64,000 nucleotides of DNA, taken from positions 4,752,501-4,816,500 of the forward strand of contig NZ_CP022203.1 of assembly GCF_002305895.1 (NCBI RefSeq), in the 5' to 3' direction. The notes beneath the pieces were generated by a model that was not told the origin of the DNA, searched no databases, and worked only from the letters and a program-made list of their open reading frames with translations. This document shows, one piece after another, positions 1 to 64,000 of the stretch. The position numbers and the translations under genes are program-made. Position 1 is the first letter of the stretch. The number at the start of each line of letters is the position of its first letter. This stretch comes from Corallococcus macrosporus DSM 14697. Lineage in GTDB: Bacteria; Myxococcota; Myxococcia; Myxococcales; Myxococcaceae.

Positions 1-1
1 A

Positions 2-1744
2 CTCGAGAAACTACACAAGCACGCCGCAATCAGTAGCCAAGTCACAGGGCAAGACATTGAAGCCATAAAAAACTCCCCCGACTGGATCAAGGCAGCCCGC
101 AAACACTCAAAGGACATCAATTTAATACATCCAGCCGACGCCCCAGACCCTTCCCCAGTCATTCTGCTGCGATACCCAACCCCCAAGGAGTTCGACTTCA
201 AACATGAAAGTCAATTCAAATCACTCCTCCATAGACTTGAAAAAGGCCAATGGAACCCCATGAACAAAACACCTGCAGAGATAAACTCTCTCGCAGCATC
301 CAACACGCAAGGTGGATTTTACACTGCCCAGGAAAGCGCCCCCGCCTACTTATACACCGTAGCACGAGCTATTCACGAGGCCGAACACCCTCGCGCCAAA
401 AGCGCCCCTGGTGCACAGAAGCGACTCGCAGATGCCGAACTGTTCAACAGAGTTCTGCATGCCCTGCTTGGCGCTGAAATCGAATCAATTCCAGACGACG
501 AACTCCAAGCAATACCAACCTTTCGCGGCCGCCCGCTCGACGTGCGCGAGCTATCAGCTGGCGAGCAGGTACTGATGTTTTGGGCCATCATCATCCACAG
601 ACAACGAGACTGGCTCCAAAACGCACAAATCCTGATCGACGAACCGGAGAACCACCTACACCCCGATGTATGCATCCGCGCAATCAACGCCCTACGTGAA
701 GAAGCACTTGGCCACGGCTCCCGGATCTGGCTCGCCACCCACTCGCTCCCACTGATTGCCCATGCAGGAATCGAATCCGTCCACATTGTCGACAACGGAG
801 CAATAGAATCCTCAAGCGGCAAGATAAATCAAATGGTCGATCGGCTTCTTGGCGGCAACGATGGCCGAATCAAGCTACAGCGACTCCTAGCAGACGCCGA
901 CACAATGGCTATCGACAGCTTCGCAGCCCAATGCCTGCTGCCCCCGGAAGCCATAAGCGCACGAGACGGAGACCCTCAGCAGCACCAGATGTGGCAAGCA
1001 GCCCAGCGGTTCGCGAGCGAAGATGGCCATATCCGCATTCTCGATTATGCAGCCGGACGTGGGCGACTTGCAGCAGCCCTCAGCGAACGCAATTGCGGCA
1101 CACATGCCTTCACTTACTACGCATACCAATCACCCGCCTACAGCAGCAGTGACGACGAAAAAGAATGCGCCAACCACATCCAACAACTGAACCAACCTGG
1201 CGATCCGAACGCTTACATTGTCAAGTCACTCAGCGGCCTAAACATCGCCGGCACGAATTCAATGAACGTCGTCCTCATGTGCAATGTGCTCCATGAGATT
1301 CCGACCCGGGATTGGATTCGCGTCTTCAAGAGCATTCATGATGTACTGACCCCTAACGGCAGAGTCGTCATCCTGGAGGATCAGTTGCCCTCTGTGGGAG
1401 AACTCCCTCATGACAACGGATACGTGATTTTGCATGGCGCAGCGCTGATGGAGTTGTTTGGCTCTCCGGATGCAGTTGAAGTTCTGCCGTCTGAACGCGA
1501 CGGCCGACTCACTGCGTTTTGCATTCACCGCCCCTCTCTTGTGAACGTAACCCCCCACACAGTCACCCGGGCACTCAAGAAGGTCCGCGACCACGCGCAG
1601 GAACAGCTCCGCCTGATCCGAACGCAGCACCTAGCATCACGAACATTCCAGGAAGGGCGACGCCACGCACATTTCGCGATGCTCTACGCGAACGCCGATC
1701 TGGCCCTCGAAGAGTACCCTCCAGACGCGAACAGCACTCGCTGA
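2..1744 (+). CDS. ABC/AAA-type ATPase fused to class I SAM methyltransferase (5' partial)
   Basis: The reading frame is open from the window edge, so the N-terminus, including any Walker A motif, lies outside. Numbering from the in-frame ATG at 260: an ABC-type signature (LSAGEQ) at residues 98-103, Walker B (QILIDEPENHLHPD) at 123-136 and an H-loop (LATHS) at 158-162 show the C-terminal half of an SMC/OLD-like AAA ATPase. From about residue 258 a Rossmann methyltransferase begins: motif I (LDYAAGRGRL) at 261-270, then a motif IV-like stretch (VLMCNVLHEIP) near 338-348 and a strand ending ILED near 371-374. No methylation substrate can be inferred. The gene is clearly less GC-rich than the rest of the window and uses many A/T-ending codons, suggesting transfer. 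Domain calls are fairly sure; a defence or DNA/RNA-modifying role is only a guess. Confidence 0.75.
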   Translation, partial: LEKLHKHAAISSQVTGQDIEAIKNSPDWIKAARKHSKDINLIHPADAPDPSPVILLRYPTPKEFDFKHESQFKSLLHRLEKGQWNPMNKTPAEINSLAASNTQGGFYTAQESAPAYLYTVARAIHEAEHPRAKSAPGAQKRLADAELFNRVLHALLGAEIESIPDDELQAIPTFRGRPLDVRELSAGEQVLMFWAIIIHRQRDWLQNAQILIDEPENHLHPDVCIRAINALREEALGHGSRIWLATHSLPLIAHAGIESVHIVDNGAIESSSGKINQMVDRLLGGNDGRIKLQRLLADADTMAIDSFAAQCLLPPEAISARDGDPQQHQMWQAAQRFASEDGHIRILDYAAGRGRLAAALSERNCGTHAFTYYAYQSPAYSSSDDEKECANHIQQLNQPGDPNAYIVKSLSGLNIAGTNSMNVVLMCNVLHEIPTRDWIRVFKSIHDVLTPNGRVVILEDQLPSVGELPHDNGYVILHGAALMELFGSPDAVEVLPSERDGRLTAFCIHRPSLVNVTPHTVTRALKKVRDHAQEQLRLIRTQHLASRTFQEGRRHAHFAMLYANADLALEEYPPDANSTR

Positions 1745-1877
1745 GAGAACGTCATGGCCCTACCGCCGCCGAAGTCCTCTTGGTGTCGGGCCGACGAAGA
1801 CGCTCGTCTGTGGCCCGAGCCAACCTCCTGATTCTACTCTCCGTCAGGGTCGAATGCCGCCAACTGTTCAGGTCGTG

Positions 1878-1898
1878 GCCCCCCACCATTCTGGGGGC
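1878..1898. terminator. GC hairpin between the ATPase-methyltransferase gene and the helicase gene
   Basis: A 6-bp perfect stem (GCCCCC at 1878-1883, GGGGGC at 1893-1898) with a 9-nt loop lies 134 bp after the upstream stop and just before the helicase GTG start. There is no T-run, so intrinsic termination is doubtful. Confidence 0.3.
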
Positions 1899-1909
1899 GC
1901 ACCCGGCCG

Positions 1910-3646
1910 GTGCAGGTGGTACAAGGCCCGGCCGTGAAAGCCCCCCAGCCCCCCGCCCCCGTCGAGGCCACCTTTGATTCCCTGGGCTTGAAGCCCGCGC
2001 TCGTCGAGGCGCTCAGCGCGCTCGGCTACGAGGAGCCCACCCCCATCCAGGCCGCCGCCCTCCCTCCGCTGCTCGCGGGGAAGGATCTGCTCGGCATCGC
2101 CGCCACCGGCACCGGCAAGACGGCCGCCTTCGCCCTGCCCCTGCTCAACCACGTGGAGCCCGGCGCCTGCCGGCCCAACACCACCTCCGCGCTGGTGCTG
2201 GTCCCCACGCGCGAGCTGGCCATGCAGGTCTCCGAGGCCATCCACCGCTACGGCCAGAAGCTCGGCATCTCCGTGCTGCCCCTGTACGGCGGGCAGGTCA
2301 TCGGCCAGCAGCTCCGCGTCCTCAAGCGCGGCGTGGACGTCGTCGTCGCCACCCCGGGCCGCGCGCTGGACCACCTGCGCCGTGGCACGCTCCAGCTCGA
2401 TGACGTGCGCGTCGTCGTGCTCGACGAGGCCGACGAGATGCTCGACATGGGCTTCGCCGAGGACCTGGAGGCCATCCTCTCCGGCACGCCCGAGGACCGG
2501 CAGACGGCCCTCTTCTCCGCCACCCTCCCGCCGCGCATCGCCAGCATCGCCGAGCGCCACCTGCACGAGCCCGTGCGCGTGAAGATCGCCCGCGAGAAGG
2601 TGGAACAGGGGGAGATGCCCCGCGTCCGCCAGACGGCCTACGTCGTCCCGCGCGCCTTCAAGATCGCCACGCTGGGCCGGCTGCTCGACGTGGAGTCCCC
2701 CACCGCGGCCATCATCTTCTGCCGCACCCGCACCGAGGTGGACGACCTCACCGTCTCCCTCAACGGCCGAGGCTGGCGCGCGCACGCCCTGCACGGCGGC
2801 ATGACGCAGGAGCAGCGGGACCGCGTCATCAAGCAGCTCAAGTCCCAGGGCACCGACCTGCTCGTGGCCACCGACGTGGCGGCGCGCGGCCTGGACATCC
2901 CCCGCCTGTCCCACGTGGTGAACTTCGACGTGCCCAACGCGCCGGAAGCCTACGTGCACCGCATCGGCCGCACGGGCCGCGCAGGCCGCGAGGGCGTGGC
3001 CATCACCCTGGTGGAGCCCCGCGAGCACCGCCTGCTGCGCAACATCGAGCGCGTCACCGGCCAGCGCATCGAGGTGGCCACCGTCCCCACCGTGGCGGAC
3101 ATGCGCGAGAAGCGCCAGGAGCTGCTCCGCGCCTCCCTCCGCGAGACGCTGGTGGCCGGCGAGTACGACTCCCTCCGCAACGTGGTGGAGGGACTGGCCA
3201 GCGAGTTCGACGCCATGGACATCGCCGCCGCCGCCGTGAAGCTGCTCCACGAGGCCCAGGACGAGGGCCGCGACACGGAGGAGACGGAGATCCCCGTCGT
3301 CGCCCCGCCGCAGGAGCGGCGTGAGCGCCCGGGCGGCAAGTTCGGAGGCCCCGCCGGCCGCGCGGGCCCTGCCCGAGGCCCCAAGGCGCGCGGTGGCCCG
3401 CCGACGTGGGACGTCACCCGCCTGTGGATTGGCGCGGGCCGTCACGCCGGCATGCGCCCCGCGGACCTCGTGGGCGCCATCGCCGGGGAGGCGGGCGTGG
3501 AGTCCTCCAAGATTGGCGCCATCCAGATTGGCGACACCTTCTCCCTCGTGGAGGTGCCCGAGTCCGACGCCAACCGCATCATCGCGGCGCTGAAGAACGC
3601 CACCCTGCGCGGCAAGAAGGTGCAGGTCCGCAAGGACCGGAACTGA
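1910..3646 (+). CDS. DEAD-box ATP-dependent RNA helicase, DbpA-type C-terminal domain
   Basis: A 578-aa RNA helicase that should unwind RNA duplexes in ribosome assembly or RNA turnover. Visible motifs in order: Q-motif region ending PTPIQ, motif I ATGTGKT, PTREL, motif II DEAD (VVLDEADEML), SAT, a second RecA domain with the VATDVAARGLDIP segment, and motif VI HRIGRTGRAGR. After a linker rich in Gly, Pro and Arg (about residues 465-500) comes a domain like the DbpA/CsdA RNA-binding domain (about residues 502-578), which has an RRM-like fold and usually sets RNA target choice. The start is GTG; a second in-frame GTG at 1934 is equally possible and neither has a clear ribosome-binding site. 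Typical high-GC codon use marks the return to core genome. Confidence 0.9.
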   Translation: MQVVQGPAVKAPQPPAPVEATFDSLGLKPALVEALSALGYEEPTPIQAAALPPLLAGKDLLGIAATGTGKTAAFALPLLNHVEPGACRPNTTSALVLVPTRELAMQVSEAIHRYGQKLGISVLPLYGGQVIGQQLRVLKRGVDVVVATPGRALDHLRRGTLQLDDVRVVVLDEADEMLDMGFAEDLEAILSGTPEDRQTALFSATLPPRIASIAERHLHEPVRVKIAREKVEQGEMPRVRQTAYVVPRAFKIATLGRLLDVESPTAAIIFCRTRTEVDDLTVSLNGRGWRAHALHGGMTQEQRDRVIKQLKSQGTDLLVATDVAARGLDIPRLSHVVNFDVPNAPEAYVHRIGRTGRAGREGVAITLVEPREHRLLRNIERVTGQRIEVATVPTVADMREKRQELLRASLRETLVAGEYDSLRNVVEGLASEFDAMDIAAAAVKLLHEAQDEGRDTEETEIPVVAPPQERRERPGGKFGGPAGRAGPARGPKARGGPPTWDVTRLWIGAGRHAGMRPADLVGAIAGEAGVESSKIGAIQIGDTFSLVEVPESDANRIIAALKNATLRGKKVQVRKDRN

Positions 3647-3733
3647 AGCGTCCGGCCAGGGCGCGAGCGCCCGCCTCGTGAGTGGGAGGATGACGAGCGA
3701 ACCCGTCACCCTCACGAGGAGGGCCGGAGCCTG

Positions 3734-4945
3734 TCAGGCCGCCGCTTCGGACTGCGCGGCGGCCTCGTCCCGAGGCTCGGTGTCCGTCCGGCGACGGGTG
3801 AAGAACCGGCGCCACGACAGGGCGAAGCCCGTGTACACGAGGAACACGCCGCCCAGCGACGCGATGGCGGCCACGAGCTGCCCCAGCAGCCCCAGCGCCT
3901 CACCGGTGTGGAGGAAGCGCAGCCAGGAGCGCGCCTTGCGGCCGCTGTTGTAGTCCGCGTACGTCTCCACCTTCGCCACCTCGCCGGTGAAGGGGTTCAA
4001 CGACACCTGCTTGGAGGAGAACAGCGGCCACCCGTCCGCCTCGCGGACGGCGACCGTCACGGCGTCCACCCCGTCCGAGCCCCCCTCGCCGCCGCGCGCC
4101 CCGCCGCCCAGCCGCAGCGTGACGGATGACCAGGTGGGCGAGGTCCGCTGGGCCTCGGCGATGAGCGCGTCCATCGGCTTGCGCGGCGTCTCCACCGCGG
4201 GCGCGGGCACCTTCACCGCCGCCGAGCCGGGCGGCCCCTTCGCCGCGGGCGGCGTGTTGCCCGTCACGGTGTAGACCAGGTTGGAGGCCCACTTGTACGA
4301 GATGACCATGCCCGACGCCGTCAGCACGATGAGCACCGGCAGCGACCAGAAGCCGATGACGTTGTGCCAGTTCCAGTCGCGCGCCTTGCCCTTCAGCCCG
4401 CGCCGGAACCACAGCGACGGCCGCATCGCCCGCAGCGTCCACTTGCGCGGCCACCACAGGTAGAGGCCGGAGATGGCCAGGAACAGGAACACCGCGTTGC
4501 TCGCGCCGGTGATGGCCTTGCCCACCGCACGGCTGTCGCCGCTGGCGACCAGCCACCGGTGCAGCTCCGTGTTCCACCGGAAGAAGCCGCGGAGCCCCGT
4601 GGCGCCGTTGCCCAGCACCTCGCCGGTGTAGGGATTCACGTAGGTCACCGCGCCCCGGCCGATGCTCACCTGCACCGCGGACGTCGGCTCCGGGAACACC
4701 GTCACCCCGGAGGGCTTCCCGTCGGTCCGCGACGCGCGGACGCGCTCGATCAGCTCCTCCACCGGGAGCCGCGGCGCGCCCGGCGCCGGCACCTGCACCG
4801 TGCGGGCATCCCGCTCCGCCCACGCGATGAGCTGCTTCTCGAAGGCGAGGACCACGCCCGTGAAGGACATGATGGCGATCACCAGCCCGGCGGCGACACC
4901 GACGAGGAGGTGAATCCAGAAGAGGATGTTTCGGAACGTGCGCAT
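3734..4945 (-). CDS. PepSY-associated membrane protein (iron-uptake-linked reductase family)
   Basis: A 403-aa inner-membrane protein of the PepSY_TM family, members of which often sit beside TonB or siderophore genes and are proposed to reduce or release iron from siderophores. A first membrane helix follows the start (residues about 7-35); further helices lie near residues 150-172, 205-228 and 355-380, with PepSY-like periplasmic stretches in between (for example YVNPYTGEVLG and SLNPFTGEVAKV). Histidines near helix ends (such as the ELHRWL and WHNVIGFW segments) fit haem or metal ligands seen in the family. The ATG at 4945 starts the first helix cleanly; the frame stays open upstream only because of GC bias. 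It lies 74 bp downstream of the tonB-like gene on the same strand, so both are probably one iron-regulated unit. Confidence 0.85.
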   Translation of the reverse strand: MRTFRNILFWIHLLVGVAAGLVIAIMSFTGVVLAFEKQLIAWAERDARTVQVPAPGAPRLPVEELIERVRASRTDGKPSGVTVFPEPTSAVQVSIGRGAVTYVNPYTGEVLGNGATGLRGFFRWNTELHRWLVASGDSRAVGKAITGASNAVFLFLAISGLYLWWPRKWTLRAMRPSLWFRRGLKGKARDWNWHNVIGFWSLPVLIVLTASGMVISYKWASNLVYTVTGNTPPAAKGPPGSAAVKVPAPAVETPRKPMDALIAEAQRTSPTWSSVTLRLGGGARGGEGGSDGVDAVTVAVREADGWPLFSSKQVSLNPFTGEVAKVETYADYNSGRKARSWLRFLHTGEALGLLGQLVAAIASLGGVFLVYTGFALSWRRFFTRRRTDTEPRDEAAAQSEAAA

Positions 4946-5019
4946 GAAAGGGCCCTGGCGTGGACCGGAGCCCACGCAAGCAAGGCTGGAGTGGGCCCGG
5001 CGCGTCACCGCGCCGGGGC

Positions 5020-5822
5020 TCACCGCAGCGAGAAGTTCACCGGGATGTCGATCATCACGCGCGCCAGCCGCCCCGTGCGGCCCAGCGCGGGCGTGAAGCG
5101 CCACTGATTGACGGCGGCCATGGCCGCGGCGTCCAGCGCGGGCACCGAGCGCATCACCTTCGTGTGCTCCGGCTCCACCCGGCCGTCCGTCCCGACGATG
5201 ACGCGGACCAGCACCACCCCCTGGATGTTCCGCTGCTTCGCCAGCCGGGGGTACTTCGGCGTGACCTGCTTGATGACCGTGGGGGGCCGCATCACCTGCT
5301 TCAGCGTCAACGCGTCGCCCGTGCCGCCAATGGCCGTCGAGCCGGCGATTCCGCCGACCGTGCCACCAACGACTCCGCCCACCACGCCACCAATGACGCC
5401 CCCCACCACGGCGGCGCCGCTGTCCACCGCCGGCTCCGCCTGCGCCACCTGGGGCTCGGGCGTGGGCTCCGGCGCGGGGACGGGCTCCGGCTCGGGGGGC
5501 GTCTCCGGCTTCACCTCCGCCACCGGCTCCGGCCGGGGAACGGGCGTGGGCACCACGCGCGGCGTGGGCCGGGGCCGCGCCTGACGCTGCACGTCCTTCT
5601 TCACGGCCGCCCGCGGCGACGCGCCACCTCCAGCCGGAGGCGGGGCGGCGGCGCGGCGAGCGCCAGCAGCACCAGCTCCGGCTCCTCCGGCACCACCTTC
5701 CGCGGCGGCGTCGACGATACCGACAGGCCCGCGGCGACGGCGGCCACATGGAGCGCGAACGCCACCGTGACGGCCCCGCTCCACCGGCGCCAGAAGCCCT
5801 CCACTGCCGAGGACTCCCCCAT
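5020..5822 (-). pseudogene. TonB-family energy transducer with an apparent frameshift
   Basis: The N-terminal part (ATG at 5822) has a single membrane anchor (SGAVTVAFALHVAAVAAGL) followed by the typical VPEEPELVLLALAAPP segment. That frame then runs into nonsense. The frame one base away continues the protein with a Pro/Glu-rich spacer, a Gly-Val repeat (GGVIGGVVGGVVGGTVGG) and a complete TonB C-terminal domain (TPKYPRLAKQRNIQG to VNQWRFTPA). Adding one base in the CCGCCGCCCC tract (plus strand about 5641-5650) would join both halves. It is therefore either a one-base sequencing error or a real inactivating deletion. An intact product would transmit proton-motive force to outer-membrane receptors, fitting the PepSY gene downstream. 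The coding frame also stays open back to an ATG at 5948, but starting there would put the Fur-like palindrome inside the gene, so 5822 is preferred. Confidence 0.75.
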
Positions 5823-5896
5823 GCGGAAGAGCGCCCCAGCGGGCGTCGCCACCACCGTGGGGGCGACGTTCCCGGCGGCCCGCGGAAACTCGAAAT

Positions 5897-5911
5897 TGAG
5901 AATCGTTCTCA
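5897..5911 (-). promoter_or_regulatory. Fur-box-like palindrome upstream of the tonB-PepSY genes
   Basis: The 15-bp sequence TGAGAATCGTTCTCA has perfect 6-bp arms around TCG and matches the Fur 7-1-7 core (TGATAATNATTATCA) at all but three positions. It lies 75 bp upstream of the preferred tonB-like start, in a locally AT-rich patch of otherwise GC-rich DNA. The iron-uptake content of the two downstream genes supports Fur-type repression. Confidence 0.55.
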
Positions 5912-6049
5912 CTTTCACCGCAGTGGTGGATACTTCCGGCAGCCCCATGCGTCAACGGCCGCTGAGTGAACCTTCCTCCGTGCGGCGGAACGCCAGCCAG
6001 GCCGTCCAGGCACGGACACCCCGCGGAAAAACCCTGCTGCTCCAGCCAC

Positions 6050-6538
6050 TTAGAGGCGGCTGTAGGACCAGCTCACGGCACGCCCGCCCGCGTAGGGCAT
6101 GACGCCGTGAAACGGCCGGGGGTCCGCGTCGAACACCAGCGGCAGGAAGTGCCGGTCCCCGTCCCACAGGTTGAGGCGCTGGAGGTCCGCCACCGGCACC
6201 CAGGACAGGGAACCCTCCGGGTTGCGCTCCAGCGGCGTGCCCTCGAAGCGGTCAATGCGGAACACGAAGCCCAGCCAGTCCTCGCCGTGCTTGCCGAAGC
6301 CCGGCCAGGAGAGGGTGCCCCGGAGCACCATCTGCGTGCACTCGATGCCCGCCTCCTCGCGAATCTCCCGGCGCATGCAGGCGGCCACGTCCTCGTCGCG
6401 GTCCAGCTTCCCGCCCAGGCCGTTGTACTTGCCGTAGTGGGCGTCATCCGGGCGGGCGTTGCGGTGGATGAGCAGCACGCGCTGCCCGTCGGGCGACATC
6501 ACGTAGCCCAGCGTGCCGATGATGGGTGTGTACGGCAT
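6050..6538 (-). CDS. Nudix hydrolase (MutT/MTH1-like 8-oxo-dGTP diphosphatase family)
   Basis: A 162-aa single-domain Nudix protein. The Nudix box is intact: GGKLDRDEDVAACMRREIR followed by EEAGI, giving the G-x5-E-x7-RE-x2-EE-x-G pattern that binds the metal. The N-terminus (GTLGYVMSPDGQRVLLIHRN) and the late W-x-DGD-RHFLP segment resemble the group that includes oxidised-nucleotide diphosphatases, so cleansing of the nucleotide pool is the likely role; the exact substrate cannot be read from sequence. It is transcribed divergently from gltB across a 227-bp gap and stands alone. Length is normal for the family. Confidence 0.85.
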   Translation of the reverse strand: MPYTPIIGTLGYVMSPDGQRVLLIHRNARPDDAHYGKYNGLGGKLDRDEDVAACMRREIREEAGIECTQMVLRGTLSWPGFGKHGEDWLGFVFRIDRFEGTPLERNPEGSLSWVPVADLQRLNLWDGDRHFLPLVFDADPRPFHGVMPYAGGRAVSWSYSRL

Positions 6539-6765
6539 GGAGGCGACCTCACGCGGCGCGGCATCCAGGCACGGGAGCCTCGGGGTTCACGCCGGAATGT
6601 GACGAGGCGCGGCACTGTAGTTCATCTCCAGGCCCGCAAGGCGCCTCCTCGCCCCGCCTGACCACAGGACGCGGGGACCACCCTTTACGCAGGCCAACGC
6701 AGCGCGTTAGCGTGACGTGACACAGCATTGATGACTACCCGCGTCGTCGGGAAAGGGGACTTCAG

Positions 6766-11331
<4,566 letters not shown>

Positions 11332-11334
11332 GCC

Positions 11335-12795
11335 ATGGGCAAGCCGACCGGATTCATCGAGTGGGAGCGGGTCCACGCGGACAAGCGCGACAAGGCGGAG
11401 CGGCTCAACGACTGGCGCGAGTTCGCGCTGCCGCTGTCCGCCGACGAGGCCCGGCGGCAGGCCGGCCGCTGCATGGACTGCGGCGTCCCCTTCTGCCACC
11501 AGGGCTGCCCCCTGGGGAACCTCATCCCCGACTTCAATGAGGCCGTCTACCGGGGGCGCTGGCGCGAGGCGTATGACCTGCTCAGCCGCACCAACGGCTT
11601 CCCGGAGATGACGGGGCGCCTGTGCCCGGCGCCGTGCGAGGCCGCGTGCGTGCTGGCCATCGACCAGCACCCCGTCACCATCGAGCAGATGGAGAAGGAG
11701 ATCGCCGAGCGGGCCTTCAAGGAGGGCTGGGTGAAGCCCCGGCCTCCGGCGCGCCGCACCGGCAAGACGGTGGGCGTGGTGGGCTCTGGCCCCGCGGGCC
11801 TGGCGGCGGCGGCGCAGCTCAACGCCGCGGGCCACACCGTCACCGTGTACGAGCGGGACGCCCGGCCCGGCGGCCTGCTGCGCTACGGCATCCCCGACTT
11901 CAAGCTGGAGAAGGCGGTGGTGGACCGGCGCGTGGCGCTGATGGAGGCGGAGGGCATCACCTTCGTCACCGGCGCGGACGTGGGGGGCGCCGTGAGCTTC
12001 CAGGAGCTGCGCGCGAAGCATGACGCCCTGGTGCTGGCCCTGGGCGCGCGCCGGCCGCGCGAGCTGGAAGTCCCCGGGCGCGAGCTGTCCGGCGTGGTCC
12101 AGGCCATGGCGTACCTGGAGCATCAGAACCGGCGCGTCTCCGGGCACGGTGAGAAGGACCCGCGCCTGGACGCGGCCGGACGGCACGTGGTGGTGCTGGG
12201 CGGCGGCGACACCGGCTCGGACTGCCTGGGCACCGCGCTGCGGCAGGGCGCGGCCAGCGTGCGGCAGGTGGAGCTGCTCCCGGCGCCGCCCGCGGTGCGC
12301 GCGGAGGGCAACCCCTGGCCCAGGTGGCCCGTCATCTTCCGCACCTCCACCAGTCAAGAGGAAGGTGGCGATCGCCACTTCGCGCTGATGACGAAGCGGC
12401 TGACGGGGAGCGACGGACGTCTTGAGGCGCTGCACGCCGTGGAGGTCGAGCTCCAGCGTGAGCCGGGCGCCCTGCCCCGCATCGTCGAGCGCCCCGGCAG
12501 CGAGGTGACGTTCCCGGCGGACCTGCTGGTGCTGGCCATGGGCTTCACCGGCCCGGAGACGGCGAACCTGTCCGAGGCGCTGGGCGTGAAGCTGTCGCCC
12601 CGCGGCACGGTGCAGGTGGACGCGCGCTTCGCCACCTCGGCGGACGGCGTGTTCTGCGCGGGGGACGCGAGCAGGGGCGCCAGCCTCATCGTCTGGGCGC
12701 TGTCCGACGGCCGCGAGGCCGCCAAGGCGTGCGACGCGTACCTCACCGGGGGCCGCTCGGCCCTGCCCACCCGGGGCGCGGACTGCGCCTTCTAG
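11335..12795 (+). CDS. gltD: glutamate synthase small subunit
   Basis: A 486-aa beta subunit that takes electrons from NADPH through FAD and 4Fe-4S clusters to the large subunit. Two cysteine groups lie in the N-terminal domain (CMDCGVPFCHQGCPLGN and CPAPCEAAC). The FAD-binding motif VGVVGSGPAGLAAAAQL begins near residue 144 and the NADP-binding motif VVVLGGGDTGSD near residue 284. The C-terminal GVFCAGDASRGASLIVWA segment closes the FAD site. The start is ATG, 3 bp after the gltB stop, indicating translational coupling. Confidence 0.97.
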   Translation: MGKPTGFIEWERVHADKRDKAERLNDWREFALPLSADEARRQAGRCMDCGVPFCHQGCPLGNLIPDFNEAVYRGRWREAYDLLSRTNGFPEMTGRLCPAPCEAACVLAIDQHPVTIEQMEKEIAERAFKEGWVKPRPPARRTGKTVGVVGSGPAGLAAAAQLNAAGHTVTVYERDARPGGLLRYGIPDFKLEKAVVDRRVALMEAEGITFVTGADVGGAVSFQELRAKHDALVLALGARRPRELEVPGRELSGVVQAMAYLEHQNRRVSGHGEKDPRLDAAGRHVVVLGGGDTGSDCLGTALRQGAASVRQVELLPAPPAVRAEGNPWPRWPVIFRTSTSQEEGGDRHFALMTKRLTGSDGRLEALHAVEVELQREPGALPRIVERPGSEVTFPADLLVLAMGFTGPETANLSEALGVKLSPRGTVQVDARFATSADGVFCAGDASRGASLIVWALSDGREAAKACDAYLTGGRSALPTRGADCAF

Positions 12796-12894
12796 ACGGA
12801 AACGGACGCCCCTGGAACGACTCGGGAATAAACGGCCGGCCGGGGAGTTAGAATGGGCTTAACCCTCAACTCCCTCCCACAGGAGGCCCGTGAA

Positions 12895-13311
12895 ATGACC
12901 GCCGAACAGTCCCTCATCGTGACCGAGACCGACCTGGAGCGCCTGCGCCAGGTGGTGGACCACAACGGAGGCGGCCGCACGGCCGAGTTCGCGGAGATGC
13001 TTGACGCGGAGCTGACCCGGGCCCGCGTCGTCGCCGCTGAAGCAGTACCCCCCGACGTGGTGACCATGAACAGCAAGGTCGTCTTCCAGGACGAGCAGAC
13101 GGGTGAGCAGCGCGAGGTCACCCTCGTCTACCCCCGCGATGCCAGCAGCGACAACGGCCGCATCTCCGTGCTGGCCCCCATCGGCAGCGCCCTCATCGGC
13201 CTGTCCGTGGGCCAGACCATCACCTGGCCCCTGCCGGGCGGCCGCTCCAAGCGGCTGCGCATCGTCGCGGTGCCCTACCAGCCCGAGGCCTCGGGGCACT
13301 ACCACCTCTGA
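12895..13311 (+). CDS. rnk: Rnk-like nucleoside diphosphate kinase regulator / GreA-family factor
   Basis: A 138-aa protein with a short N-terminal coiled region (LERLRQVVDHN) and a C-terminal GreA/GreB FKBP-like domain (SKVVFQDEQTGEQREVTLVY to SVGQTITWPLPGG). This is the Rnk arrangement: Rnk proteins bind RNA polymerase but have a coiled coil too short for transcript cleavage, and affect nucleoside diphosphate kinase levels. The ATG at 12895 has a strong AGGAGG ribosome-binding site at 12881-12886; the frame is open farther upstream, but that part is unlike the family. It stands alone, 99 bp after gltD, and is followed by a good terminator. Confidence 0.85.
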   Translation: MTAEQSLIVTETDLERLRQVVDHNGGGRTAEFAEMLDAELTRARVVAAEAVPPDVVTMNSKVVFQDEQTGEQREVTLVYPRDASSDNGRISVLAPIGSALIGLSVGQTITWPLPGGRSKRLRIVAVPYQPEASGHYHL

Positions 13312-13324
13312 TGCGGTTTCCCCC

Positions 13325-13370
13325 GGACGGCACCGTGCGCCCAGGCGGCGGACGGTGCCGTTCGTGTTTT
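13325..13370 (+). terminator. Rho-independent terminator after rnk
   Basis: A perfect 10-bp stem (ACGGCACCGT at 13327-13336 and ACGGTGCCGT at 13352-13361), extendable by a G-U and a G-C pair, is followed by TCGTGTTTT. It lies 13 bp past the rnk stop, between two convergent genes. Confidence 0.8.
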
Positions 13371-13387
13371 CGGGCCGCGCCGGAGCG

Positions 13388-14149
13388 TCAGCGCGGGCCC
13401 ACGCGCTTCGCCAGCTCCTGCGCCAGGGCGCGCAGCTCCTCCACGCCGGACGCCTGCGGGCTCGTGTCGAACACCACCTCGTACCCCAGGCCGGCCTGGT
13501 TGATGGACTCCGAGCGGGGAATCCGCGCCCGCAGCACGGGCACCGTGGACTCGCTCAGCGCGCCCTCCATGGCCTCGTTCGTGGCGGTGGTGCGGCGGTC
13601 CCACAGGTTCACGACCGCCACCAGCTCGCCGCCCTGCTCGCGGACGTCGCGCCAGGCGGTCTCGATTTCGCCCAGGCCCTGGAGCGCGAAGGCGCCCGTG
13701 GGCACGGGGGCCACGACGAGGTCCGCGGTGGCGAGCACGGCCTCCGTGTAGGCGCCGATGCTGGGCGGTGTGTCCGCGAGGATGATGTCCGGCGTCCACC
13801 CCAGCGTCTTGAGCGCGCGGGGGATGGCCTGGAGGCGGTGTCCCCACTGGAACAGCTCGCGCTCCTGGGCGGCCATGCGCGGCGCGGCGGGGGCGATGAA
13901 CAAGCCGGGCCGCTTGGGGGACGCCACCACCACCTGCGCCAGCGTGTGCCTGGGCCGGGGCCCGAGCGCGTCTCCCACGCACGGGCCTTCCCGGCTCTCC
14001 AGCCCCAGCACCAGTGACGCGTGGGCCTGGGGGTCCAGGTCCAGCAGCAGCACCTGACGGCCGGCATCCGCGAGGGCCGCCGCCACATGCGAGCAGAGCG
14101 TCGTCTTCCCGACGCCGCCCTTGATGGTGGAGAACGCGATGAACGCCAT
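13388..14149 (-). CDS. orphan ParA/MinD-family ATPase
   Basis: A 253-aa P-loop ATPase of the ParA family. The deviant Walker A motif KGGVGKTT (residues 10-17) is at the N-terminus, followed by the LLLDLDPQAHAS switch I/A' region and the Walker B-like IILADTPPSIG near residues 122-132. There is no parB or parS nearby, so it is unlikely to be the chromosome-segregation ParA. Orphan ParA proteins position other cellular cargo. It has no N-terminal DNA-binding extension (type Ib-like). The C-terminal neighbour is an LRR protein 64 bp upstream on the same strand, but no functional link is evident. Confidence 0.85.
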   Translation of the reverse strand: MAFIAFSTIKGGVGKTTLCSHVAAALADAGRQVLLLDLDPQAHASLVLGLESREGPCVGDALGPRPRHTLAQVVVASPKRPGLFIAPAAPRMAAQERELFQWGHRLQAIPRALKTLGWTPDIILADTPPSIGAYTEAVLATADLVVAPVPTGAFALQGLGEIETAWRDVREQGGELVAVVNLWDRRTTATNEAMEGALSESTVPVLRARIPRSESINQAGLGYEVVFDTSPQASGVEELRALAQELAKRVGPR

Positions 14150-14152
14150 GCC

Positions 14153-14166
14153 CCGGTCTATACCGG
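14153..14166 (-). promoter_or_regulatory. palindrome with possible -10 element at the parA-like start
   Basis: CCGGTCTATACCGG (arms CCGGT/ACCGG) ends 3 bp before the ATG. On the coding strand it contains TATAGA, 7 nt before the ATG, so transcription could begin at the start codon itself (leaderless mRNA). There is no ribosome-binding site and the -35 match is poor, so this is a weak call. Confidence 0.3.
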
Positions 14167-14213
14167 ACGTCCCACGGGGAGAGAAGCCACGGCCGGAAGC
14201 GCCAGCCCCTCGG

Positions 14214-15302
14214 TCAGTTCACCCCCACCTTGCACTCGGGGAGCGCCTGCCGCAGCCGCTCGACTTCCTCGGGAGGCAGCGTCGTCCAGTACAGGTCCAC
14301 CGTCCGCAGCCACGGCATCCGGAACAGGACGGGCGGCAGCGCCTTCAGGGGTGTGGACTGGAGGTCCAGGAACGTCAGGCGCGTCAGCCGCTCCAGGGGA
14401 TCCGGCAGCGTCGTCACCCCGGTGCGGTTCAGGTTGAGCGATTCGAGTGACGCCAGGTCGCCCAGCTCGGCGGGCAGCTCGGTCAACTCCGGGTTGAACG
14501 AGAGGTCCAGCTTCTTCAGCTTCGACAGTCGCCCCAGCTCGGGCGGCACCTGCTTGATGCCGGTGGTGCGCACCCAGAGGGACTCCAGCTCGGTGAACTC
14601 ACCAATCAGCGCGGGCAGCGCGCCCAGCTTGCGGCCGTTGAACAGCAGCTCCTTGGAGTCCCTGGGGAACGCGTCGAACAGCGCTTCAGGCCCCTTCTTC
14701 TTGGCGGCGGCCTTCACCTTCACCTGGATGGGAAGGGACGCCCCCTCCAGGTCCGGCGGCTCCACGGACGTGTCCCCCTCCTGCGCGTCGTCGAGCCCCT
14801 CGGACAGCTCCGCCAGCTTCCCGGCGAGCCATTCAGGGAAGGTGCCGAGCCGCTCCACCGGGAGGCTGTCCTCGACGCTCCAGACGGCCTGGGCCGCTCC
14901 GTCCTCGCCGGGACCGAACGCGAAGCCGTTCACGTCGTCCAGGTCGCGCGCGGCGAACATCACGAAGGCGTAGGTGTGGGTGCCCGCCTCGCGCTCCGCG
15001 CGGACCTCGTTCCACTCCCGGTCGGGAACGCCCATCTGCTGGGACAGGCTGGCCCGCCAACGCGGCGGCAGGAAGCCCAGCGCGGACGACCTCCCGGCCA
15101 GCCACCGATAGCCCAGCGCCTTGACGAACTCCACGTACTCCGGGGGCAGCAGCGGCGCGGCGTCGAACGCGGCCGCATACGGCACGACTCGCGGCTCCAG
15201 GGCCTCCGGGTAGGCCCCCGCGGCGCCCTTCCCCAGGGCCTGGGTGGCCTGCTTCTCCACGCGCTTCCACTGTGTCACCGGCGATACGGGCTTCCTCGGC
15301 AT
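14214..15302 (-). CDS. SMI1/KNR4-like and leucine-rich-repeat protein
   Basis: A 362-aa cytoplasmic protein with no signal peptide. Residues about 35-170 resemble SMI1/KNR4 (SUKH) domains: an LPPEYVEFVKALG start, acidic patches and a VWSVEDSLP segment. A linker rich in Lys/Ala (VKVKAAAKKKGPE) leads to about six leucine-rich repeats (residues about 210-350) of the plant/YopM-like type, for example LSKLKKLDLSFNPELTELP and LTRLTFLDLQSTPLKALP. LRRs bind other proteins; SUKH domains often act as immunity proteins against toxins, but no toxin gene is adjacent. Function is unknown; domain assignments rest on pattern recognition. Confidence 0.75.
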   Translation of the reverse strand: MPRKPVSPVTQWKRVEKQATQALGKGAAGAYPEALEPRVVPYAAAFDAAPLLPPEYVEFVKALGYRWLAGRSSALGFLPPRWRASLSQQMGVPDREWNEVRAEREAGTHTYAFVMFAARDLDDVNGFAFGPGEDGAAQAVWSVEDSLPVERLGTFPEWLAGKLAELSEGLDDAQEGDTSVEPPDLEGASLPIQVKVKAAAKKKGPEALFDAFPRDSKELLFNGRKLGALPALIGEFTELESLWVRTTGIKQVPPELGRLSKLKKLDLSFNPELTELPAELGDLASLESLNLNRTGVTTLPDPLERLTRLTFLDLQSTPLKALPPVLFRMPWLRTVDLYWTTLPPEEVERLRQALPECKVGVN

Positions 15303-15505
15303 GTGCTCCCACTACCCGCCTCGGCCCTGGGTGGGAAGCGACGAATTCCACTCACAAAGGCATATTCGCCCTGAAACACAGACAATCACTCCAAGACGCT
15401 CCGCACCATTTCGCCCTCATTCACAAACACGTCAGTCATCACCTGGACTGCGTGTGCATTTCAACCAGGCCAATGTCCCCGCGAAGCCGCGCCCCGCTGG
15501 GAGCC

Positions 15506-16078
15506 TCAGCTCAGCGTCCCACACTCGGCGATCCGCTGGACGCGGAGCGCGGCCAGCCGCGCCAGCGGCACGGCCACCTCGGGTCCTTCCAGCGCCGCCA
15601 CCGCGCGCGCCACGGCATCCAGGGTGGACATCCCGGAGGGATGCGAGGGCTCGCGAAGCCGCAACAGGCCCGCCTCGGGAGGCGGCAACACCAGTCGGGG
15701 AAGCATCCGCAAGGCAGGCAGGCGCTGGGTCATCCGCCGCGCCTGCGACCAGCTCGCGTCCAGCACCACGAGCTGCCTCGGTGCCGGTGCGTCCGGGGGC
15801 GCGGTGGGGCCATCCGGGAAGAGCAGCCAGGTTCCAGGCTCCGCCAGCAGCTCCAAGTCATAGGAACCACTCGGAGCGCCGTGGGTGATGAGCTTCGAGT
15901 TCGCGAGCGCCAGCGCGGCCACCCGCCCGGTGTTGCTCTTCTTCGCGATCTCCATCACGTGCTGGAGGAGCAGGAACCGGGTGCGCGTCTCCACCCGGGG
16001 AATCTCCGCGCACAGGCACAGGTGCGCAGGGAGGTTGCAACGGAAACAACGTGGCCGCTGAGAAGCACGAGAAGACAT
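15506..16078 (-). CDS. DTW-domain tRNA-uridine aminocarboxypropyltransferase
   Basis: A 190-aa DTW/YfiP family protein. Family members transfer the aminocarboxypropyl group from SAM to uridine, giving acp3U in tRNA (TapT/YfiP in E. coli). Visible features are a Cys-rich N-terminus (CFRCNLPAHLCLC) that probably binds zinc, the HVMEIAKKSNTGR segment, LLFPDG, and the LDASWSQARRM motif, where DxSW stands for the DTW signature. The C-terminal EPSHPSGMSTLDAVARA stretch also matches the family. It is divergent from lspA across 102 bp. Confidence 0.85.
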   Translation of the reverse strand: MSSRASQRPRCFRCNLPAHLCLCAEIPRVETRTRFLLLQHVMEIAKKSNTGRVAALALANSKLITHGAPSGSYDLELLAEPGTWLLFPDGPTAPPDAPAPRQLVVLDASWSQARRMTQRLPALRMLPRLVLPPPEAGLLRLREPSHPSGMSTLDAVARAVAALEGPEVAVPLARLAALRVQRIAECGTLS

Positions 16079-16180
16079 CCCCGGGCATCTTGACCCGCGG
16101 CGGATGTGATGAAAAGCGTCCGTTCACCGACACTTCCGGCGGTTGTCGTGGCGCTGCAACTGTAGGAGGCTGCGCCGCCA

Positions 16181-16705
16181 ATGACTCCGGATCGTCGAAA
16201 GTACCTCGTCGTTGGCGGGCTGGCCACGCTGCTGCTCGTCCTCGACCAGTGGACGAAGGTCCTCGTCCGCGAACACGTGAAGCCGCTGGGCTACGACGGC
16301 ATGAGCGTCCTGGGAGACGTCATCCGCTTCCAGTACGTGGAGAACACCGGCATCACCTTCGGCATGTTCCGGTCGCTGCCCTACGGGCAGCTCATCCTCA
16401 GCGCGGTGGCCCTCCCCGTCTTCCTGCTGGTCATCCACCTGGTCCGCCAGGCGCCAGCCGACCAGCACCGGCTGCACGTCGCGCTCGGCCTCGTGGGCGG
16501 CGGCATCGGCAACCTGATTGACCGCGTCCGGCTGGGCAGCGTGACGGACTTCGTCGTCGCCGACCTGGGCTTCTGGCCGTTCAACCCGTGGTTCGCCTTC
16601 AACGTCGCGGACGCCGCGCTCGTCATCGGCGCCGTCCTGATGGCCTTCGACTCCCGCAAGCCCCAGCCCGCCCCGACTCCCGCCGCGAGCCAGGGCGCCC
16701 CCTGA
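16181..16705 (+). CDS. lspA: lipoprotein signal peptidase II (paralogue 1)
   Basis: A 174-aa inner-membrane aspartyl protease that removes signal peptides from diacylglyceryl-prolipoproteins. Motifs in order: LDQWTK, the VENTGITFGMF segment, GNLIDRVRLGSVTDFV with the first catalytic aspartate region, and FNVADAAL with the second. Four hydrophobic helices are visible. A TAGGAGG ribosome-binding site lies about 11 nt before the ATG. It ends 14 bp from a second lspA gene on the opposite strand, and the window encodes several lipobox-bearing substrates. Confidence 0.93.
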   Translation: MTPDRRKYLVVGGLATLLLVLDQWTKVLVREHVKPLGYDGMSVLGDVIRFQYVENTGITFGMFRSLPYGQLILSAVALPVFLLVIHLVRQAPADQHRLHVALGLVGGGIGNLIDRVRLGSVTDFVVADLGFWPFNPWFAFNVADAALVIGAVLMAFDSRKPQPAPTPAASQGAP

Positions 16706-16719
16706 GCGCACCGCCGGAC

Positions 16720-17235
16720 TCAACCGGCGGACACCTGCTGACGCGGCGCTCGAAACGATTCGAGAATCATCAGGGCGGCCCCCAAGACCACCGCGACGTC
16801 CGCGACGTTGAACGTGGGCCAGTAGAAGCGGTCGCCCACGTGCCATGACACGAAGTCCACGACGTGGCGCAGGCGCACCCGGTCCACGTAGTTGCCCAGC
16901 GCGCCGCCAATCATCGTCGCCAGGGACCAGCGCTGAAGCGTCATCGCCGGCGGCGTGTGGAGGAAATAGCCAATCAGCAACACGATGCAGATGGCGCCCA
17001 CCCCGTAGAAGAATGGCATGCGCCACGCTTCGCTGAAGCTGGAGAACATCCCAAAGGCCCCTGCCCGGTTCTCCACGTAGTGGAAGTGCCACCAGCTCTC
17101 GAAGACGGTGACGGGCCGCCTCGCCCCCTCGCGCGCCAGGTGCTTGGTGAGTTGATCGGCCACGAACCAGGCGCCGCCAACGGCCAGGAGATAGCCCAGG
17201 CGAGCGGGCCCGTTCGTCAAGGAAGGTGTGCTCAT
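16720..17235 (-). CDS. lspA: lipoprotein signal peptidase II (paralogue 2)
   Basis: A second complete signal peptidase II of 171 aa, convergent with the first. Motifs: ADQLTK, YVENRAGAFGMF (the normal NxGAAFG-type form), GNYVDRVRLRHVVDFV and FNVADVAV, so both catalytic aspartates are kept. It differs in that motif from paralogue 1 (TGITFG), and the two proteins are only moderately alike, so this is not a recent tandem copy. Myxobacteria are known to carry multiple LspA proteins, some giving resistance to the LspA inhibitor myxovirescin (TA); whether that applies here is unknown. Confidence 0.93.
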   Translation of the reverse strand: MSTPSLTNGPARLGYLLAVGGAWFVADQLTKHLAREGARRPVTVFESWWHFHYVENRAGAFGMFSSFSEAWRMPFFYGVGAICIVLLIGYFLHTPPAMTLQRWSLATMIGGALGNYVDRVRLRHVVDFVSWHVGDRFYWPTFNVADVAVVLGAALMILESFRAPRQQVSAG

Positions 17236-17402
17236 CGTCGGAAGGGGGCCGGGCCCGGGGCACGCCCCACCCCGACGATGATATCCGGACGCCTCGCCTC
17301 GCCGCGCCGGTTTGGATCACCCGCGCCAGCCGAGCGCGCTCCATTCTGGAGCACCGCGCTTCGCGCCCACGGCGCGCCTCCGTGATTCCGAGCACTTGGA
17401 AA

Positions 17403-17418
17403 TGGCACACGCCGTGCT
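17403..17418 (+). promoter_or_regulatory. candidate sigma-54 (-24/-12) promoter
   Basis: TGGCACACGCCGTGCT matches the sigma-54 consensus TGGCAC-N5-TTGC with exact GG-GC spacing and one mismatch (GTGC for TTGC). It lies 59 bp upstream of the metallo-hydrolase ATG, in an operon that itself encodes a sigma-54 activator. Confidence 0.55.
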
Positions 17419-17477
17419 CTGGGGCTCCGGGCATGCGGGCATCCCAGGCGGAGGCCCCCCATTCAAGGAGACTCACG

Positions 17478-18311
17478 ATGGAAGTCCGGTTTCATGGCGT
17501 TCGGGGGAGCATCGCGGTGTCGGGCTCGCGCATTGGCGGCAACACGGCCTGCGTGGAGGTCACGAGCCAGGGCCACCGGCTCATCCTGGACGCGGGGACG
17601 GGCCTCCGCGCGCTGGGCGAAATCATGATGCGCGAGGGCGCGCCCCAGAAGGCCACGCTCTTCTTCTCCCACCTGCACTGGGACCACGTGCAGGGCTTCC
17701 CCTTCTTCACGCCGGCGTACCTGCCCACCTCCGAGCTGACGCTCTACGGCCCGGGCGCCAATGGGGCCCAGGCGCTCCAGTCGGAGCTGGCCGCGCAGAT
17801 GCAGCCGCCCCACTTCCCGGTGCCCCTCTCCACCATGCGCTCGCGGATGGACTTCCGCTCCGCGCTGCACGCCCAGCCCGTGGAGGTGGGCCCCTTCCGC
17901 GTCACGCCCATCGACGTGCCGCACCCGCAGGGCTGCCTGGCCTACCGGGTGGAGGCGGACGGACACGCGTTCGTCTACGCCACGGACGTGGAGGTGCGCG
18001 TGGAGGACCTGGCGCCGGAGGTGGGCCGGCGCTTCGAAGGCGCGGACGTGCTGTGCCTGGACGCGCAGTACACGCCGGAGGAATACGAGGGCCGCAAGGG
18101 CGTGTCCAAGAAGGGCTGGGGCCACTCCACGATGATGGACGCGGCCGGCATCGCGGACCGGGTGGGCGCGCGCCGGCTGTGCCTGTTCCACCATGACCCG
18201 GCGCACGGCGACGACGTGCTGGAGGACATGGCGGAGCAGGCCCGCTCGCTCTTCCCCGTCTGCGAGCCCGCCCGCGAGGGCCAGCGACTGGTGCTGGGCC
18301 GCGCGGCCTGA
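17478..18311 (+). CDS. metallo-beta-lactamase-fold hydrolase
   Basis: A 277-aa cytoplasmic MBL-fold protein. The metal-binding motif SHLHWDH (HxHxDH) is intact; further ligands fit the ATDVE aspartate and late FHHDPAH histidines. The N-terminus (MEVRFHGVRGSIAVSG to GGNTACVEV) is typical of the group resembling phosphodiesterase/RNase Z-like MBL proteins in delta-proteobacteria. Substrate is unknown. The ATG at 17478 has AAGGAG 7 nt upstream; the open frame farther upstream lacks conservation. The next gene starts 13 bp after the stop, so both are probably transcribed from the sigma-54-like promoter upstream. Confidence 0.85.
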   Translation: MEVRFHGVRGSIAVSGSRIGGNTACVEVTSQGHRLILDAGTGLRALGEIMMREGAPQKATLFFSHLHWDHVQGFPFFTPAYLPTSELTLYGPGANGAQALQSELAAQMQPPHFPVPLSTMRSRMDFRSALHAQPVEVGPFRVTPIDVPHPQGCLAYRVEADGHAFVYATDVEVRVEDLAPEVGRRFEGADVLCLDAQYTPEEYEGRKGVSKKGWGHSTMMDAAGIADRVGARRLCLFHHDPAHGDDVLEDMAEQARSLFPVCEPAREGQRLVLGRAA

Positions 18312-18324
18312 GAGGGGCCGCCCC

Positions 18325-19905
<1,581 letters not shown>

Positions 19906-20064
19906 CGCGTCGCGCGGGGCGTCACCTCCACCCCTCCCTGGAGGGCCAACTGTCCGCTGACCACAGGGCTTTTCCGGTATGCGACTTGTTCCGGACTGGC
20001 CAACGGCGTACGACGGAGGGACCTCCGGCCCTGCGGCGGGAGGCATTCGCCTTGGGGGACGCGC

Positions 20065-22431
20065 ATGAAGGTGGTCAACAAGCTGCTTGAGAAGCTTCCC
20101 GACGCCGTGGCTGGGAAGGTTCCCGACGTGAAGCTGCAGGACGAGGACATCAAGGTTTCGCTGGCCCAGGGGACGCTCACGGAGGAGAAGCTCCTCCCGC
20201 CGAAGCTGGCCATGCACGGCATCACCCTCTCCTTCGAGGCGACAGGCGAGGCGACCGTCCGCAACTTCAACTCGCCCGGCGACGTGGACGAAAACGGCAT
20301 CGTCGGCGAGCCGCCCGCGGAGGGCGCCGAGTCCGGGCCGCGGCCCCAGCTCCTGCTGAGCAGCGACGTGGGGTGGATGCGCTACCAGGTGGCCGCGCGC
20401 GTGAAGGCCGCCGTGGGCACCCGCCTGTCGTTCCTCGCCTCGGAGCAGCAGACGGAGCTGTCCGTCACGCTCAGCGACTACCGCGCCCACCCGCTGGGGC
20501 AGAACATGCGCGAGGCCGCGCGCGCGGACCTGGCCGAGCTGCGCCTCATGCAGGCCACCGACCTGGCCAAGCTGGCGCCGGGGGACGCCGTGGCGTGGCA
20601 GGCCCGTGGCGCGCTCCAGTCGCGGCTGGAGCTCAACTGGGCGGACGTCTTCCCCGCCAACCTCAGTCGGCTCGGCTTCCTGCGCGGCAGCGAGCTGCTG
20701 TCGCTGAAGGTCAGCGCCAAGGCCAGCCTGTCCGCCCGGGTGTCCCTCACCGACGACTACCAGCTCAGCTTCTCCCGCGCGCGCCCTGGCCGCATCCAGG
20801 TCGCCGTGCGGAAGGTGAAGTCCCACGAGCAGACGCTCTCCGCCGGCCTGGGCATCACCGTGGAGCTGCTGGAGCCGGCGGCCGTGAAGGCGCAGGCGGG
20901 GCAGCTCCTGGAGGCGCTGCTGGGGCCCGTCCTGCGCGAGCTCGGCAAGAAGGGCACCACCGCGCTGGAGATGATGGACGGCCTGGTGGAGAAGGCCAGC
21001 AAGCTGAAGCTGGACGACCACCAGAAGCAGGTGCTGGGCCTGGTGCTGGAGCGGCTGGGCCTGGACGCGCAGCTCGCCGACCCGGCCAACCTTCCGCAGG
21101 CCTGGGCCGACTTCAAGGCCCGCGTCACCGAGGCGCTGGAGAACGCCGTCCGCTCGCACATCGCCGAGGGCTTCCAGTACGAATACCTGCGCCTGGCGGA
21201 GACCTCCACGCTGCTGGACGTGGTGGTGGAGGACGTCACCGCGATGCGCTTCCACGAGTCCCTGCTCAAGGGCAACCTGGTGGAGCTGCTCAAGTGGATG
21301 AAGAGCCTCCCCGCCCAGCAGGGCGAGTTCGAGCTGCGCGACTACCTGCACGCCACCACGCTCACCCGCCAGCAGGCCTACGGCTTCTCCCTGGGCCTGG
21401 GCTCGTTCGAGCTGCTCAAGGCGCGGAACGTCCACAAGCAGGCCTGGGTGGTGCAGGAGAACTTCCAGGGCGCCCGGCGCATGGCGTTCCTGGGACGCCG
21501 GGGCTACGAGGACAAGCTGCTGGGCGCGCGCGGCCAGTGGGTGGTGGACCTGAAGGCGGACATGGCGCGCTTCGCCCCCACGCCGGTGGCCGCCGACTTC
21601 GGCTACGGCCTGCACCTGATGCTGTGGGGACGGCAGAAGAAGCTGTCGCGCAAGGACCTGCACCAGGCGGTGGATGACGCCGTCGTCTGGGGCGTGCTGG
21701 ACGCGAAGGACGCGGCGTCCGTCCTCACCGTCATGCAGGAGGACGTGGGCAAGCACCCCATTGAGACGCGGCTGGAGCTGAAGATGGCGGACGACTCGTT
21801 CCGCGCCCTGGTGCCCCGCATCCAGACGCTGGACCTGCCGCGCTTCTCACGCGCCTTGGCCCGCGCGCTCCCCTGGAGCGAGCAGCTCCCCCGCGCCTCC
21901 GCCGAGTTCCGGCGCGCCGTCTACGCCCCCATCTGGGAGGCCTACCTCCGCGAGGTGCAGGAGCAGGGCAGCCTCATGCTCAATGATTTGTCCCCCGCCC
22001 GCGCGGCGCAGATCGCCAGATGGTACTTCCAGAAGGACCCCACGGTGCGCGACCTGGGCAAGGACCTGCAGCTCATCGAAAGCGAGTACCGGCCAGGCGG
22101 CGGCAACTTCAGCTTCGCGGAGGTCATCTCCAAGAACCCCCACACGCTCCGGCGGTGCCGGGACTTCGTGAGCGGCATGGTGCGCCTGCGCCGCGCCATT
22201 GACGAGCGCAAGGCCCCGGACGAGCTGCGCACCGTGTTCGGCGAGCTGGAAGGCATGTGGACCACCGGCTTCCACCTGCGCGCCGCGGGCTCGCTGCTCG
22301 CGGACCTGGCGCAGTCCACGCCGCTGGGGCTCGCGGGCGTGGAGCGGACGCTCACCGTGCGGGTGGCGGACAGCGAGGAGCAGCTCGTGTTCTCCACCAC
22401 GCGCGGCACCGGAAGCACAGGGGCCGCCTGA
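20065..22431 (+). CDS. large protein of unknown function (788 aa)
   Basis: Not recognised. The protein has no signal peptide, membrane helix or Cys cluster, so it is probably cytoplasmic. It starts MKVVNKLLEKLPDAVAGKVP and mixes beta-rich parts (SARVSLTDDYQLSFSRARPG) with long helices rich in Leu/Ala/Glu (KLKLDDHQKQVLGLVLERLG). Repeated phrases such as LLSSDVGWMRYQVAARV and RGQWVVDLKADMARFAPTPV suggest two similar beta modules. The second half reads as mainly helical. Codon use is that of the core genome. It follows the sigma-54 activator by 159 bp on the same strand and could be one of its targets, but no promoter motif was found. The ATG at 20065 is the natural start. Confidence 0.7.
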   Translation: MKVVNKLLEKLPDAVAGKVPDVKLQDEDIKVSLAQGTLTEEKLLPPKLAMHGITLSFEATGEATVRNFNSPGDVDENGIVGEPPAEGAESGPRPQLLLSSDVGWMRYQVAARVKAAVGTRLSFLASEQQTELSVTLSDYRAHPLGQNMREAARADLAELRLMQATDLAKLAPGDAVAWQARGALQSRLELNWADVFPANLSRLGFLRGSELLSLKVSAKASLSARVSLTDDYQLSFSRARPGRIQVAVRKVKSHEQTLSAGLGITVELLEPAAVKAQAGQLLEALLGPVLRELGKKGTTALEMMDGLVEKASKLKLDDHQKQVLGLVLERLGLDAQLADPANLPQAWADFKARVTEALENAVRSHIAEGFQYEYLRLAETSTLLDVVVEDVTAMRFHESLLKGNLVELLKWMKSLPAQQGEFELRDYLHATTLTRQQAYGFSLGLGSFELLKARNVHKQAWVVQENFQGARRMAFLGRRGYEDKLLGARGQWVVDLKADMARFAPTPVAADFGYGLHLMLWGRQKKLSRKDLHQAVDDAVVWGVLDAKDAASVLTVMQEDVGKHPIETRLELKMADDSFRALVPRIQTLDLPRFSRALARALPWSEQLPRASAEFRRAVYAPIWEAYLREVQEQGSLMLNDLSPARAAQIARWYFQKDPTVRDLGKDLQLIESEYRPGGGNFSFAEVISKNPHTLRRCRDFVSGMVRLRRAIDERKAPDELRTVFGELEGMWTTGFHLRAAGSLLADLAQSTPLGLAGVERTLTVRVADSEEQLVFSTTRGTGSTGAA

Positions 22432-22483
22432 GCGGCGCCCTTCGCGCGGTCCGGGCGTCCGTGCCCGGGCCGCGCCGCGTCAC

Positions 22484-23475
22484 TCACAGCGCCCGCGACA
22501 GGACGACGGCCGCGGCCATGGACAGCACGCCGGCCGCCGCGAAGTGCCGCCACGCCCGGCGCGCCAACGTCCCGCTGGTGGCGGGCGCCTGCGGGCCCAG
22601 CACCACCAGCGCGGGGCCGCCATCCCGTCCGCCCAGGACGTAGCTGCCTTCAGCCGGGCCGCGGCGCAGCTCGCCCACCACGAGGCAGGACTCCCCCGCC
22701 GTGCCCACGCGCTCCCAGGACAGGGCCTCGGGTTCGGCGCCAGGGCCCCAGGCCGCGGCGGGCCCCGGACGCGCGTCGGCCGTGGAAGGAACGCTCATTC
22801 CACCCGGGGCCGCCGCGCCGGGCCCCTCTGGCTGCGCCGTCTGGTACCAGGACGCGGGCACCGTCCCCGGCAGCGCCTTGCACCGGCGGACCTCCACCGG
22901 GGCCATCAGCGACGCGGGCGAGAAGGACACGGTGGCCCGGACGCGCTGGCCGCGCAGCGCCAGCACCGGCGCGTACGCGCGCTCACGCGACAGCAGCGCC
23001 CCACGCCGGCCGTCCGCCGCCACCTCGCGCACCTCCGCGTCGAAGAAGACACACGCGACGCCCCCGGGGGACGTCAGCGGCGCCTCCGCGTCCAGCACGC
23101 CGTGGTAGACGCCCCAGCCCGGTGAGTGGCCAGCCCGCAGGTCCGCCACGGCCTCATCCAAGGGCACCGGCGCCGAACCCCGCAGCACGTTGGCCCGAGA
23201 GCGGGCCCAGCCCCCCGCAGCGCCAGCCCCGCGGCCAGCACCAGCAGGACGGAGCCCAGGGCCTTGACGACAGTCTCGGAGGCCAGCACCGCCCCCGCCC
23301 CCTGGACGTGCTCCAGCACGAGCAACGACACCACCGCCAGGGCGCCGAACCAGAGCAGGGGCACGCGGTAGGGCCGGCCGGCCACGTCCTTCCGCCCGAA
23401 GGCGAAAGCCGCCACCAACAGCCCCAACAGGCACGCCGCGTACACCGGCGCCAGTGCCATGCGCCACAGCTCCAT
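22484..23475 (-). pseudogene. GIDE-like membrane protein with an apparent frameshift
   Basis: The first part (ATG at 23475) encodes three hydrophobic helices (for example APVYAACLLGLLVAAFAFG and VVKALGSVLLVLAAGLAL). That frame ends in nonsense after a G6 run (plus strand C at 23211-23216). One added base restores the frame into PLDEAVADLRAGHSPGWGVY, APLTSPGGVACVFFDAEVRE and a C-terminal membrane helix. The GxV-L-SP-xGxxCV pattern and the final helix resemble the GIDE domain of MULAN-type mitochondrial E3 ligases and their bacterial relatives, which lack RING fingers. The role in bacteria is unknown. Either a homopolymer sequencing error or a real frameshift explains the break. It lies 105 bp downstream of the Ser/Thr kinase gene on the same strand. 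Confidence 0.65.
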
Positions 23476-23580
23476 CCCGTCCCCCGTGAAGGCTCGCCGT
23501 GGGCTCCCTCCTGACGGAGCCCGCCGAGCGCAAGGTGGGGATGACCGGCCGTCCGCGCAAGCCCGCGCCTGGCGCCCGGG

Positions 23581-25809
23581 TCAGTCGGGGCCGGCGGCGA
23601 CGCGGCGGACGGGCCGGGGCATCAGGTGACCCCGCACCTTCAGGTCGTCAAACGAGCAGGACAGGTTGCGGCAGCCCAGGGCCACCTTCGCCACGTGGTC
23701 CTCGAGCCCCACCAGCAGCTTGCGCGCGAAGCGCTCGTTGTTGAGGAACGCCTCCACCAGCACGCCGGAGTTGTTGCGGCGAAGCTGCAGCCGCACCTGG
23801 TAGGGGCCGTGGGCCGGCAGCGGCATCTCGTCCTCGACGAGCGCCTCCGTGTCCTGGGCGCTGTTGCCCACCACCTCGCGCCCGTCCGGCGTGAAGTAGC
23901 GCCAGGCCAGCCGCATGCCCACGTCGGGAATGGCGAACGCGGAGATCTGCGTGTCCTTGATGCGGAACGCCAGCTCTCCGTAGTGCTGCGCGTCCGCCTC
24001 CTGGGCGTACTCCGGCCCCAGCGGCGACACGTCCATCAGCACCTCGGCCGTGAACTCGTTGGAGGAGAAGTAGCGCTGGGCGATGTACGCGCGCGGAACC
24101 AGGCGCCGCCCGTTGGTCTCCTTGCCCGCCTGGACCACCTGGAGTTCCCCCTCCACGAGCCGCCACTGCCCGCTGTGGACGTTGATCTCCTCCTCGCCCT
24201 CGTTGAAGCCCAGCTCCAGGCGGGAGGTCCCTCCCGGTCTGGCGGGCGCCGCGAAGGACATCGTCGAGAACACCTCGCCGTAGGTGTTCGGCGGCAACAC
24301 CAGGGGCTTGCGAGGCCGCCCGCGGTCGTGGTCCGAGCCGGCGGCGCCGCGCCGGTCCTCCCCCAACTGCAGGCTCACCGGCCCCACGAACCAGCGGACC
24401 GCGAGGCCCAGCACCGCGAGCCCGCCCACCAGGGACAGGCCGCCGCGCACGCGCCGCCAGCCCGTCCGGAGGTTGCGAGACAGCGCGCCCTGCCGGACCG
24501 GCCGCGCGGACGCGGGCACCAGGCGCCCGTCCAGGTCGGCCCGCGGCAGGTGCGGCCCGGAGCTGGTGGCGATCATCGCCTCCAGCGCCGCGCACAGGTC
24601 CGCGGCCTTCTCGTAGCGCGCGTGCGGGTCCTGCTCCAGCAGGCGGTCCACCACCGGGTCCACCCGCGGATCCACCCCCGGCACCTTCGCGGAGGGCAGC
24701 TTGAAGCGGCCCAGCGGCAGCTCCCCGGTGAGCACCTCGTAGAGGATGACGCCCAGCGAGAAGAGGTCCGCGCGCCCGTCCACGTTCTTCGCGTCGCGGC
24801 GCTGCTCGGGGGCCATGTAGTTCAGCGTGCCCATGGCCACCGACGTCGCGGTGAGCTGCAGGCGCGAGTCCGGCGCGCGGATGCCCGCCAGCCCGAAGTC
24901 CGCCACCTTCACGTTCCCCCGCCCGTCCAGCAGGATGTTCTCCGGCTTCAGGTCGCGGTGGATGATGCCCTTGTCGTGCGCGCACTCGATGGCCCGCGCC
25001 ACCGACAGGATGAACTTCAGGCCCTGCTCCCGGGGCAGCCCGGCCGACATCGCCTCGCGCAGCGAGCGGCCTTCCACGTACTCCATGACGAAGTAGTAGT
25101 GCTCGCCCGCCACGCCCCGGTCGATGATCTGGACGATGTTCGGGTGGTTGAGCGCCGCCAGCGCCGTGGCTTCCTTCTCGAAGCGCGTGACGAACTCCGG
25201 GTCCTTCGCCAGCCGCGGCGGCAGCAGCTTCACCGCCACCGTGCGCCCCAGCGACTGCTGCCGCGCGAGCCAGACCTCGCCCATGCCGCCGCGGCCGAGC
25301 ATCTCCAGCAGCTCGAAGCCCGGCAGGTCCACCTTGCCGGCCCCCACGAAGGTGCTGTCCTCCTGGTGCCCGTGCAGGTCGGAGCGCGCGCTGCCCGCGC
25401 CCGTCTTCGCGGACGAGCGCACCAGCGTCGGGTCCTGCGGCGCGTCCGAATCCCCCGCGCCGGGCAGGGCCACGCCGCTGATGGGCGCCGTCACCTCCGG
25501 CGGCCCGTTCACCGCGCCAGCGGGCCGCGCGGGCTCCGGAACGCGCGAGAGGGAGATTTCAATGCCTGGCTCCGGCTCCGCGTGGGGCACCGCCGTCACC
25601 ACGCCGGACGTGCCGTTGGCGGGCGCGCGGCGCTCCGGGATGCCGCTGGCCGGGGGAGTCATCGTGTTGCGCGCCAGCTCGGCGGACACGTCACCCCGGC
25701 GGGCCTCGAAGCGGATGCCGCAACGGCACTGGACCCGCTGGCCGCTCACGTAGACGCGGATGTCGTGTTGATGGCCGCAGTTGGGGCAGGCCTGCGTCGT
25801 CGGGTTCAT
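23581..25809 (-). CDS. Ser/Thr protein kinase with N-terminal zinc ribbon
   Basis: A 742-aa Hanks-type membrane kinase. A small zinc ribbon (C8, C11, C28, C30) is followed by a Pro-rich linker. The kinase domain spans about residues 174-430: glycine loop LGRGGMGEV, lysine K204 (VAVKLL), HRDLKPEN with D296 and DFG with D314. A membrane helix follows near residues 470-490 (LSLVGGLAVLGLAVRWFVG). The remaining 250 residues would lie outside the membrane and look beta-rich, like a carbohydrate-binding or concanavalin-like sensor. The start codon overlaps the stop of the upstream cyclase gene in ATGA, so the two are translationally coupled. Confidence 0.92.
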   Translation of the reverse strand: MNPTTQACPNCGHQHDIRVYVSGQRVQCRCGIRFEARRGDVSAELARNTMTPPASGIPERRAPANGTSGVVTAVPHAEPEPGIEISLSRVPEPARPAGAVNGPPEVTAPISGVALPGAGDSDAPQDPTLVRSSAKTGAGSARSDLHGHQEDSTFVGAGKVDLPGFELLEMLGRGGMGEVWLARQQSLGRTVAVKLLPPRLAKDPEFVTRFEKEATALAALNHPNIVQIIDRGVAGEHYYFVMEYVEGRSLREAMSAGLPREQGLKFILSVARAIECAHDKGIIHRDLKPENILLDGRGNVKVADFGLAGIRAPDSRLQLTATSVAMGTLNYMAPEQRRDAKNVDGRADLFSLGVILYEVLTGELPLGRFKLPSAKVPGVDPRVDPVVDRLLEQDPHARYEKAADLCAALEAMIATSSGPHLPRADLDGRLVPASARPVRQGALSRNLRTGWRRVRGGLSLVGGLAVLGLAVRWFVGPVSLQLGEDRRGAAGSDHDRGRPRKPLVLPPNTYGEVFSTMSFAAPARPGGTSRLELGFNEGEEEINVHSGQWRLVEGELQVVQAGKETNGRRLVPRAYIAQRYFSSNEFTAEVLMDVSPLGPEYAQEADAQHYGELAFRIKDTQISAFAIPDVGMRLAWRYFTPDGREVVGNSAQDTEALVEDEMPLPAHGPYQVRLQLRRNNSGVLVEAFLNNERFARKLLVGLEDHVAKVALGCRNLSCSFDDLKVRGHLMPRPVRRVAAGPD

Positions 25810-27539
25810 ACGCGGCGCGAGGAAGAGGCGGCGGTGGTGTATTCCAGGCCATGGACGCGGTAGGTCGGCACGGCCTTCTCCTTGCCCTTCACCTGGAGGG
25901 CCGGCAGCCCCTCCACGTCGAAGCCGGCGCCCGCCCTGCGCACCGTGGTCTCGGAGGCCAGCACCTCACCACTCTTCGCCATGCCGCACAGGCGCGAAGC
26001 CGTGTTCACCGTGTCGCCAATGGCGGTGAACTCGTGGCGCTCCGCGCTGCCCATGTAGCCGACAACGGCTTGACCGGTGTTCACCCCGACGCCGACCTCG
26101 ATGGGCTGCTTGCCGTCCGCCACGCGGCGGCGGTTCAGCTCCTGGACGGCGTCCTGCATCTCCAGGGCGGCCCGCAGCGCGCGGGCGGCGTCGTCCGGGT
26201 GCGACAGGGGCGGACCCCACACGGCCATGACGCAATCACCAATGAACTTGTCCAGGTTGCCCTCGTGGCGGAACACCACCCCGGCCATGGCGGTGAAGAA
26301 TGCGTTCAGCATGTCTACCACCTCCTGCGGAGAATCGTTCTCCGAGATGGTGGTGAACCCGCGGATGTCCGCGAAGAGGCAGCTCACCTCCGCCAGGCGG
26401 CTCTGCGCCAGGTCTTCCGTCTCGCCGGCGATCACCGCGTCGGCCACGGCCTTGGACAGGAAGCGGCTGAGCTCCGCGCGCGTGACGGCCTCGGCTTGGA
26501 TCTGCTCGGCCAGGGCCGCGTTCTCCAGCGCGATGCTCGCCTGCGAGGCGATGCCGGAGAGGATGGTCAAGTCCTTCTCCGAGAAGGCGTTGATCTGCTG
26601 GCGGCTGTCCAGGAAGAGCACCGCTTGAATCTTCCCGTTGACCTTCAGCGGCACCGCCATGGCGGACCGGATGCCCTGCGCGACGATGCTCTCCGCGGCG
26701 GAGAAGCGCTCGTCGATGATGGCGTCCGCCGTCAGTACCGCCTTGCCCGTCTCCACCACGCGCTTGAGCACGGTGTCGGACAGCATGACGTTGACGGCCT
26801 TGTCGGAGCGGTGGTGCACCGCCGACGGGATGAACTCGCCGTCCGCGGCCACCTTCAGGATGACGCCGTGGTCCGCGGCCAGGAGCTGGAAGGCCACCTT
26901 GAGGATCTGCTCGAAGAGCCCCGTCTGGCTGCCCTGCAGGCTCACCTGGCGGTGGAACTCATGGGCGATGCGCAGCTTCTCGTAGTCGCGCCGCAGGGCC
27001 TCCACGTCCGACACCTGCTCGGCGGGGCGGAAGTTCTGCGGCACCTGGTCCATCTGCGCCAGGAAGGCCGGCATGGAGATGGACTGCGCCACCACCGTGA
27101 CGCCCGGCGCGGTGGGCGCGTTGGCCTGCGACGCGGGCTCGCCGCTGTGGAAGATGAGCCGCGAGGCGCCCAGGGAGATCTCGTCCCCGTCGCGCAGCTT
27201 GAGCTCCTTCACCCGGCGGCCATTCACGAAGGTGCCGTTGGACGAGCCCAGGTCCTTGAGGACGAAGTCCTTGCCCACGCGCTCGATGACCGCGTGCTCC
27301 TTGGACACCTCCCGGTCCACCAGCCGCAGCGTGTTGGACGGATGCCGGCCCAGGGACGTCGCCGGCCCCAGCGGAAACTCTCCGAGCGTGCCATCCGCGA
27401 AGCGCCCTGTCAGACGGGGGCCCCGAATCTGCCCGGGTTTGGGAGCGAATGGGACGGGGGACTGGCTCACGCGGAAATCCTCACCGGCCCGGACACTACC
27501 AGAGGCCATCGGCACCGGGGAACGCTCGGAAATCACCAC
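25806..27539 (-). CDS. FHA-GAF-adenylate/guanylate cyclase
   Basis: A 577-aa cytoplasmic class III nucleotide cyclase. An FHA domain (about residues 45-130) carries the phosphothreonine-binding pattern TSLGRHPSN, SKEHAVI and GSSNGTFVNG. A GAF domain (about 180-350) follows, then a coiled linker and the cyclase domain (about 385-560) with CLFADIRGFTTISE (first metal Asp) and the second metal site IGDCVMAVWG; VNTGQAVVGYMGSAERHEF also matches. The FHA domain could bind the autophosphorylated kinase encoded next in the operon (ATGA overlap), linking phosphorylation to cAMP or cGMP. The start is GTG at 27539; ATG 27509 is an alternative. Confidence 0.92.
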   Translation of the reverse strand: MVISERSPVPMASGSVRAGEDFRVSQSPVPFAPKPGQIRGPRLTGRFADGTLGEFPLGPATSLGRHPSNTLRLVDREVSKEHAVIERVGKDFVLKDLGSSNGTFVNGRRVKELKLRDGDEISLGASRLIFHSGEPASQANAPTAPGVTVVAQSISMPAFLAQMDQVPQNFRPAEQVSDVEALRRDYEKLRIAHEFHRQVSLQGSQTGLFEQILKVAFQLLAADHGVILKVAADGEFIPSAVHHRSDKAVNVMLSDTVLKRVVETGKAVLTADAIIDERFSAAESIVAQGIRSAMAVPLKVNGKIQAVLFLDSRQQINAFSEKDLTILSGIASQASIALENAALAEQIQAEAVTRAELSRFLSKAVADAVIAGETEDLAQSRLAEVSCLFADIRGFTTISENDSPQEVVDMLNAFFTAMAGVVFRHEGNLDKFIGDCVMAVWGPPLSHPDDAARALRAALEMQDAVQELNRRRVADGKQPIEVGVGVNTGQAVVGYMGSAERHEFTAIGDTVNTASRLCGMAKSGEVLASETTVRRAGAGFDVEGLPALQVKGKEKAVPTYRVHGLEYTTAASSSRRV

Positions 27540-27577
27540 TGAACGGCTGGCCAGCGGCCGCTCGCCGGAGCGGCGCC

Positions 27578-28489
27578 TCAGCGGCCAGGGGCCGCCCGCC
27601 CCTCCGAGCCGCCCGCCCGGATGGCCAGGCCCACGGACGGCATCAGCGTCACGCCGCCCAGGTCCCGCTCCACCCCGAAGAGCTGGGGCCTGCTGCGGAA
27701 GTAGCCCCCCGTCAGCTCGGCGTAGAGGTGGATGTACCGGTAGCCCACCGCGATGCCCAGCGTGGAGCCGATGAAGTGGCTGCCCACCGTGGCGGGAAGC
27801 GACGCGTCGAAGCCCGTCACCGGCTTGCCCTGCTGGGCGTAGTCCACCAGCCGCGCGTCCAGCCGGGTCCGGCTGTAGATGTACTTGGGCGCGGCGTAGA
27901 GCTTGAAGATGTCCCCCCAGTCCGCGCTCATGTAGAGGGGCACCTCCACGTCGTAGCGGCTGAAGTCCCCCATCTGCACCACCTCCAGCACGTCCAGCAC
28001 CGGGCTGCTGAAGAAGTGCCGGGACACCCCCACCCCCAGGGCCAGGTCGAAGGAGCGCTGGCCCGGCTCCAGGTACCGGCCCACCTCGTCCCCGCCGTGG
28101 GCCAGCAGCACCTTGACGTCCCCGCGCAGGGAGATGCCGCTGTAGCGCAGGCCCACGTCCAGCCGGTCCACCACCCCCACCCGCAGCATCAGCTCCGGGT
28201 TGGCGCCCGGAGGGGCCACCATCAGCGCGACGCCCGCCGTCAGCAGCCGCTGCTGGGCCTCCTCGCTCAGCGAATAGGGGCGGTCGTCATCCACCGCGTC
28301 CCGGGCCGCCTCGCCCTCGGTGATGCCCGCGTCCACCACGTTGATGAGCGTCCCCACCGGGACGAAGACCCCCACCCCACCCGTCACCTGGACCTGGCCC
28401 GGCGCCAGCGTCCGGGCCGTCTGCTGCGTGGACAGCGTGGAGGCACACCCTGGCGCCAGGGCCAGGAGCAACAGGGGAAGAAAGCGCAT
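27578..28489 (-). CDS. outer-membrane lipoprotein, beta-strand-rich, unknown function
   Basis: A 303-aa protein with a lipoprotein signal peptide (LLLLALAPGCAS, lipid-modified Cys at residue 15). The mature part has amphipathic beta strands with alternating hydrophobic residues, for example LMLRVGVVDRLDVGLRY, KLYAAPKYIYSRTRL and GIAVGYRYIHLYAELTGGY, as in small outer-membrane barrels or barrel-like lipoproteins. No catalytic motif is visible. It is the most upstream gene of the minus-strand group by position (38 bp from the cyclase start) but is divergent from truD across 70 bp, so its own promoter lies there. Confidence 0.75.
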   Translation of the reverse strand: MRFLPLLLLALAPGCASTLSTQQTARTLAPGQVQVTGGVGVFVPVGTLINVVDAGITEGEAARDAVDDDRPYSLSEEAQQRLLTAGVALMVAPPGANPELMLRVGVVDRLDVGLRYSGISLRGDVKVLLAHGGDEVGRYLEPGQRSFDLALGVGVSRHFFSSPVLDVLEVVQMGDFSRYDVEVPLYMSADWGDIFKLYAAPKYIYSRTRLDARLVDYAQQGKPVTGFDASLPATVGSHFIGSTLGIAVGYRYIHLYAELTGGYFRSRPQLFGVERDLGGVTLMPSVGLAIRAGGSEGRAAPGR

Positions 28490-28559
28490 GGGAAGTCACG
28501 TTATCCCCTTTCTGGCGCAGACGCTTCATTCCGGGGCGCCGCGCTGGTAAGGGGGCGCC

Positions 28560-30158
28560 GTGCGAATCAAACAAAAGCCCGAGGACTTCTCCGTCAAGGA
28601 GTCATACCGTTTCGACGAAGTCGACTCGGGACGTCACCGCGTCTACCTGATGGACAAGCAGAAGCTGTCCACCTTCGACGCCGTGACGCGGCTGCGGGAC
28701 GCGTTCGGGCTCAAGCCGGGGGCCATCAGCTACTGCGGCCTCAAGGACAAGCAGGGCCGGACCGAGCAGATCATCGCGGTGGACGGCGCCGACGTGGACA
28801 TGCAGGACCCCGACCTGCGCCTGAAGTACCTGGGCCGCACGGACAAGCCGCTGTCCGCCGCCAACATCACGTCCAACCGCTTCTCCGTCACGGTGCGCGC
28901 GCTCCAGCACGCGTCGCTGGGGCCCCTCAACGTGGCCGCCGCCGAGGTCAACCGCCTGGGCGTCATCAACTACTTCGACAGCCAGCGCTTCGGCTCGCTC
29001 AAGCACGGCCAGGGCTTCATCGCCAAGGACCTCATCCGGGGCGACTTCGAGGCCGCGCTGCACAACTACATGGCCAAGCCGTCCGAGCTGGACCGGACGG
29101 AGGACGCCAAGATCAAGGCCTTCTGGAAGGAGAACTGGGGCCGCTGGGACGCGCGCGTCCCCTACGAGGGCACGCGCAAGTACCACCGCGTCCTCAAGTC
29201 CCTGCGCGACCAGCCCGGGGACTACCTGCGCGCCTTCATGCAGATCGACGCGGACTACCGCGCCATGCTGCTCTTCACCTACCAGAGCTTCCTCTGGAAC
29301 GAGGGCGTGCGGCGCTACCTCCAGTTGATGCTGCCGCGCGAGCACCTCTTCCCCATGCGCTACCAGGCCGGCACGCTGCTGTTCCACCGCGACGCCAGCC
29401 CGGAGGTGCTCCGCACGCTGCGCGACGCCACCTTCCCCCTGCTGGCGCCCAACTCCACGTTCAGCGACCCGAAGGTGGAGGAGGCCGTGCGCTGGGTGCT
29501 GGGCCGCGAGAAGCTCCGCCTGGAGGACCTGAGCATCCCCGGCGCCGAGCGCCGGCTCTACTTCAAGCACGAGGAGCGGCCCCTGCTGTCGTTCCCGCAC
29601 AAGCTCGTGGTGGGCCGCACGATGCCGGACGAGCTCAACCGGGACGCCATCAAGGTCAACGTCGCCTTCACCCTGCCGCCGGGCGCCTACGCCACCCTGG
29701 TCATCAAGCGGCTGTTCCACTTCGAGTACGCCGAGGACAGCGCGGAGACCATCCGCGCCTCGCAGCGGCCGAAGCTGGCGGAGGCCGAAGCAGAGGCCGC
29801 CGCGCAGCTCCCCTCCAGCCGCCGGGGTCCTCCCCGCCGGGACGGGAGCGGCGCGCGCCAGGCGGGCGACAGCCGCCGGGGCGCCGGAGACCGCGAGCCC
29901 CGCGGCACGGGCGCCCCGGGTCGCCGCCGCGCCGGCCCCCGGGAGGTGGAGCTGCTGGAGCCCGTCTCCGGCCGCGCCCGGACGCTCGCCGCCAAGGCCC
30001 CCGAGGCCAGGCCGGCGGAGCCCACCCCGCCGCTGGGCTTCCGGGAACGGCAGCGCCAGCGCAAGGACGCCCGGTCCGCCGCCCGCGCGGAGACCGAGGC
30101 CCGGCGGACGGCCAAGCCCAGCGCCAAGGCCAAGCCGCCGAAATCACGGAAGAAATAA
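28560..30158 (+). CDS. truD: tRNA pseudouridine synthase TruD, with long basic C-terminal tail
   Basis: A 532-aa pseudouridine synthase that isomerises U13 in certain tRNAs. The catalytic motif GAISYCGLKDKQGRTEQ carries aspartate D63. The NRFSVTVRAL segment, INYFDSQRFGS and the later RMLLFTYQSFLWNEG-like stretch fit TruD. The catalytic part ends near residue 410; after that comes about 120 residues of Arg/Ala/Pro-rich, low-complexity tail, absent in E. coli TruD and likely disordered and RNA-binding. The start is GTG with AAGGGGG 6 nt upstream. Confidence 0.92.
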   Translation: MRIKQKPEDFSVKESYRFDEVDSGRHRVYLMDKQKLSTFDAVTRLRDAFGLKPGAISYCGLKDKQGRTEQIIAVDGADVDMQDPDLRLKYLGRTDKPLSAANITSNRFSVTVRALQHASLGPLNVAAAEVNRLGVINYFDSQRFGSLKHGQGFIAKDLIRGDFEAALHNYMAKPSELDRTEDAKIKAFWKENWGRWDARVPYEGTRKYHRVLKSLRDQPGDYLRAFMQIDADYRAMLLFTYQSFLWNEGVRRYLQLMLPREHLFPMRYQAGTLLFHRDASPEVLRTLRDATFPLLAPNSTFSDPKVEEAVRWVLGREKLRLEDLSIPGAERRLYFKHEERPLLSFPHKLVVGRTMPDELNRDAIKVNVAFTLPPGAYATLVIKRLFHFEYAEDSAETIRASQRPKLAEAEAEAAAQLPSSRRGPPRRDGSGARQAGDSRRGAGDREPRGTGAPGRRRAGPREVELLEPVSGRARTLAAKAPEARPAEPTPPLGFRERQRQRKDARSAARAETEARRTAKPSAKAKPPKSRKK

Positions 30159-30263
30159 AGATGTCTCCCGGGGATGAAATGGGCGGGCGGGTGCGCCGTA
30201 GGACAAGGCGTGAACGCTCTTGCCCTCGACGACGCTCCCGGGACGCTCGCCCATGCCATCGGG

Positions 30264-30839
30264 ATGCTGATGGCTGAGGAAGCCCCCCCGCTTCCCTGGA
30301 AAGCGGACGTGCAGGCCGCCCGCCGGGGTGACCCGTCCGCCTTCGAGTCCCTCATCCGCAGCGTGCAGCGCCCCGTCTACGGCCTGGCGCTGCGGCTGCT
30401 CCAGAGCGACGCCGAGGCCGCGGAGGTGGCGCAGGAGGCGCTGCTGCGCGCCTACCAGAACCTGCACCGCTACGACGACGCGCGCCCGTTCGACCTCTGG
30501 GTGCTCGCCATCACCCGCAACCTCTGCCTGGACCTGCTCCGCCGGCGCACCAAGGTGCGCACCGAGGAGCTGGAGCCCATGAAGGAGGTGCTCCCCAGCG
30601 ATGAGGCGTCCCAGGAGGAAGGCGCCATCGCCCGCGAGGAGCGCCAGTCCCTGGAGGAGGCCATGGCCACCCTGTCCGTCGAGGACCGGGAGGTGCTCGC
30701 CCTCTATTACGTCCAGCGGCGCACGACGAAGGAGATCGCCCAGGTCATGGGCTGCGCGCCTGGCACCATCATGGCGCGCCTCTTCCGGGCCCGTGAGAAG
30801 CTGCGCAAGAAGATGACGACCGAGGAGGCTCCGCGATGA
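30264..30839 (+). CDS. ECF-family RNA polymerase sigma factor
   Basis: A 191-aa extracytoplasmic-function sigma factor with region 2 (AARRGDPSAFESLIRSVQRP through DLWVLAITRNLCLDLLRRR) and region 4 (LSVEDREVLALYYVQRRTTKEIA, APGTIMARLFRAREKLRK). The frame is open back to ATG 30174; ATG 30264 gives the usual short leader before region 2, but neither start has a clear ribosome-binding site. Its stop overlaps the anti-sigma gene in ATGA. It should recruit polymerase to envelope-stress promoters, probably including its own operon. Confidence 0.9.
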   Translation: MLMAEEAPPLPWKADVQAARRGDPSAFESLIRSVQRPVYGLALRLLQSDAEAAEVAQEALLRAYQNLHRYDDARPFDLWVLAITRNLCLDLLRRRTKVRTEELEPMKEVLPSDEASQEEGAIAREERQSLEEAMATLSVEDREVLALYYVQRRTTKEIAQVMGCAPGTIMARLFRAREKLRKKMTTEEAPR

Positions 30840-31339
30840 CTGCCCACCTGTGCCCGGACCTCGAGGTCCTCTTCACGGAGCTGGAGGCGGGGGAAGGGCC
30901 CGCGCTGGACCACGCCGCCGAGTGCGAGGCCTGCGCCGCCGTCCTGGAAGAGCACCGGCTGATGGAGAACGACTTGTACCGGCTGGCGGATCCGCTCCCG
31001 CCGCCCACCCTGGTGGCCAGCGTCATGGCGCGCGTGTCCACCGAGCCCGTGCCCCGGCGCCGGGAGGTCTGGTCCGGCCTGGCCATCCTGCTGACGTCGA
31101 TGCTGGGCGGGCTGGGCTACCTGGTGATGAGCGACCAGGCGCTCGGCCGGCTGGGGACCGGGCTGGCCTCCGTGCTGGTGCAGGGGCGGCCCTTCGTCGA
31201 AGGCGTGCTCAGCGGCGCCCACGCGTTGTGGTCCACCGCGGGCCTCACGGTGGCCTGCTCCCTCGCCTTCCTTCTGCTGACCTCGCTGTATGGCCTCAAG
31301 CGGCTCGTCGGCACCGGGCCCACCCCTTCCGGAGCGTGA
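30836..31339 (+). CDS. membrane anti-sigma factor with zinc-finger domain
   Basis: A 167-aa protein. The N-terminal HLCPDLEVLF to HAAECEACAAVLEEH gives the zinc-binding anti-sigma (ZAS) H-x3-C-x2-C pattern. Two hydrophobic helices follow (VWSGLAILLTSMLGGLGYLVM and TVACSLAFLLLTSLYGL). It would hold the ECF sigma factor inactive until a signal triggers release. The 4-bp overlap with the sigma gene ensures balanced synthesis. Confidence 0.88.
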   Translation: MTAHLCPDLEVLFTELEAGEGPALDHAAECEACAAVLEEHRLMENDLYRLADPLPPPTLVASVMARVSTEPVPRRREVWSGLAILLTSMLGGLGYLVMSDQALGRLGTGLASVLVQGRPFVEGVLSGAHALWSTAGLTVACSLAFLLLTSLYGLKRLVGTGPTPSGA

Positions 31340-31346
31340 GCGAACC

Positions 31347-32780
31347 ATGAAGATCCTCCCTCGAATCCTCTTCCCCGCTCTGCTGCTCGGCGCCCCCCTC
31401 GCGCTCGCCCAGGACGCGGCGCCCAGGGCCGACGTGACGGCCTCCGCCCCCAGCACCATCGACATCAGCTTCCGCGGCTCGCTGCGCGACGCCCTCAAGA
31501 CGATCGCCGACAAGGGCGGCCTCAACCTCGTCGTCACCGGCGACCTGGACTCCCCCGCCGAGGTCCACCTGCGCGGCGTCACCGCGAACCAGGCCCTGCG
31601 CACCGTGGCCCGCGCCTACTCGCTGCGCCTGGACCAGGACGGCTCCATCTACACGCTGCGGCCCATGACGGAGCAGGAGCAGCAGGCCGCCGAGTCGGGT
31701 GAGGCCCCGGCGGACGCCGCCGCCAGCGCCCCACCGGAGGCGGCGGCGCCCCCCGTCGCCATCCCGCCCATTCCGCCCCTCCCCGACCTGCCGGATTCGT
31801 TCCCCGAGGAGGCGCGCGATGAGATGAAGCGCGCCCGGGAGGAGATGAAGAAGGCGCGCGACGAGGTGCGGCGCAGCATGCGCCGCAAGGGCAGCCGCGA
31901 CGTGGTGGCGCGCGGACAGAACCTGGAGGTGAAGGAAGGCCAGGCGGTGGAGAGCGCCGTGGTGTACGGCGGCAACCTGGTGGTCAACGGCCACGTCAAG
32001 GATGACGCGGTCGCCTTCGGCGGCAACCTGGAGGTCCACGGCCGCGTGGACGGGGACGCCCACGCCTTCGGCGGCAACGTCATCCTGGGGCCGGACGCGC
32101 GGGTGGAGGGCGACGTGTCTGCCTTTGGCGGCTCCGTGGAGCGCGACGACGACGCCCAGGTGGAGGGCAGCATCGAGTCCTTCGGCGGCGCCGGCATCGG
32201 CCGCATGGTGGCCGGGGAGATCAAGAAGGGCGTGAGGGAGGCCAAGGACTCCGAGCGCCACAGCGACGACGACGACGGCGGCGCGGGCCTGGCGGGCTTC
32301 ATCCTCACCTTCGCGGTGCTCTTCGGGCTCGGCTTCATGGGGCAGATGTTCTTCCCCGCGCGCATGAAGCAGCTCGGTGAGGAGGTCCGCCGCAAGCCGG
32401 TGCAGACGGGGCTCATCGGCCTGTTCGGACTGGTGGCCATCGCCATCCTGTCGGTGGTGCTGTGCATCATCATCATCGGCATCCCCGTCGCCCTGGTGCT
32501 GCTGATGGCGACCCCCCTCGCCACGGCGCTGGGCTTCGCGGCGGTGGCAAGCGAGCTCGGCACGCGGCTGCCCGTCCTCAGGGGCCGCAAGACGCAGGCG
32601 GTGGTGCTGGCGCTCGGCCTGCTGGTGCTGATGCTGCTGGGCGCCCTCCCCATCGTGGGCCCCCTCATCACCGTCACCGTCGCATTCATGGCCCTGGGCG
32701 CGGTGATTCGCACCCGCTTCGGGCAGCGGCCGCAGGGCATGCCGGAGCCCATCATCCCTTCGAGCGATCAGCCCGTCTGA
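31347..32780 (+). CDS. STN domain-beta-helix-membrane protein of the sigma-factor operon
   Basis: A 477-aa exported protein with a signal peptide (residues 1-21, ending LALAQ). Residues about 36-106 form a secretin/TonB N-terminal (STN) domain (IDISFRGSLRDALKTIADKG). A Pro-rich linker and a charged helix (153-182) lead to a bactofilin-like polymer-forming beta helix (about 186-285), visible as repeats of AFGGN/YGGN spaced by about 17-18 residues. Three or four membrane helices fill residues 314-455. It starts 7 bp after the anti-sigma stop, so it is likely a target or sensor of that system. The order STN, beta helix, membrane domain is unusual. Confidence 0.75.
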   Translation: MKILPRILFPALLLGAPLALAQDAAPRADVTASAPSTIDISFRGSLRDALKTIADKGGLNLVVTGDLDSPAEVHLRGVTANQALRTVARAYSLRLDQDGSIYTLRPMTEQEQQAAESGEAPADAAASAPPEAAAPPVAIPPIPPLPDLPDSFPEEARDEMKRAREEMKKARDEVRRSMRRKGSRDVVARGQNLEVKEGQAVESAVVYGGNLVVNGHVKDDAVAFGGNLEVHGRVDGDAHAFGGNVILGPDARVEGDVSAFGGSVERDDDAQVEGSIESFGGAGIGRMVAGEIKKGVREAKDSERHSDDDDGGAGLAGFILTFAVLFGLGFMGQMFFPARMKQLGEEVRRKPVQTGLIGLFGLVAIAILSVVLCIIIIGIPVALVLLMATPLATALGFAAVASELGTRLPVLRGRKTQAVVLALGLLVLMLLGALPIVGPLITVTVAFMALGAVIRTRFGQRPQGMPEPIIPSSDQPV

Positions 32781-32788
32781 CAAGGATT

Positions 32789-32826
32789 GCCGGGTGCTTT
32801 GCCCGGCGCGTCATCCTCCGACGCGC
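32789..32826 (+). other. two back-to-back GC hairpins after the sigma-factor operon
   Basis: GCCGGG/CCCGGC (32789-32794 with 32802-32807) and GCGCGTC/GACGCGC (32806-32812 with 32820-32826) overlap by two bases. They lack a T-run and may act with the terminator just downstream or stabilise the mRNA end. Confidence 0.35.
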
Positions 32827-32833
32827 GTCTTCC

Positions 32834-32884
32834 AGGGGACTGTCACGGGCGCCTCACGGCCCGGGGCGGTCCCCGCTCGTTTTT
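32834..32884 (+). terminator. likely Rho-independent terminator of the ECF operon
   Basis: A GGGGAC ... GTCCCC pairing, with a nested GGGG-CGGT-CCCC hairpin at the 3' side, is followed after a few bases by TTTTT at 32880-32884. It is about 55-100 bp past the operon's last stop codon. No gene lies in 32781-33014 besides these structures. Confidence 0.5.
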
Positions 32885-33014
32885 CCGTGTGTGCCTTAGC
32901 CAGGCTCGGGCGCGCCATCACCGCGCCTGTCAGGCGGGTGTGTTGGGCATGGCGCGTCATGGCTTCAGAGGCTTTGACCGCCCGGTCCGCGTAAGCCATT
33001 TTGCGCCCCACCCT

Positions 33015-34361
33015 ATGCGACGCCTTCCCGACGTACCGCCGCGCGGCCGGGCCATCACCGTGGACCTCGAGGGCGAGAGCCTCCCCGCCATCGAAGGTGA
33101 GCCGGTGGCGTGCTCGCTGGTTGCCGCGGGCGAGCCGCTGCTCGCCCGCTCCATCAAGTACCACCGGCCGCGAGGCCCCTACTGCTTCGCCGGGGCCTGC
33201 TCGCATTGCCTGATGCGGGTGGACGGGGTGCCCAACGTCTACACCTGCCGCACGCCCGCGCGGGACGGCATGAAGCTGGAGCGGCAGAACGCCTACCCCT
33301 CCGCGAAGGTGGACCTCTTCGAGAGCATCGACTGGGCCTTCCCCAAGGGCATGGACCACCACGAGATGTTCGCCGGCGTGCCGGTGGCCGAGCAGGTGAT
33401 GGCCAAGGTGGCCCGGCAGCTCGCCGGGCTGGGCCTGCTGCCCAAGGCGCCCGCGCCCGCGCTGGCGCCCGCGCGCGCGGTGCGCACCCGCGTGGCCGTG
33501 GTGGGCGGCGGCGCCGCGGGCCTGGCGGCGGCGCGCGTGCTGACCGAGCGGGACGTGGGCTTCCTCCTGATTGAACGGGACGACGCGCTCGGCGGCCGGC
33601 TCGCGCATGGCGCGCCGGAGGCCGGTGGCCCCAGCCTGGATGACGTCCACCGCCTCTCCCCCAGCAGCGTGATGACGCGGGCCACGGCGCTGGGCCTGTA
33701 TGACGACGAGGGGGGGCGCTTCCTCGCGGTGGGCACCTGGGAGGCGGACGCGCCGCGCCTGGTGAAGGTGTACTCGGAGCGCTTCCTGCTCACGCCCGGC
33801 GGGCACCCGCCCACGCTGCCCTTCGAGAACAACGACCTGCCCGGCGTCTACGCGGGCCGCGCGGCCAGCCTGCTGCTGCGCCGCTACGACGTGGCCCCGG
33901 AGACGGCGGCCCTGGTGGGCTGGGGCGCGGAGCTGCACGCGCTGGCGAACCTTCTCCACGAGCGCGGCACGAAGGTGGTGGCGGTGGTGGACCTGAGGGA
34001 CACGCCGCCTCCGGGCGCCCACGCCACGGCGGTGCGCGGCGGCGAGCCCAAGGCGCATGGCCTGCGCGGCGTGAGCGCCTTCAGCTACACGCGCGAAGGC
34101 GGCGGCCGGGAGAAGGTGTCGTGTGACGCGGTGCTGGTGTCCGTCCCCGTCAGCCCCAGCTTCGAGCTGGCGCGGCAGGGCGGCGCGAAGGTGCCCTTCG
34201 ACGAGCAGCGCGGCCTCTTCGTGGTGGAGACGGACGCGGACGGCCGCACCCAGGCCCAGGACGTGTACGCCGCGGGGGACGTCACGGGCGGAGGCACGGC
34301 GAAGGACGCGGCGGCGGCCGGACGGCGCGCGGCCCAGGCGCTGGTGGGAGGGCTGTCATGA
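33015..34361 (+). CDS. 2Fe-2S/FAD oxidoreductase (HcnAB / sarcosine or opine oxidase alpha-like)
   Basis: A 448-aa two-domain protein. The N-terminal Fer2_4-type domain has four 2Fe-2S cysteines: C57, C62, C65 and C78 (CFAGACSHC and YTC). A pyridine-nucleotide-disulfide-type FAD domain begins at VAVVGGGAAGLAAARVL (residues 160-176) and ends with VYAAGDVTGGGTAKDAAAAG. This corresponds to HcnA plus the FAD part of HcnB, or to sarcosine/opine oxidase alpha subunits, which pass electrons during oxidation of an amino or imino acid. ATG 32949 is an alternative start; neither has a good ribosome-binding site. The stop overlaps the next gene (ATGA). Confidence 0.8.
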   Translation: MRRLPDVPPRGRAITVDLEGESLPAIEGEPVACSLVAAGEPLLARSIKYHRPRGPYCFAGACSHCLMRVDGVPNVYTCRTPARDGMKLERQNAYPSAKVDLFESIDWAFPKGMDHHEMFAGVPVAEQVMAKVARQLAGLGLLPKAPAPALAPARAVRTRVAVVGGGAAGLAAARVLTERDVGFLLIERDDALGGRLAHGAPEAGGPSLDDVHRLSPSSVMTRATALGLYDDEGGRFLAVGTWEADAPRLVKVYSERFLLTPGGHPPTLPFENNDLPGVYAGRAASLLLRRYDVAPETAALVGWGAELHALANLLHERGTKVVAVVDLRDTPPPGAHATAVRGGEPKAHGLRGVSAFSYTREGGGREKVSCDAVLVSVPVSPSFELARQGGAKVPFDEQRGLFVVETDADGRTQAQDVYAAGDVTGGGTAKDAAAAGRRAAQALVGGLS

Positions 34362-35875
34362 GCAAGGCGATGATCTGCTCCTGCGAGGACGTCACCGTCG
34401 ACGACATCCGTCACGCGGTGTCCCGGGGCTTTTGTGACGTGGAGTCGGTGAAGCGCTACACCGGCTTCGGCACCGGCATCTGCCAGGGCAAGAGCTGCAC
34501 GGCGGCGGTGGCCGCGCTGCTGGCGAAGGAGAAGGCGCTCAAGCCCGCGGCGGTGGTGCCCTTCACGCCGCGCCAGCCGCTCTACCCCACCGAGCTGCGG
34601 ATGATGGCCTCCGCGCCCGTGGACGAGTCCCAGCCCCCCGTGGGCGGCCTGCCCCAGGAGGTGGACCACTTCCCCGCCGCGCTGCGCCCGGAGGGCCCGG
34701 TGCCCGCCAGGGCGAAGGTGGTCATCATCGGCGGCGGCATCATGGGCCTGGCGCTGGCGTACAACCTGGCGCGCGCCGGTGAGACGGACGTGGTGGTGCT
34801 GGAGCGCGGCTACCTGTGCGCGGGCGCGTCCGGCCGCAACGGCGGCGGCGTGCGCATGCAGTGGGGCACCCCCTCCCTGGTGGAGCTGGCCAAGCGCTCC
34901 ATCGGCCTGATGAAGGGCTTCGCGCGCGAGCTGGGCATCAACGTGTGGCTGCGCCAGGGCGGCTACATCTTCATGGCCAAGACGAAGCCGGTGGCCCAGC
35001 GGCTGGAGCGCAACGTCTCGCTGCACAACCGCTTCGGCGTCCCCACCCGCCTCATCACCCCGGACGAGGCGCGCGGCATCGTCCCCGGCCTCACGCTGAA
35101 GGACTGCCTCGTCGCGTCCTACAACCCGGAGGACGGCGTCATCTTCCCCTGGCCCTTCCTCTGGGGCTACGCGCAGGGCTGCCAGAAGCGCGGCGTCCGC
35201 GTGGAGACGTACACCGACGTCACCGGCTTCGAGACCAGCGGCGGCCAGGTGCGCAAGGTGAAGACGACGCGCGGCGACATCGCCTGCGACACGGTGGTGC
35301 TGGCCGCCGGCGCCTGGAGCCCCCAGGTGGCGAAGCTGGTGGACGTGAAGCTGCCCAACGAGCCGCACCGGCACGAAATCCTCAGCACCGAGCCGCTGAA
35401 GCCCTTCCTGACGCCGCTGGTGTCGGTGCTCGACAGCGGGCTGTACTTCAGCCAGTCCATGCGCGGCGAAATCGTGGGCGGCATGGGCGACGCCAAGGAG
35501 CCCGCGGGCCTCAACATGGGCAGCACCCTGCGCTTCGTGTCGCGCTTCGCGCAGGCGGTGATGGAGCAGCTCCCCCAGGTGGGCCACGTGAAGGTGCTGC
35601 GCCAGTGGGCCGGCTGCTACGACGTGACGCCGGACAACAACCCGATTCTGGGCCGCACCCCGGGCCTGGACAACCTGCTCCAGATGTCCGGCTTCGTGGG
35701 CCACGGCTTCATGATGGCCCCCGCCGTCGCGGAGCGGATGGCGAAGTGGATGGCCACCGGCGAGTCCGACGAGCTCTTCACCCGCTTCAACCTCCGGCGC
35801 TACTCCGACGCGGCCGGCCATTCGCGCGAGTTCGGCTCCGGCACGCTGGAGCGCGAGGACATGGTCATCGGCTGA
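34358..35875 (+). CDS. BFD-like 2Fe-2S domain fused to DAO-type FAD oxidase (HcnC / sarcosine oxidase beta-like)
   Basis: A 505-aa protein. The N-terminal 60 residues are a bacterioferritin-associated ferredoxin-like 2Fe-2S domain with C7, C9, C42 and C47 (CSCEDVT, GICQGKSC). From about residue 120 a D-amino-acid-oxidase (DAO) fold starts with VVIIGGGIMGLALAYNLARA and continues with ASGRNGGGVR and the late GFVGHGFMMAP motif. The fold oxidises C-N bonds of glycine, sarcosine, hydroxyproline or opines. Together with the upstream subunit it should form a membrane or soluble oxidase complex; the substrate cannot be set from sequence. A strong terminator follows. Confidence 0.82.
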   Translation: MSKAMICSCEDVTVDDIRHAVSRGFCDVESVKRYTGFGTGICQGKSCTAAVAALLAKEKALKPAAVVPFTPRQPLYPTELRMMASAPVDESQPPVGGLPQEVDHFPAALRPEGPVPARAKVVIIGGGIMGLALAYNLARAGETDVVVLERGYLCAGASGRNGGGVRMQWGTPSLVELAKRSIGLMKGFARELGINVWLRQGGYIFMAKTKPVAQRLERNVSLHNRFGVPTRLITPDEARGIVPGLTLKDCLVASYNPEDGVIFPWPFLWGYAQGCQKRGVRVETYTDVTGFETSGGQVRKVKTTRGDIACDTVVLAAGAWSPQVAKLVDVKLPNEPHRHEILSTEPLKPFLTPLVSVLDSGLYFSQSMRGEIVGGMGDAKEPAGLNMGSTLRFVSRFAQAVMEQLPQVGHVKVLRQWAGCYDVTPDNNPILGRTPGLDNLLQMSGFVGHGFMMAPAVAERMAKWMATGESDELFTRFNLRRYSDAAGHSREFGSGTLEREDMVIG

Positions 35876-35897
35876 GGCCTCCCGCCTCGCGGCGCCC

Positions 35898-35950
35898 GGG
35901 CCGCGCCTGGCCCCCGCTTCCCCGGGGCCGGACGCGGCCCCTGTATTTTT
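35898..35950 (+). terminator. strong Rho-independent terminator after the oxidase operon
   Basis: A long interrupted stem (GGGCCGCG at 35898-35905 with CGCGGCCC at 35933-35940, and nested GGCCCC/GGGGCC) is followed by TGTATTTTT at 35942-35950. It begins 23 bp past the stop codon. Confidence 0.85.
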
Positions 35951-35991
35951 CCGGAGCCTGTCCTGCCCCAGGACAACGGCGGGGGCGCGGA

Positions 35992-36021
35992 TTGACCCGG
36001 GACACGCCAGCTCAGGATAAA
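35992..36021 (+). promoter_or_regulatory. housekeeping-type promoter for the serine protease lipoprotein
   Basis: TTGACC at 35992-35997 and GATAAA at 36016-36021 are separated by 18 bp. This implies a leader of about 195 nt before the protease ATG at 36225. The 349-bp stretch 35876-36224 otherwise holds only the preceding terminator and a palindrome at 36082. Confidence 0.45.
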
Positions 36022-36081
36022 CTCGCAACTCGCGAAAACAATTGGCGCCCGCCACACGCCTTGTGAAGTGCCTTTACATCA

Positions 36082-36094
36082 GCAACTGAGTTGC
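36082..36094. promoter_or_regulatory. perfect palindrome in the protease leader
   Basis: GCAACTGAGTTGC is a perfect 6-1-6 inverted repeat about 60 bp past the predicted -10 element and 130 bp before the ATG. It could be an operator or a small RNA hairpin; no family can be named. Confidence 0.3.
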
Positions 36095-36224
36095 CTGGAC
36101 AGGGACGCACCAGTCGCGCGTGCCGGCGTGGAGCGCGCTCAGAGTGGAGCCCCGCGGAACGCGCGCATGGCACGGCGCGTGCCTCGGGGCCTCGCCGCGC
36201 AATCTCGCGCGAGGAGGTGTTCCG

Positions 36225-37019
36225 ATGTTCCCGAAGAGCGTTCGTGCGCTGTTCCTGGTGGGAGCCCTGTCTGCCTGCGGTACCGAAGCGCCCCCCGACG
36301 TTCCGGACGCGGACGGCCAGGAGCCGCTCCAGTCGCAGGAGGCCGACGTCATCGTGGGCTCGGTGAACTGGGTGAGCGCCACGACGCTCTCCGGCACGCA
36401 GCGCACGCGCTCGCGCGCGGTGGGCTACCTGTCCATCCCCGCGGTGGGCTCACGCTGCACGGCGTGGCTGGTGGCGCGCGACGTCATCATCACCAACAAC
36501 CACTGCATCGGCAGCAGCTCCGAGGCCTCCGGCGCGCGCGTGTCCTTCAACTACGAGGACGGCGTCAGCGCCTCCGCCCGCGTCTGGTACAACTGCGGCA
36601 CCCTCATCCGCACCTGGGCGAGCGACGACATGACGGCGCTGCGCTGCACCGCCACCAGCGGGCGGCTCCCCGGTGACGTGTACGGCGTGCTGACGGTGGC
36701 CAGCACCAACGCCGCCACGGGCGCCAGCGTCTACGTGGTGCACCAGAACTGCGACTACTACACGTCGAGCGGCTGCACGCCGACGAAGAAGTCCTCGCCG
36801 GGCGTGGTGCGCAACGCCAACTACAGCAGCACGGACCTGTCCTATGACGCGGACACGCTGGGCGGCTCGTCGGGCTCGCCCGTGCTGTCCTCGTCCTCGA
36901 ACCAGGTGGTGGGGCTGCACCACATCGGCCTGGGCGGCAACTCGCAGGGGCGCGGCACGGCCAACACCGGCGTGAAGGCCACCCGCGTGAAGGCCCGCCT
37001 GGCGGAGATTGGCCTCTGA
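36225..37019 (+). CDS. trypsin-like serine protease, secreted lipoprotein
   Basis: A 264-aa S1-family peptidase with a lipobox (LSAC, Cys18), so exported and lipid-anchored. The catalytic triad is visible: His93 (TNNHCIG), Asp134 or Asp135 (SDDMTALRC) and Ser216 in GSSGSP. Cysteines 78 and 94 flank the His as the usual disulfide. The short region between Cys18 and about residue 43 could be a propeptide (DADGQEPLQSQEADVIVGS). A GAGGAGG ribosome-binding site 7 nt upstream fixes the start at 36225. It probably degrades extracellular protein, fitting a predatory bacterium. Confidence 0.9.
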   Translation: MFPKSVRALFLVGALSACGTEAPPDVPDADGQEPLQSQEADVIVGSVNWVSATTLSGTQRTRSRAVGYLSIPAVGSRCTAWLVARDVIITNNHCIGSSSEASGARVSFNYEDGVSASARVWYNCGTLIRTWASDDMTALRCTATSGRLPGDVYGVLTVASTNAATGASVYVVHQNCDYYTSSGCTPTKKSSPGVVRNANYSSTDLSYDADTLGGSSGSPVLSSSSNQVVGLHHIGLGGNSQGRGTANTGVKATRVKARLAEIGL

Positions 37020-37036
37020 GGCCCGTCACCCCCGCC

Positions 37037-37894
37037 TCACCCGGGTGACGGTTCACCCGACACGGGCAGCGCCGCCGGGGCCTGTCGTGGGAGCAGGAGC
37101 TGCTCCCGTTGCAGGCCCCGCAGCGCCATCCGCCCCAGGCTCCGCTTGAGCCCGCGTGGCAGCAGCGGCAGCAGGCGCATCACCCAGCGGTGGCCCAGGC
37201 CGGGGTACACCAGGGGCTCACCGCGCTCGAAGCCGGCGAGCGCCTCGCGGGCGCACCGCTCCAGGGACAGGTGGAAGAAGGGCGTCTGGCCGTCCGCGCC
37301 CTCCAGGCCCGCCTCCCACAGCGGCCCGGGGGCCACGCGCGTCACGGTGACGCCCTGCCCCTCCACCTCCAGGCGCAGCGCCTCCGTGAAGCCATCCAGG
37401 AAGCGCTGCGAGGCCGCGAAGGCCGCCGAGCCCGGCAGGATGAGCTGCGCCGCGCCGGAGCCGATGTTGAGGATGCCGCCCCGGCCCCGCTCCAGCATGG
37501 GCTTGAGCAGCCGGTGCGTCAGCAGCGCGGGCACCCAGACGTTGGCGCGCAGCATGGCCTCCACGCGCTCCCAGCCCTCCTGGGCGTAGAGCCCCTGGTC
37601 GCCCTCCGCGGCGTTGTTCACCAGGACGTCCACGCGGACGAACTGCGCCTCCAGCGAGGCGAGCAGCGCGTCCACCTGCCGTGGATCACACACGTCGTAG
37701 GATTCGACGAGCACGCCCAGCGTCGGGTAGTTCAGCAGCAACTCTTCGCGCAGCGGCTCCAGGGCCTGGGCCTGACGGTCCACGAGCACCAACGTCCGGA
37801 CGCGACGGGCCAGCAGCCGGGCAAGCTCCCGGCCAATCCCCCTGGCCGCTCCGATGATGAGCACGGTTCCCTGGTCGATAGGGAGAGGACGCAT
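37037..37894 (-). CDS. short-chain dehydrogenase/reductase-like protein lacking the catalytic Tyr and Lys
   Basis: A 285-aa SDR-fold protein. The cofactor motif GAARGIG (residues 15-21) and structural NNA (93-95) are present, and Ser146 fits the first catalytic position. The YxxxK site reads F159-A-A-S-Q163, so both proton-relay residues are replaced. It may bind NAD(P) without reducing substrate or use other chemistry. The Pro/Leu-rich C-terminus (VMRLLPLLPRGLKRS) resembles those of membrane-associated lipid SDRs. It converges on the protease gene with a 17-bp gap. Confidence 0.8.
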   Translation of the reverse strand: MRPLPIDQGTVLIIGAARGIGRELARLLARRVRTLVLVDRQAQALEPLREELLLNYPTLGVLVESYDVCDPRQVDALLASLEAQFVRVDVLVNNAAEGDQGLYAQEGWERVEAMLRANVWVPALLTHRLLKPMLERGRGGILNIGSGAAQLILPGSAAFAASQRFLDGFTEALRLEVEGQGVTVTRVAPGPLWEAGLEGADGQTPFFHLSLERCAREALAGFERGEPLVYPGLGHRWVMRLLPLLPRGLKRSLGRMALRGLQREQLLLPRQAPAALPVSGEPSPG

Positions 37895-38049
37895 GACGAA
37901 ATCCTCCGTGGGTTGAGGTGCCCATCCTGCGCACGGCCTGCGCGCGCCGCCGCGCCCTGCGCAAGGTTTGCACGCCTGGACAGCAGGCGGCCCTGACGGC
38001 GCTGGGACGCCACTTCCATCTGGGGCGCGGCATGCCCAGAAAAAAGGGC

Positions 38050-38517
38050 ATGGCCACTGTTTCCAGAATCCTCGTTCCCGTGGACCTGTCGGATGGCTCC
38101 CGGGAGGTCATCGACTACGCGGTGAAGCTCGCCCGGCCCTTCAAGGCCTCCGTCGAGGTGGTCCACGCCTGGGAGCCGCCCCAATACGTGGCGCCGGACC
38201 TGCTGGTGGCGGCGCCGGGGTGGAACTCCCAGTCCCTGGAGCACGTCGCCGTGGAGACCGCCACCAAGGAGCTGACGGCGCAGGTGAACCAGGGCGAGCC
38301 GCCCGGCGTCCCGGTGAGCCAGAAAATCGTCGTGGGGGAGGCGGCGTCCACCATCCTCGACCTCGCCGAGCAGGAGAAGTGCGACCTCATCGTCATGGGC
38401 ACCCACGGCAGGCGCGGCCTGCCCCGCCTGCTGCTGGGCAGCGTGGCCCAGAAGGTCGTCGCCCGCGCGTCCTGCCCGGTGCTCACCCTCCACGTGTCCG
38501 AGCAGAAGCCGCACTGA
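38050..38517 (+). CDS. universal stress protein
   Basis: A 155-aa single USP domain. It opens RILVPVDLSDGSREVIDYAV and closes with the ATP-binding-type motif IVMGTHGRRGLPRLLLGSVAQKVV (G-2x-G-9x-G-S pattern), so it probably binds ATP. USP proteins act in stress survival by unclear means. ATG 38050 gives the usual family N-terminus; 38032 (GCATGCCCAG context) is a possible alternative. It overlaps the convergent membrane protein gene by 35 bp at its 3' end. Confidence 0.87.
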   Translation: MATVSRILVPVDLSDGSREVIDYAVKLARPFKASVEVVHAWEPPQYVAPDLLVAAPGWNSQSLEHVAVETATKELTAQVNQGEPPGVPVSQKIVVGEAASTILDLAEQEKCDLIVMGTHGRRGLPRLLLGSVAQKVVARASCPVLTLHVSEQKPH

Positions 38518-39670
38518 CGCGCCTCACGTCCCCGGGTGGAGAAGCCGCCCGCGCCCCTGCCTTCCGGCGCGCGGCGAGCACCGTGGGCACGGCCAGCACC
38601 GCCATGGCGGCGACGACCAGCGCGGCGCCCGTCAGCTCCAGGGCCCCCGCGCCCGGCGCGCCCAGCGTGACGGCCAGCACCCCGGTGGCCAGCACCCCGG
38701 CGAGCACGCTGGAGGCGCGGTTCACCGGCACGCAGTAGGCATTCTCCCGCCCGTCCAGGAGGATGAGGCCGCCGAAGATGCCGGTGGCCTGGGACAGCAG
38801 GCCCACGGCGATTTCGGAGAGCAGGTGGCCCCGTGACAGGGCCTCGGTGAAGCCCGCGCGGAGGTCGCCGAGCACGCCCTCTCCGCCCAGGAGGGCCAGC
38901 ACCGCCAGGGTGCCCACCAGCAGCGGCGTGGCCACCATCTGCTCCTCCACGAAGTAGCGGATGGAGACCTCGCGCTCGCCCGACTTGGCCAGGTGGCTCA
39001 TGGCGCGCAGCCGGAAGAAATAGGCCGCCAGGTACACGCCCACGTCCGCCGCGGCCAGCAGCGTCAGCGTGGGACTCACCGACGAGCCGGCGGCCACCGC
39101 CACCGCCGCGAAGCTCAGCCCCAGCGCCGCCCATGAAGGCCAGCGCACGCGCCGGCCACTGAGGACATCCACCAGCGGCGCCAGGACGAGCACCCCCCCG
39201 CGCATCAGCAGCATCATGAAGACGATGGACGCCCCCGGCAGCGTGTACGCCAGCGTCGTGGTGCCGATGATGGCCGCCGAGCACACTCCGGACAGCAGCG
39301 TCCACCGCCCCGGTACAGGCACCTGGAAGCCCAGCACCTGACGGTGCCCCGCGTAGCGCCACCAGCGCATCACCGTGAGGAAGGAGAACATCCCCACCAG
39401 CGAGGCGGCGGTGCTCACCGGCAGCAGCGTGAAGCCGGAGATGCCCTCCCCCATGCCAGGCAGGTCCCCCCCGGACAGCGCCTTCGTGAGCGCGCTGTAG
39501 GGGGCATAGGCCGCGAAGTAGCCCAGGGCATACCCCCAGATGCTCAGGTCGCGGACGTCATCGTCTTGAAGGGATGGGGAGGGCAGGACGTGTTCCGGGG
39601 CGCGGGTTGGAACACTCGCTGTGCAAGCCGCACGCCGGACGCATGCGCCGGGCGGTGCAATCACTTCCAC
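38483..39670 (-). CDS. multi-helix membrane protein, drug/metabolite-transporter-like
   Basis: A 395-aa protein with about ten hydrophobic helices in the pattern of DMT/EamA-type carriers. Helix pairs resemble a repeated five-helix unit (for example WGYALGYFAAYAPYSALTKAL and later AIIGTTTLAYTLPGASIVFM). No substrate-specific motif is seen. The first 40 residues are hydrophilic and may not be translated if a later start is used, but no good internal ATG or GTG exists. The C-terminus is positively charged. It is divergent from the small beta-helix gene across 45 bp. Confidence 0.75.
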   Translation of the reverse strand: MEVIAPPGACVRRAACTASVPTRAPEHVLPSPSLQDDDVRDLSIWGYALGYFAAYAPYSALTKALSGGDLPGMGEGISGFTLLPVSTAASLVGMFSFLTVMRWWRYAGHRQVLGFQVPVPGRWTLLSGVCSAAIIGTTTLAYTLPGASIVFMMLLMRGGVLVLAPLVDVLSGRRVRWPSWAALGLSFAAVAVAAGSSVSPTLTLLAAADVGVYLAAYFFRLRAMSHLAKSGEREVSIRYFVEEQMVATPLLVGTLAVLALLGGEGVLGDLRAGFTEALSRGHLLSEIAVGLLSQATGIFGGLILLDGRENAYCVPVNRASSVLAGVLATGVLAVTLGAPGAGALELTGAALVVAAMAVLAVPTVLAARRKAGARAASPPGDVRRVSAASARTRGG

Positions 39671-39715
39671 GCGGGGCCGTATGCAGGGGTGTCCCGGCTT
39701 TCACTGGAGCCCTTC

Positions 39716-40231
39716 ATGCGCGCGTCCCCCCTTGCCGTCCTGGTCCTCGCCCTCTCCACCCCCGCCCTCGCCGAAGACGACGCGAAGCCCCAGAAATGGA
39801 AGGTGGTCTGCGCCACCCAGTCGAAGGATGGCAGCCGCGCCGTCCAGGGCACGGACCTCGTCATTGAAGCCGGTGAGCAGGTGAAGGACGGCGTCGCCGT
39901 GGAGGGCGACGTCATCGTCCGCAAGGGCGCGCGGGTGGAGGACGTCGTCGCCATCCGCGGCCGCGTCATCGTCGAGCCCGGTGGCCGGGTGACGGGCAGC
40001 GCGGTGTCCCTGGGCGGAGAGGTCCGCGTCCACAAGGGCGCCGCCGTGGACGGAGACGCCATTGCCCTGGGGGGACGGCTGAAGGTGGATCAGGACGAGG
40101 CGGTGAAGGGAGACAAGGTCAGCCTCTCCTTCGAGATTGGCGGCCGGGACATCGTGCGCGGCTTCATCGAGGGCGTGCTCGACGAGGAGACCGGCTGCCA
40201 CATCGTCGACGAAGACACCCAGGACGTCTGA
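39716..40231 (+). CDS. small secreted bactofilin-like beta-helix protein
   Basis: A 171-aa protein with a signal peptide ending STPALA. The mature part is a polymer-forming-type beta helix: short repeats VEGDVIVRKGARVEDVVAI, RGRVIVEPGGRV, LGGEVRVHKGAAVDGDAIAL, LGGRLKVDQDEAV. No membrane helix follows, unlike the longer protein at 31347. It may form fibres in the envelope. GGAG lies 6 nt before the ATG; upstream in-frame sequence lacks coding character. Confidence 0.8.
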   Translation: MRASPLAVLVLALSTPALAEDDAKPQKWKVVCATQSKDGSRAVQGTDLVIEAGEQVKDGVAVEGDVIVRKGARVEDVVAIRGRVIVEPGGRVTGSAVSLGGEVRVHKGAAVDGDAIALGGRLKVDQDEAVKGDKVSLSFEIGGRDIVRGFIEGVLDEETGCHIVDEDTQDV

Positions 40232-40250
40232 GGCCGCCGGGGGGGCCGCG

Positions 40251-41042
40251 TCACGCCGCGTTGGCGGAGCCCGGCGCCTCCGGGGCGTCCACGCGCGTGA
40301 GCGGCATCAGCGAGGCGCGCAGCGTCAGGATCTGCTCGCGGGCCAGCGTCTTCAGCGTCTCCACGTCCGCCAGCGTCATCCCCTTGGTGGAGATGGGCGT
40401 GCCCACCGTCACCAGGCCGCGCGAGGTGGCGAAGCGCCAGGAGTGCTTCGGCAGCGCCCGCCGCGTCCCGCTCACCGCCAGGGGCAGCACGTCCGCCTGC
40501 GCCTCGATGGCCAGGCGGAACGCGCCGTCCTTGAAGGGCAGCAGCTCATCCGTCTTCGAGCGCGTGCCCTCCGGGAAGATCATCACCGGCATGCCCTTGG
40601 CCAGCCACTGGCGGCACTTCGCCATGGCGCCCGTGGCCGAGTCCCTGTCGCCGCGGTGCACGGGGATGTCACCCGCCATCCACATGCTCCAGCCCACCAC
40701 GGGAATCTTGAAGAGGCTGGCCTTGCCTAGCCACTTCATCTCCCACGGCAGGTGCGAGATGAGGAACGGGTCCGCGTTGGACTCGTGGTTGCTCACCACC
40801 ACCGTGTTCGGCGCGAGCCTGTCCGGCACCGCGCCGTGCACGCCGAAGCGCCAGAACGGCGTCAACTTCGCCGCGGTGACGCCGATGAGCCGGAAGCAGC
40901 GCCCCGTCACGTGGCGCTTGCGGTCGAAGGCCCAGGTCAGGATGGCCAGCGAGAGCTGCACGAAGAAGCCGACCAGCGCCACCAGGCCAATCTCGATCCA
41001 CGTCCAGATGGAGAGCAGTGCGTTCATGAGAGCCTCGAACAA
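40251..41042 (-). CDS. plsC: 1-acyl-sn-glycerol-3-phosphate acyltransferase
   Basis: A 263-aa PlsC-family enzyme making phosphatidic acid from lysophosphatidic acid and an acyl donor. One membrane helix near the N-terminus (IGLVALVGFFVQLSLAIL) anchors it. The acyltransferase motifs are NHESNAD (H-x4-D), the FKIPVVGWSMWMAG block, PVHRG, and FPEGTRSKTDELLPFK. It follows the exonuclease gene by 3 bp on the same strand, suggesting co-transcription. Confidence 0.92.
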   Translation of the reverse strand: MFEALMNALLSIWTWIEIGLVALVGFFVQLSLAILTWAFDRKRHVTGRCFRLIGVTAAKLTPFWRFGVHGAVPDRLAPNTVVVSNHESNADPFLISHLPWEMKWLGKASLFKIPVVGWSMWMAGDIPVHRGDRDSATGAMAKCRQWLAKGMPVMIFPEGTRSKTDELLPFKDGAFRLAIEAQADVLPLAVSGTRRALPKHSWRFATSRGLVTVGTPISTKGMTLADVETLKTLAREQILTLRASLMPLTRVDAPEAPGSANAA

Positions 41043-41045
41043 GCG

Positions 41046-41828
41046 TCAGCGAACCGCGGGGTCCAGGTCCACGCTCACCGGACAGTGGTCCGAGCCGAGC
41101 ACACCTGGGTGGATGCCAGCCTTGCGCACGTAGGCCATGGCCGCCGGCGAGGCCAGGACATAGTCGATCCTCCAGCCGATGTTCTTCTCCCGGACGCCGG
41201 CCCGCTGACTCCACCACGAATAGTGGCCCCCGCCCTTGTTGAAGTGGCGGAAGGTGTCCACCCAGCCCGCACGAATCCAGCGGTCGAACTCCTCGCGCTC
41301 CTCGGGCCGGAAGCCGCTCGTCTCGCGGTTCTCCTTCGGCCGCGCCAGGTCGATTTCTTGATGCGCCGTGTTGAAGTCCCCCATCACCAGCACCCGGCCG
41401 CCGTCGCGCAGGGGCTTCTCCAGGCGCTCGAAGAGGCGCCGGTAGAAGGTCAGCTTGTAGGGGATGCGGCTGAGGTCCCGGTCCTTCCCGTTGCCGTTGG
41501 GGAAGTACCCGTTCACCACGGTGAGCTTGCCGAAGCGGGCGATCTGCAGGCGCCCCTCCACGTCCAGCTCTCCCACGCCGAGCACCGTCACGACCTCATC
41601 GGGCTCCAGGCGGCTGTACAGGCCGACGCCGCTGTATCCGGGCCGCTCCGCCGCCACGAAGTGCGTCTTCCACCGGGGCGGTGAGCGCACCTCGTCGGGG
41701 AGCTGGTCGGCGCGCGCGCGGACCTCCTGCAGACCTACGACTTGCGCCCGGCACCCCGCCAGCCAGGGCAGGAAGCCCTTGCGGTGCACCGAGCGCAGTC
41801 CGTTCACGTTCCACGAAACGACTCGCAC
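41046..41828 (-). CDS. xth: exodeoxyribonuclease III / AP endonuclease
   Basis: A 260-aa exonuclease III-family enzyme that cuts DNA at abasic sites in base-excision repair. Motifs: SWNVNGLRS, VGLQEVRA (metal-binding Glu), YSGVGLYSR, VMGDFNTAHQEIDL and the final LGSDHCPVSVDL. WRIDYVLAS contributes Asp. Length is normal. It is followed after 3 bp by plsC. Confidence 0.95.
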   Translation of the reverse strand: MRVVSWNVNGLRSVHRKGFLPWLAGCRAQVVGLQEVRARADQLPDEVRSPPRWKTHFVAAERPGYSGVGLYSRLEPDEVVTVLGVGELDVEGRLQIARFGKLTVVNGYFPNGNGKDRDLSRIPYKLTFYRRLFERLEKPLRDGGRVLVMGDFNTAHQEIDLARPKENRETSGFRPEEREEFDRWIRAGWVDTFRHFNKGGGHYSWWSQRAGVREKNIGWRIDYVLASPAAMAYVRKAGIHPGVLGSDHCPVSVDLDPAVR

Positions 41829-41909
41829 GGGGAAGGCTTATGGCCCGCCCCGTGCGGTATTTCCAGCCCCGACCGCACGCACGGGCGGTAGGGGCTGGGA
41901 GACTGCCTG

Positions 41910-43703
41910 CTACGGCTCGGCGGGGCTCGACGCGTTCTGCGGCTGACGCGCCGGGCGGAGGATGAAGTCCGCCGCGTTGTCGTTCGAGTCGTGGCCGTTG
42001 CCCAGCAGCGCGTCCGCGCCGTCGGTCATCGTCTCCACGGTCGAGGCGGCCGAGGCCTTGCGCTCGAAGCTGCCAGCCTCCGGCGGGTACCCGGGCACGG
42101 GCGTCCCCTCTGCCGCGTTCGCGCGGAGGTAGCCCACCGTGTCCACGACCAGCGGCGAGGAGAGGCCGTCGGACACCGCCAGCTCCGGGTAGCCGATGCG
42201 CACGTGGCCACCGTTGTTGTTGGCCGCCAGGTTCAGGGTGTTGTTCCAGTTCGCGTCACCCGCCACGGTGTTGCCACTCGTGGAGGCATAGCCACCGGAG
42301 ACGGCCAGGTAGTATCCCCGAGCCGGGATGATGGCGTCGTCGGGCAGCGTGAACGAGGCGTTGTAGTTGGCGCTGCTGTAGGCCTTGTACTGGATCTTCC
42401 AGTTGGAGATGTCCACCGGGCTCGACGTGGGGTTGTAGAGCTCGACGAACTCATCGCCCGCGCCACCCTCGCCCTCCACCGCGAACTCGCTGATGACGAT
42501 GTGGCCCGCGCCGCTGCCGCCGCCAGTCACCTGCACCGCCGCCGCGATGGACGAACCGTTCAGCGACGCCACGAGCTGGCCCTCGCCGCCCTCGGTGCCG
42601 GCGGCGAAGTCGAACTTGGCGGTCAGGCTGTTGGCCGGCACCGTCACCGTCGCCGGCACCGTGCCGAGCGAGGCGGGCTCCAGCGCGAGCTGGATGTCCG
42701 TGGCCTGCGCCGGGGGAACGTCCAGCTCCACCGTGAAGCTCTGCGTCTGACCCGCGCTCACAGAAATGACCTCGGGCGACAGCGTGGCCACTTCGGCGGC
42801 CTGATCCACCGCCAGCACCCGGACCGTGGCCTCGCGCGTGTCGTTGCCCAGCGTGGCCGTCAGCGTCGCCTTGTCCGTCTCCGGATCCGCGGCGAGGTCC
42901 GCCGTCACCGGCACCGTGGCGGAGCGCTCACCCGGGGCGATGCGCACCATGTTGCCCTGCACGCTCAGGACGGGGCTGGAGGAAGCGACCTCCACCCAGA
43001 CCTCCGCCGGAGCGTCCTCACGCAGGCGCACCGTCAGGACCTCGGGGAACGTGGCCCCCGTGGTGCCGGAGCGCGCGAAGGTGCCCGTCGGACCAAAGCT
43101 GTCCAGCGAGACCTGGACCGTGCCCGCATCCGTGCCAGCGTCGTCCTCGGTGCCCGCGTCGGTGCCGGAGTCGGGCTCACCGGAGCCGCCGTCCTCGTCC
43201 GTACCGGAGTCCGGCTCGCCAGAGCCGCCGTCCTCGTCCGTACCGGAGTCCGGCTCGCCAGAGCCGCCGTCCTCGTCCGTACCGGAGTCGGGCTCACCGG
43301 AGCCGCCGTCCTCTTCACCGGTGCCGGCGTCGTCCTCGCCCGTGCCGGCGTCCTCGGTGGTGCCGGCGTCGTCCTCGATGATGATGCCGCCGTCCTCTTC
43401 ACCCGTGCCGGCGTCGTCCTCGCCCGTGCCAGCGTCCTCGGTGGTGCCGGCGTCGTCCTCGATGATGCCGCCGTCCTCTTCACCGGTGCCGGCATCCTCG
43501 TCCGTGCCCGCGTCGCCCGTGGTGGGGCGGCAGGAGTTGTCACAGCGGTCGTCGTTGGTGCGATTGCCGTCGTCGCACAGCTCGCCAGACTCGACGCGGC
43601 CGTTGCCGCAAACAGGGCCGGGGGCGGGATCGTCGCCACAGGCGGACATGGAAAGGAGCAGCGCGGACAGCGGCGCCAGCAACTGCCGGTAGGACCAAGG
43701 CAT
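41910..43703 (-). CDS. Asp/Gly/Glu-repeat lipoprotein with Cys-rich repeat and lamin-tail domain
   Basis: A 597-aa surface lipoprotein (lipobox LSMSAC, Cys22). Residues 32-58 form the Cys-rich repeat common in myxobacteria (VCGNGRVESGELCDDGN to CDNSC). Residues 62-195 are acidic low-complexity tandem repeats, probably an extended stalk. A beta-sandwich region follows, with Calx-beta or Ig-like strands. The last part (about 400-580) is a lamin-tail-like domain (IVISEFAVEGEGGAGDEFVE, LYNPTSSPVDISNWKI). There is no MYXO-CTERM sorting tail, consistent with lipid anchoring. It is probably a surface or matrix protein. Confidence 0.85.
   Translation of the reverse strand: MPWSYRQLLAPLSALLLSMSACGDDPAPGPVCGNGRVESGELCDDGNRTNDDRCDNSCRPTTGDAGTDEDAGTGEEDGGIIEDDAGTTEDAGTGEDDAGTGEEDGGIIIEDDAGTTEDAGTGEDDAGTGEEDGGSGEPDSGTDEDGGSGEPDSGTDEDGGSGEPDSGTDEDGGSGEPDSGTDAGTEDDAGTDAGTVQVSLDSFGPTGTFARSGTTGATFPEVLTVRLREDAPAEVWVEVASSSPVLSVQGNMVRIAPGERSATVPVTADLAADPETDKATLTATLGNDTREATVRVLAVDQAAEVATLSPEVISVSAGQTQSFTVELDVPPAQATDIQLALEPASLGTVPATVTVPANSLTAKFDFAAGTEGGEGQLVASLNGSSIAAAVQVTGGGSGAGHIVISEFAVEGEGGAGDEFVELYNPTSSPVDISNWKIQYKAYSSANYNASFTLPDDAIIPARGYYLAVSGGYASTSGNTVAGDANWNNTLNLAANNNGGHVRIGYPELAVSDGLSSPLVVDTVGYLRANAAEGTPVPGYPPEAGSFERKASAASTVETMTDGADALLGNGHDSNDNAADFILRPARQPQNASSPAEP
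43158..43310 (-). repeat. 39-bp tandem repeat encoding DGGSGEPDSGTDE
   Basis: About 3.9 copies of a 13-residue unit (residues 132-182 of the lipoprotein) are nearly identical at DNA level, suggesting recent slippage or variable copy number. Confidence 0.9.
43314..43478 (-). repeat. 81-84-bp tandem repeat, two copies
   Basis: Two copies of a 27-28-residue unit beginning EDGGII (residues 76-102 and 103-130), the second with an extra isoleucine. They precede the 39-bp repeat array in the same protein. Confidence 0.85.
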
Positions 43704-43841
43704 GGGTAAAGAGTCTCCGTTGAAACTGGAAGAGCCCCCTGCATCCCATATCTGTCACCCACGACGCAATCAGGGCGGTGGATTCCGATTCCACTGGACT
43801 CAGCCCCGGCGCTGGAGCCGCCCGGCGGCGACGACCGACTG

Positions 43842-46800
43842 TCACGCTCGCGTCTCGGCGAGGATTTCCATGACGACCTCCGTCGTGGACCCCCGCCTCG
43901 CGGCCTGTTCGGCGTGACGCCGGGCCTCTTCCCGCTGCCCCAGCTTCCAGTGCATCTCCGCGATGTTCGACAGGATGGCGTGGGACATCCCCGGGTCGCC
44001 CGACTTGCCGGTGTGGCTGTCCACCGCCGACTCGTTGGCGGTGAAGGCCTTGTGGAACCAGTCGAGCGCCTCCGCGTGGCGGCCCAACACGTCCAGCGCG
44101 GCGCCGTACAGGTTGAGCAGGCGGGCGCGCCCCACCGCGTCACGCGCGATGCGGAGGGCCTGGTCGATGCGATCCAGCGCCGCGGTGGGGTCATCGCGCT
44201 CGAGCCACGCGACGCGCGCGTCGAAGAAGCGCACCTGCCCATCCTGGGGCGCATCGGCGAGCGCCGCGTCCGCCACCTGGCGCGCCTCCGTCAGGCGCCT
44301 GGCCTTCACCAGGGACCAGCCGAACTGAAGGCGAGAGAGCGTGGCCAGCCTCGTCATCTCCGCGTGGCGGCCCGCGTGGGCCGTGTTCCGGGCGAGCGCC
44401 CGCCCGAGCGCGGCGCACCGTGGGTCTCCGCGCAGCAGGCCCTGGAAAAGCAACTGGTACGCCAGCTCCGCGTCCGCCGCGCCCTCACACCCGGCCAGCG
44501 CCTCATACAGCCTGGGAAGCAGCCCACGGGACTCCCAGTACGGCCAGGCCAGCGTGAAGAAGCGCTGCCACCCCGTCCGGTGCCGCTCCAGGGGGACCTC
44601 CTGGGGCCAGAGGGGGCCCGCGGTGGCCACAGCGCTGGCGATGCGCTGCGCCGTCCACTGACGCACCGCGCTCGCCGCGCCCTCCGGCACGTCGGCGCTG
44701 AAGACGCTCGCGATGAACTCGCTTTCGCCATGCCGGGCCGCGTTGCCAGCCTTCACCGTCTCCTCGTCGGGCGCCCAGCCACCGCGCACCAGAGGGAGCA
44801 GGAGCCAGTCCGCGTCGGCGCCTCGCTGGGCGCGCGCGGACAGGAGCGCGGCCCGCAGCCGGGTGAGGCGCGCGTCGCCCACCACCGCGAGCGCGCGCGC
44901 CAGCACCGCGTCCCCCTCCCCCGGCGACGCGAGGTGCTGCTCCAGCAGGGGCACCGTGGCGTCCTCGTCCGCGCGGCCGACCTCCACGCGCGCCTGGAGC
45001 GCCAGCCGCGTGTCACGGGCGTCCACGAGGCCCAGCAGGCGCGCGTGGGCCTCCGCGTGGCCGCGCCGGGCCAGGGCGAGGAGGCCCGGCAGCCCCTGGT
45101 GGACGTCGCGCGCGGCCACGGCGAGCCACGCGCGCGCGCAGCCCTCCAGGTCGACGTCGAGCAGCTCCAGCGAGAGCCGGCCGGCGGCCTCATGCCCTTC
45201 CCGCTCGAGGAGGGACAGCACGTCGGCGCGGACGGCGGCGTCGCGGCGCGCGCGCGCCACCAGGTTCGGCATCGACATGCCCGCCTCCGCGGCGCTCAGC
45301 AGCTCGCGGAGCGTCCGCCCGGCGCGCGGCGCGTCCGCGGCGCGGAGGCGCGGCGCGGCGCCCCCGCCCGGGAGGACGTCGAGGACCTCGAGGCCGTCCT
45401 CGGTGTCGAGCGCGAGCAGGAAGGTCCGCGCGGGGGAACGGTGCGCGAAGGCCGCCGCGGCTTCTCGCAGGAGCGCGCGGCACACCCGGAGCTGCTCATA
45501 CGTGGCGCGCTGCTCCCGCGCGGCCTCCAGCGCCTGGGTCTGTCGCTCCTCGGCCAGGGAGGCCCCGGGGGCGCGCAGGGCCGGCGGCGGCGGCGCCACC
45601 GCACCGAGCGGCAGCCCCTCCGAGGTGTCAAACCCGAGCGACACGACGCTGCAGGCCGGCTGGCCGCGCACGCCGGCCCAGAGCCCCGTCATCCAGGTGA
45701 GGACGAGCCCCCCCAGGGGCGCGCGGCCCTCGCCGGAAGGGGCCCGGACACCGTCACGCGCCCACGCCTCCAGGTGGCCGAACAGCCACTCCCGCACGCG
45801 CGGGAGGAGCGCCTCGACGTACGCGGCGAAGGGCGCCGCGTCTATCTCCACGGACGACAGCGACAGCACCGTGTCGCGGGTGACGGCGGCGCCCTGCCTC
45901 CCCCGGAGGGTGAGGGCCCGGGGCCCGAGGCGGGAGGCATCCTCGCCCACCAGGAAGACCTCGCGCGCCGCTTCGCCCGCGACCTCCACCACGCGGCCGC
46001 GCGACGAGAAGGCCCAGGGCGCCGCGTCGCTCGTCGCGGCCCTCGGGGAGGGGCCCAGGTGCAGCTTGTGCGTGCCGCGCAGCGCCTCGCCCACCTCCAC
46101 CAGCCAGATCCACTCGTCCCGGGTCAGCGCGGCGGCCCCCTCGCGCGTGGCGACGAGCTCGAAGTCCACGTCGTCAACCCAGCGCCGCAAGGGGACGGGC
46201 CACGTGGGCTCGCTCACGTCGAAGAGGGCCAGGTGCCGCCCGGCGCGGACGAGGAGCCGCCCAGGCCCGGTGAAGCCGAGCTCGCCAATGCGGCTGGAGC
46301 CCGGCATGGCGAGCGGCGCCAGCCACTGCAACGTGTCGCCGGTGGCGCGGTAGAGGCCAATCGCCTCGCCGCTCGCGCAGGCCAGGAGCGCGCCTTGCGC
46401 GGCCATGGGGCCATCCCCCGCGAGGGGGCGCTGGAGCGTCGCTCGCGCCTGGCCCGCAGCGTCCAGCAGCACGAGCGTCGAGCCCACGGCCGCCACGACG
46501 CCGGACGCCACGGCGACGAGCTCGTCGATGCGGGGGCTGAACGTGGCGAGCGTCTTCGGCCCGCCGTCCGCGCGGTACTCGCGCAGCGTGCCCTCCTTGT
46601 CGGCCCCCCACCAGCTCCCATCGGGGCGCTCCACGAACGCGAGGAGGTACGCCCGCGCCGACGCCGCGTCCTCGTCTTCCAGCGGCGCAATCAGCGCCCG
46701 CGTGGCGGGCTCGACCGCGAGGACCCGCGCCGGCTCCAGCGGGAACGGGGAAGGCGTCAGCCGCTCGCAGGCGGCGCGGCTGGCGCGCACGGCCGCTTCG

Positions 46801-48224
46801 ACGGCCCGGTGCGCCCTCAGGAGGGGGCCCAGCTCCGGCGAGGCCTCCACATGGACGAGCAGGTGCTCACGGACCCCTTCGGCGAGCGCGGCGCGCAGCG
46901 TGGCGGCCGCCTGCGCCTGCCGCAGCAGCGCGAGCACCGCCAACGCCTCGCTTTCGGCATCGGCCTTGTCGACCAGGGGCAGCGCTTCATCGATGCGCCC
47001 GAGCCGGCCGAGCGCCAGCGCCCGCTCCGGGAGGGCGTCATGGCTGGCCACGCGCAGTACGTCCTCCCAGCGCCCGAGCGCGGTGAGGGCCCGCGCCTCC
47101 ATCCAGGACGGGCGGTCCGCCTCGGGGAGCTGCTCGACGAGGGCCAGCGCCGCGGCCCACTGCCCGGCGTCCAGCGCGTCCGAGGCCAGCGCGCGACAGA
47201 GGGCGGCGCGCGTCGGCGCGGCCACCTCGGGCCCCGCCAGGAGGCCGCTCAGCCGCTCGAAGCCGACGACACGCGCCAGGCCGGTGGCGTACCGGCGCTG
47301 ATCCTCCACGGTGGGGAGCGCGGCCAGGGTGGCCGCCACCTCCGCGGCGCCCGAGGGCGGCGGCGGGAGGTCCCCCGCCTCGAGCCCTTCGCCGGCCCTG
47401 AAGAACCCGACCAGGGCGGTGATGATGGCGGCCGGCGGCGGCCCACCGAACCGGGGGTGGGTGTGACCCGCGCTGAAGCGCACGTCGAAGTCCTCGCCCT
47501 CGAAGCGCGCGGTGACGTGCAGCGCCTTCCGGTCCACGCCGGCCCGGACGACCTGGGCACGGGACCAACCGCGGATGGAGGGCGGCCCGCCGTCCTCCCC
47601 CTCACCCTCCGGGTAGAAGAGGACCAGCGTGTCGCCCTCGAGGGACGCGCTCGGATAGGCGCTGCCGTAGCCGTGCTCCTTCCGGTGCTCCCGCAAGGGC
47701 CAGAGGGGGGCGCCTCGGGGGTGGCAGAAGGAGACGAGCTGGGCCTCGGCCCCGCTCATGGACACGAAGACGCCCACGGGCTGTGCGAAGCGCTCCGCCA
47801 GCAGGCGCGTGCCCAGCTCGATGGCGGTGGCGACGAGGGCGCGGTGGAGCTCGAGCCACCAGGCCAGGAAGGAGGCATTGCGCGCCGCATCGTGGAAGTA
47901 GAGCGGCGCGAGCGGCGTCCATTCCGCGGGCGGTGGGAGCGTCCGCTCCCCCCGGGACAGCGCGTCGAGCTCGTCGAGCCACGGCGTCAGCGAGACGAAG
48001 CCAGCGGCCGCCGAGGACCCCGTCACGTCAGGGTAGCGGTCCCATTCGGTGCCGAGCCAGACACCCACCCGCAGCCGGTCCTGGGTGGGGGCGAGCACGA
48101 TGACGCGCAGGTCGTCGGCGTGCACCTCGTCCGCGAGCCTCGCGGTGATGATGTCCAGCAGCTCGCTGGGCCAGGTGGCCGCGAAGGCGGGGCGCCGGGC
48201 GTGGTGAAGCGCGGGGAGTGCCAT
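43842..48224 (-). CDS. 1460-aa repeat protein of unknown function
   Basis: Not recognised as a whole. There is no signal peptide or membrane helix, so it is cytoplasmic. Residues about 1-300 form a globular region ending ITALVGFFRAGEGLE. Residues about 330-510 are helix pairs (TPR/HEAT-like, for example AAALALVEQLPEADRPSWME). Residues about 520-790 are beta-rich and read like a propeller (WWGADKEGTLREYRADGG, GRLLVRAGRHLALFDVSEPT). Residues about 1000-1200 are HEAT-like, and about 1340-1450 hold TPR repeats (GRHAEALDWFHKAF, LSNIAEMHWKLGQREEARRH). ATG 48224 fits better than 48257. It stands alone. The layout recalls scaffold proteins in bacterial signalling systems. Confidence 0.7.
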   Translation of the reverse strand: MALPALHHARRPAFAATWPSELLDIITARLADEVHADDLRVIVLAPTQDRLRVGVWLGTEWDRYPDVTGSSAAAGFVSLTPWLDELDALSRGERTLPPPAEWTPLAPLYFHDAARNASFLAWWLELHRALVATAIELGTRLLAERFAQPVGVFVSMSGAEAQLVSFCHPRGAPLWPLREHRKEHGYGSAYPSASLEGDTLVLFYPEGEGEDGGPPSIRGWSRAQVVRAGVDRKALHVTARFEGEDFDVRFSAGHTHPRFGGPPPAAIITALVGFFRAGEGLEAGDLPPPPSGAAEVAATLAALPTVEDQRRYATGLARVVGFERLSGLLAGPEVAAPTRAALCRALASDALDAGQWAAALALVEQLPEADRPSWMEARALTALGRWEDVLRVASHDALPERALALGRLGRIDEALPLVDKADAESEALAVLALLRQAQAAATLRAALAEGVREHLLVHVEASPELGPLLRAHRAVEAAVRASRAACERLTPSPFPLEPARVLAVEPATRALIAPLEDEDAASARAYLLAFVERPDGSWWGADKEGTLREYRADGGPKTLATFSPRIDELVAVASGVVAAVGSTLVLLDAAGQARATLQRPLAGDGPMAAQGALLACASGEAIGLYRATGDTLQWLAPLAMPGSSRIGELGFTGPGRLLVRAGRHLALFDVSEPTWPVPLRRWVDDVDFELVATREGAAALTRDEWIWLVEVGEALRGTHKLHLGPSPRAATSDAAPWAFSSRGRVVEVAGEAAREVFLVGEDASRLGPRALTLRGRQGAAVTRDTVLSLSSVEIDAAPFAAYVEALLPRVREWLFGHLEAWARDGVRAPSGEGRAPLGGLVLTWMTGLWAGVRGQPACSVVSLGFDTSEGLPLGAVAPPPPALRAPGASLAEERQTQALEAAREQRATYEQLRVCRALLREAAAAFAHRSPARTFLLALDTEDGLEVLDVLPGGGAAPRLRAADAPRAGRTLRELLSAAEAGMSMPNLVARARRDAAVRADVLSLLEREGHEAAGRLSLELLDVDLEGCARAWLAVAARDVHQGLPGLLALARRGHAEAHARLLGLVDARDTRLALQARVEVGRADEDATVPLLEQHLASPGEGDAVLARALAVVGDARLTRLRAALLSARAQRGADADWLLLPLVRGGWAPDEETVKAGNAARHGESEFIASVFSADVPEGAASAVRQWTAQRIASAVATAGPLWPQEVPLERHRTGWQRFFTLAWPYWESRGLLPRLYEALAGCEGAADAELAYQLLFQGLLRGDPRCAALGRALARNTAHAGRHAEMTRLATLSRLQFGWSLVKARRLTEARQVADAALADAPQDGQVRFFDARVAWLERDDPTAALDRIDQALRIARDAVGRARLLNLYGAALDVLGRHAEALDWFHKAFTANESAVDSHTGKSGDPGMSHAILSNIAEMHWKLGQREEARRHAEQAARRGSTTEVVMEILAETRA

Positions 48225-48362
48225 GCGCACGCAACAAACCACGGGCCCCCGACCCACGGAAGACGCGCCGGTGCCCCACGACAGGCCGCGGGCCAGCAGC
48301 CGCCGCGCCAGCGTCCACGGCGCGAAGGCGGCTGACCGGGCTGGAGGCCGTGGAGCGCCTTC

Positions 48363-49331
48363 TCAGCGGGGAGGCACCGGAGCGTGCTCCCCCACCGCGT
48401 GGGGCGGCTCCAGGCCGTGGTCCACGAGGAAGACGCGGACCGCCTCGGCGATCTCCGCCCCCGCCTCCAGGAGGCCGGCGTGCCCCGCGTCATCCACCCG
48501 CATCCAATGCGCGTGCGGCATGATGTGACGCATCCGCTCCATTTCGCCCAGCGGGACGAGCAGGTCGTTGCTGGCGGCGACGATGAGCGTGGGGACCTGC
48601 ACGGTGCTGGCCACGTCCCAGGCGTGGCCTTCCACCATGCCCCGGAGCGTGTACCAGTACGCCTTGGGGCTCATCCGCCGCAGCGCGCGCATGAACTCGT
48701 CGATGTCCGCCCTGGGGGCCCGCGCCCGGAGCGCGCCCACCATGCGGCCCAGCGGGTAGGCGAAGCGGCTGGCCATCACCGCGTGCGCCAGGGGCGCCGT
48801 CAGCGGCAGCGTGGGCGTGGCCAGCTTGAGCATGCCCCGGGTGGCGGCCAGGAAGGCGCGGGCGGCGGCGGTGTCCGAGCCCGAGCCGAAGGCCCCCGGC
48901 GCCCCGGCGATGAGCGTCATGGACGGCACCAGGTCCGGCCGCCGCCGGTACAGGTCCAGCAGGACGCGCACGCCCATGGAGTACGCCACGTGGTGCGGCG
49001 GGCGCCCGTCGCCCCGGGCCATCACCGCCTCGGTGACGCGCTCCAGGTCGCCCACGTGCACCGGGATGCGGTAGCCGTCCGCCTGGGACTCGTCGCTGCT
49101 GCCGTGGCCACGGTAGTTCCAGTGCACCACCCGGTGGTCCTGCTCCAGGTTGCCCACCAGGTAGCGCCAGAAGTTCTCCGAGGAGCCAATCCCGTTCGTC
49201 AGCAGCACCGTGGGGCGGCTCGCCAGGTCGGTGTCGGCGGAGGCCTCCCGGAGGTTGCCGAAGTGGGTATGCCAGGCGACCCGGGTACCATCCGGGGCAG
49301 TCACAAAGCGCGTGGTGCGACGGTAGGGCAT
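48363..49331 (-). CDS. alpha/beta-fold hydrolase
   Basis: A 322-aa alpha/beta hydrolase. The oxyanion-region NGIGSS follows the first strands, HWNYRGHGSSD is typical of the esterase/lipase-like group, and the nucleophile elbow reads AYSMG, giving the catalytic Ser with the first Gly replaced by Ala. Asp in ASNDLLVP and His in DAGHAGLLE complete the triad. Substrate is unknown. A GGAGG ribosome-binding site precedes ATG 49331. Confidence 0.87.
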   Translation of the reverse strand: MPYRRTTRFVTAPDGTRVAWHTHFGNLREASADTDLASRPTVLLTNGIGSSENFWRYLVGNLEQDHRVVHWNYRGHGSSDESQADGYRIPVHVGDLERVTEAVMARGDGRPPHHVAYSMGVRVLLDLYRRRPDLVPSMTLIAGAPGAFGSGSDTAAARAFLAATRGMLKLATPTLPLTAPLAHAVMASRFAYPLGRMVGALRARAPRADIDEFMRALRRMSPKAYWYTLRGMVEGHAWDVASTVQVPTLIVAASNDLLVPLGEMERMRHIMPHAHWMRVDDAGHAGLLEAGAEIAEAVRVFLVDHGLEPPHAVGEHAPVPPR

Positions 49332-49417
49332 GCCACCTCCAACCATGCGGCGCCCGGGCCAGGGGCGCAAGCATCAACCTGCCCCACCGGGCGCGGGGCG
49401 GGGTATGAGGGGGCGCC

Positions 49418-50200
49418 ATGCTCTGCGTCGACGTGGAACGGTTCGATATCACCCCTGCCCTGGCCCACTACGCCGAGCACGGCTACGCGAGGCTGGGACG
49501 CGTGCTGGGTGACGCGGGCCTGGAGGCGCTCCGAGAGCGGGCCGACGACCTGATGCTCGGCCGCGTCGTCCACCCCGGCCTCTTCTTCCAGCCCGACGCC
49601 GCCACCGGCCGCTACGAGGACGCCCCCCTGGGCCTGGGCTGGCAGGGGCCGTCGCTGGACTACCGCAAGCTGGAGAAGTTGGAGAAGGACCCGCGCTTCC
49701 TGGCGTGGCTGGAGAACCCGCTGTTCGAACGCGTGGCCCGGGCCTTCCTCCCCGGGGACATCGTCCTCTACCGCGCCATCCTCTTCCACAAGGGGCAGGC
49801 GGGTGGCAGCAACCTGCCCTGGCACCAGGATGGCGGCAGGCTGTGGGGCATCACCCGCGAACCGGAGCTCCAGATATGGACCGCCCTGGATGACGCGCCC
49901 GAGGACGGCGGCTGCCTGGAGGTCATCCCCGGCAGCCACCGGGGCGGCCTGGTGACGGCGCTGGGCGGCGTGGTGCCCCCGGACGCGGTGGCGGCGGCCC
50001 ACGCGGAGGCCCGCGCCGTGCCCCTGCCAGCCCGGGCGGGTGAGGCCCTCCTCATCCACAACCACCTCTGGCACCGCTCCGGCCGCGGGCGCCCGGGCCT
50101 GCGCCGCCGCGCCTTCTCCGCCTGCTACATGGACGCGGACGTGCGCTGCGTGCGCAAGAAGAAGGCCCCGCGCGTCTTCCCGCCCGTGTTCCGCCGCTGA
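49418..50200 (+). CDS. phytanoyl-CoA dioxygenase (PhyH) family protein
   Basis: A 260-aa Fe(II)/2-oxoglutarate oxygenase. The metal ligands are visible: WHQDGG (H-x-D) and the distal His in IHNHLWHRSG. A conserved Arg of the RPGLRRRAFS segment would bind 2-oxoglutarate. Family members hydroxylate acyl chains or small metabolites; the substrate here is unknown. It is divergent from the hydrolase and convergent with the histidine kinase, leaving only 2 bp. Confidence 0.85.
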   Translation: MLCVDVERFDITPALAHYAEHGYARLGRVLGDAGLEALRERADDLMLGRVVHPGLFFQPDAATGRYEDAPLGLGWQGPSLDYRKLEKLEKDPRFLAWLENPLFERVARAFLPGDIVLYRAILFHKGQAGGSNLPWHQDGGRLWGITREPELQIWTALDDAPEDGGCLEVIPGSHRGGLVTALGGVVPPDAVAAAHAEARAVPLPARAGEALLIHNHLWHRSGRGRPGLRRRAFSACYMDADVRCVRKKKAPRVFPPVFRR

Positions 50201-50202
50201 AG

Positions 50203-52263
<2,061 letters not shown>

Positions 52264-52448
52264 CCGGTCGCCCTGCTCCGTGGCCCCAAACACACGGGGT
52301 GAAATACTACGGTGCTGTAGCACGGCATTTCCAGCGGATGACACAGGGAGCGGGCGGGGTCGAAAACACCCCACGACACCGCAAGGACGTGTGGGCCCGA
52401 GGGCAAACGAGGGCTCGCGGGGTGGCGCGCCGGCGCTATCCTCCGCGT

Positions 52449-53237
52449 GTGCCGGGCATCCCTGGAGTCGTGGTCGCCGAGCAGCCGCACTACCTGCCGT
52501 GGGTGGACTTCCACGAGCAGCTGGCCCGCGCGGGGACCTTCGTCGTGCTGGACAACGTGCAGTGGCTGCGGCGCGGCTGGCAGCGGCGCACCCGCGTGGC
52601 CCTGCCGCACAACGTGCCCCTGCCCCCGCCCACCGAGCCCGGCTTCCAGTGGATGTCCATTCCGTTGGAGGCCCCGCGCCGGGACGCCCTCATCAAGGAC
52701 CTGGCGGTGGACGCGCGCCAGCCCTGGGCCCGAGAGCACCTGCGCAGGTTGGTGTCGCTGTACGGGAGGCGGCCCTGCTTCGCCTCGCAGGTGCTGCCCC
52801 GGCTGGAGCCCTTCTACGACGCGGCGGCGCGCGAGTCGGGCCCGGGCTCGCTGCTGCGGGTGCTGCTGGCGAGCATGGCCCTGTTCAACGAGCCGCTGGG
52901 CCTGACGCCGAACCTGGTCCTCGCTTCCACACTGGACAAGCAGGGGGAGGACAAGTCCGCCCGGCTGGTGGCGTACTGCCGGCAGCTCGGCGCGCACACG
53001 TACTACTCGGGGCTGGGCTCGTCGCTGTACCTCCAGGTGGGCCTGTTCCGGGACGCGGACGTGCGCGTGCTGTGGCAGCGCTTCCGGCATCCGGAGTACG
53101 CGCAGGGCCGCCCGGGCCGCTTCGTCCACGGCATGTCGCTGGTGGACGTGCTGTCCAACGTGCCGGTGGACGAGGTGCGAAGGTGGCTGGAGCCGTCGCC
53201 GTGGGGGCCGTTCGCGCCCCGGCCCCCGGGCGACTGA
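52449..53237 (+). CDS. WbqC-like family protein
   Basis: A 262-aa protein resembling the WbqC family, often found in surface-polysaccharide gene sets and of uncertain enzymatic role. It opens VVVAEQPHYLPWVDFHEQLA, continues DNVQWLRRGWQRRT and contains a central ASMALFNEPLGL segment, the usual anchors of the family. The start is GTG 52449; GTG 52470 is an alternative. No other glycosylation gene is adjacent. It converges on the AAA ATPase with a 7-bp gap. Confidence 0.8.
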   Translation: MPGIPGVVVAEQPHYLPWVDFHEQLARAGTFVVLDNVQWLRRGWQRRTRVALPHNVPLPPPTEPGFQWMSIPLEAPRRDALIKDLAVDARQPWAREHLRRLVSLYGRRPCFASQVLPRLEPFYDAAARESGPGSLLRVLLASMALFNEPLGLTPNLVLASTLDKQGEDKSARLVAYCRQLGAHTYYSGLGSSLYLQVGLFRDADVRVLWQRFRHPEYAQGRPGRFVHGMSLVDVLSNVPVDEVRRWLEPSPWGPFAPRPPGD

Positions 53238-53244
53238 CGGCGCG

Positions 53245-55014
53245 TCAGCCCGCGGAGGCGGACGTCGCCTCCGGCTTGTCCTTGTCGAAGCGCACGAAGT
53301 AGCCGCGCACCGCGGAGTCCAGCAGCTCCGTCGTCAGGCGCGGCTCCTGGCCCTGGTAGTGGGCCATGTCGATGACCTGGTCCAGCAGATCCCGAGGCTG
53401 GCACGCGGCGAACGGGCGCCCCACCGGGCGGTAGTGCGCGTCGATGAGGTAGTCCACCGCCGCCGCGTTGTAGGGCACGCCGCGCTTGCGGCACATGACC
53501 TGGAAGATGTCGTGGAACTGCTCCTCGTCCGGGCGCTGCACCTCCAGCTTGTAGCGGACGCGGCGCAGGAAGGCGTCATCCACGAGGTCGCTGGGGTCCA
53601 GGTTGGTGGAGAAGGCGGCGAAGACGTCGAAGGGCACCTGCAGCTTCTTGCCGGTGTGCAGGGTGAGCATGTCGATGTCGCTCTCCAGCGGGACGATCCA
53701 CCGGTTGAGCAGGTCCTTGGGGGACACCTTCTGCCGGCCGAAGTCGTCGATGAGGAGCATGCCGTTGCTCGCCTTCATCTGGAACGGCGCCTCGTAGTAC
53801 TTCACCTCCGGCGAGTACACGAGGTCCAGCATCTCCAGCGTCAGCTCGCCGCCCACCACGACGAGCGGGCGGCGGCAGCGCACCCAGCGCCGGTCATACG
53901 GCTGCATGCCGGGCTCGTCCTCCACCGCCTTGTGGAGGTTGGCGTCGAAGATGCGCACCACGAAGTCGTCAATGAGGATGGCGTGGGGGATGAAGATGTC
54001 CCCGTCGAAGCAGTTCACCATGCCCTGGCAGATGGCCGTCTTGCCGTTGCCCGGGGGCCCGTAGAAGAAGATGGCGCGGCCTGAGTTCATCGCCGGACCG
54101 ATGCCGTCGAAGATGTAGTCCTTGATGATGAGGTCGCCGAACTTGTCCTGCATGCGCGCGCGGGTGATGCGGTTGCCGCGCACGGTCTGCCGCTTCACGG
54201 CGGCCGCCCACTCCAGGAAGGGCACGGGCGCGGGGCCGTTGTAGCGGTTGCGGTCGAGCACCTGCCGCAGCATGTCCGTCACGAACGTGGTGAGCTGGTA
54301 GATCATCGTCGACTTGCCCACGCCCGAGCCGCCACCGCCGCGGATGTCGATGTACTTCTGGCGGCGCAGCCCCTCGATGACGTCGTCCACCAGGGCCGTG
54401 GGGAGCTGGAGGCGCGCGGCGATATCCATGCCGCGCATCTCACCGGAGAAGAAGAGCGCCTTGAGGACCAGCTCCTCGACGAAGGTGGTGTTGAGGCCCG
54501 TCTCGCCCAGCGTGCGCGGCTGCGCGGGCCAGAAGCGGTCGCCCGGGCCGGCCCCACCCTCCTCGCCCCGGCGGAACGCGCGGCGCTCGGGGCCGTTGTA
54601 CCCCGCGCCAGCGGCGCCGCCGCGGCGATCCGGCCCGGCGTACTGGGAAGGCCCGGGGCCGCGGCGCTCACGGTGCTCCGGCGGCGCGACGATGACGGAG
54701 GGCAGCGTGGCCGGCGCCTGGGGAACGCCCCGGCGCTCGGGCGGCGCGGACGAGGCGCGGCGCTCGGTGGGGAACTCCGGCTCGTCCGGCTCCGGCGGGA
54801 GCGCGGGACGGGAGCCAGTGGTGGCGCCCGGGGGGCGCGGCGGGAGCGCGGCGGACGCCCCCGTGACACCGACGCGGGGACGCGGCGGCCCCGAAAGGAC
54901 CGGCGTGGGAACCGTGGGGGGCACCACCGCCGTCTCCACGGGGGTGACGCTGCGGCTGGACTCGTCGCTCGACGAGCCGGACTCCGGGGATGGCGGTCGC
55001 CTGAACAGTGACAT
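53245..55014 (-). CDS. AAA-family ATPase with disordered head and winged-helix domain
   Basis: A 589-aa protein. Residues 1-165 are Pro/Arg/Gly-rich and disordered, with four near-repeats of the type PPERR/GPDRR/GPERR. A winged-helix-like domain spans about 175-250 (VLKALFFSGEMRGMDIAARL). The AAA core starts near 290 with Walker A GPPGNGKT (319-326), Walker B MLLIDDFG (419-426), sensor FSTNLDP and an arginine-finger region AFLRRVRYKLEV. The wing holds GGSGVGKST, which mimics a P-loop. Substrate and role are unknown. Such ATPases recur in proteobacteria, often near pilus or secretion genes. Confidence 0.8.
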   Translation of the reverse strand: MSLFRRPPSPESGSSSDESSRSVTPVETAVVPPTVPTPVLSGPPRPRVGVTGASAALPPRPPGATTGSRPALPPEPDEPEFPTERRASSAPPERRGVPQAPATLPSVIVAPPEHRERRGPGPSQYAGPDRRGGAAGAGYNGPERRAFRRGEEGGAGPGDRFWPAQPRTLGETGLNTTFVEELVLKALFFSGEMRGMDIAARLQLPTALVDDVIEGLRRQKYIDIRGGGGSGVGKSTMIYQLTTFVTDMLRQVLDRNRYNGPAPVPFLEWAAAVKRQTVRGNRITRARMQDKFGDLIIKDYIFDGIGPAMNSGRAIFFYGPPGNGKTAICQGMVNCFDGDIFIPHAILIDDFVVRIFDANLHKAVEDEPGMQPYDRRWVRCRRPLVVVGGELTLEMLDLVYSPEVKYYEAPFQMKASNGMLLIDDFGRQKVSPKDLLNRWIVPLESDIDMLTLHTGKKLQVPFDVFAAFSTNLDPSDLVDDAFLRRVRYKLEVQRPDEEQFHDIFQVMCRKRGVPYNAAAVDYLIDAHYRPVGRPFAACQPRDLLDQVIDMAHYQGQEPRLTTELLDSAVRGYFVRFDKDKPEATSASAG

Positions 55015-55160
55015 GCGGTGGTCGCTCCAGGGTGTTCGCGCCGGAGCCTACCGCATCGGTCCGGTTTGGACGAAACGGAGTTGCGGATGAAGCCGGGACT
55101 TCGAGGCTGGAGGGCCGGGACGGGTGGAGCTGAGGAGCGCTGTCAGCCACCTCGGCCATA

Positions 55161-55457
55161 GTGCGGCGGCGAAGCCCACCCCCACCCAGCATTGGAGCGT
55201 TTCGTGAAGCGACGCTCCTCTACAACGGCGCGCCCACGTGGGACGTGGGCGTGCGCTGGCGCTTCGACAACGGGGTGATGGGCGAGAAGAGCGTCACCAC
55301 CACCAGCGGCTATACGCGCACCGGCACGCCCGTCACCATCATCCCGCCCGCCGGCGCCACGTCCGTGCAGCTCTGGTTCGAGAACTGGGACCGCGGCTCC
55401 TGCCGCCGGTGGGACTCCGACTACGGCGCGAACTACACCTTCGCGCTCCAGCCGTAG
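55161..55457 (+). pseudogene. truncated remnant of an extracellular beta-sandwich protein (DUF6209-like)
   Basis: Only about 98 codons remain, from a GTG. The segment LLYNGAPTWDVGVRWRF and the Cys/Trp-rich end (VQLWFENWDRGSCRRWDSD) look like the C-terminal domain of longer secreted myxobacterial proteins of the DUF6209 type. There is no signal peptide, and no matching upstream half exists in any frame between 55015 and 55160. I infer a 5' deletion. It may still be translated as a small protein. Confidence 0.5.
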
Positions 55458-55534
55458 CCCGCCTGGAGGCGCCCGGCGGGATGCCACCGGAATCCCGCCG
55501 GCCTGACATGTGACGCCTGTAGTAGACGCCTCAC

Positions 55535-56449
55535 ATGACCTCCACCCAGGCGCGGAACGCGGCACGGCCGTGGCTTCTGCTGCTGCCGCTCCCCGCCATG
55601 CTCCTGGGCGCGTTCACCGCCTGGCGCAGCGGCGCGCCCGCCGGCGCCTTCATCCTCAACGCGGCGGCCGCGGCCCTGGGCGCGGGCGTGGCGGTCCTGC
55701 TCGGCCGCCAGCCGGGCCTGACGCTCCCGCGAGCCGCCACCCCGCTCGCCGTCATCGCAATCCTGGTCACCGCGTCGACGCTCCTGTTCCCCGGACTGGA
55801 AGGCATTCACCGGTGGGTGGCGCTCGGACCGGTGCGCCTCCACGCCTCCGCCATCGCCACGCCGTGGGTGCTGCTGGGCATGAGCGCCGCCCTGCACCAG
55901 CGCCTCGCCGTGTCCGCCGCGCTGGCGCTGAGCATGGCCGCGGTCCACGCCGCGCAACCCGACGCGGGCCAGGGGACGGCCTTCGCCCTGGCGGCGAGCG
56001 TCCTGCTCGCCCGCGCCCAGTTGGCCCCCTGGCCCGCACGCGCCGCCACCTGCGCCGGGGTCCTCGCGATGGGCGCCATGGCCTGGCTCCGGCCCGACCC
56101 GCTCGCCGCCGTCCCCCACGTCGAGCGCATCGTGCAGTTGGCCGCCGGACTGACGCCCGTGCTGGGCGCCGTGGCCGTGCTGGCGCTCGCGCTCCTCCTG
56201 GTACCCACCGTGCCCGGCATCACCGTGGGACGGGACCTCTCCCTCGGCCTCGCCGTCTACCTCGCGGCGACGCTGTGCGTGCCGGCGCTCGGCAACTTCC
56301 CCGTCCCCGTCATGGGGGCGGGCGCGGGCCCCGTGCTGGGGTGGTACCTGGCCACGGGGATGCTCATGGCGGCGGCCCGGCGGCCCCCAGGGTCATCGCC
56401 CCCACGTCGGGCGCCCCGCCCGCCGCGGGGTGGTACCTTGGAGGCATGA
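55535..56449 (+). CDS. SEDS-like integral membrane protein
   Basis: A 304-aa protein with eight or nine membrane helices. The segments GIHRWVALGPVRLHASAI and PVMGAGAGPVLGWYLATGM resemble two conserved FtsW/RodA (SEDS glycosyltransferase) motifs (GxxRWI...QPSE and the Pro/Gly-rich loop), but key residues differ and the protein is shorter. A membrane role is sure; polymerase activity is doubtful. The stop overlaps the ATG of the next gene (ATGA). The Arg/Pro-rich C-terminus follows the last helix. Confidence 0.7.
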   Translation: MTSTQARNAARPWLLLLPLPAMLLGAFTAWRSGAPAGAFILNAAAAALGAGVAVLLGRQPGLTLPRAATPLAVIAILVTASTLLFPGLEGIHRWVALGPVRLHASAIATPWVLLGMSAALHQRLAVSAALALSMAAVHAAQPDAGQGTAFALAASVLLARAQLAPWPARAATCAGVLAMGAMAWLRPDPLAAVPHVERIVQLAAGLTPVLGAVAVLALALLLVPTVPGITVGRDLSLGLAVYLAATLCVPALGNFPVPVMGAGAGPVLGWYLATGMLMAAARRPPGSSPPRRAPRPPRGGTLEA

Positions 56450-58107
56450 GCTTCTTCCAGGATCCGCCGAGGCTGGGCAATCAGTACGACGATGATTCGC
56501 TGCTCCAGAGCTACCTGGCGCGCACCCTCCCGGACGACTTGCGGCGCGGCTTGACGGACGAGTTCCTCGAGCTGGGAGACCTGGGCGGGGATTACTTCTA
56601 CCGCTTCCAGCTCCGCGACCGGCTCAACGAGCCGGAGCTCACCCAGTGGGATGCGTGGGGTCACCGCGTCGACCACATCGAGGTGTCCCCGCTCTGGAAG
56701 GAAGCGGAGGCCCTCGCCGCGCGGCGCGGGCTGGTGGCCACCGCCTACGAGCAGAAGAGCGCCGAGCTCAGCCGCGTCCACCAGTTCGTCCTCAACTACC
56801 TCGTGCAGCCGTCGCTGGACGTGTACTCGTGTCCGCTGGCGATGACGGATGGCGCGGCGCGCTCGCTGCTCACGCTGGGCAATCAGGCGCTCATCGACCG
56901 CGCCCTGCCCCACCTGACGTCCCGGAATCCAGCCACGGCGTGGACGTCCGGCCAGTGGATGACGGAGCGCACCGGCGGCTCGGACGTGGGCCTGACGCAG
57001 ACGGTGGCGCGGCAGACCCCCGAGGGCTGGCGGCTGTCCGGCACGAAGTGGTTCACCTCCGCCACCACGGCGCAGATGGCGCTCACGCTGGCGCGGCCGG
57101 AAGGCAACGGCCCCGGCGGCAAGGGCCTGGCCCTGTTCTACGTGGAGACCCGGGACGCGGCCGGCAAGCTCAATGGCATCCAGATCAACCGGCTCAAGGA
57201 CAAGCTGGGCACGCGCAAGGTGCCCACCGCGGAGCTGACCCTGGACGGCACGCTGGCCGTCCCCGTGGCGGGCCTGACGGACGGCATCCGCAACATGGCG
57301 TGGATGCTCAACGTGACGCGCACCTGGAACGCGGTGGGCTCCGCCTGGAGCATGCGCCGGGCGCTGGCCCTGGCCCGGGACTATGCCCAGCGGCGCGTGC
57401 AGTTCGGCGCGAGGCTGGCGGACAAGCCGCTCCACGTGGACACCCTGGCGGGGCTGGAGGCGGAGTTCCAGGCGGGGTTCCTGCTGGCCTTCCGCGCCGT
57501 GGAGCTGCTGGGCCGCATGGAGGCGAAGGTGGCCACGGAGCAGGAGCTGCTCCTGCAACGGCTGGTGACGCCGCTGGCGAAGCTGACCACGGGCCGGCAG
57601 GTGGTGCACGTCACCTCCGAGGTCACCGAGTCCTTCGGCGGCGCGGGCTACGTGGAGGACACCGGCATCCCCCGTCTCCAGGCGGACGCCCAGGTGCTGT
57701 CCATCTGGGAGGGCACCACGAACGTCCTGTCCCTGGATGCCCTGCGGGCCCTGGCGAAGGAAGGCACGCTGGAGGCGCTCTTCTCCGAAGTGGAGACCCG
57801 GCTGGGCCAGGTTCGGGACGCGGGCTTGCGGCCGTGTGTCGGCGCCGCCCACGCCGCCCTGGAGCACGCGCGGGCCTGGGTGTCGGGCGCCCTGGAGAGT
57901 CCCACCACCCTGGAGGCCGGGGCCCGGCGCTTCGCCTTGACCCTGGGGCGGACGCTGGAGCTCGCCCTGCTGAGCGCCCATGCCCAGTGGTGCCTGGACC
58001 AGGGGCATGGCCCCAGGAGCAGGGCCGCGGCCCGGCGCTTCGCGTCCCATGGCGTGAATCTCATCCAGCAGGAAGCGAGCCTGGAGGACGCCCGCCTCCT
58101 GGCCTGA
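56446..58107 (+). CDS. AidB-type acyl-CoA dehydrogenase family protein
   Basis: A 553-aa flavoprotein, longer than ordinary acyl-CoA dehydrogenases (about 380 aa) because of a C-terminal helical extension, as in AidB. Landmarks: CPLAMTDGAARSLL, WMTERTGGSDVGLTQT, LSGTKWFTSATTAQ, the TESFGGAGYVEDTGIPRL motif and SIWEGTTNVLSLDAL. AidB helps cells against alkylating agents; related enzymes oxidise branched acyl-CoAs. A GGAGG sits 3-4 nt before the ATG. The 4-bp overlap with the membrane protein gene implies co-translation. Confidence 0.88.
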   Translation: MSFFQDPPRLGNQYDDDSLLQSYLARTLPDDLRRGLTDEFLELGDLGGDYFYRFQLRDRLNEPELTQWDAWGHRVDHIEVSPLWKEAEALAARRGLVATAYEQKSAELSRVHQFVLNYLVQPSLDVYSCPLAMTDGAARSLLTLGNQALIDRALPHLTSRNPATAWTSGQWMTERTGGSDVGLTQTVARQTPEGWRLSGTKWFTSATTAQMALTLARPEGNGPGGKGLALFYVETRDAAGKLNGIQINRLKDKLGTRKVPTAELTLDGTLAVPVAGLTDGIRNMAWMLNVTRTWNAVGSAWSMRRALALARDYAQRRVQFGARLADKPLHVDTLAGLEAEFQAGFLLAFRAVELLGRMEAKVATEQELLLQRLVTPLAKLTTGRQVVHVTSEVTESFGGAGYVEDTGIPRLQADAQVLSIWEGTTNVLSLDALRALAKEGTLEALFSEVETRLGQVRDAGLRPCVGAAHAALEHARAWVSGALESPTTLEAGARRFALTLGRTLELALLSAHAQWCLDQGHGPRSRAAARRFASHGVNLIQQEASLEDARLLA

Positions 58108-58126
58108 AGCAACGCAACACGTTGCT
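58108..58126 (+). terminator. hairpin directly after the AidB-like stop codon
   Basis: AGCAACG (58108-58114) pairs perfectly with CGTTGCT (58120-58126) across a 5-nt loop. No T-run follows, so it may mark an mRNA 3' end rather than a full intrinsic terminator. Confidence 0.4.
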
Positions 58127-58431
58127 CCAGGCGCAATCAATCACATTCATTTCCAACTCCTCGATGCCGGCTGAATCGACTCGCGAGAATCGATAACGCC
58201 GGCCCCGGGCTGTCCTGCCCCTCACTTCGGGACAGGCGCCCTCGAAGGCACGCGACCGTCGGCTCGGCGACGGCGTCAATCCCATCACATCAAGCCCGCA
58301 CACGCCCTGCCCACTCCCGAACGCGGGACGTGTGTAACACGCCACGCTTCCCGCGGAGACCTGACAGCCCAAAGACATACTCACGCAAATACAGAAAAAC
58401 CGACTGCCCTTCACACCACCAATCTCGAATC
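58127..58431 (+). other. gene-free region upstream of the GNAT pair
   Basis: This stretch is less GC-rich and has no supported gene. It holds a CTGTCC/GGACAG hairpin near 58210-58235 and a CGTGT-GTA-ACACG inverted repeat at 58329-58341. No clear -35/-10 was found. Confidence 0.5.
58329..58341. promoter_or_regulatory. inverted repeat upstream of the GNAT genes
   Basis: CGTGTGTAACACG has perfect 5-bp arms around GTA and lies 90 bp upstream of the first GNAT start, a usual place for a repressor site. The binding family cannot be named. Confidence 0.35.
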
Positions 58432-59187
58432 ATGCCCGCCATGCAAACGATGCGATGGAGAAGCCTGGGCGAGATGATTGGGGACCTCGAACTGCCAGAG
58501 AGCTGCTACGCCGAGCAGCTCTCGAGAGACGACATCCCGCGGGTCACGAAGCTCCTGGGCACCTGGTATCCGGACATCCGGGTCGGCACGGAGAGCCGTC
58601 ACCTCGAGCCATCCTTCTACGACAAGGAGGTGTACCTCCGGGGCGAGTCTCCAGACCGGCCCGTCTACGCCATGCTGGGCAGGGATCGGGCCACGGGGGA
58701 CATCATCGGGCTGCTGACGCTCGAGCGGAATGTCCGCGGGCTCCAGGTGTCCGCCACCATGGGAGTCCTCGAGCCGTCGCAGCGGGGCCTGGGTCTGGGG
58801 CAGGTCGGCCTCTCCGTCCTGGAGCAGGTGGGCCGCAGCATCGGCGCCGAGGTGATTCTCTATTACTCCACGCTGAAGCTCGCCCGGGTGCAACGCAATG
58901 CCGAGCACCGGGGCTTCACGCTGGTGGGGCTGGTGCCCGCGTTCGACGTGGACGCCATCGCCCCGAACACGGTGAAGCGCGTCTACGAGGCCATCTACGC
59001 CAAGGTCCTCGTCGGGCCAGAGCAGATCCACCTCCCCGACTGGAACGCCCTGACGCCCACCACGCGCGCGCTCTACACGCACCTGTTCGGACAGCACCCG
59101 TCGGCGGCCGCCGCGGAGGGCGCGACGCCCGCCTTCTCCGTGCCCGCCTCGGCGCAGCGCCCCGCGCCCGAGGTCCGTCATGGTTGA
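58432..59187 (+). CDS. GNAT-family N-acetyltransferase-like protein (first of pair)
   Basis: A 251-aa protein with a GNAT-like core: strands VYAMLGRDRATGDIIGLLTL and VSATMGVLEPSQRGLGLGQVG give the Q-x-x-G-x-G-type acetyl-CoA loop (QRGLGLGQ), and ARVQRNAEHRGFTLVG the late alpha/beta step. The first 45 residues and the last 60 (with a Pro/Ala tail) are extra. ATG 58432 or 58441 may start it. It overlaps the next gene by 8 bp. Substrate unknown. Confidence 0.75.
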   Translation: MPAMQTMRWRSLGEMIGDLELPESCYAEQLSRDDIPRVTKLLGTWYPDIRVGTESRHLEPSFYDKEVYLRGESPDRPVYAMLGRDRATGDIIGLLTLERNVRGLQVSATMGVLEPSQRGLGLGQVGLSVLEQVGRSIGAEVILYYSTLKLARVQRNAEHRGFTLVGLVPAFDVDAIAPNTVKRVYEAIYAKVLVGPEQIHLPDWNALTPTTRALYTHLFGQHPSAAAAEGATPAFSVPASAQRPAPEVRHG

Positions 59188-60229
59188 GGTCCGCTCCTTC
59201 GAGGGCGACGCGAAGGAAGCCTCCCAGTTCCTCAACGGCATCTGGCAACGGACCTACGGCGCGAAGATGGCGCTGACGGTCTGGGATGAGCGCTTCTTCG
59301 ACTGGCTGCTCTTCAGCAATCCCCTGGTGGACCGGGACTACATGCTCGGGGCGTATTCGAAAGGCAAGCTGGTGGGGGCCTTCTTCGCGGAGCCGGCGAA
59401 GATCCAGCTCGGCCAGCGGCAGGTGGATGGCACCTACGGCAGCTGGGCCACCGTGGCGCCCGAACATCGGAGACAGGGCATTGGCGTCAAGCTGTCCGAC
59501 GCGATGCTGTCGCGTCACCGCGAGCGCGGCGCGGCGCTCACCCTGGCCTGCGTGGCCGACGGGACCTTGGGGCAGGCCTTCTGGGGCCAGCGGAGCCACG
59601 CACGCCACCTCAACGGCCTGGGCCTCTGGCTGCACGTCTTCGACCGCCAGAAGGTGGTCCGCTGGTCGCTGAGCGCCACCGAGCGCGCGTTCCTCACCCT
59701 CACGCGGCCCTTCCAGCGGCACCGCTTCCAGGAGGCAAGCACCGAAGGCATCCGGGCCTACGAGCCGCGGGACCTGCCCCAATGCATGGCGCTGGTCCAG
59801 CAGATGATGCGCCCCGTGAACCTGGGCTACGCCTACACCACGGAGCGGCTGGCCCATCAGCTCCAGTACCGTCAAACCCCCCGCACCTTCGTCCTGGAGC
59901 GGGAGGGCGTCATCCAGGGCCTGGTCAACTCCTACATGCTCCAGATGACGGCGCGGGGCCTCCTGTCGGTGGGGCTGGTGGACATGCTCGCCTTCCAGGC
60001 GGCGCTGCCGCTGTCGGAGCAGCGCCGGCTGCTCTGGGTGGCCATGCAGGACATGGTGGCGCAGGGCGCGGAGTGCGCCGCGATGCTGCGCAGCCCGTGC
60101 ACGCCACCGTCCCTGATGCTGCGCTCCGGCTGGCTGCCTTTCCCCGGCGGGTCGCGAGTGACATGCCTGCTCACCACGCCCGACGTGGAGCTGCCCGCCT
60201 CCCCCCGGGTGTTCATGCACCTGCGGTGA
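59180..60229 (+). CDS. GNAT-family N-acetyltransferase (second of pair)
   Basis: A 349-aa protein, long for GNAT. The acetyl-CoA loop is clear in WATVAPEHRRQGIGVKLSDAM (R/Q-x-x-G-x-G/A). A second, weaker GNAT-like half (about 200-345: IRAYEPRDLPQCMALVQQMM, FVLEREGVIQGLVNSYML) suggests a tandem or duplicated fold. The 8-bp overlap with the preceding GNAT gene indicates joint expression. The acceptor could be a peptide, lipid precursor or antibiotic; nothing nearby decides. Confidence 0.8.
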   Translation: MVEVRSFEGDAKEASQFLNGIWQRTYGAKMALTVWDERFFDWLLFSNPLVDRDYMLGAYSKGKLVGAFFAEPAKIQLGQRQVDGTYGSWATVAPEHRRQGIGVKLSDAMLSRHRERGAALTLACVADGTLGQAFWGQRSHARHLNGLGLWLHVFDRQKVVRWSLSATERAFLTLTRPFQRHRFQEASTEGIRAYEPRDLPQCMALVQQMMRPVNLGYAYTTERLAHQLQYRQTPRTFVLEREGVIQGLVNSYMLQMTARGLLSVGLVDMLAFQAALPLSEQRRLLWVAMQDMVAQGAECAAMLRSPCTPPSLMLRSGWLPFPGGSRVTCLLTTPDVELPASPRVFMHLR

Positions 60230-60251
60230 CGCGGCGCGCTCAAAGCCTGCC

Positions 60252-60280
60252 ATGACAATAGTTGAATGAGTGGGGATAAG
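60252..60280 (+). promoter_or_regulatory. candidate housekeeping promoter for the Kelch lipoprotein
   Basis: ATGACA (60252-60257) and GATAAG (60275-60280) with a 17-bp spacer fit a sigma-70-type promoter. It implies a leader of about 60 nt before ATG 60349. Confidence 0.45.
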
Positions 60281-60348
60281 CGTTCAGGATTCGCCACGCC
60301 CGAACGGAAGCGATTTCCGCGCCGACGGGCGTGCCCATCCGAGGCCCC

Positions 60349-61647
60349 ATGAAAAGAATTGCATCATTCCCTTCCCTGCTCACGCTGCTGGCCTGCGCCG
60401 CTTGTGGTCCGGAGGCCGTGGAGCAGGCCGCCCCGTCCCCTGAGGTGCAGACCGCGGCGTTGGCCACGCCACAATGGCTCGCAGCCGCTCCGGCGCTGAC
60501 CGCGCTCAGCGACGCCACCGGCCAGGTGCTGGTGACAGGCGGCCCGGTCGGATCCGCCAGCACGGCGGAATCGGAGCTGTACGCGCCGAAAGCGCGCGCC
60601 TGGAGCGCCACGGCTCCGCTCGCGGTCGACCGGTGCCTGCACACGGCCACGGAGCTGGCTTCCGGCGCGGTCCTTGTCGCGGGCGGTTCGAACACCGGCA
60701 TGGCGCTCGCCAGCGTGGAGTCCTACAACCCTGCCTCCAAGACGTGGAGCACCCTGGCCGCGATGAATGAGCCTCGCAGCGGCCATGTGGCGGTGCGGCT
60801 GCCGTGGGGCCACGTCCTGGTGATTGGCGGCAATGCCTCCACCACGGTGACCACCGCGGAGCTGTACGACCCGGTCACGAACACCTGGACGCCCACGGGA
60901 AGCCTGCTCAAGGCGCGCTCGCGATTCAACGCCACGATGCTGCCGACGGGAAAGGTCGTCGTCACGGGTGGCCGCGACAGCACCTTCGACGCGCTCACCA
61001 GCACGGAGGTGTACAACCCGGCCACCGGCACCTGGTTCGCCACGGGCAGCATGTACACGGGCCGCGCGGACCATGGCGCCATCCTCATGCCGGATGGCCG
61101 CGTGCTCGTGGCGGGCGGCTTCCAGACGGTGTTTCCGGTGACGAAGTACACGTCCACCGCGGAGCTGTATGACCCGGTGACTGGCACCTGGACGACCACC
61201 AGCAACATCGAGTGGACGGGGCGCAGCGACCACACCCTGAACCTGCTGAACTCGGGCCTGCCGATCGCCGTCGGCGGCCGGTTTGTGGCGGGCCTTCAAT
61301 TCGGCGCGTTCTCCATCAATGGGTCAAATCTGTACTCGCCAGCGTCCGGCACCTGGACGTACGCGGGAAGCCTGACTACCGGCCGCTACTTCCATGAGAG
61401 CGTGGTCCTTCCCTCTGGCCAGCTCCTGACCGCGGGCGGCGAATCGCGCACGGGCGGCGGCATGCCCGTGACCACCCGACTGGCCAGCGCGGAGTTGTAC
61501 GACCCGGCGACGAGCCAGTGGACCTCGACCGCGAGCATGCTCGTCCCGCGTGCGAACTTCACGCTGACGCCGCTCCATACGCAGGAAGTGCTGGCGGTGG
61601 GCTGCGGGCCCAGCGGTGGCCCCTCCGCGGAGCTGTACACGCCGTAA
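60349..61647 (+). CDS. Kelch-repeat lipoprotein
   Basis: A 432-aa exported protein with a lipoprotein-type signal peptide (SLLTLLACAACG). The mature part has about seven Kelch units of about 50 residues, each with the pattern AELYDP...TWTPTGSL...R...ATMLPTGKVVVTGG, forming a beta propeller. In myxobacteria such propellers are numerous secreted proteins; carbohydrate or protein binding is possible, but no catalytic residues are seen. GAGG lies 4 nt before the ATG. Confidence 0.9.
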   Translation: MKRIASFPSLLTLLACAACGPEAVEQAAPSPEVQTAALATPQWLAAAPALTALSDATGQVLVTGGPVGSASTAESELYAPKARAWSATAPLAVDRCLHTATELASGAVLVAGGSNTGMALASVESYNPASKTWSTLAAMNEPRSGHVAVRLPWGHVLVIGGNASTTVTTAELYDPVTNTWTPTGSLLKARSRFNATMLPTGKVVVTGGRDSTFDALTSTEVYNPATGTWFATGSMYTGRADHGAILMPDGRVLVAGGFQTVFPVTKYTSTAELYDPVTGTWTTTSNIEWTGRSDHTLNLLNSGLPIAVGGRFVAGLQFGAFSINGSNLYSPASGTWTYAGSLTTGRYFHESVVLPSGQLLTAGGESRTGGGMPVTTRLASAELYDPATSQWTSTASMLVPRANFTLTPLHTQEVLAVGCGPSGGPSAELYTP

Positions 61648-61712
61648 GCGGCCTTGCAGTCCGATGGCGGGTGGCACGTCGTGACGCCCGCCGTTCGGCG
61701 CTGTCCTGGCGG

Positions 61713-64000
61713 TCATGTCCCGGGCAGCGTAGCCCGCCCGCCATGCAATGACGCCACCCGGAAGGACTTCACGTTCGTCACCTTGCCGGAGCGCTCCAGG
61801 ACGCCTTCGCCCACCAGGAAGAGCGCGCCATGGATGTCCTTGCGGCACCGCTCATACACCTCCGCGGGCACCACCAGGTTCGCGATGCCCGTCTCGTCCT
61901 CCAGGGAGATGAAGCAGATGCCCTTGGCCGTGGGCGGCCGCTGACGGCAGATGAGCATGCCCCCCACCGACACCTTCCGCCCGTGGGCCACCCGCTTCAG
62001 CCCCTCCGCCGTCACCGCGCCCTGCTTCCTCAGCACCGGGCGCAGCAGCTCCAGCGGGTGCTTCTCCAGCGACAGCCCCACCGTGTCGTAATCCGCGCAG
62101 ACCCGCTCCAGCACATCCATGGAGGGCAGCTCCACCGCCGTGCCGTCCATGGCCATGCCGAAGAACAGGTCATCCGCGTCCAGCGGCCCCAGCGCCTGGA
62201 GCTCCCACAACGCCTGGCGCCGGGAGCCACACAGCGACGACAGCGCGCCCGCCAGCGCCAGCCGCGTCAGCTCGTGCCGGGGCGCCCGCGAGCGCCGCGC
62301 CAGGTCGCCCACGTCGCGGAGGCCCTCGCTCCGGGCGGCCGCCACCCGCCGCCCCGCGGACTCGCCCAGGCCCTTCACCATCCGCAGCCCCAGCCGCAGC
62401 GCGGCCCCGCCCTCCTCCAGCGTGCAGTCCCAGCTCGAACGCCGCACGTCCACCGGCCGCACCTCCACGCCGTGCCGCTGCGCGTCCGCCACCAGCGTGT
62501 GGGGCGCATAGAAGCCCATGGGCTGTGAGTTCAGCAGCGCCGCCGTGAAGGCCGCCGGGTAGTGGCACTTCAGCCAGCTCGACGCGTAGGCGATCAACGC
62601 GAAGCTCGCCGAATGACTCTCCGGGAAGCCGTAGTGCGCGAAGCCCCGGAAGTTGTCGAACCACTCCTCCGCCTGCTGGCGCGCGTAGCCCCGCGAGACG
62701 CAGCCCTCCACGAAGCGTCCTCGGTATCGCAGCAGCATGGACTCGGCGCGCTTGTGGCTCAGCACCCGCCGCAGCCCGTCCGCCTCGCCCGCGGTGAAGC
62801 CCGCCGCCACCATGGCCAGCTTCATCGCCTGCTCCTGGAAGAGCGGCACCCCCAGCGTCTTGCCGAGAATCTCCTTCACCGCCTCGCTCGGGTACACCAC
62901 CTGCTCCTGGCCGCTGCGCCGGCGCAGGAAGGGATGCACCATGTTGCCCACGATGGGCCCCGGGCGGATGAGGGCGATCTCCACCACCAGGTCATAGAAC
63001 GTGCGCGGCTTGAGCCTGGGCAGCATGTTCATCTGCGCCCGGCTCTCAATCTGGAACACGCCCACCGTGTCCGCCTCGCACAGCATGTCGTAGACCTTCG
63101 GGTCCTCGGCCGGCACCGTCGCCAGGGACAGCTCCCGGCCGTGGTGCTCGCGAATCAGCGCGAAGCACTTCGACAGCGCCGTCAGCATGCCCAGCGCCAG
63201 CAGGTCCACCTTCAGCAGCCCCACCGCGTTGATGTCGTCCTTCTCCCACTGGATGACGGTGCGGCCCGGCATCGCCGCGTTCTCCACCGGCACCAGCTCC
63301 GTCAGCGGCTCGCGCGTCATCACGAAGCCGCCCACGTGGATGGACAGGTGCCGGGGGAAGCCCTCCAGCTCCATGGCCAGCGCCAGCGTCTTCTGGACCC
63401 GGCCGTCCTCCGCGGACAGGCCCGCCTCCCGCAGCACGTCCGGCGTCACGTCGAAGCCGTTGGACGCGGCCACCTTCGACAGCCGGTCCACCTGATCCAA
63501 CGACAGGCCCAGCGCCTTGCCTGTCTCGCGCAGCGCCAGCCGGCCCCGGAAGCAGATGACCTCGCACACCATGCCCGCGTGCCGGCGCCCGTGCTTCTCG
63601 TAGACGTACTGGAGGACCTCCTCGCGGCGCTCGTGCTCGAAGTCCACGTCGATGTCCGGTGGCTCCTTGCGCTCCATGCTCAGGAAGCGCTCGAACAGCA
63701 GGCCCATGCGCACCGGGTCGATGGCGGTGATCTGCAGCGCGTAGCAGACCGCCGAGTTCGCCGCGCTCCCCCGCCCCTGACAGAGAATCCCCTGCGCCCG
63801 GGCGAAGCGGACGATGTCCCAGAGCGCGAGGAAGTAGCCGGCGAAGTCCAGCGCGGCGATGAGCCTCAGCTCGTGCTCGATCTGCTTCACCACCGCCGGA
63901 GGCACGCCCTCCGGGTAGCGGAACCGGAGCCCTTCGCAGGTCAACGCGCGCAGGTGCGCGTCCGCGGTGCGGCCCTCCGGCAGGTCCTCTTCCGGGAAGC
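61713..64000 (-). CDS. dnaE2: error-prone DNA polymerase III alpha subunit DnaE2 (5' partial)
   Basis: The frame runs past the right edge, so the N-terminal PHP part is missing. The 762 or so visible residues hold the polymerase core: the GRGSAANSAVCYAL motif, DIDVDFEHERREEVLQYVYE with the catalytic aspartates, the palm/fingers region ending in helix-hairpin-helix (MVKGLGESAGRRVAAAR) and the C-terminal OB fold (KVSVGGMLICRQRPPTAKG). This arrangement and the RFLSMERKEPPDID wording fit DnaE2 (ImuC) rather than replicative DnaE1. It would do mutagenic translesion synthesis after damage, often with ImuA/ImuB, whose genes, if linked, lie outside to the right. Confidence 0.88.
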   Translation of the reverse strand, partial: FPEEDLPEGRTADAHLRALTCEGLRFRYPEGVPPAVVKQIEHELRLIAALDFAGYFLALWDIVRFARAQGILCQGRGSAANSAVCYALQITAIDPVRMGLLFERFLSMERKEPPDIDVDFEHERREEVLQYVYEKHGRRHAGMVCEVICFRGRLALRETGKALGLSLDQVDRLSKVAASNGFDVTPDVLREAGLSAEDGRVQKTLALAMELEGFPRHLSIHVGGFVMTREPLTELVPVENAAMPGRTVIQWEKDDINAVGLLKVDLLALGMLTALSKCFALIREHHGRELSLATVPAEDPKVYDMLCEADTVGVFQIESRAQMNMLPRLKPRTFYDLVVEIALIRPGPIVGNMVHPFLRRRSGQEQVVYPSEAVKEILGKTLGVPLFQEQAMKLAMVAAGFTAGEADGLRRVLSHKRAESMLLRYRGRFVEGCVSRGYARQQAEEWFDNFRGFAHYGFPESHSASFALIAYASSWLKCHYPAAFTAALLNSQPMGFYAPHTLVADAQRHGVEVRPVDVRRSSWDCTLEEGGAALRLGLRMVKGLGESAGRRVAAARSEGLRDVGDLARRSRAPRHELTRLALAGALSSLCGSRRQALWELQALGPLDADDLFFGMAMDGTAVELPSMDVLERVCADYDTVGLSLEKHPLELLRPVLRKQGAVTAEGLKRVAHGRKVSVGGMLICRQRPPTAKGICFISLEDETGIANLVVPAEVYERCRKDIHGALFLVGEGVLERSGKVTNVKSFRVASLHGGRATLPGT

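Follow-up and report, generated by a model that had tools for sequence, protein, structure and literature searches.

The gene at the left edge of the window (the whole stretch of 64,000 nucleotides of Corallococcus macrosporus DSM 14697 analysed here) encodes one polypeptide in which an N-terminal ABC ATPase is joined to a C-terminal class I SAM methyltransferase, with intact motifs in both parts. It belongs to a horizontally mobile family whose patchy occurrence reflects lateral gain and loss. In our preferred reading, to which we give a probability of roughly 55%, the fusion is a stand-alone, horizontally moving defence-type protein whose ATPase would gate a methyltransferase effector acting on a non-DNA target.

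The open frame at 2-1744 on the forward strand is real and runs past the left window edge. Whole-genome sequence showed that the full gene has 639 stop-free codons and starts at an ATG ~175 bases left of the window, so that the 3' part within the window encodes 580 amino acids followed by the stop. The features of the gene and of its surroundings are as follows (window coordinates unless another frame is given):

L002:15326-17245 = G000:C1:4752325-4754244 (one contig of 8.97 Mb): complete fusion gene, from the whole-genome read.
2-1744, + strand: fusion gene, 3' part, from the reading frame and the whole-genome sequence.
Left of the window, aa 33-40: Walker A GPNGAGKS, from the whole-genome sequence.
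551-565, + strand: ABC signature LSAGE (aa 243-247), from the sequence; L243 in 33 of 34 homologues, S244 and G246 in all 34.
629-649, + strand: Walker B ILIDEPE (aa 269-275), then the D-loop HLHP, from the sequence; DEPE and HLH in 34 of 34 homologues, a count that is partly by construction because DEPExHLH served as scan pattern.
734-745, + strand: H-loop ATHS (aa 304-307); THS in 34 of 34 homologues.
1001-1381, + strand: class I SAM-dependent methyltransferase core (aa 393-519), from Methyltransf_23 and an AlphaFold domain model.
1040-1066, + strand: SAM-binding motif I LDYAAGRGR (aa 406-414); D407 in 33 of 34 homologues, G411 and R414 in all 34.
1283-1297, + strand: catalytic-loop motif NVLHE (aa 487-491); E491 in 34 of 34 homologues, H490 and V488 in 33, N487 in 32.
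1376-1402, + strand: invariant acidic stretch ED......GE (aa 518-526); E518, G525 and E526 in 34 of 34 homologues, D519 in 33.
1547-1705, + strand: C-terminal two-helix tail with the pattern G..H(A/G)(H/F)(Y/W)..L.ANA.LAL; N623 invariant.
1-1859, no strand: right part of the foreign segment (whole segment L002:15266-17360), which replaces ~55 bp of the intergenic spacer of four close relatives.

Walker A, signature, Walker B and H-loop all lie in one chain, as expected of an ABC ATPase, and the Rossmann-like core with its GxGxG-type motif I (LDYAAGRGR) places the C-terminal part among class I methyltransferases. Two Pfam families scored above the cut-off, AAA_21 (aa 234-311, 6e-9) and Methyltransf_23 (aa 393-519, 1e-8). 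The two-domain frame is not a product of chance, because ~35 homologues have the identical domain order. The initial annotation, made from the letters of the window, had proposed a single-chain fusion of this kind and had pointed to the signature, Walker B and H-loop, all of which are present; its caution that Walker A might be missing upstream no longer applies, since GPNGAGKS was found there. It had also failed to recognize the fusion as a described type, and indeed no NCBIfam, PADLOC, PHROGs or Pfam model spans the whole chain, all matches being partial and confined to single domains.

Of 195 genomes in the phylum, 7 carry a full-length homologue; identity is 33-50% when the own genome is left aside. 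Within the genus, 2 of 27 genomes have the fusion gene. The homologues are thus sporadic and not part of the core genome, contrary to one possibility raised by the initial annotation. When the family alignment was run against the genomes of 84,980 species, at least ~29 further loci came up, nearly all matched over both domains; the alignment was required, as a single-sequence scan of genome contigs gave no match. Four further homologues were found in a viral collection. In total there are at least ~35 full-length homologues, with five phyla (Pseudomonadota, Bacteroidota, Campylobacterota, Bacillota and Myxococcota) among the matches listed. Phyla interleave with supported branches in the tree: Myxococcota form two separate groups, the Limnohabitans copy falls among Bacteroidota, and the Aliarcobacter copy stands with an alphaproteobacterial one. 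The GC content of the gene was equal to or below that of its surroundings in all 33 loci measured. Searches with several queries covered 72,556 plasmids and 50,697 phage records and found no homologue, which is unusual for a mobile defence gene and is counted against the defence reading. DNA-level searches, which are sensitive to close relatives only, gave no match in E. coli. One further genome of the phylum (G099; L010 / L031) contains a decayed copy of the fusion gene, with an intact start that includes Walker A and then frameshifted fragments, followed by a frame that by eye resembles an AbiEi-like antitoxin.

The gene had been suspected of being acquired and compositionally foreign, and both points were borne out. 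Its GC content is 54.8% (59% at third positions) compared with 72-74% in the flanks, and none of the other 1.74-kb stretches sampled in the window fell below 67%. Its neighbours are an MCE/MlaD-type transport operon on one side and a DEAD-box helicase gene on the other (the names MlaD and DEAD-box come from reading frames and not from a family scan). Four close relatives (G124, G134, G135 and G136) lack the gene at this site; their flanks are ~92-96% identical and are joined by ~55 bp, which in C. macrosporus DSM 14697 are replaced by 2,095 bp with the fusion gene as sole content. This arrangement indicates a clean gain of one gene. No tRNA gene, integrase frame or transposase frame was seen at the insertion site.

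The same gap has a different content in other members of the genus. Most congeners keep two conserved genes there (~916 and ~277 aa), accompanied by variable ones; in the spacer from MlaD to the DEAD-box gene (window 1745-1910) two genes (~916 and 277 aa) are missing, both here and in the four close relatives. Another genome of the genus (G113) carries at this site a low-GC gene of 983 aa (L148:87-3038) that encodes a dynamin-like GTPase with a C-terminal TIR domain and matched ThsB of PADLOC at 4e-63. The site was also considered as a pure defence hotspot. We rejected this, since most congeners hold the two conserved genes and variable ordinary ones, the TIR gene being an exception.

With regard to the ATPase, a profile search of PDB gave its best match to PtuA, known from Septu and retron Ec78/Ec83 (1e-15), and its second best to AriA of PARIS (1e-10), with GajA and OLD well behind. 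Thus, the initial annotation was right to assign it to a defence-associated kind, and of its label 'SMC/OLD-like' the OLD/PtuA-like part stands; an SMC/Rad50 affinity was rejected because PtuA and AriA score best. The best partial matches in PADLOC were AriAB (8e-18), PtuA and AriA; MAD3 gave a weak match of 28 bits, where the cut-off is 420. The Nannocystis homologue, which is 39% identical, was modelled with a mean pLDDT of 76 and a pTM of 0.51, the insert between Walker A and the signature being poorly predicted; this model could be superimposed on PtuA structures, the highest Z being 15.1 (250 residues, 3.7 Å). The ATPase motifs are invariant across the 34 homologues, which also holds in the subset from a whole-protein search. 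The patterns of the homologue scan sat in Walker A and Walker B (L032 and later loci), so the conservation of these two motifs in pattern-found loci is partly by construction; the methyltransferase motif counts are unaffected.

Comparison with known systems revealed both likenesses and differences. PtuA (Septu, retrons Ec78/Ec83) has the same OLD-like ABC ATPase core and is the best profile and fold match, but its partner is a distinct protein, the HNH nuclease PtuB, to which the retrons add a reverse transcriptase, whereas the fusion protein has an attached C-terminal methyltransferase and no recurring partner of either sort. It has therefore the PtuA-related ATPase of Septu and retron I-A systems and lacks their adjacent HNH nuclease or reverse transcriptase. 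OLD and GajA (class 1 and 2) are likewise single chains with an N-terminal ABC ATPase and a C-terminal catalytic domain, and class 1 OLD genes are stand-alone (PMC10568477); however, they carry a TOPRIM nuclease where the fusion protein has its methyltransferase, and the Pfam scan of the fusion protein gave no TOPRIM match. OLD-type effectors have been described as TOPRIM nucleases in a review (PMC10568477). AriA resembles the ATPase by the profile and PADLOC matches given above, but the effector of PARIS, AriB, is a TOPRIM tRNA nuclease, which is neither fused nor adjacent here. MADS (with the AAA ATPase MAD3) and the CxC/DndD ABC ATPase systems also tie an ABC-type ATPase to methylation in defence; these are multi-gene systems with DNA methylases. 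It should be noted that OLD-family ATPases are not always defensive: the archaeal member Cran1 functions in the cell cycle and apparently plays no part in defence (PMC12796447).

The methyltransferase is a class I SAM enzyme that is nearest to small-molecule and RNA methyltransferases. An AlphaFold model of the domain from the window's own sequence (pLDDT 88.7) matched class I enzymes at Z ~14-15, including GtmA/TmtA, PsoF, bacterial Hen1, METTL6 and the toxoflavin enzyme; as the Z values are tied among class I enzymes, these matches are uninformative on the substrate. The C-terminal two-helix tail lies outside the span of the PDB fold matches. The methyltransferase profile found weak matches alone in PDB, to the natural-product enzymes AprA and DisA, and a PHROG named tRNA methyltransferase was matched at 2e-5 here and at 7e-8 in a homologue. 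In the family-level search, all strong matches to the methyltransferase profile were fusion proteins. The residues D407, G411, R414, E491, E518, D519, G525, E526, G532, R561 and N623 are conserved in all or nearly all of the 34 homologues from five phyla, which indicates that methyltransferase activity is under selection.

These data also bear on what is methylated. The initial annotation had linked the methyltransferase with self-marking, which does not agree with its motifs: neither [DNS]PP[YFW] of DNA amino-methylases nor the C5-type PCQ is present, and NVLHE stands at the position of the former in nearly all of the 34 homologues. RNA or a small molecule appears to be a likelier target than DNA. 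Another reading, a restriction-like or self-marking system in one chain whose ATPase would scan DNA and whose methyltransferase would modify it, we consider most improbable. Such a system would be in keeping with an ATPase from a DNA-related superfamily, and DNA modification systems, the type ISP enzymes among them, typically join an ATPase to a methyltransferase; apart from the motifs, however, profile and fold comparisons both lead to enzymes that act on small molecules or RNA, and the chain has neither a nuclease domain nor a recurrent nuclease neighbour. Also improbable, if less so, is a role in self-resistance or detoxification, in which an antibiotic or toxin would be methylated under regulation by the ATPase. 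Myxobacteria are rich in secondary metabolism, and natural-product or toxin methyltransferases (GtmA/TmtA and the toxoflavin enzyme) are among the top fold matches, but no biosynthetic neighbours recur over 36 loci, the hosts of the homologues differ widely in metabolism, and no such roles are known for OLD/PtuA ATPases.

Analysis of the genes around the homologues by recurrent-neighbour clustering showed that no neighbour family occurs in more than 4 of 36 loci, and the nucleases, helicases or recombinases that had been suggested as recurring neighbours do not recur. The protein therefore appears to act by itself or together with host factors. Ordinary core genes (tRNA synthetases, UvrA, RecBC, glycosidases and TonB receptors) predominate beside the homologues. 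Some copies adjoin defence genes, such as a 1186-aa SIR2 protein with ThsA/LmuA matches and a type II methylase. At 1e-20, PADLOC matched ~4-8 of 86 genes within two positions and 0 of 89 distant genes, several of these matches being generic (RmuC, a kinase and a lone methylase).

The core neighbours fit another explanation, namely a mobile accessory enzyme that takes no part in immunity. It would be a methyltransferase associated with RNA or ribosomes and driven by ATP, active for example in tRNA/rRNA modification or RNA repair, which the ABC module positions on its substrate. The match to the PHROG tRNA methyltransferase and the presence of METTL6 and bacterial Hen1 (Z ~15) among the tied top fold matches point in the same direction. 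However, class I folds score alike for any substrate, and small-molecule enzymes reached the same Z; the ATPase is nearest to PtuA/AriA and not to ABC-F or UvrA; and a patchy, low-GC spread is more in line with a defence gene than with a housekeeping modifier. On balance, we regard this explanation as unlikely.

The four homologues from the viral collection lie on predicted viral contigs (IMG/VR). One adjoins a Zot-bearing inovirus-like element, another lies close to siphophage tail genes, the phage being a relative of Stenotrophomonas phage S1, and a third follows a baseplate gene of P2-type phages. Such copies do not prove prophage carriage, because IMG/VR contigs can include host flanks. 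A Pseudomonas homologue (L045; L145:537-3618) adjoins a filamentous-phage-like gene set with a Zot-domain ATPase. In a P2-like context, a homologue is adjoined by an apparent ribbon-helix-helix/GNAT toxin-antitoxin pair (L142:6173-6978), with GNAT identified by Pfam and the antitoxin by eye.

Considering all these results, a one-gene defence protein fits best, because the gene is lone and laterally moving, its ATPase is of the OLD/PtuA type, and both active sites are under selection. The PtuA/AriA affinity, the invariant methyltransferase residues, the lone clean gain, the patchy spread, the low GC content, the copies on viral contigs, the excess of PADLOC matches near the gene and the dynamin-like/TIR gene at the site in a congener were all counted for this reading. 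Counted against it were the mostly core neighbours, the generic nature of some PADLOC matches, the lack of homologues among plasmid and phage records, the host flanks that IMG/VR contigs can include, and the Cran1 precedent. The defence role, the gating of the methyltransferase by the ATPase and the class of substrate are inferred. In the proposed mechanism, the OLD/PtuA-like ABC ATPase would dimerise on ATP and serve as sensor and gate for some infection cue, with the methyltransferase as effector in the place that the TOPRIM nuclease holds in OLD/GajA. A switch in the state of the ATPase module, as suggested by analogy with OLD, GajA, PARIS and Septu, would allow the methyltransferase to modify a non-DNA target; candidates are RNAs such as tRNA, components of the translation machinery and essential small molecules. 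Methylation of this target would then stop the infected cell or the phage.

The literature searched contained no ATPase-methyltransferase fusion of this sort, the large 2020 survey by Krishnan et al. (NAR 48:10045) of conflict systems with ABC ATPases lying outside its scope; an earlier mention of the architecture, for example in that survey, is possible. As sensor modules, OLD/PtuA-type ATPases are widespread in bacterial immunity, and those of their effectors that we found described are nucleases. Methylation of a non-DNA target is, to our knowledge, a chemistry not known for this class of ATPase. We tentatively propose, as a suggestion that may well not hold, that the fusion represents an undescribed single-gene immune family, in which an OLD/PtuA-type ATPase senses infection and releases a methyltransferase effector, and the cell is shut down via non-DNA methylation. 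If this is true, the ATPase module can gate chemistry other than nuclease cleavage, and the family would provide a compact one-gene system whose sensor, gate and effector could be dissected by point mutation.
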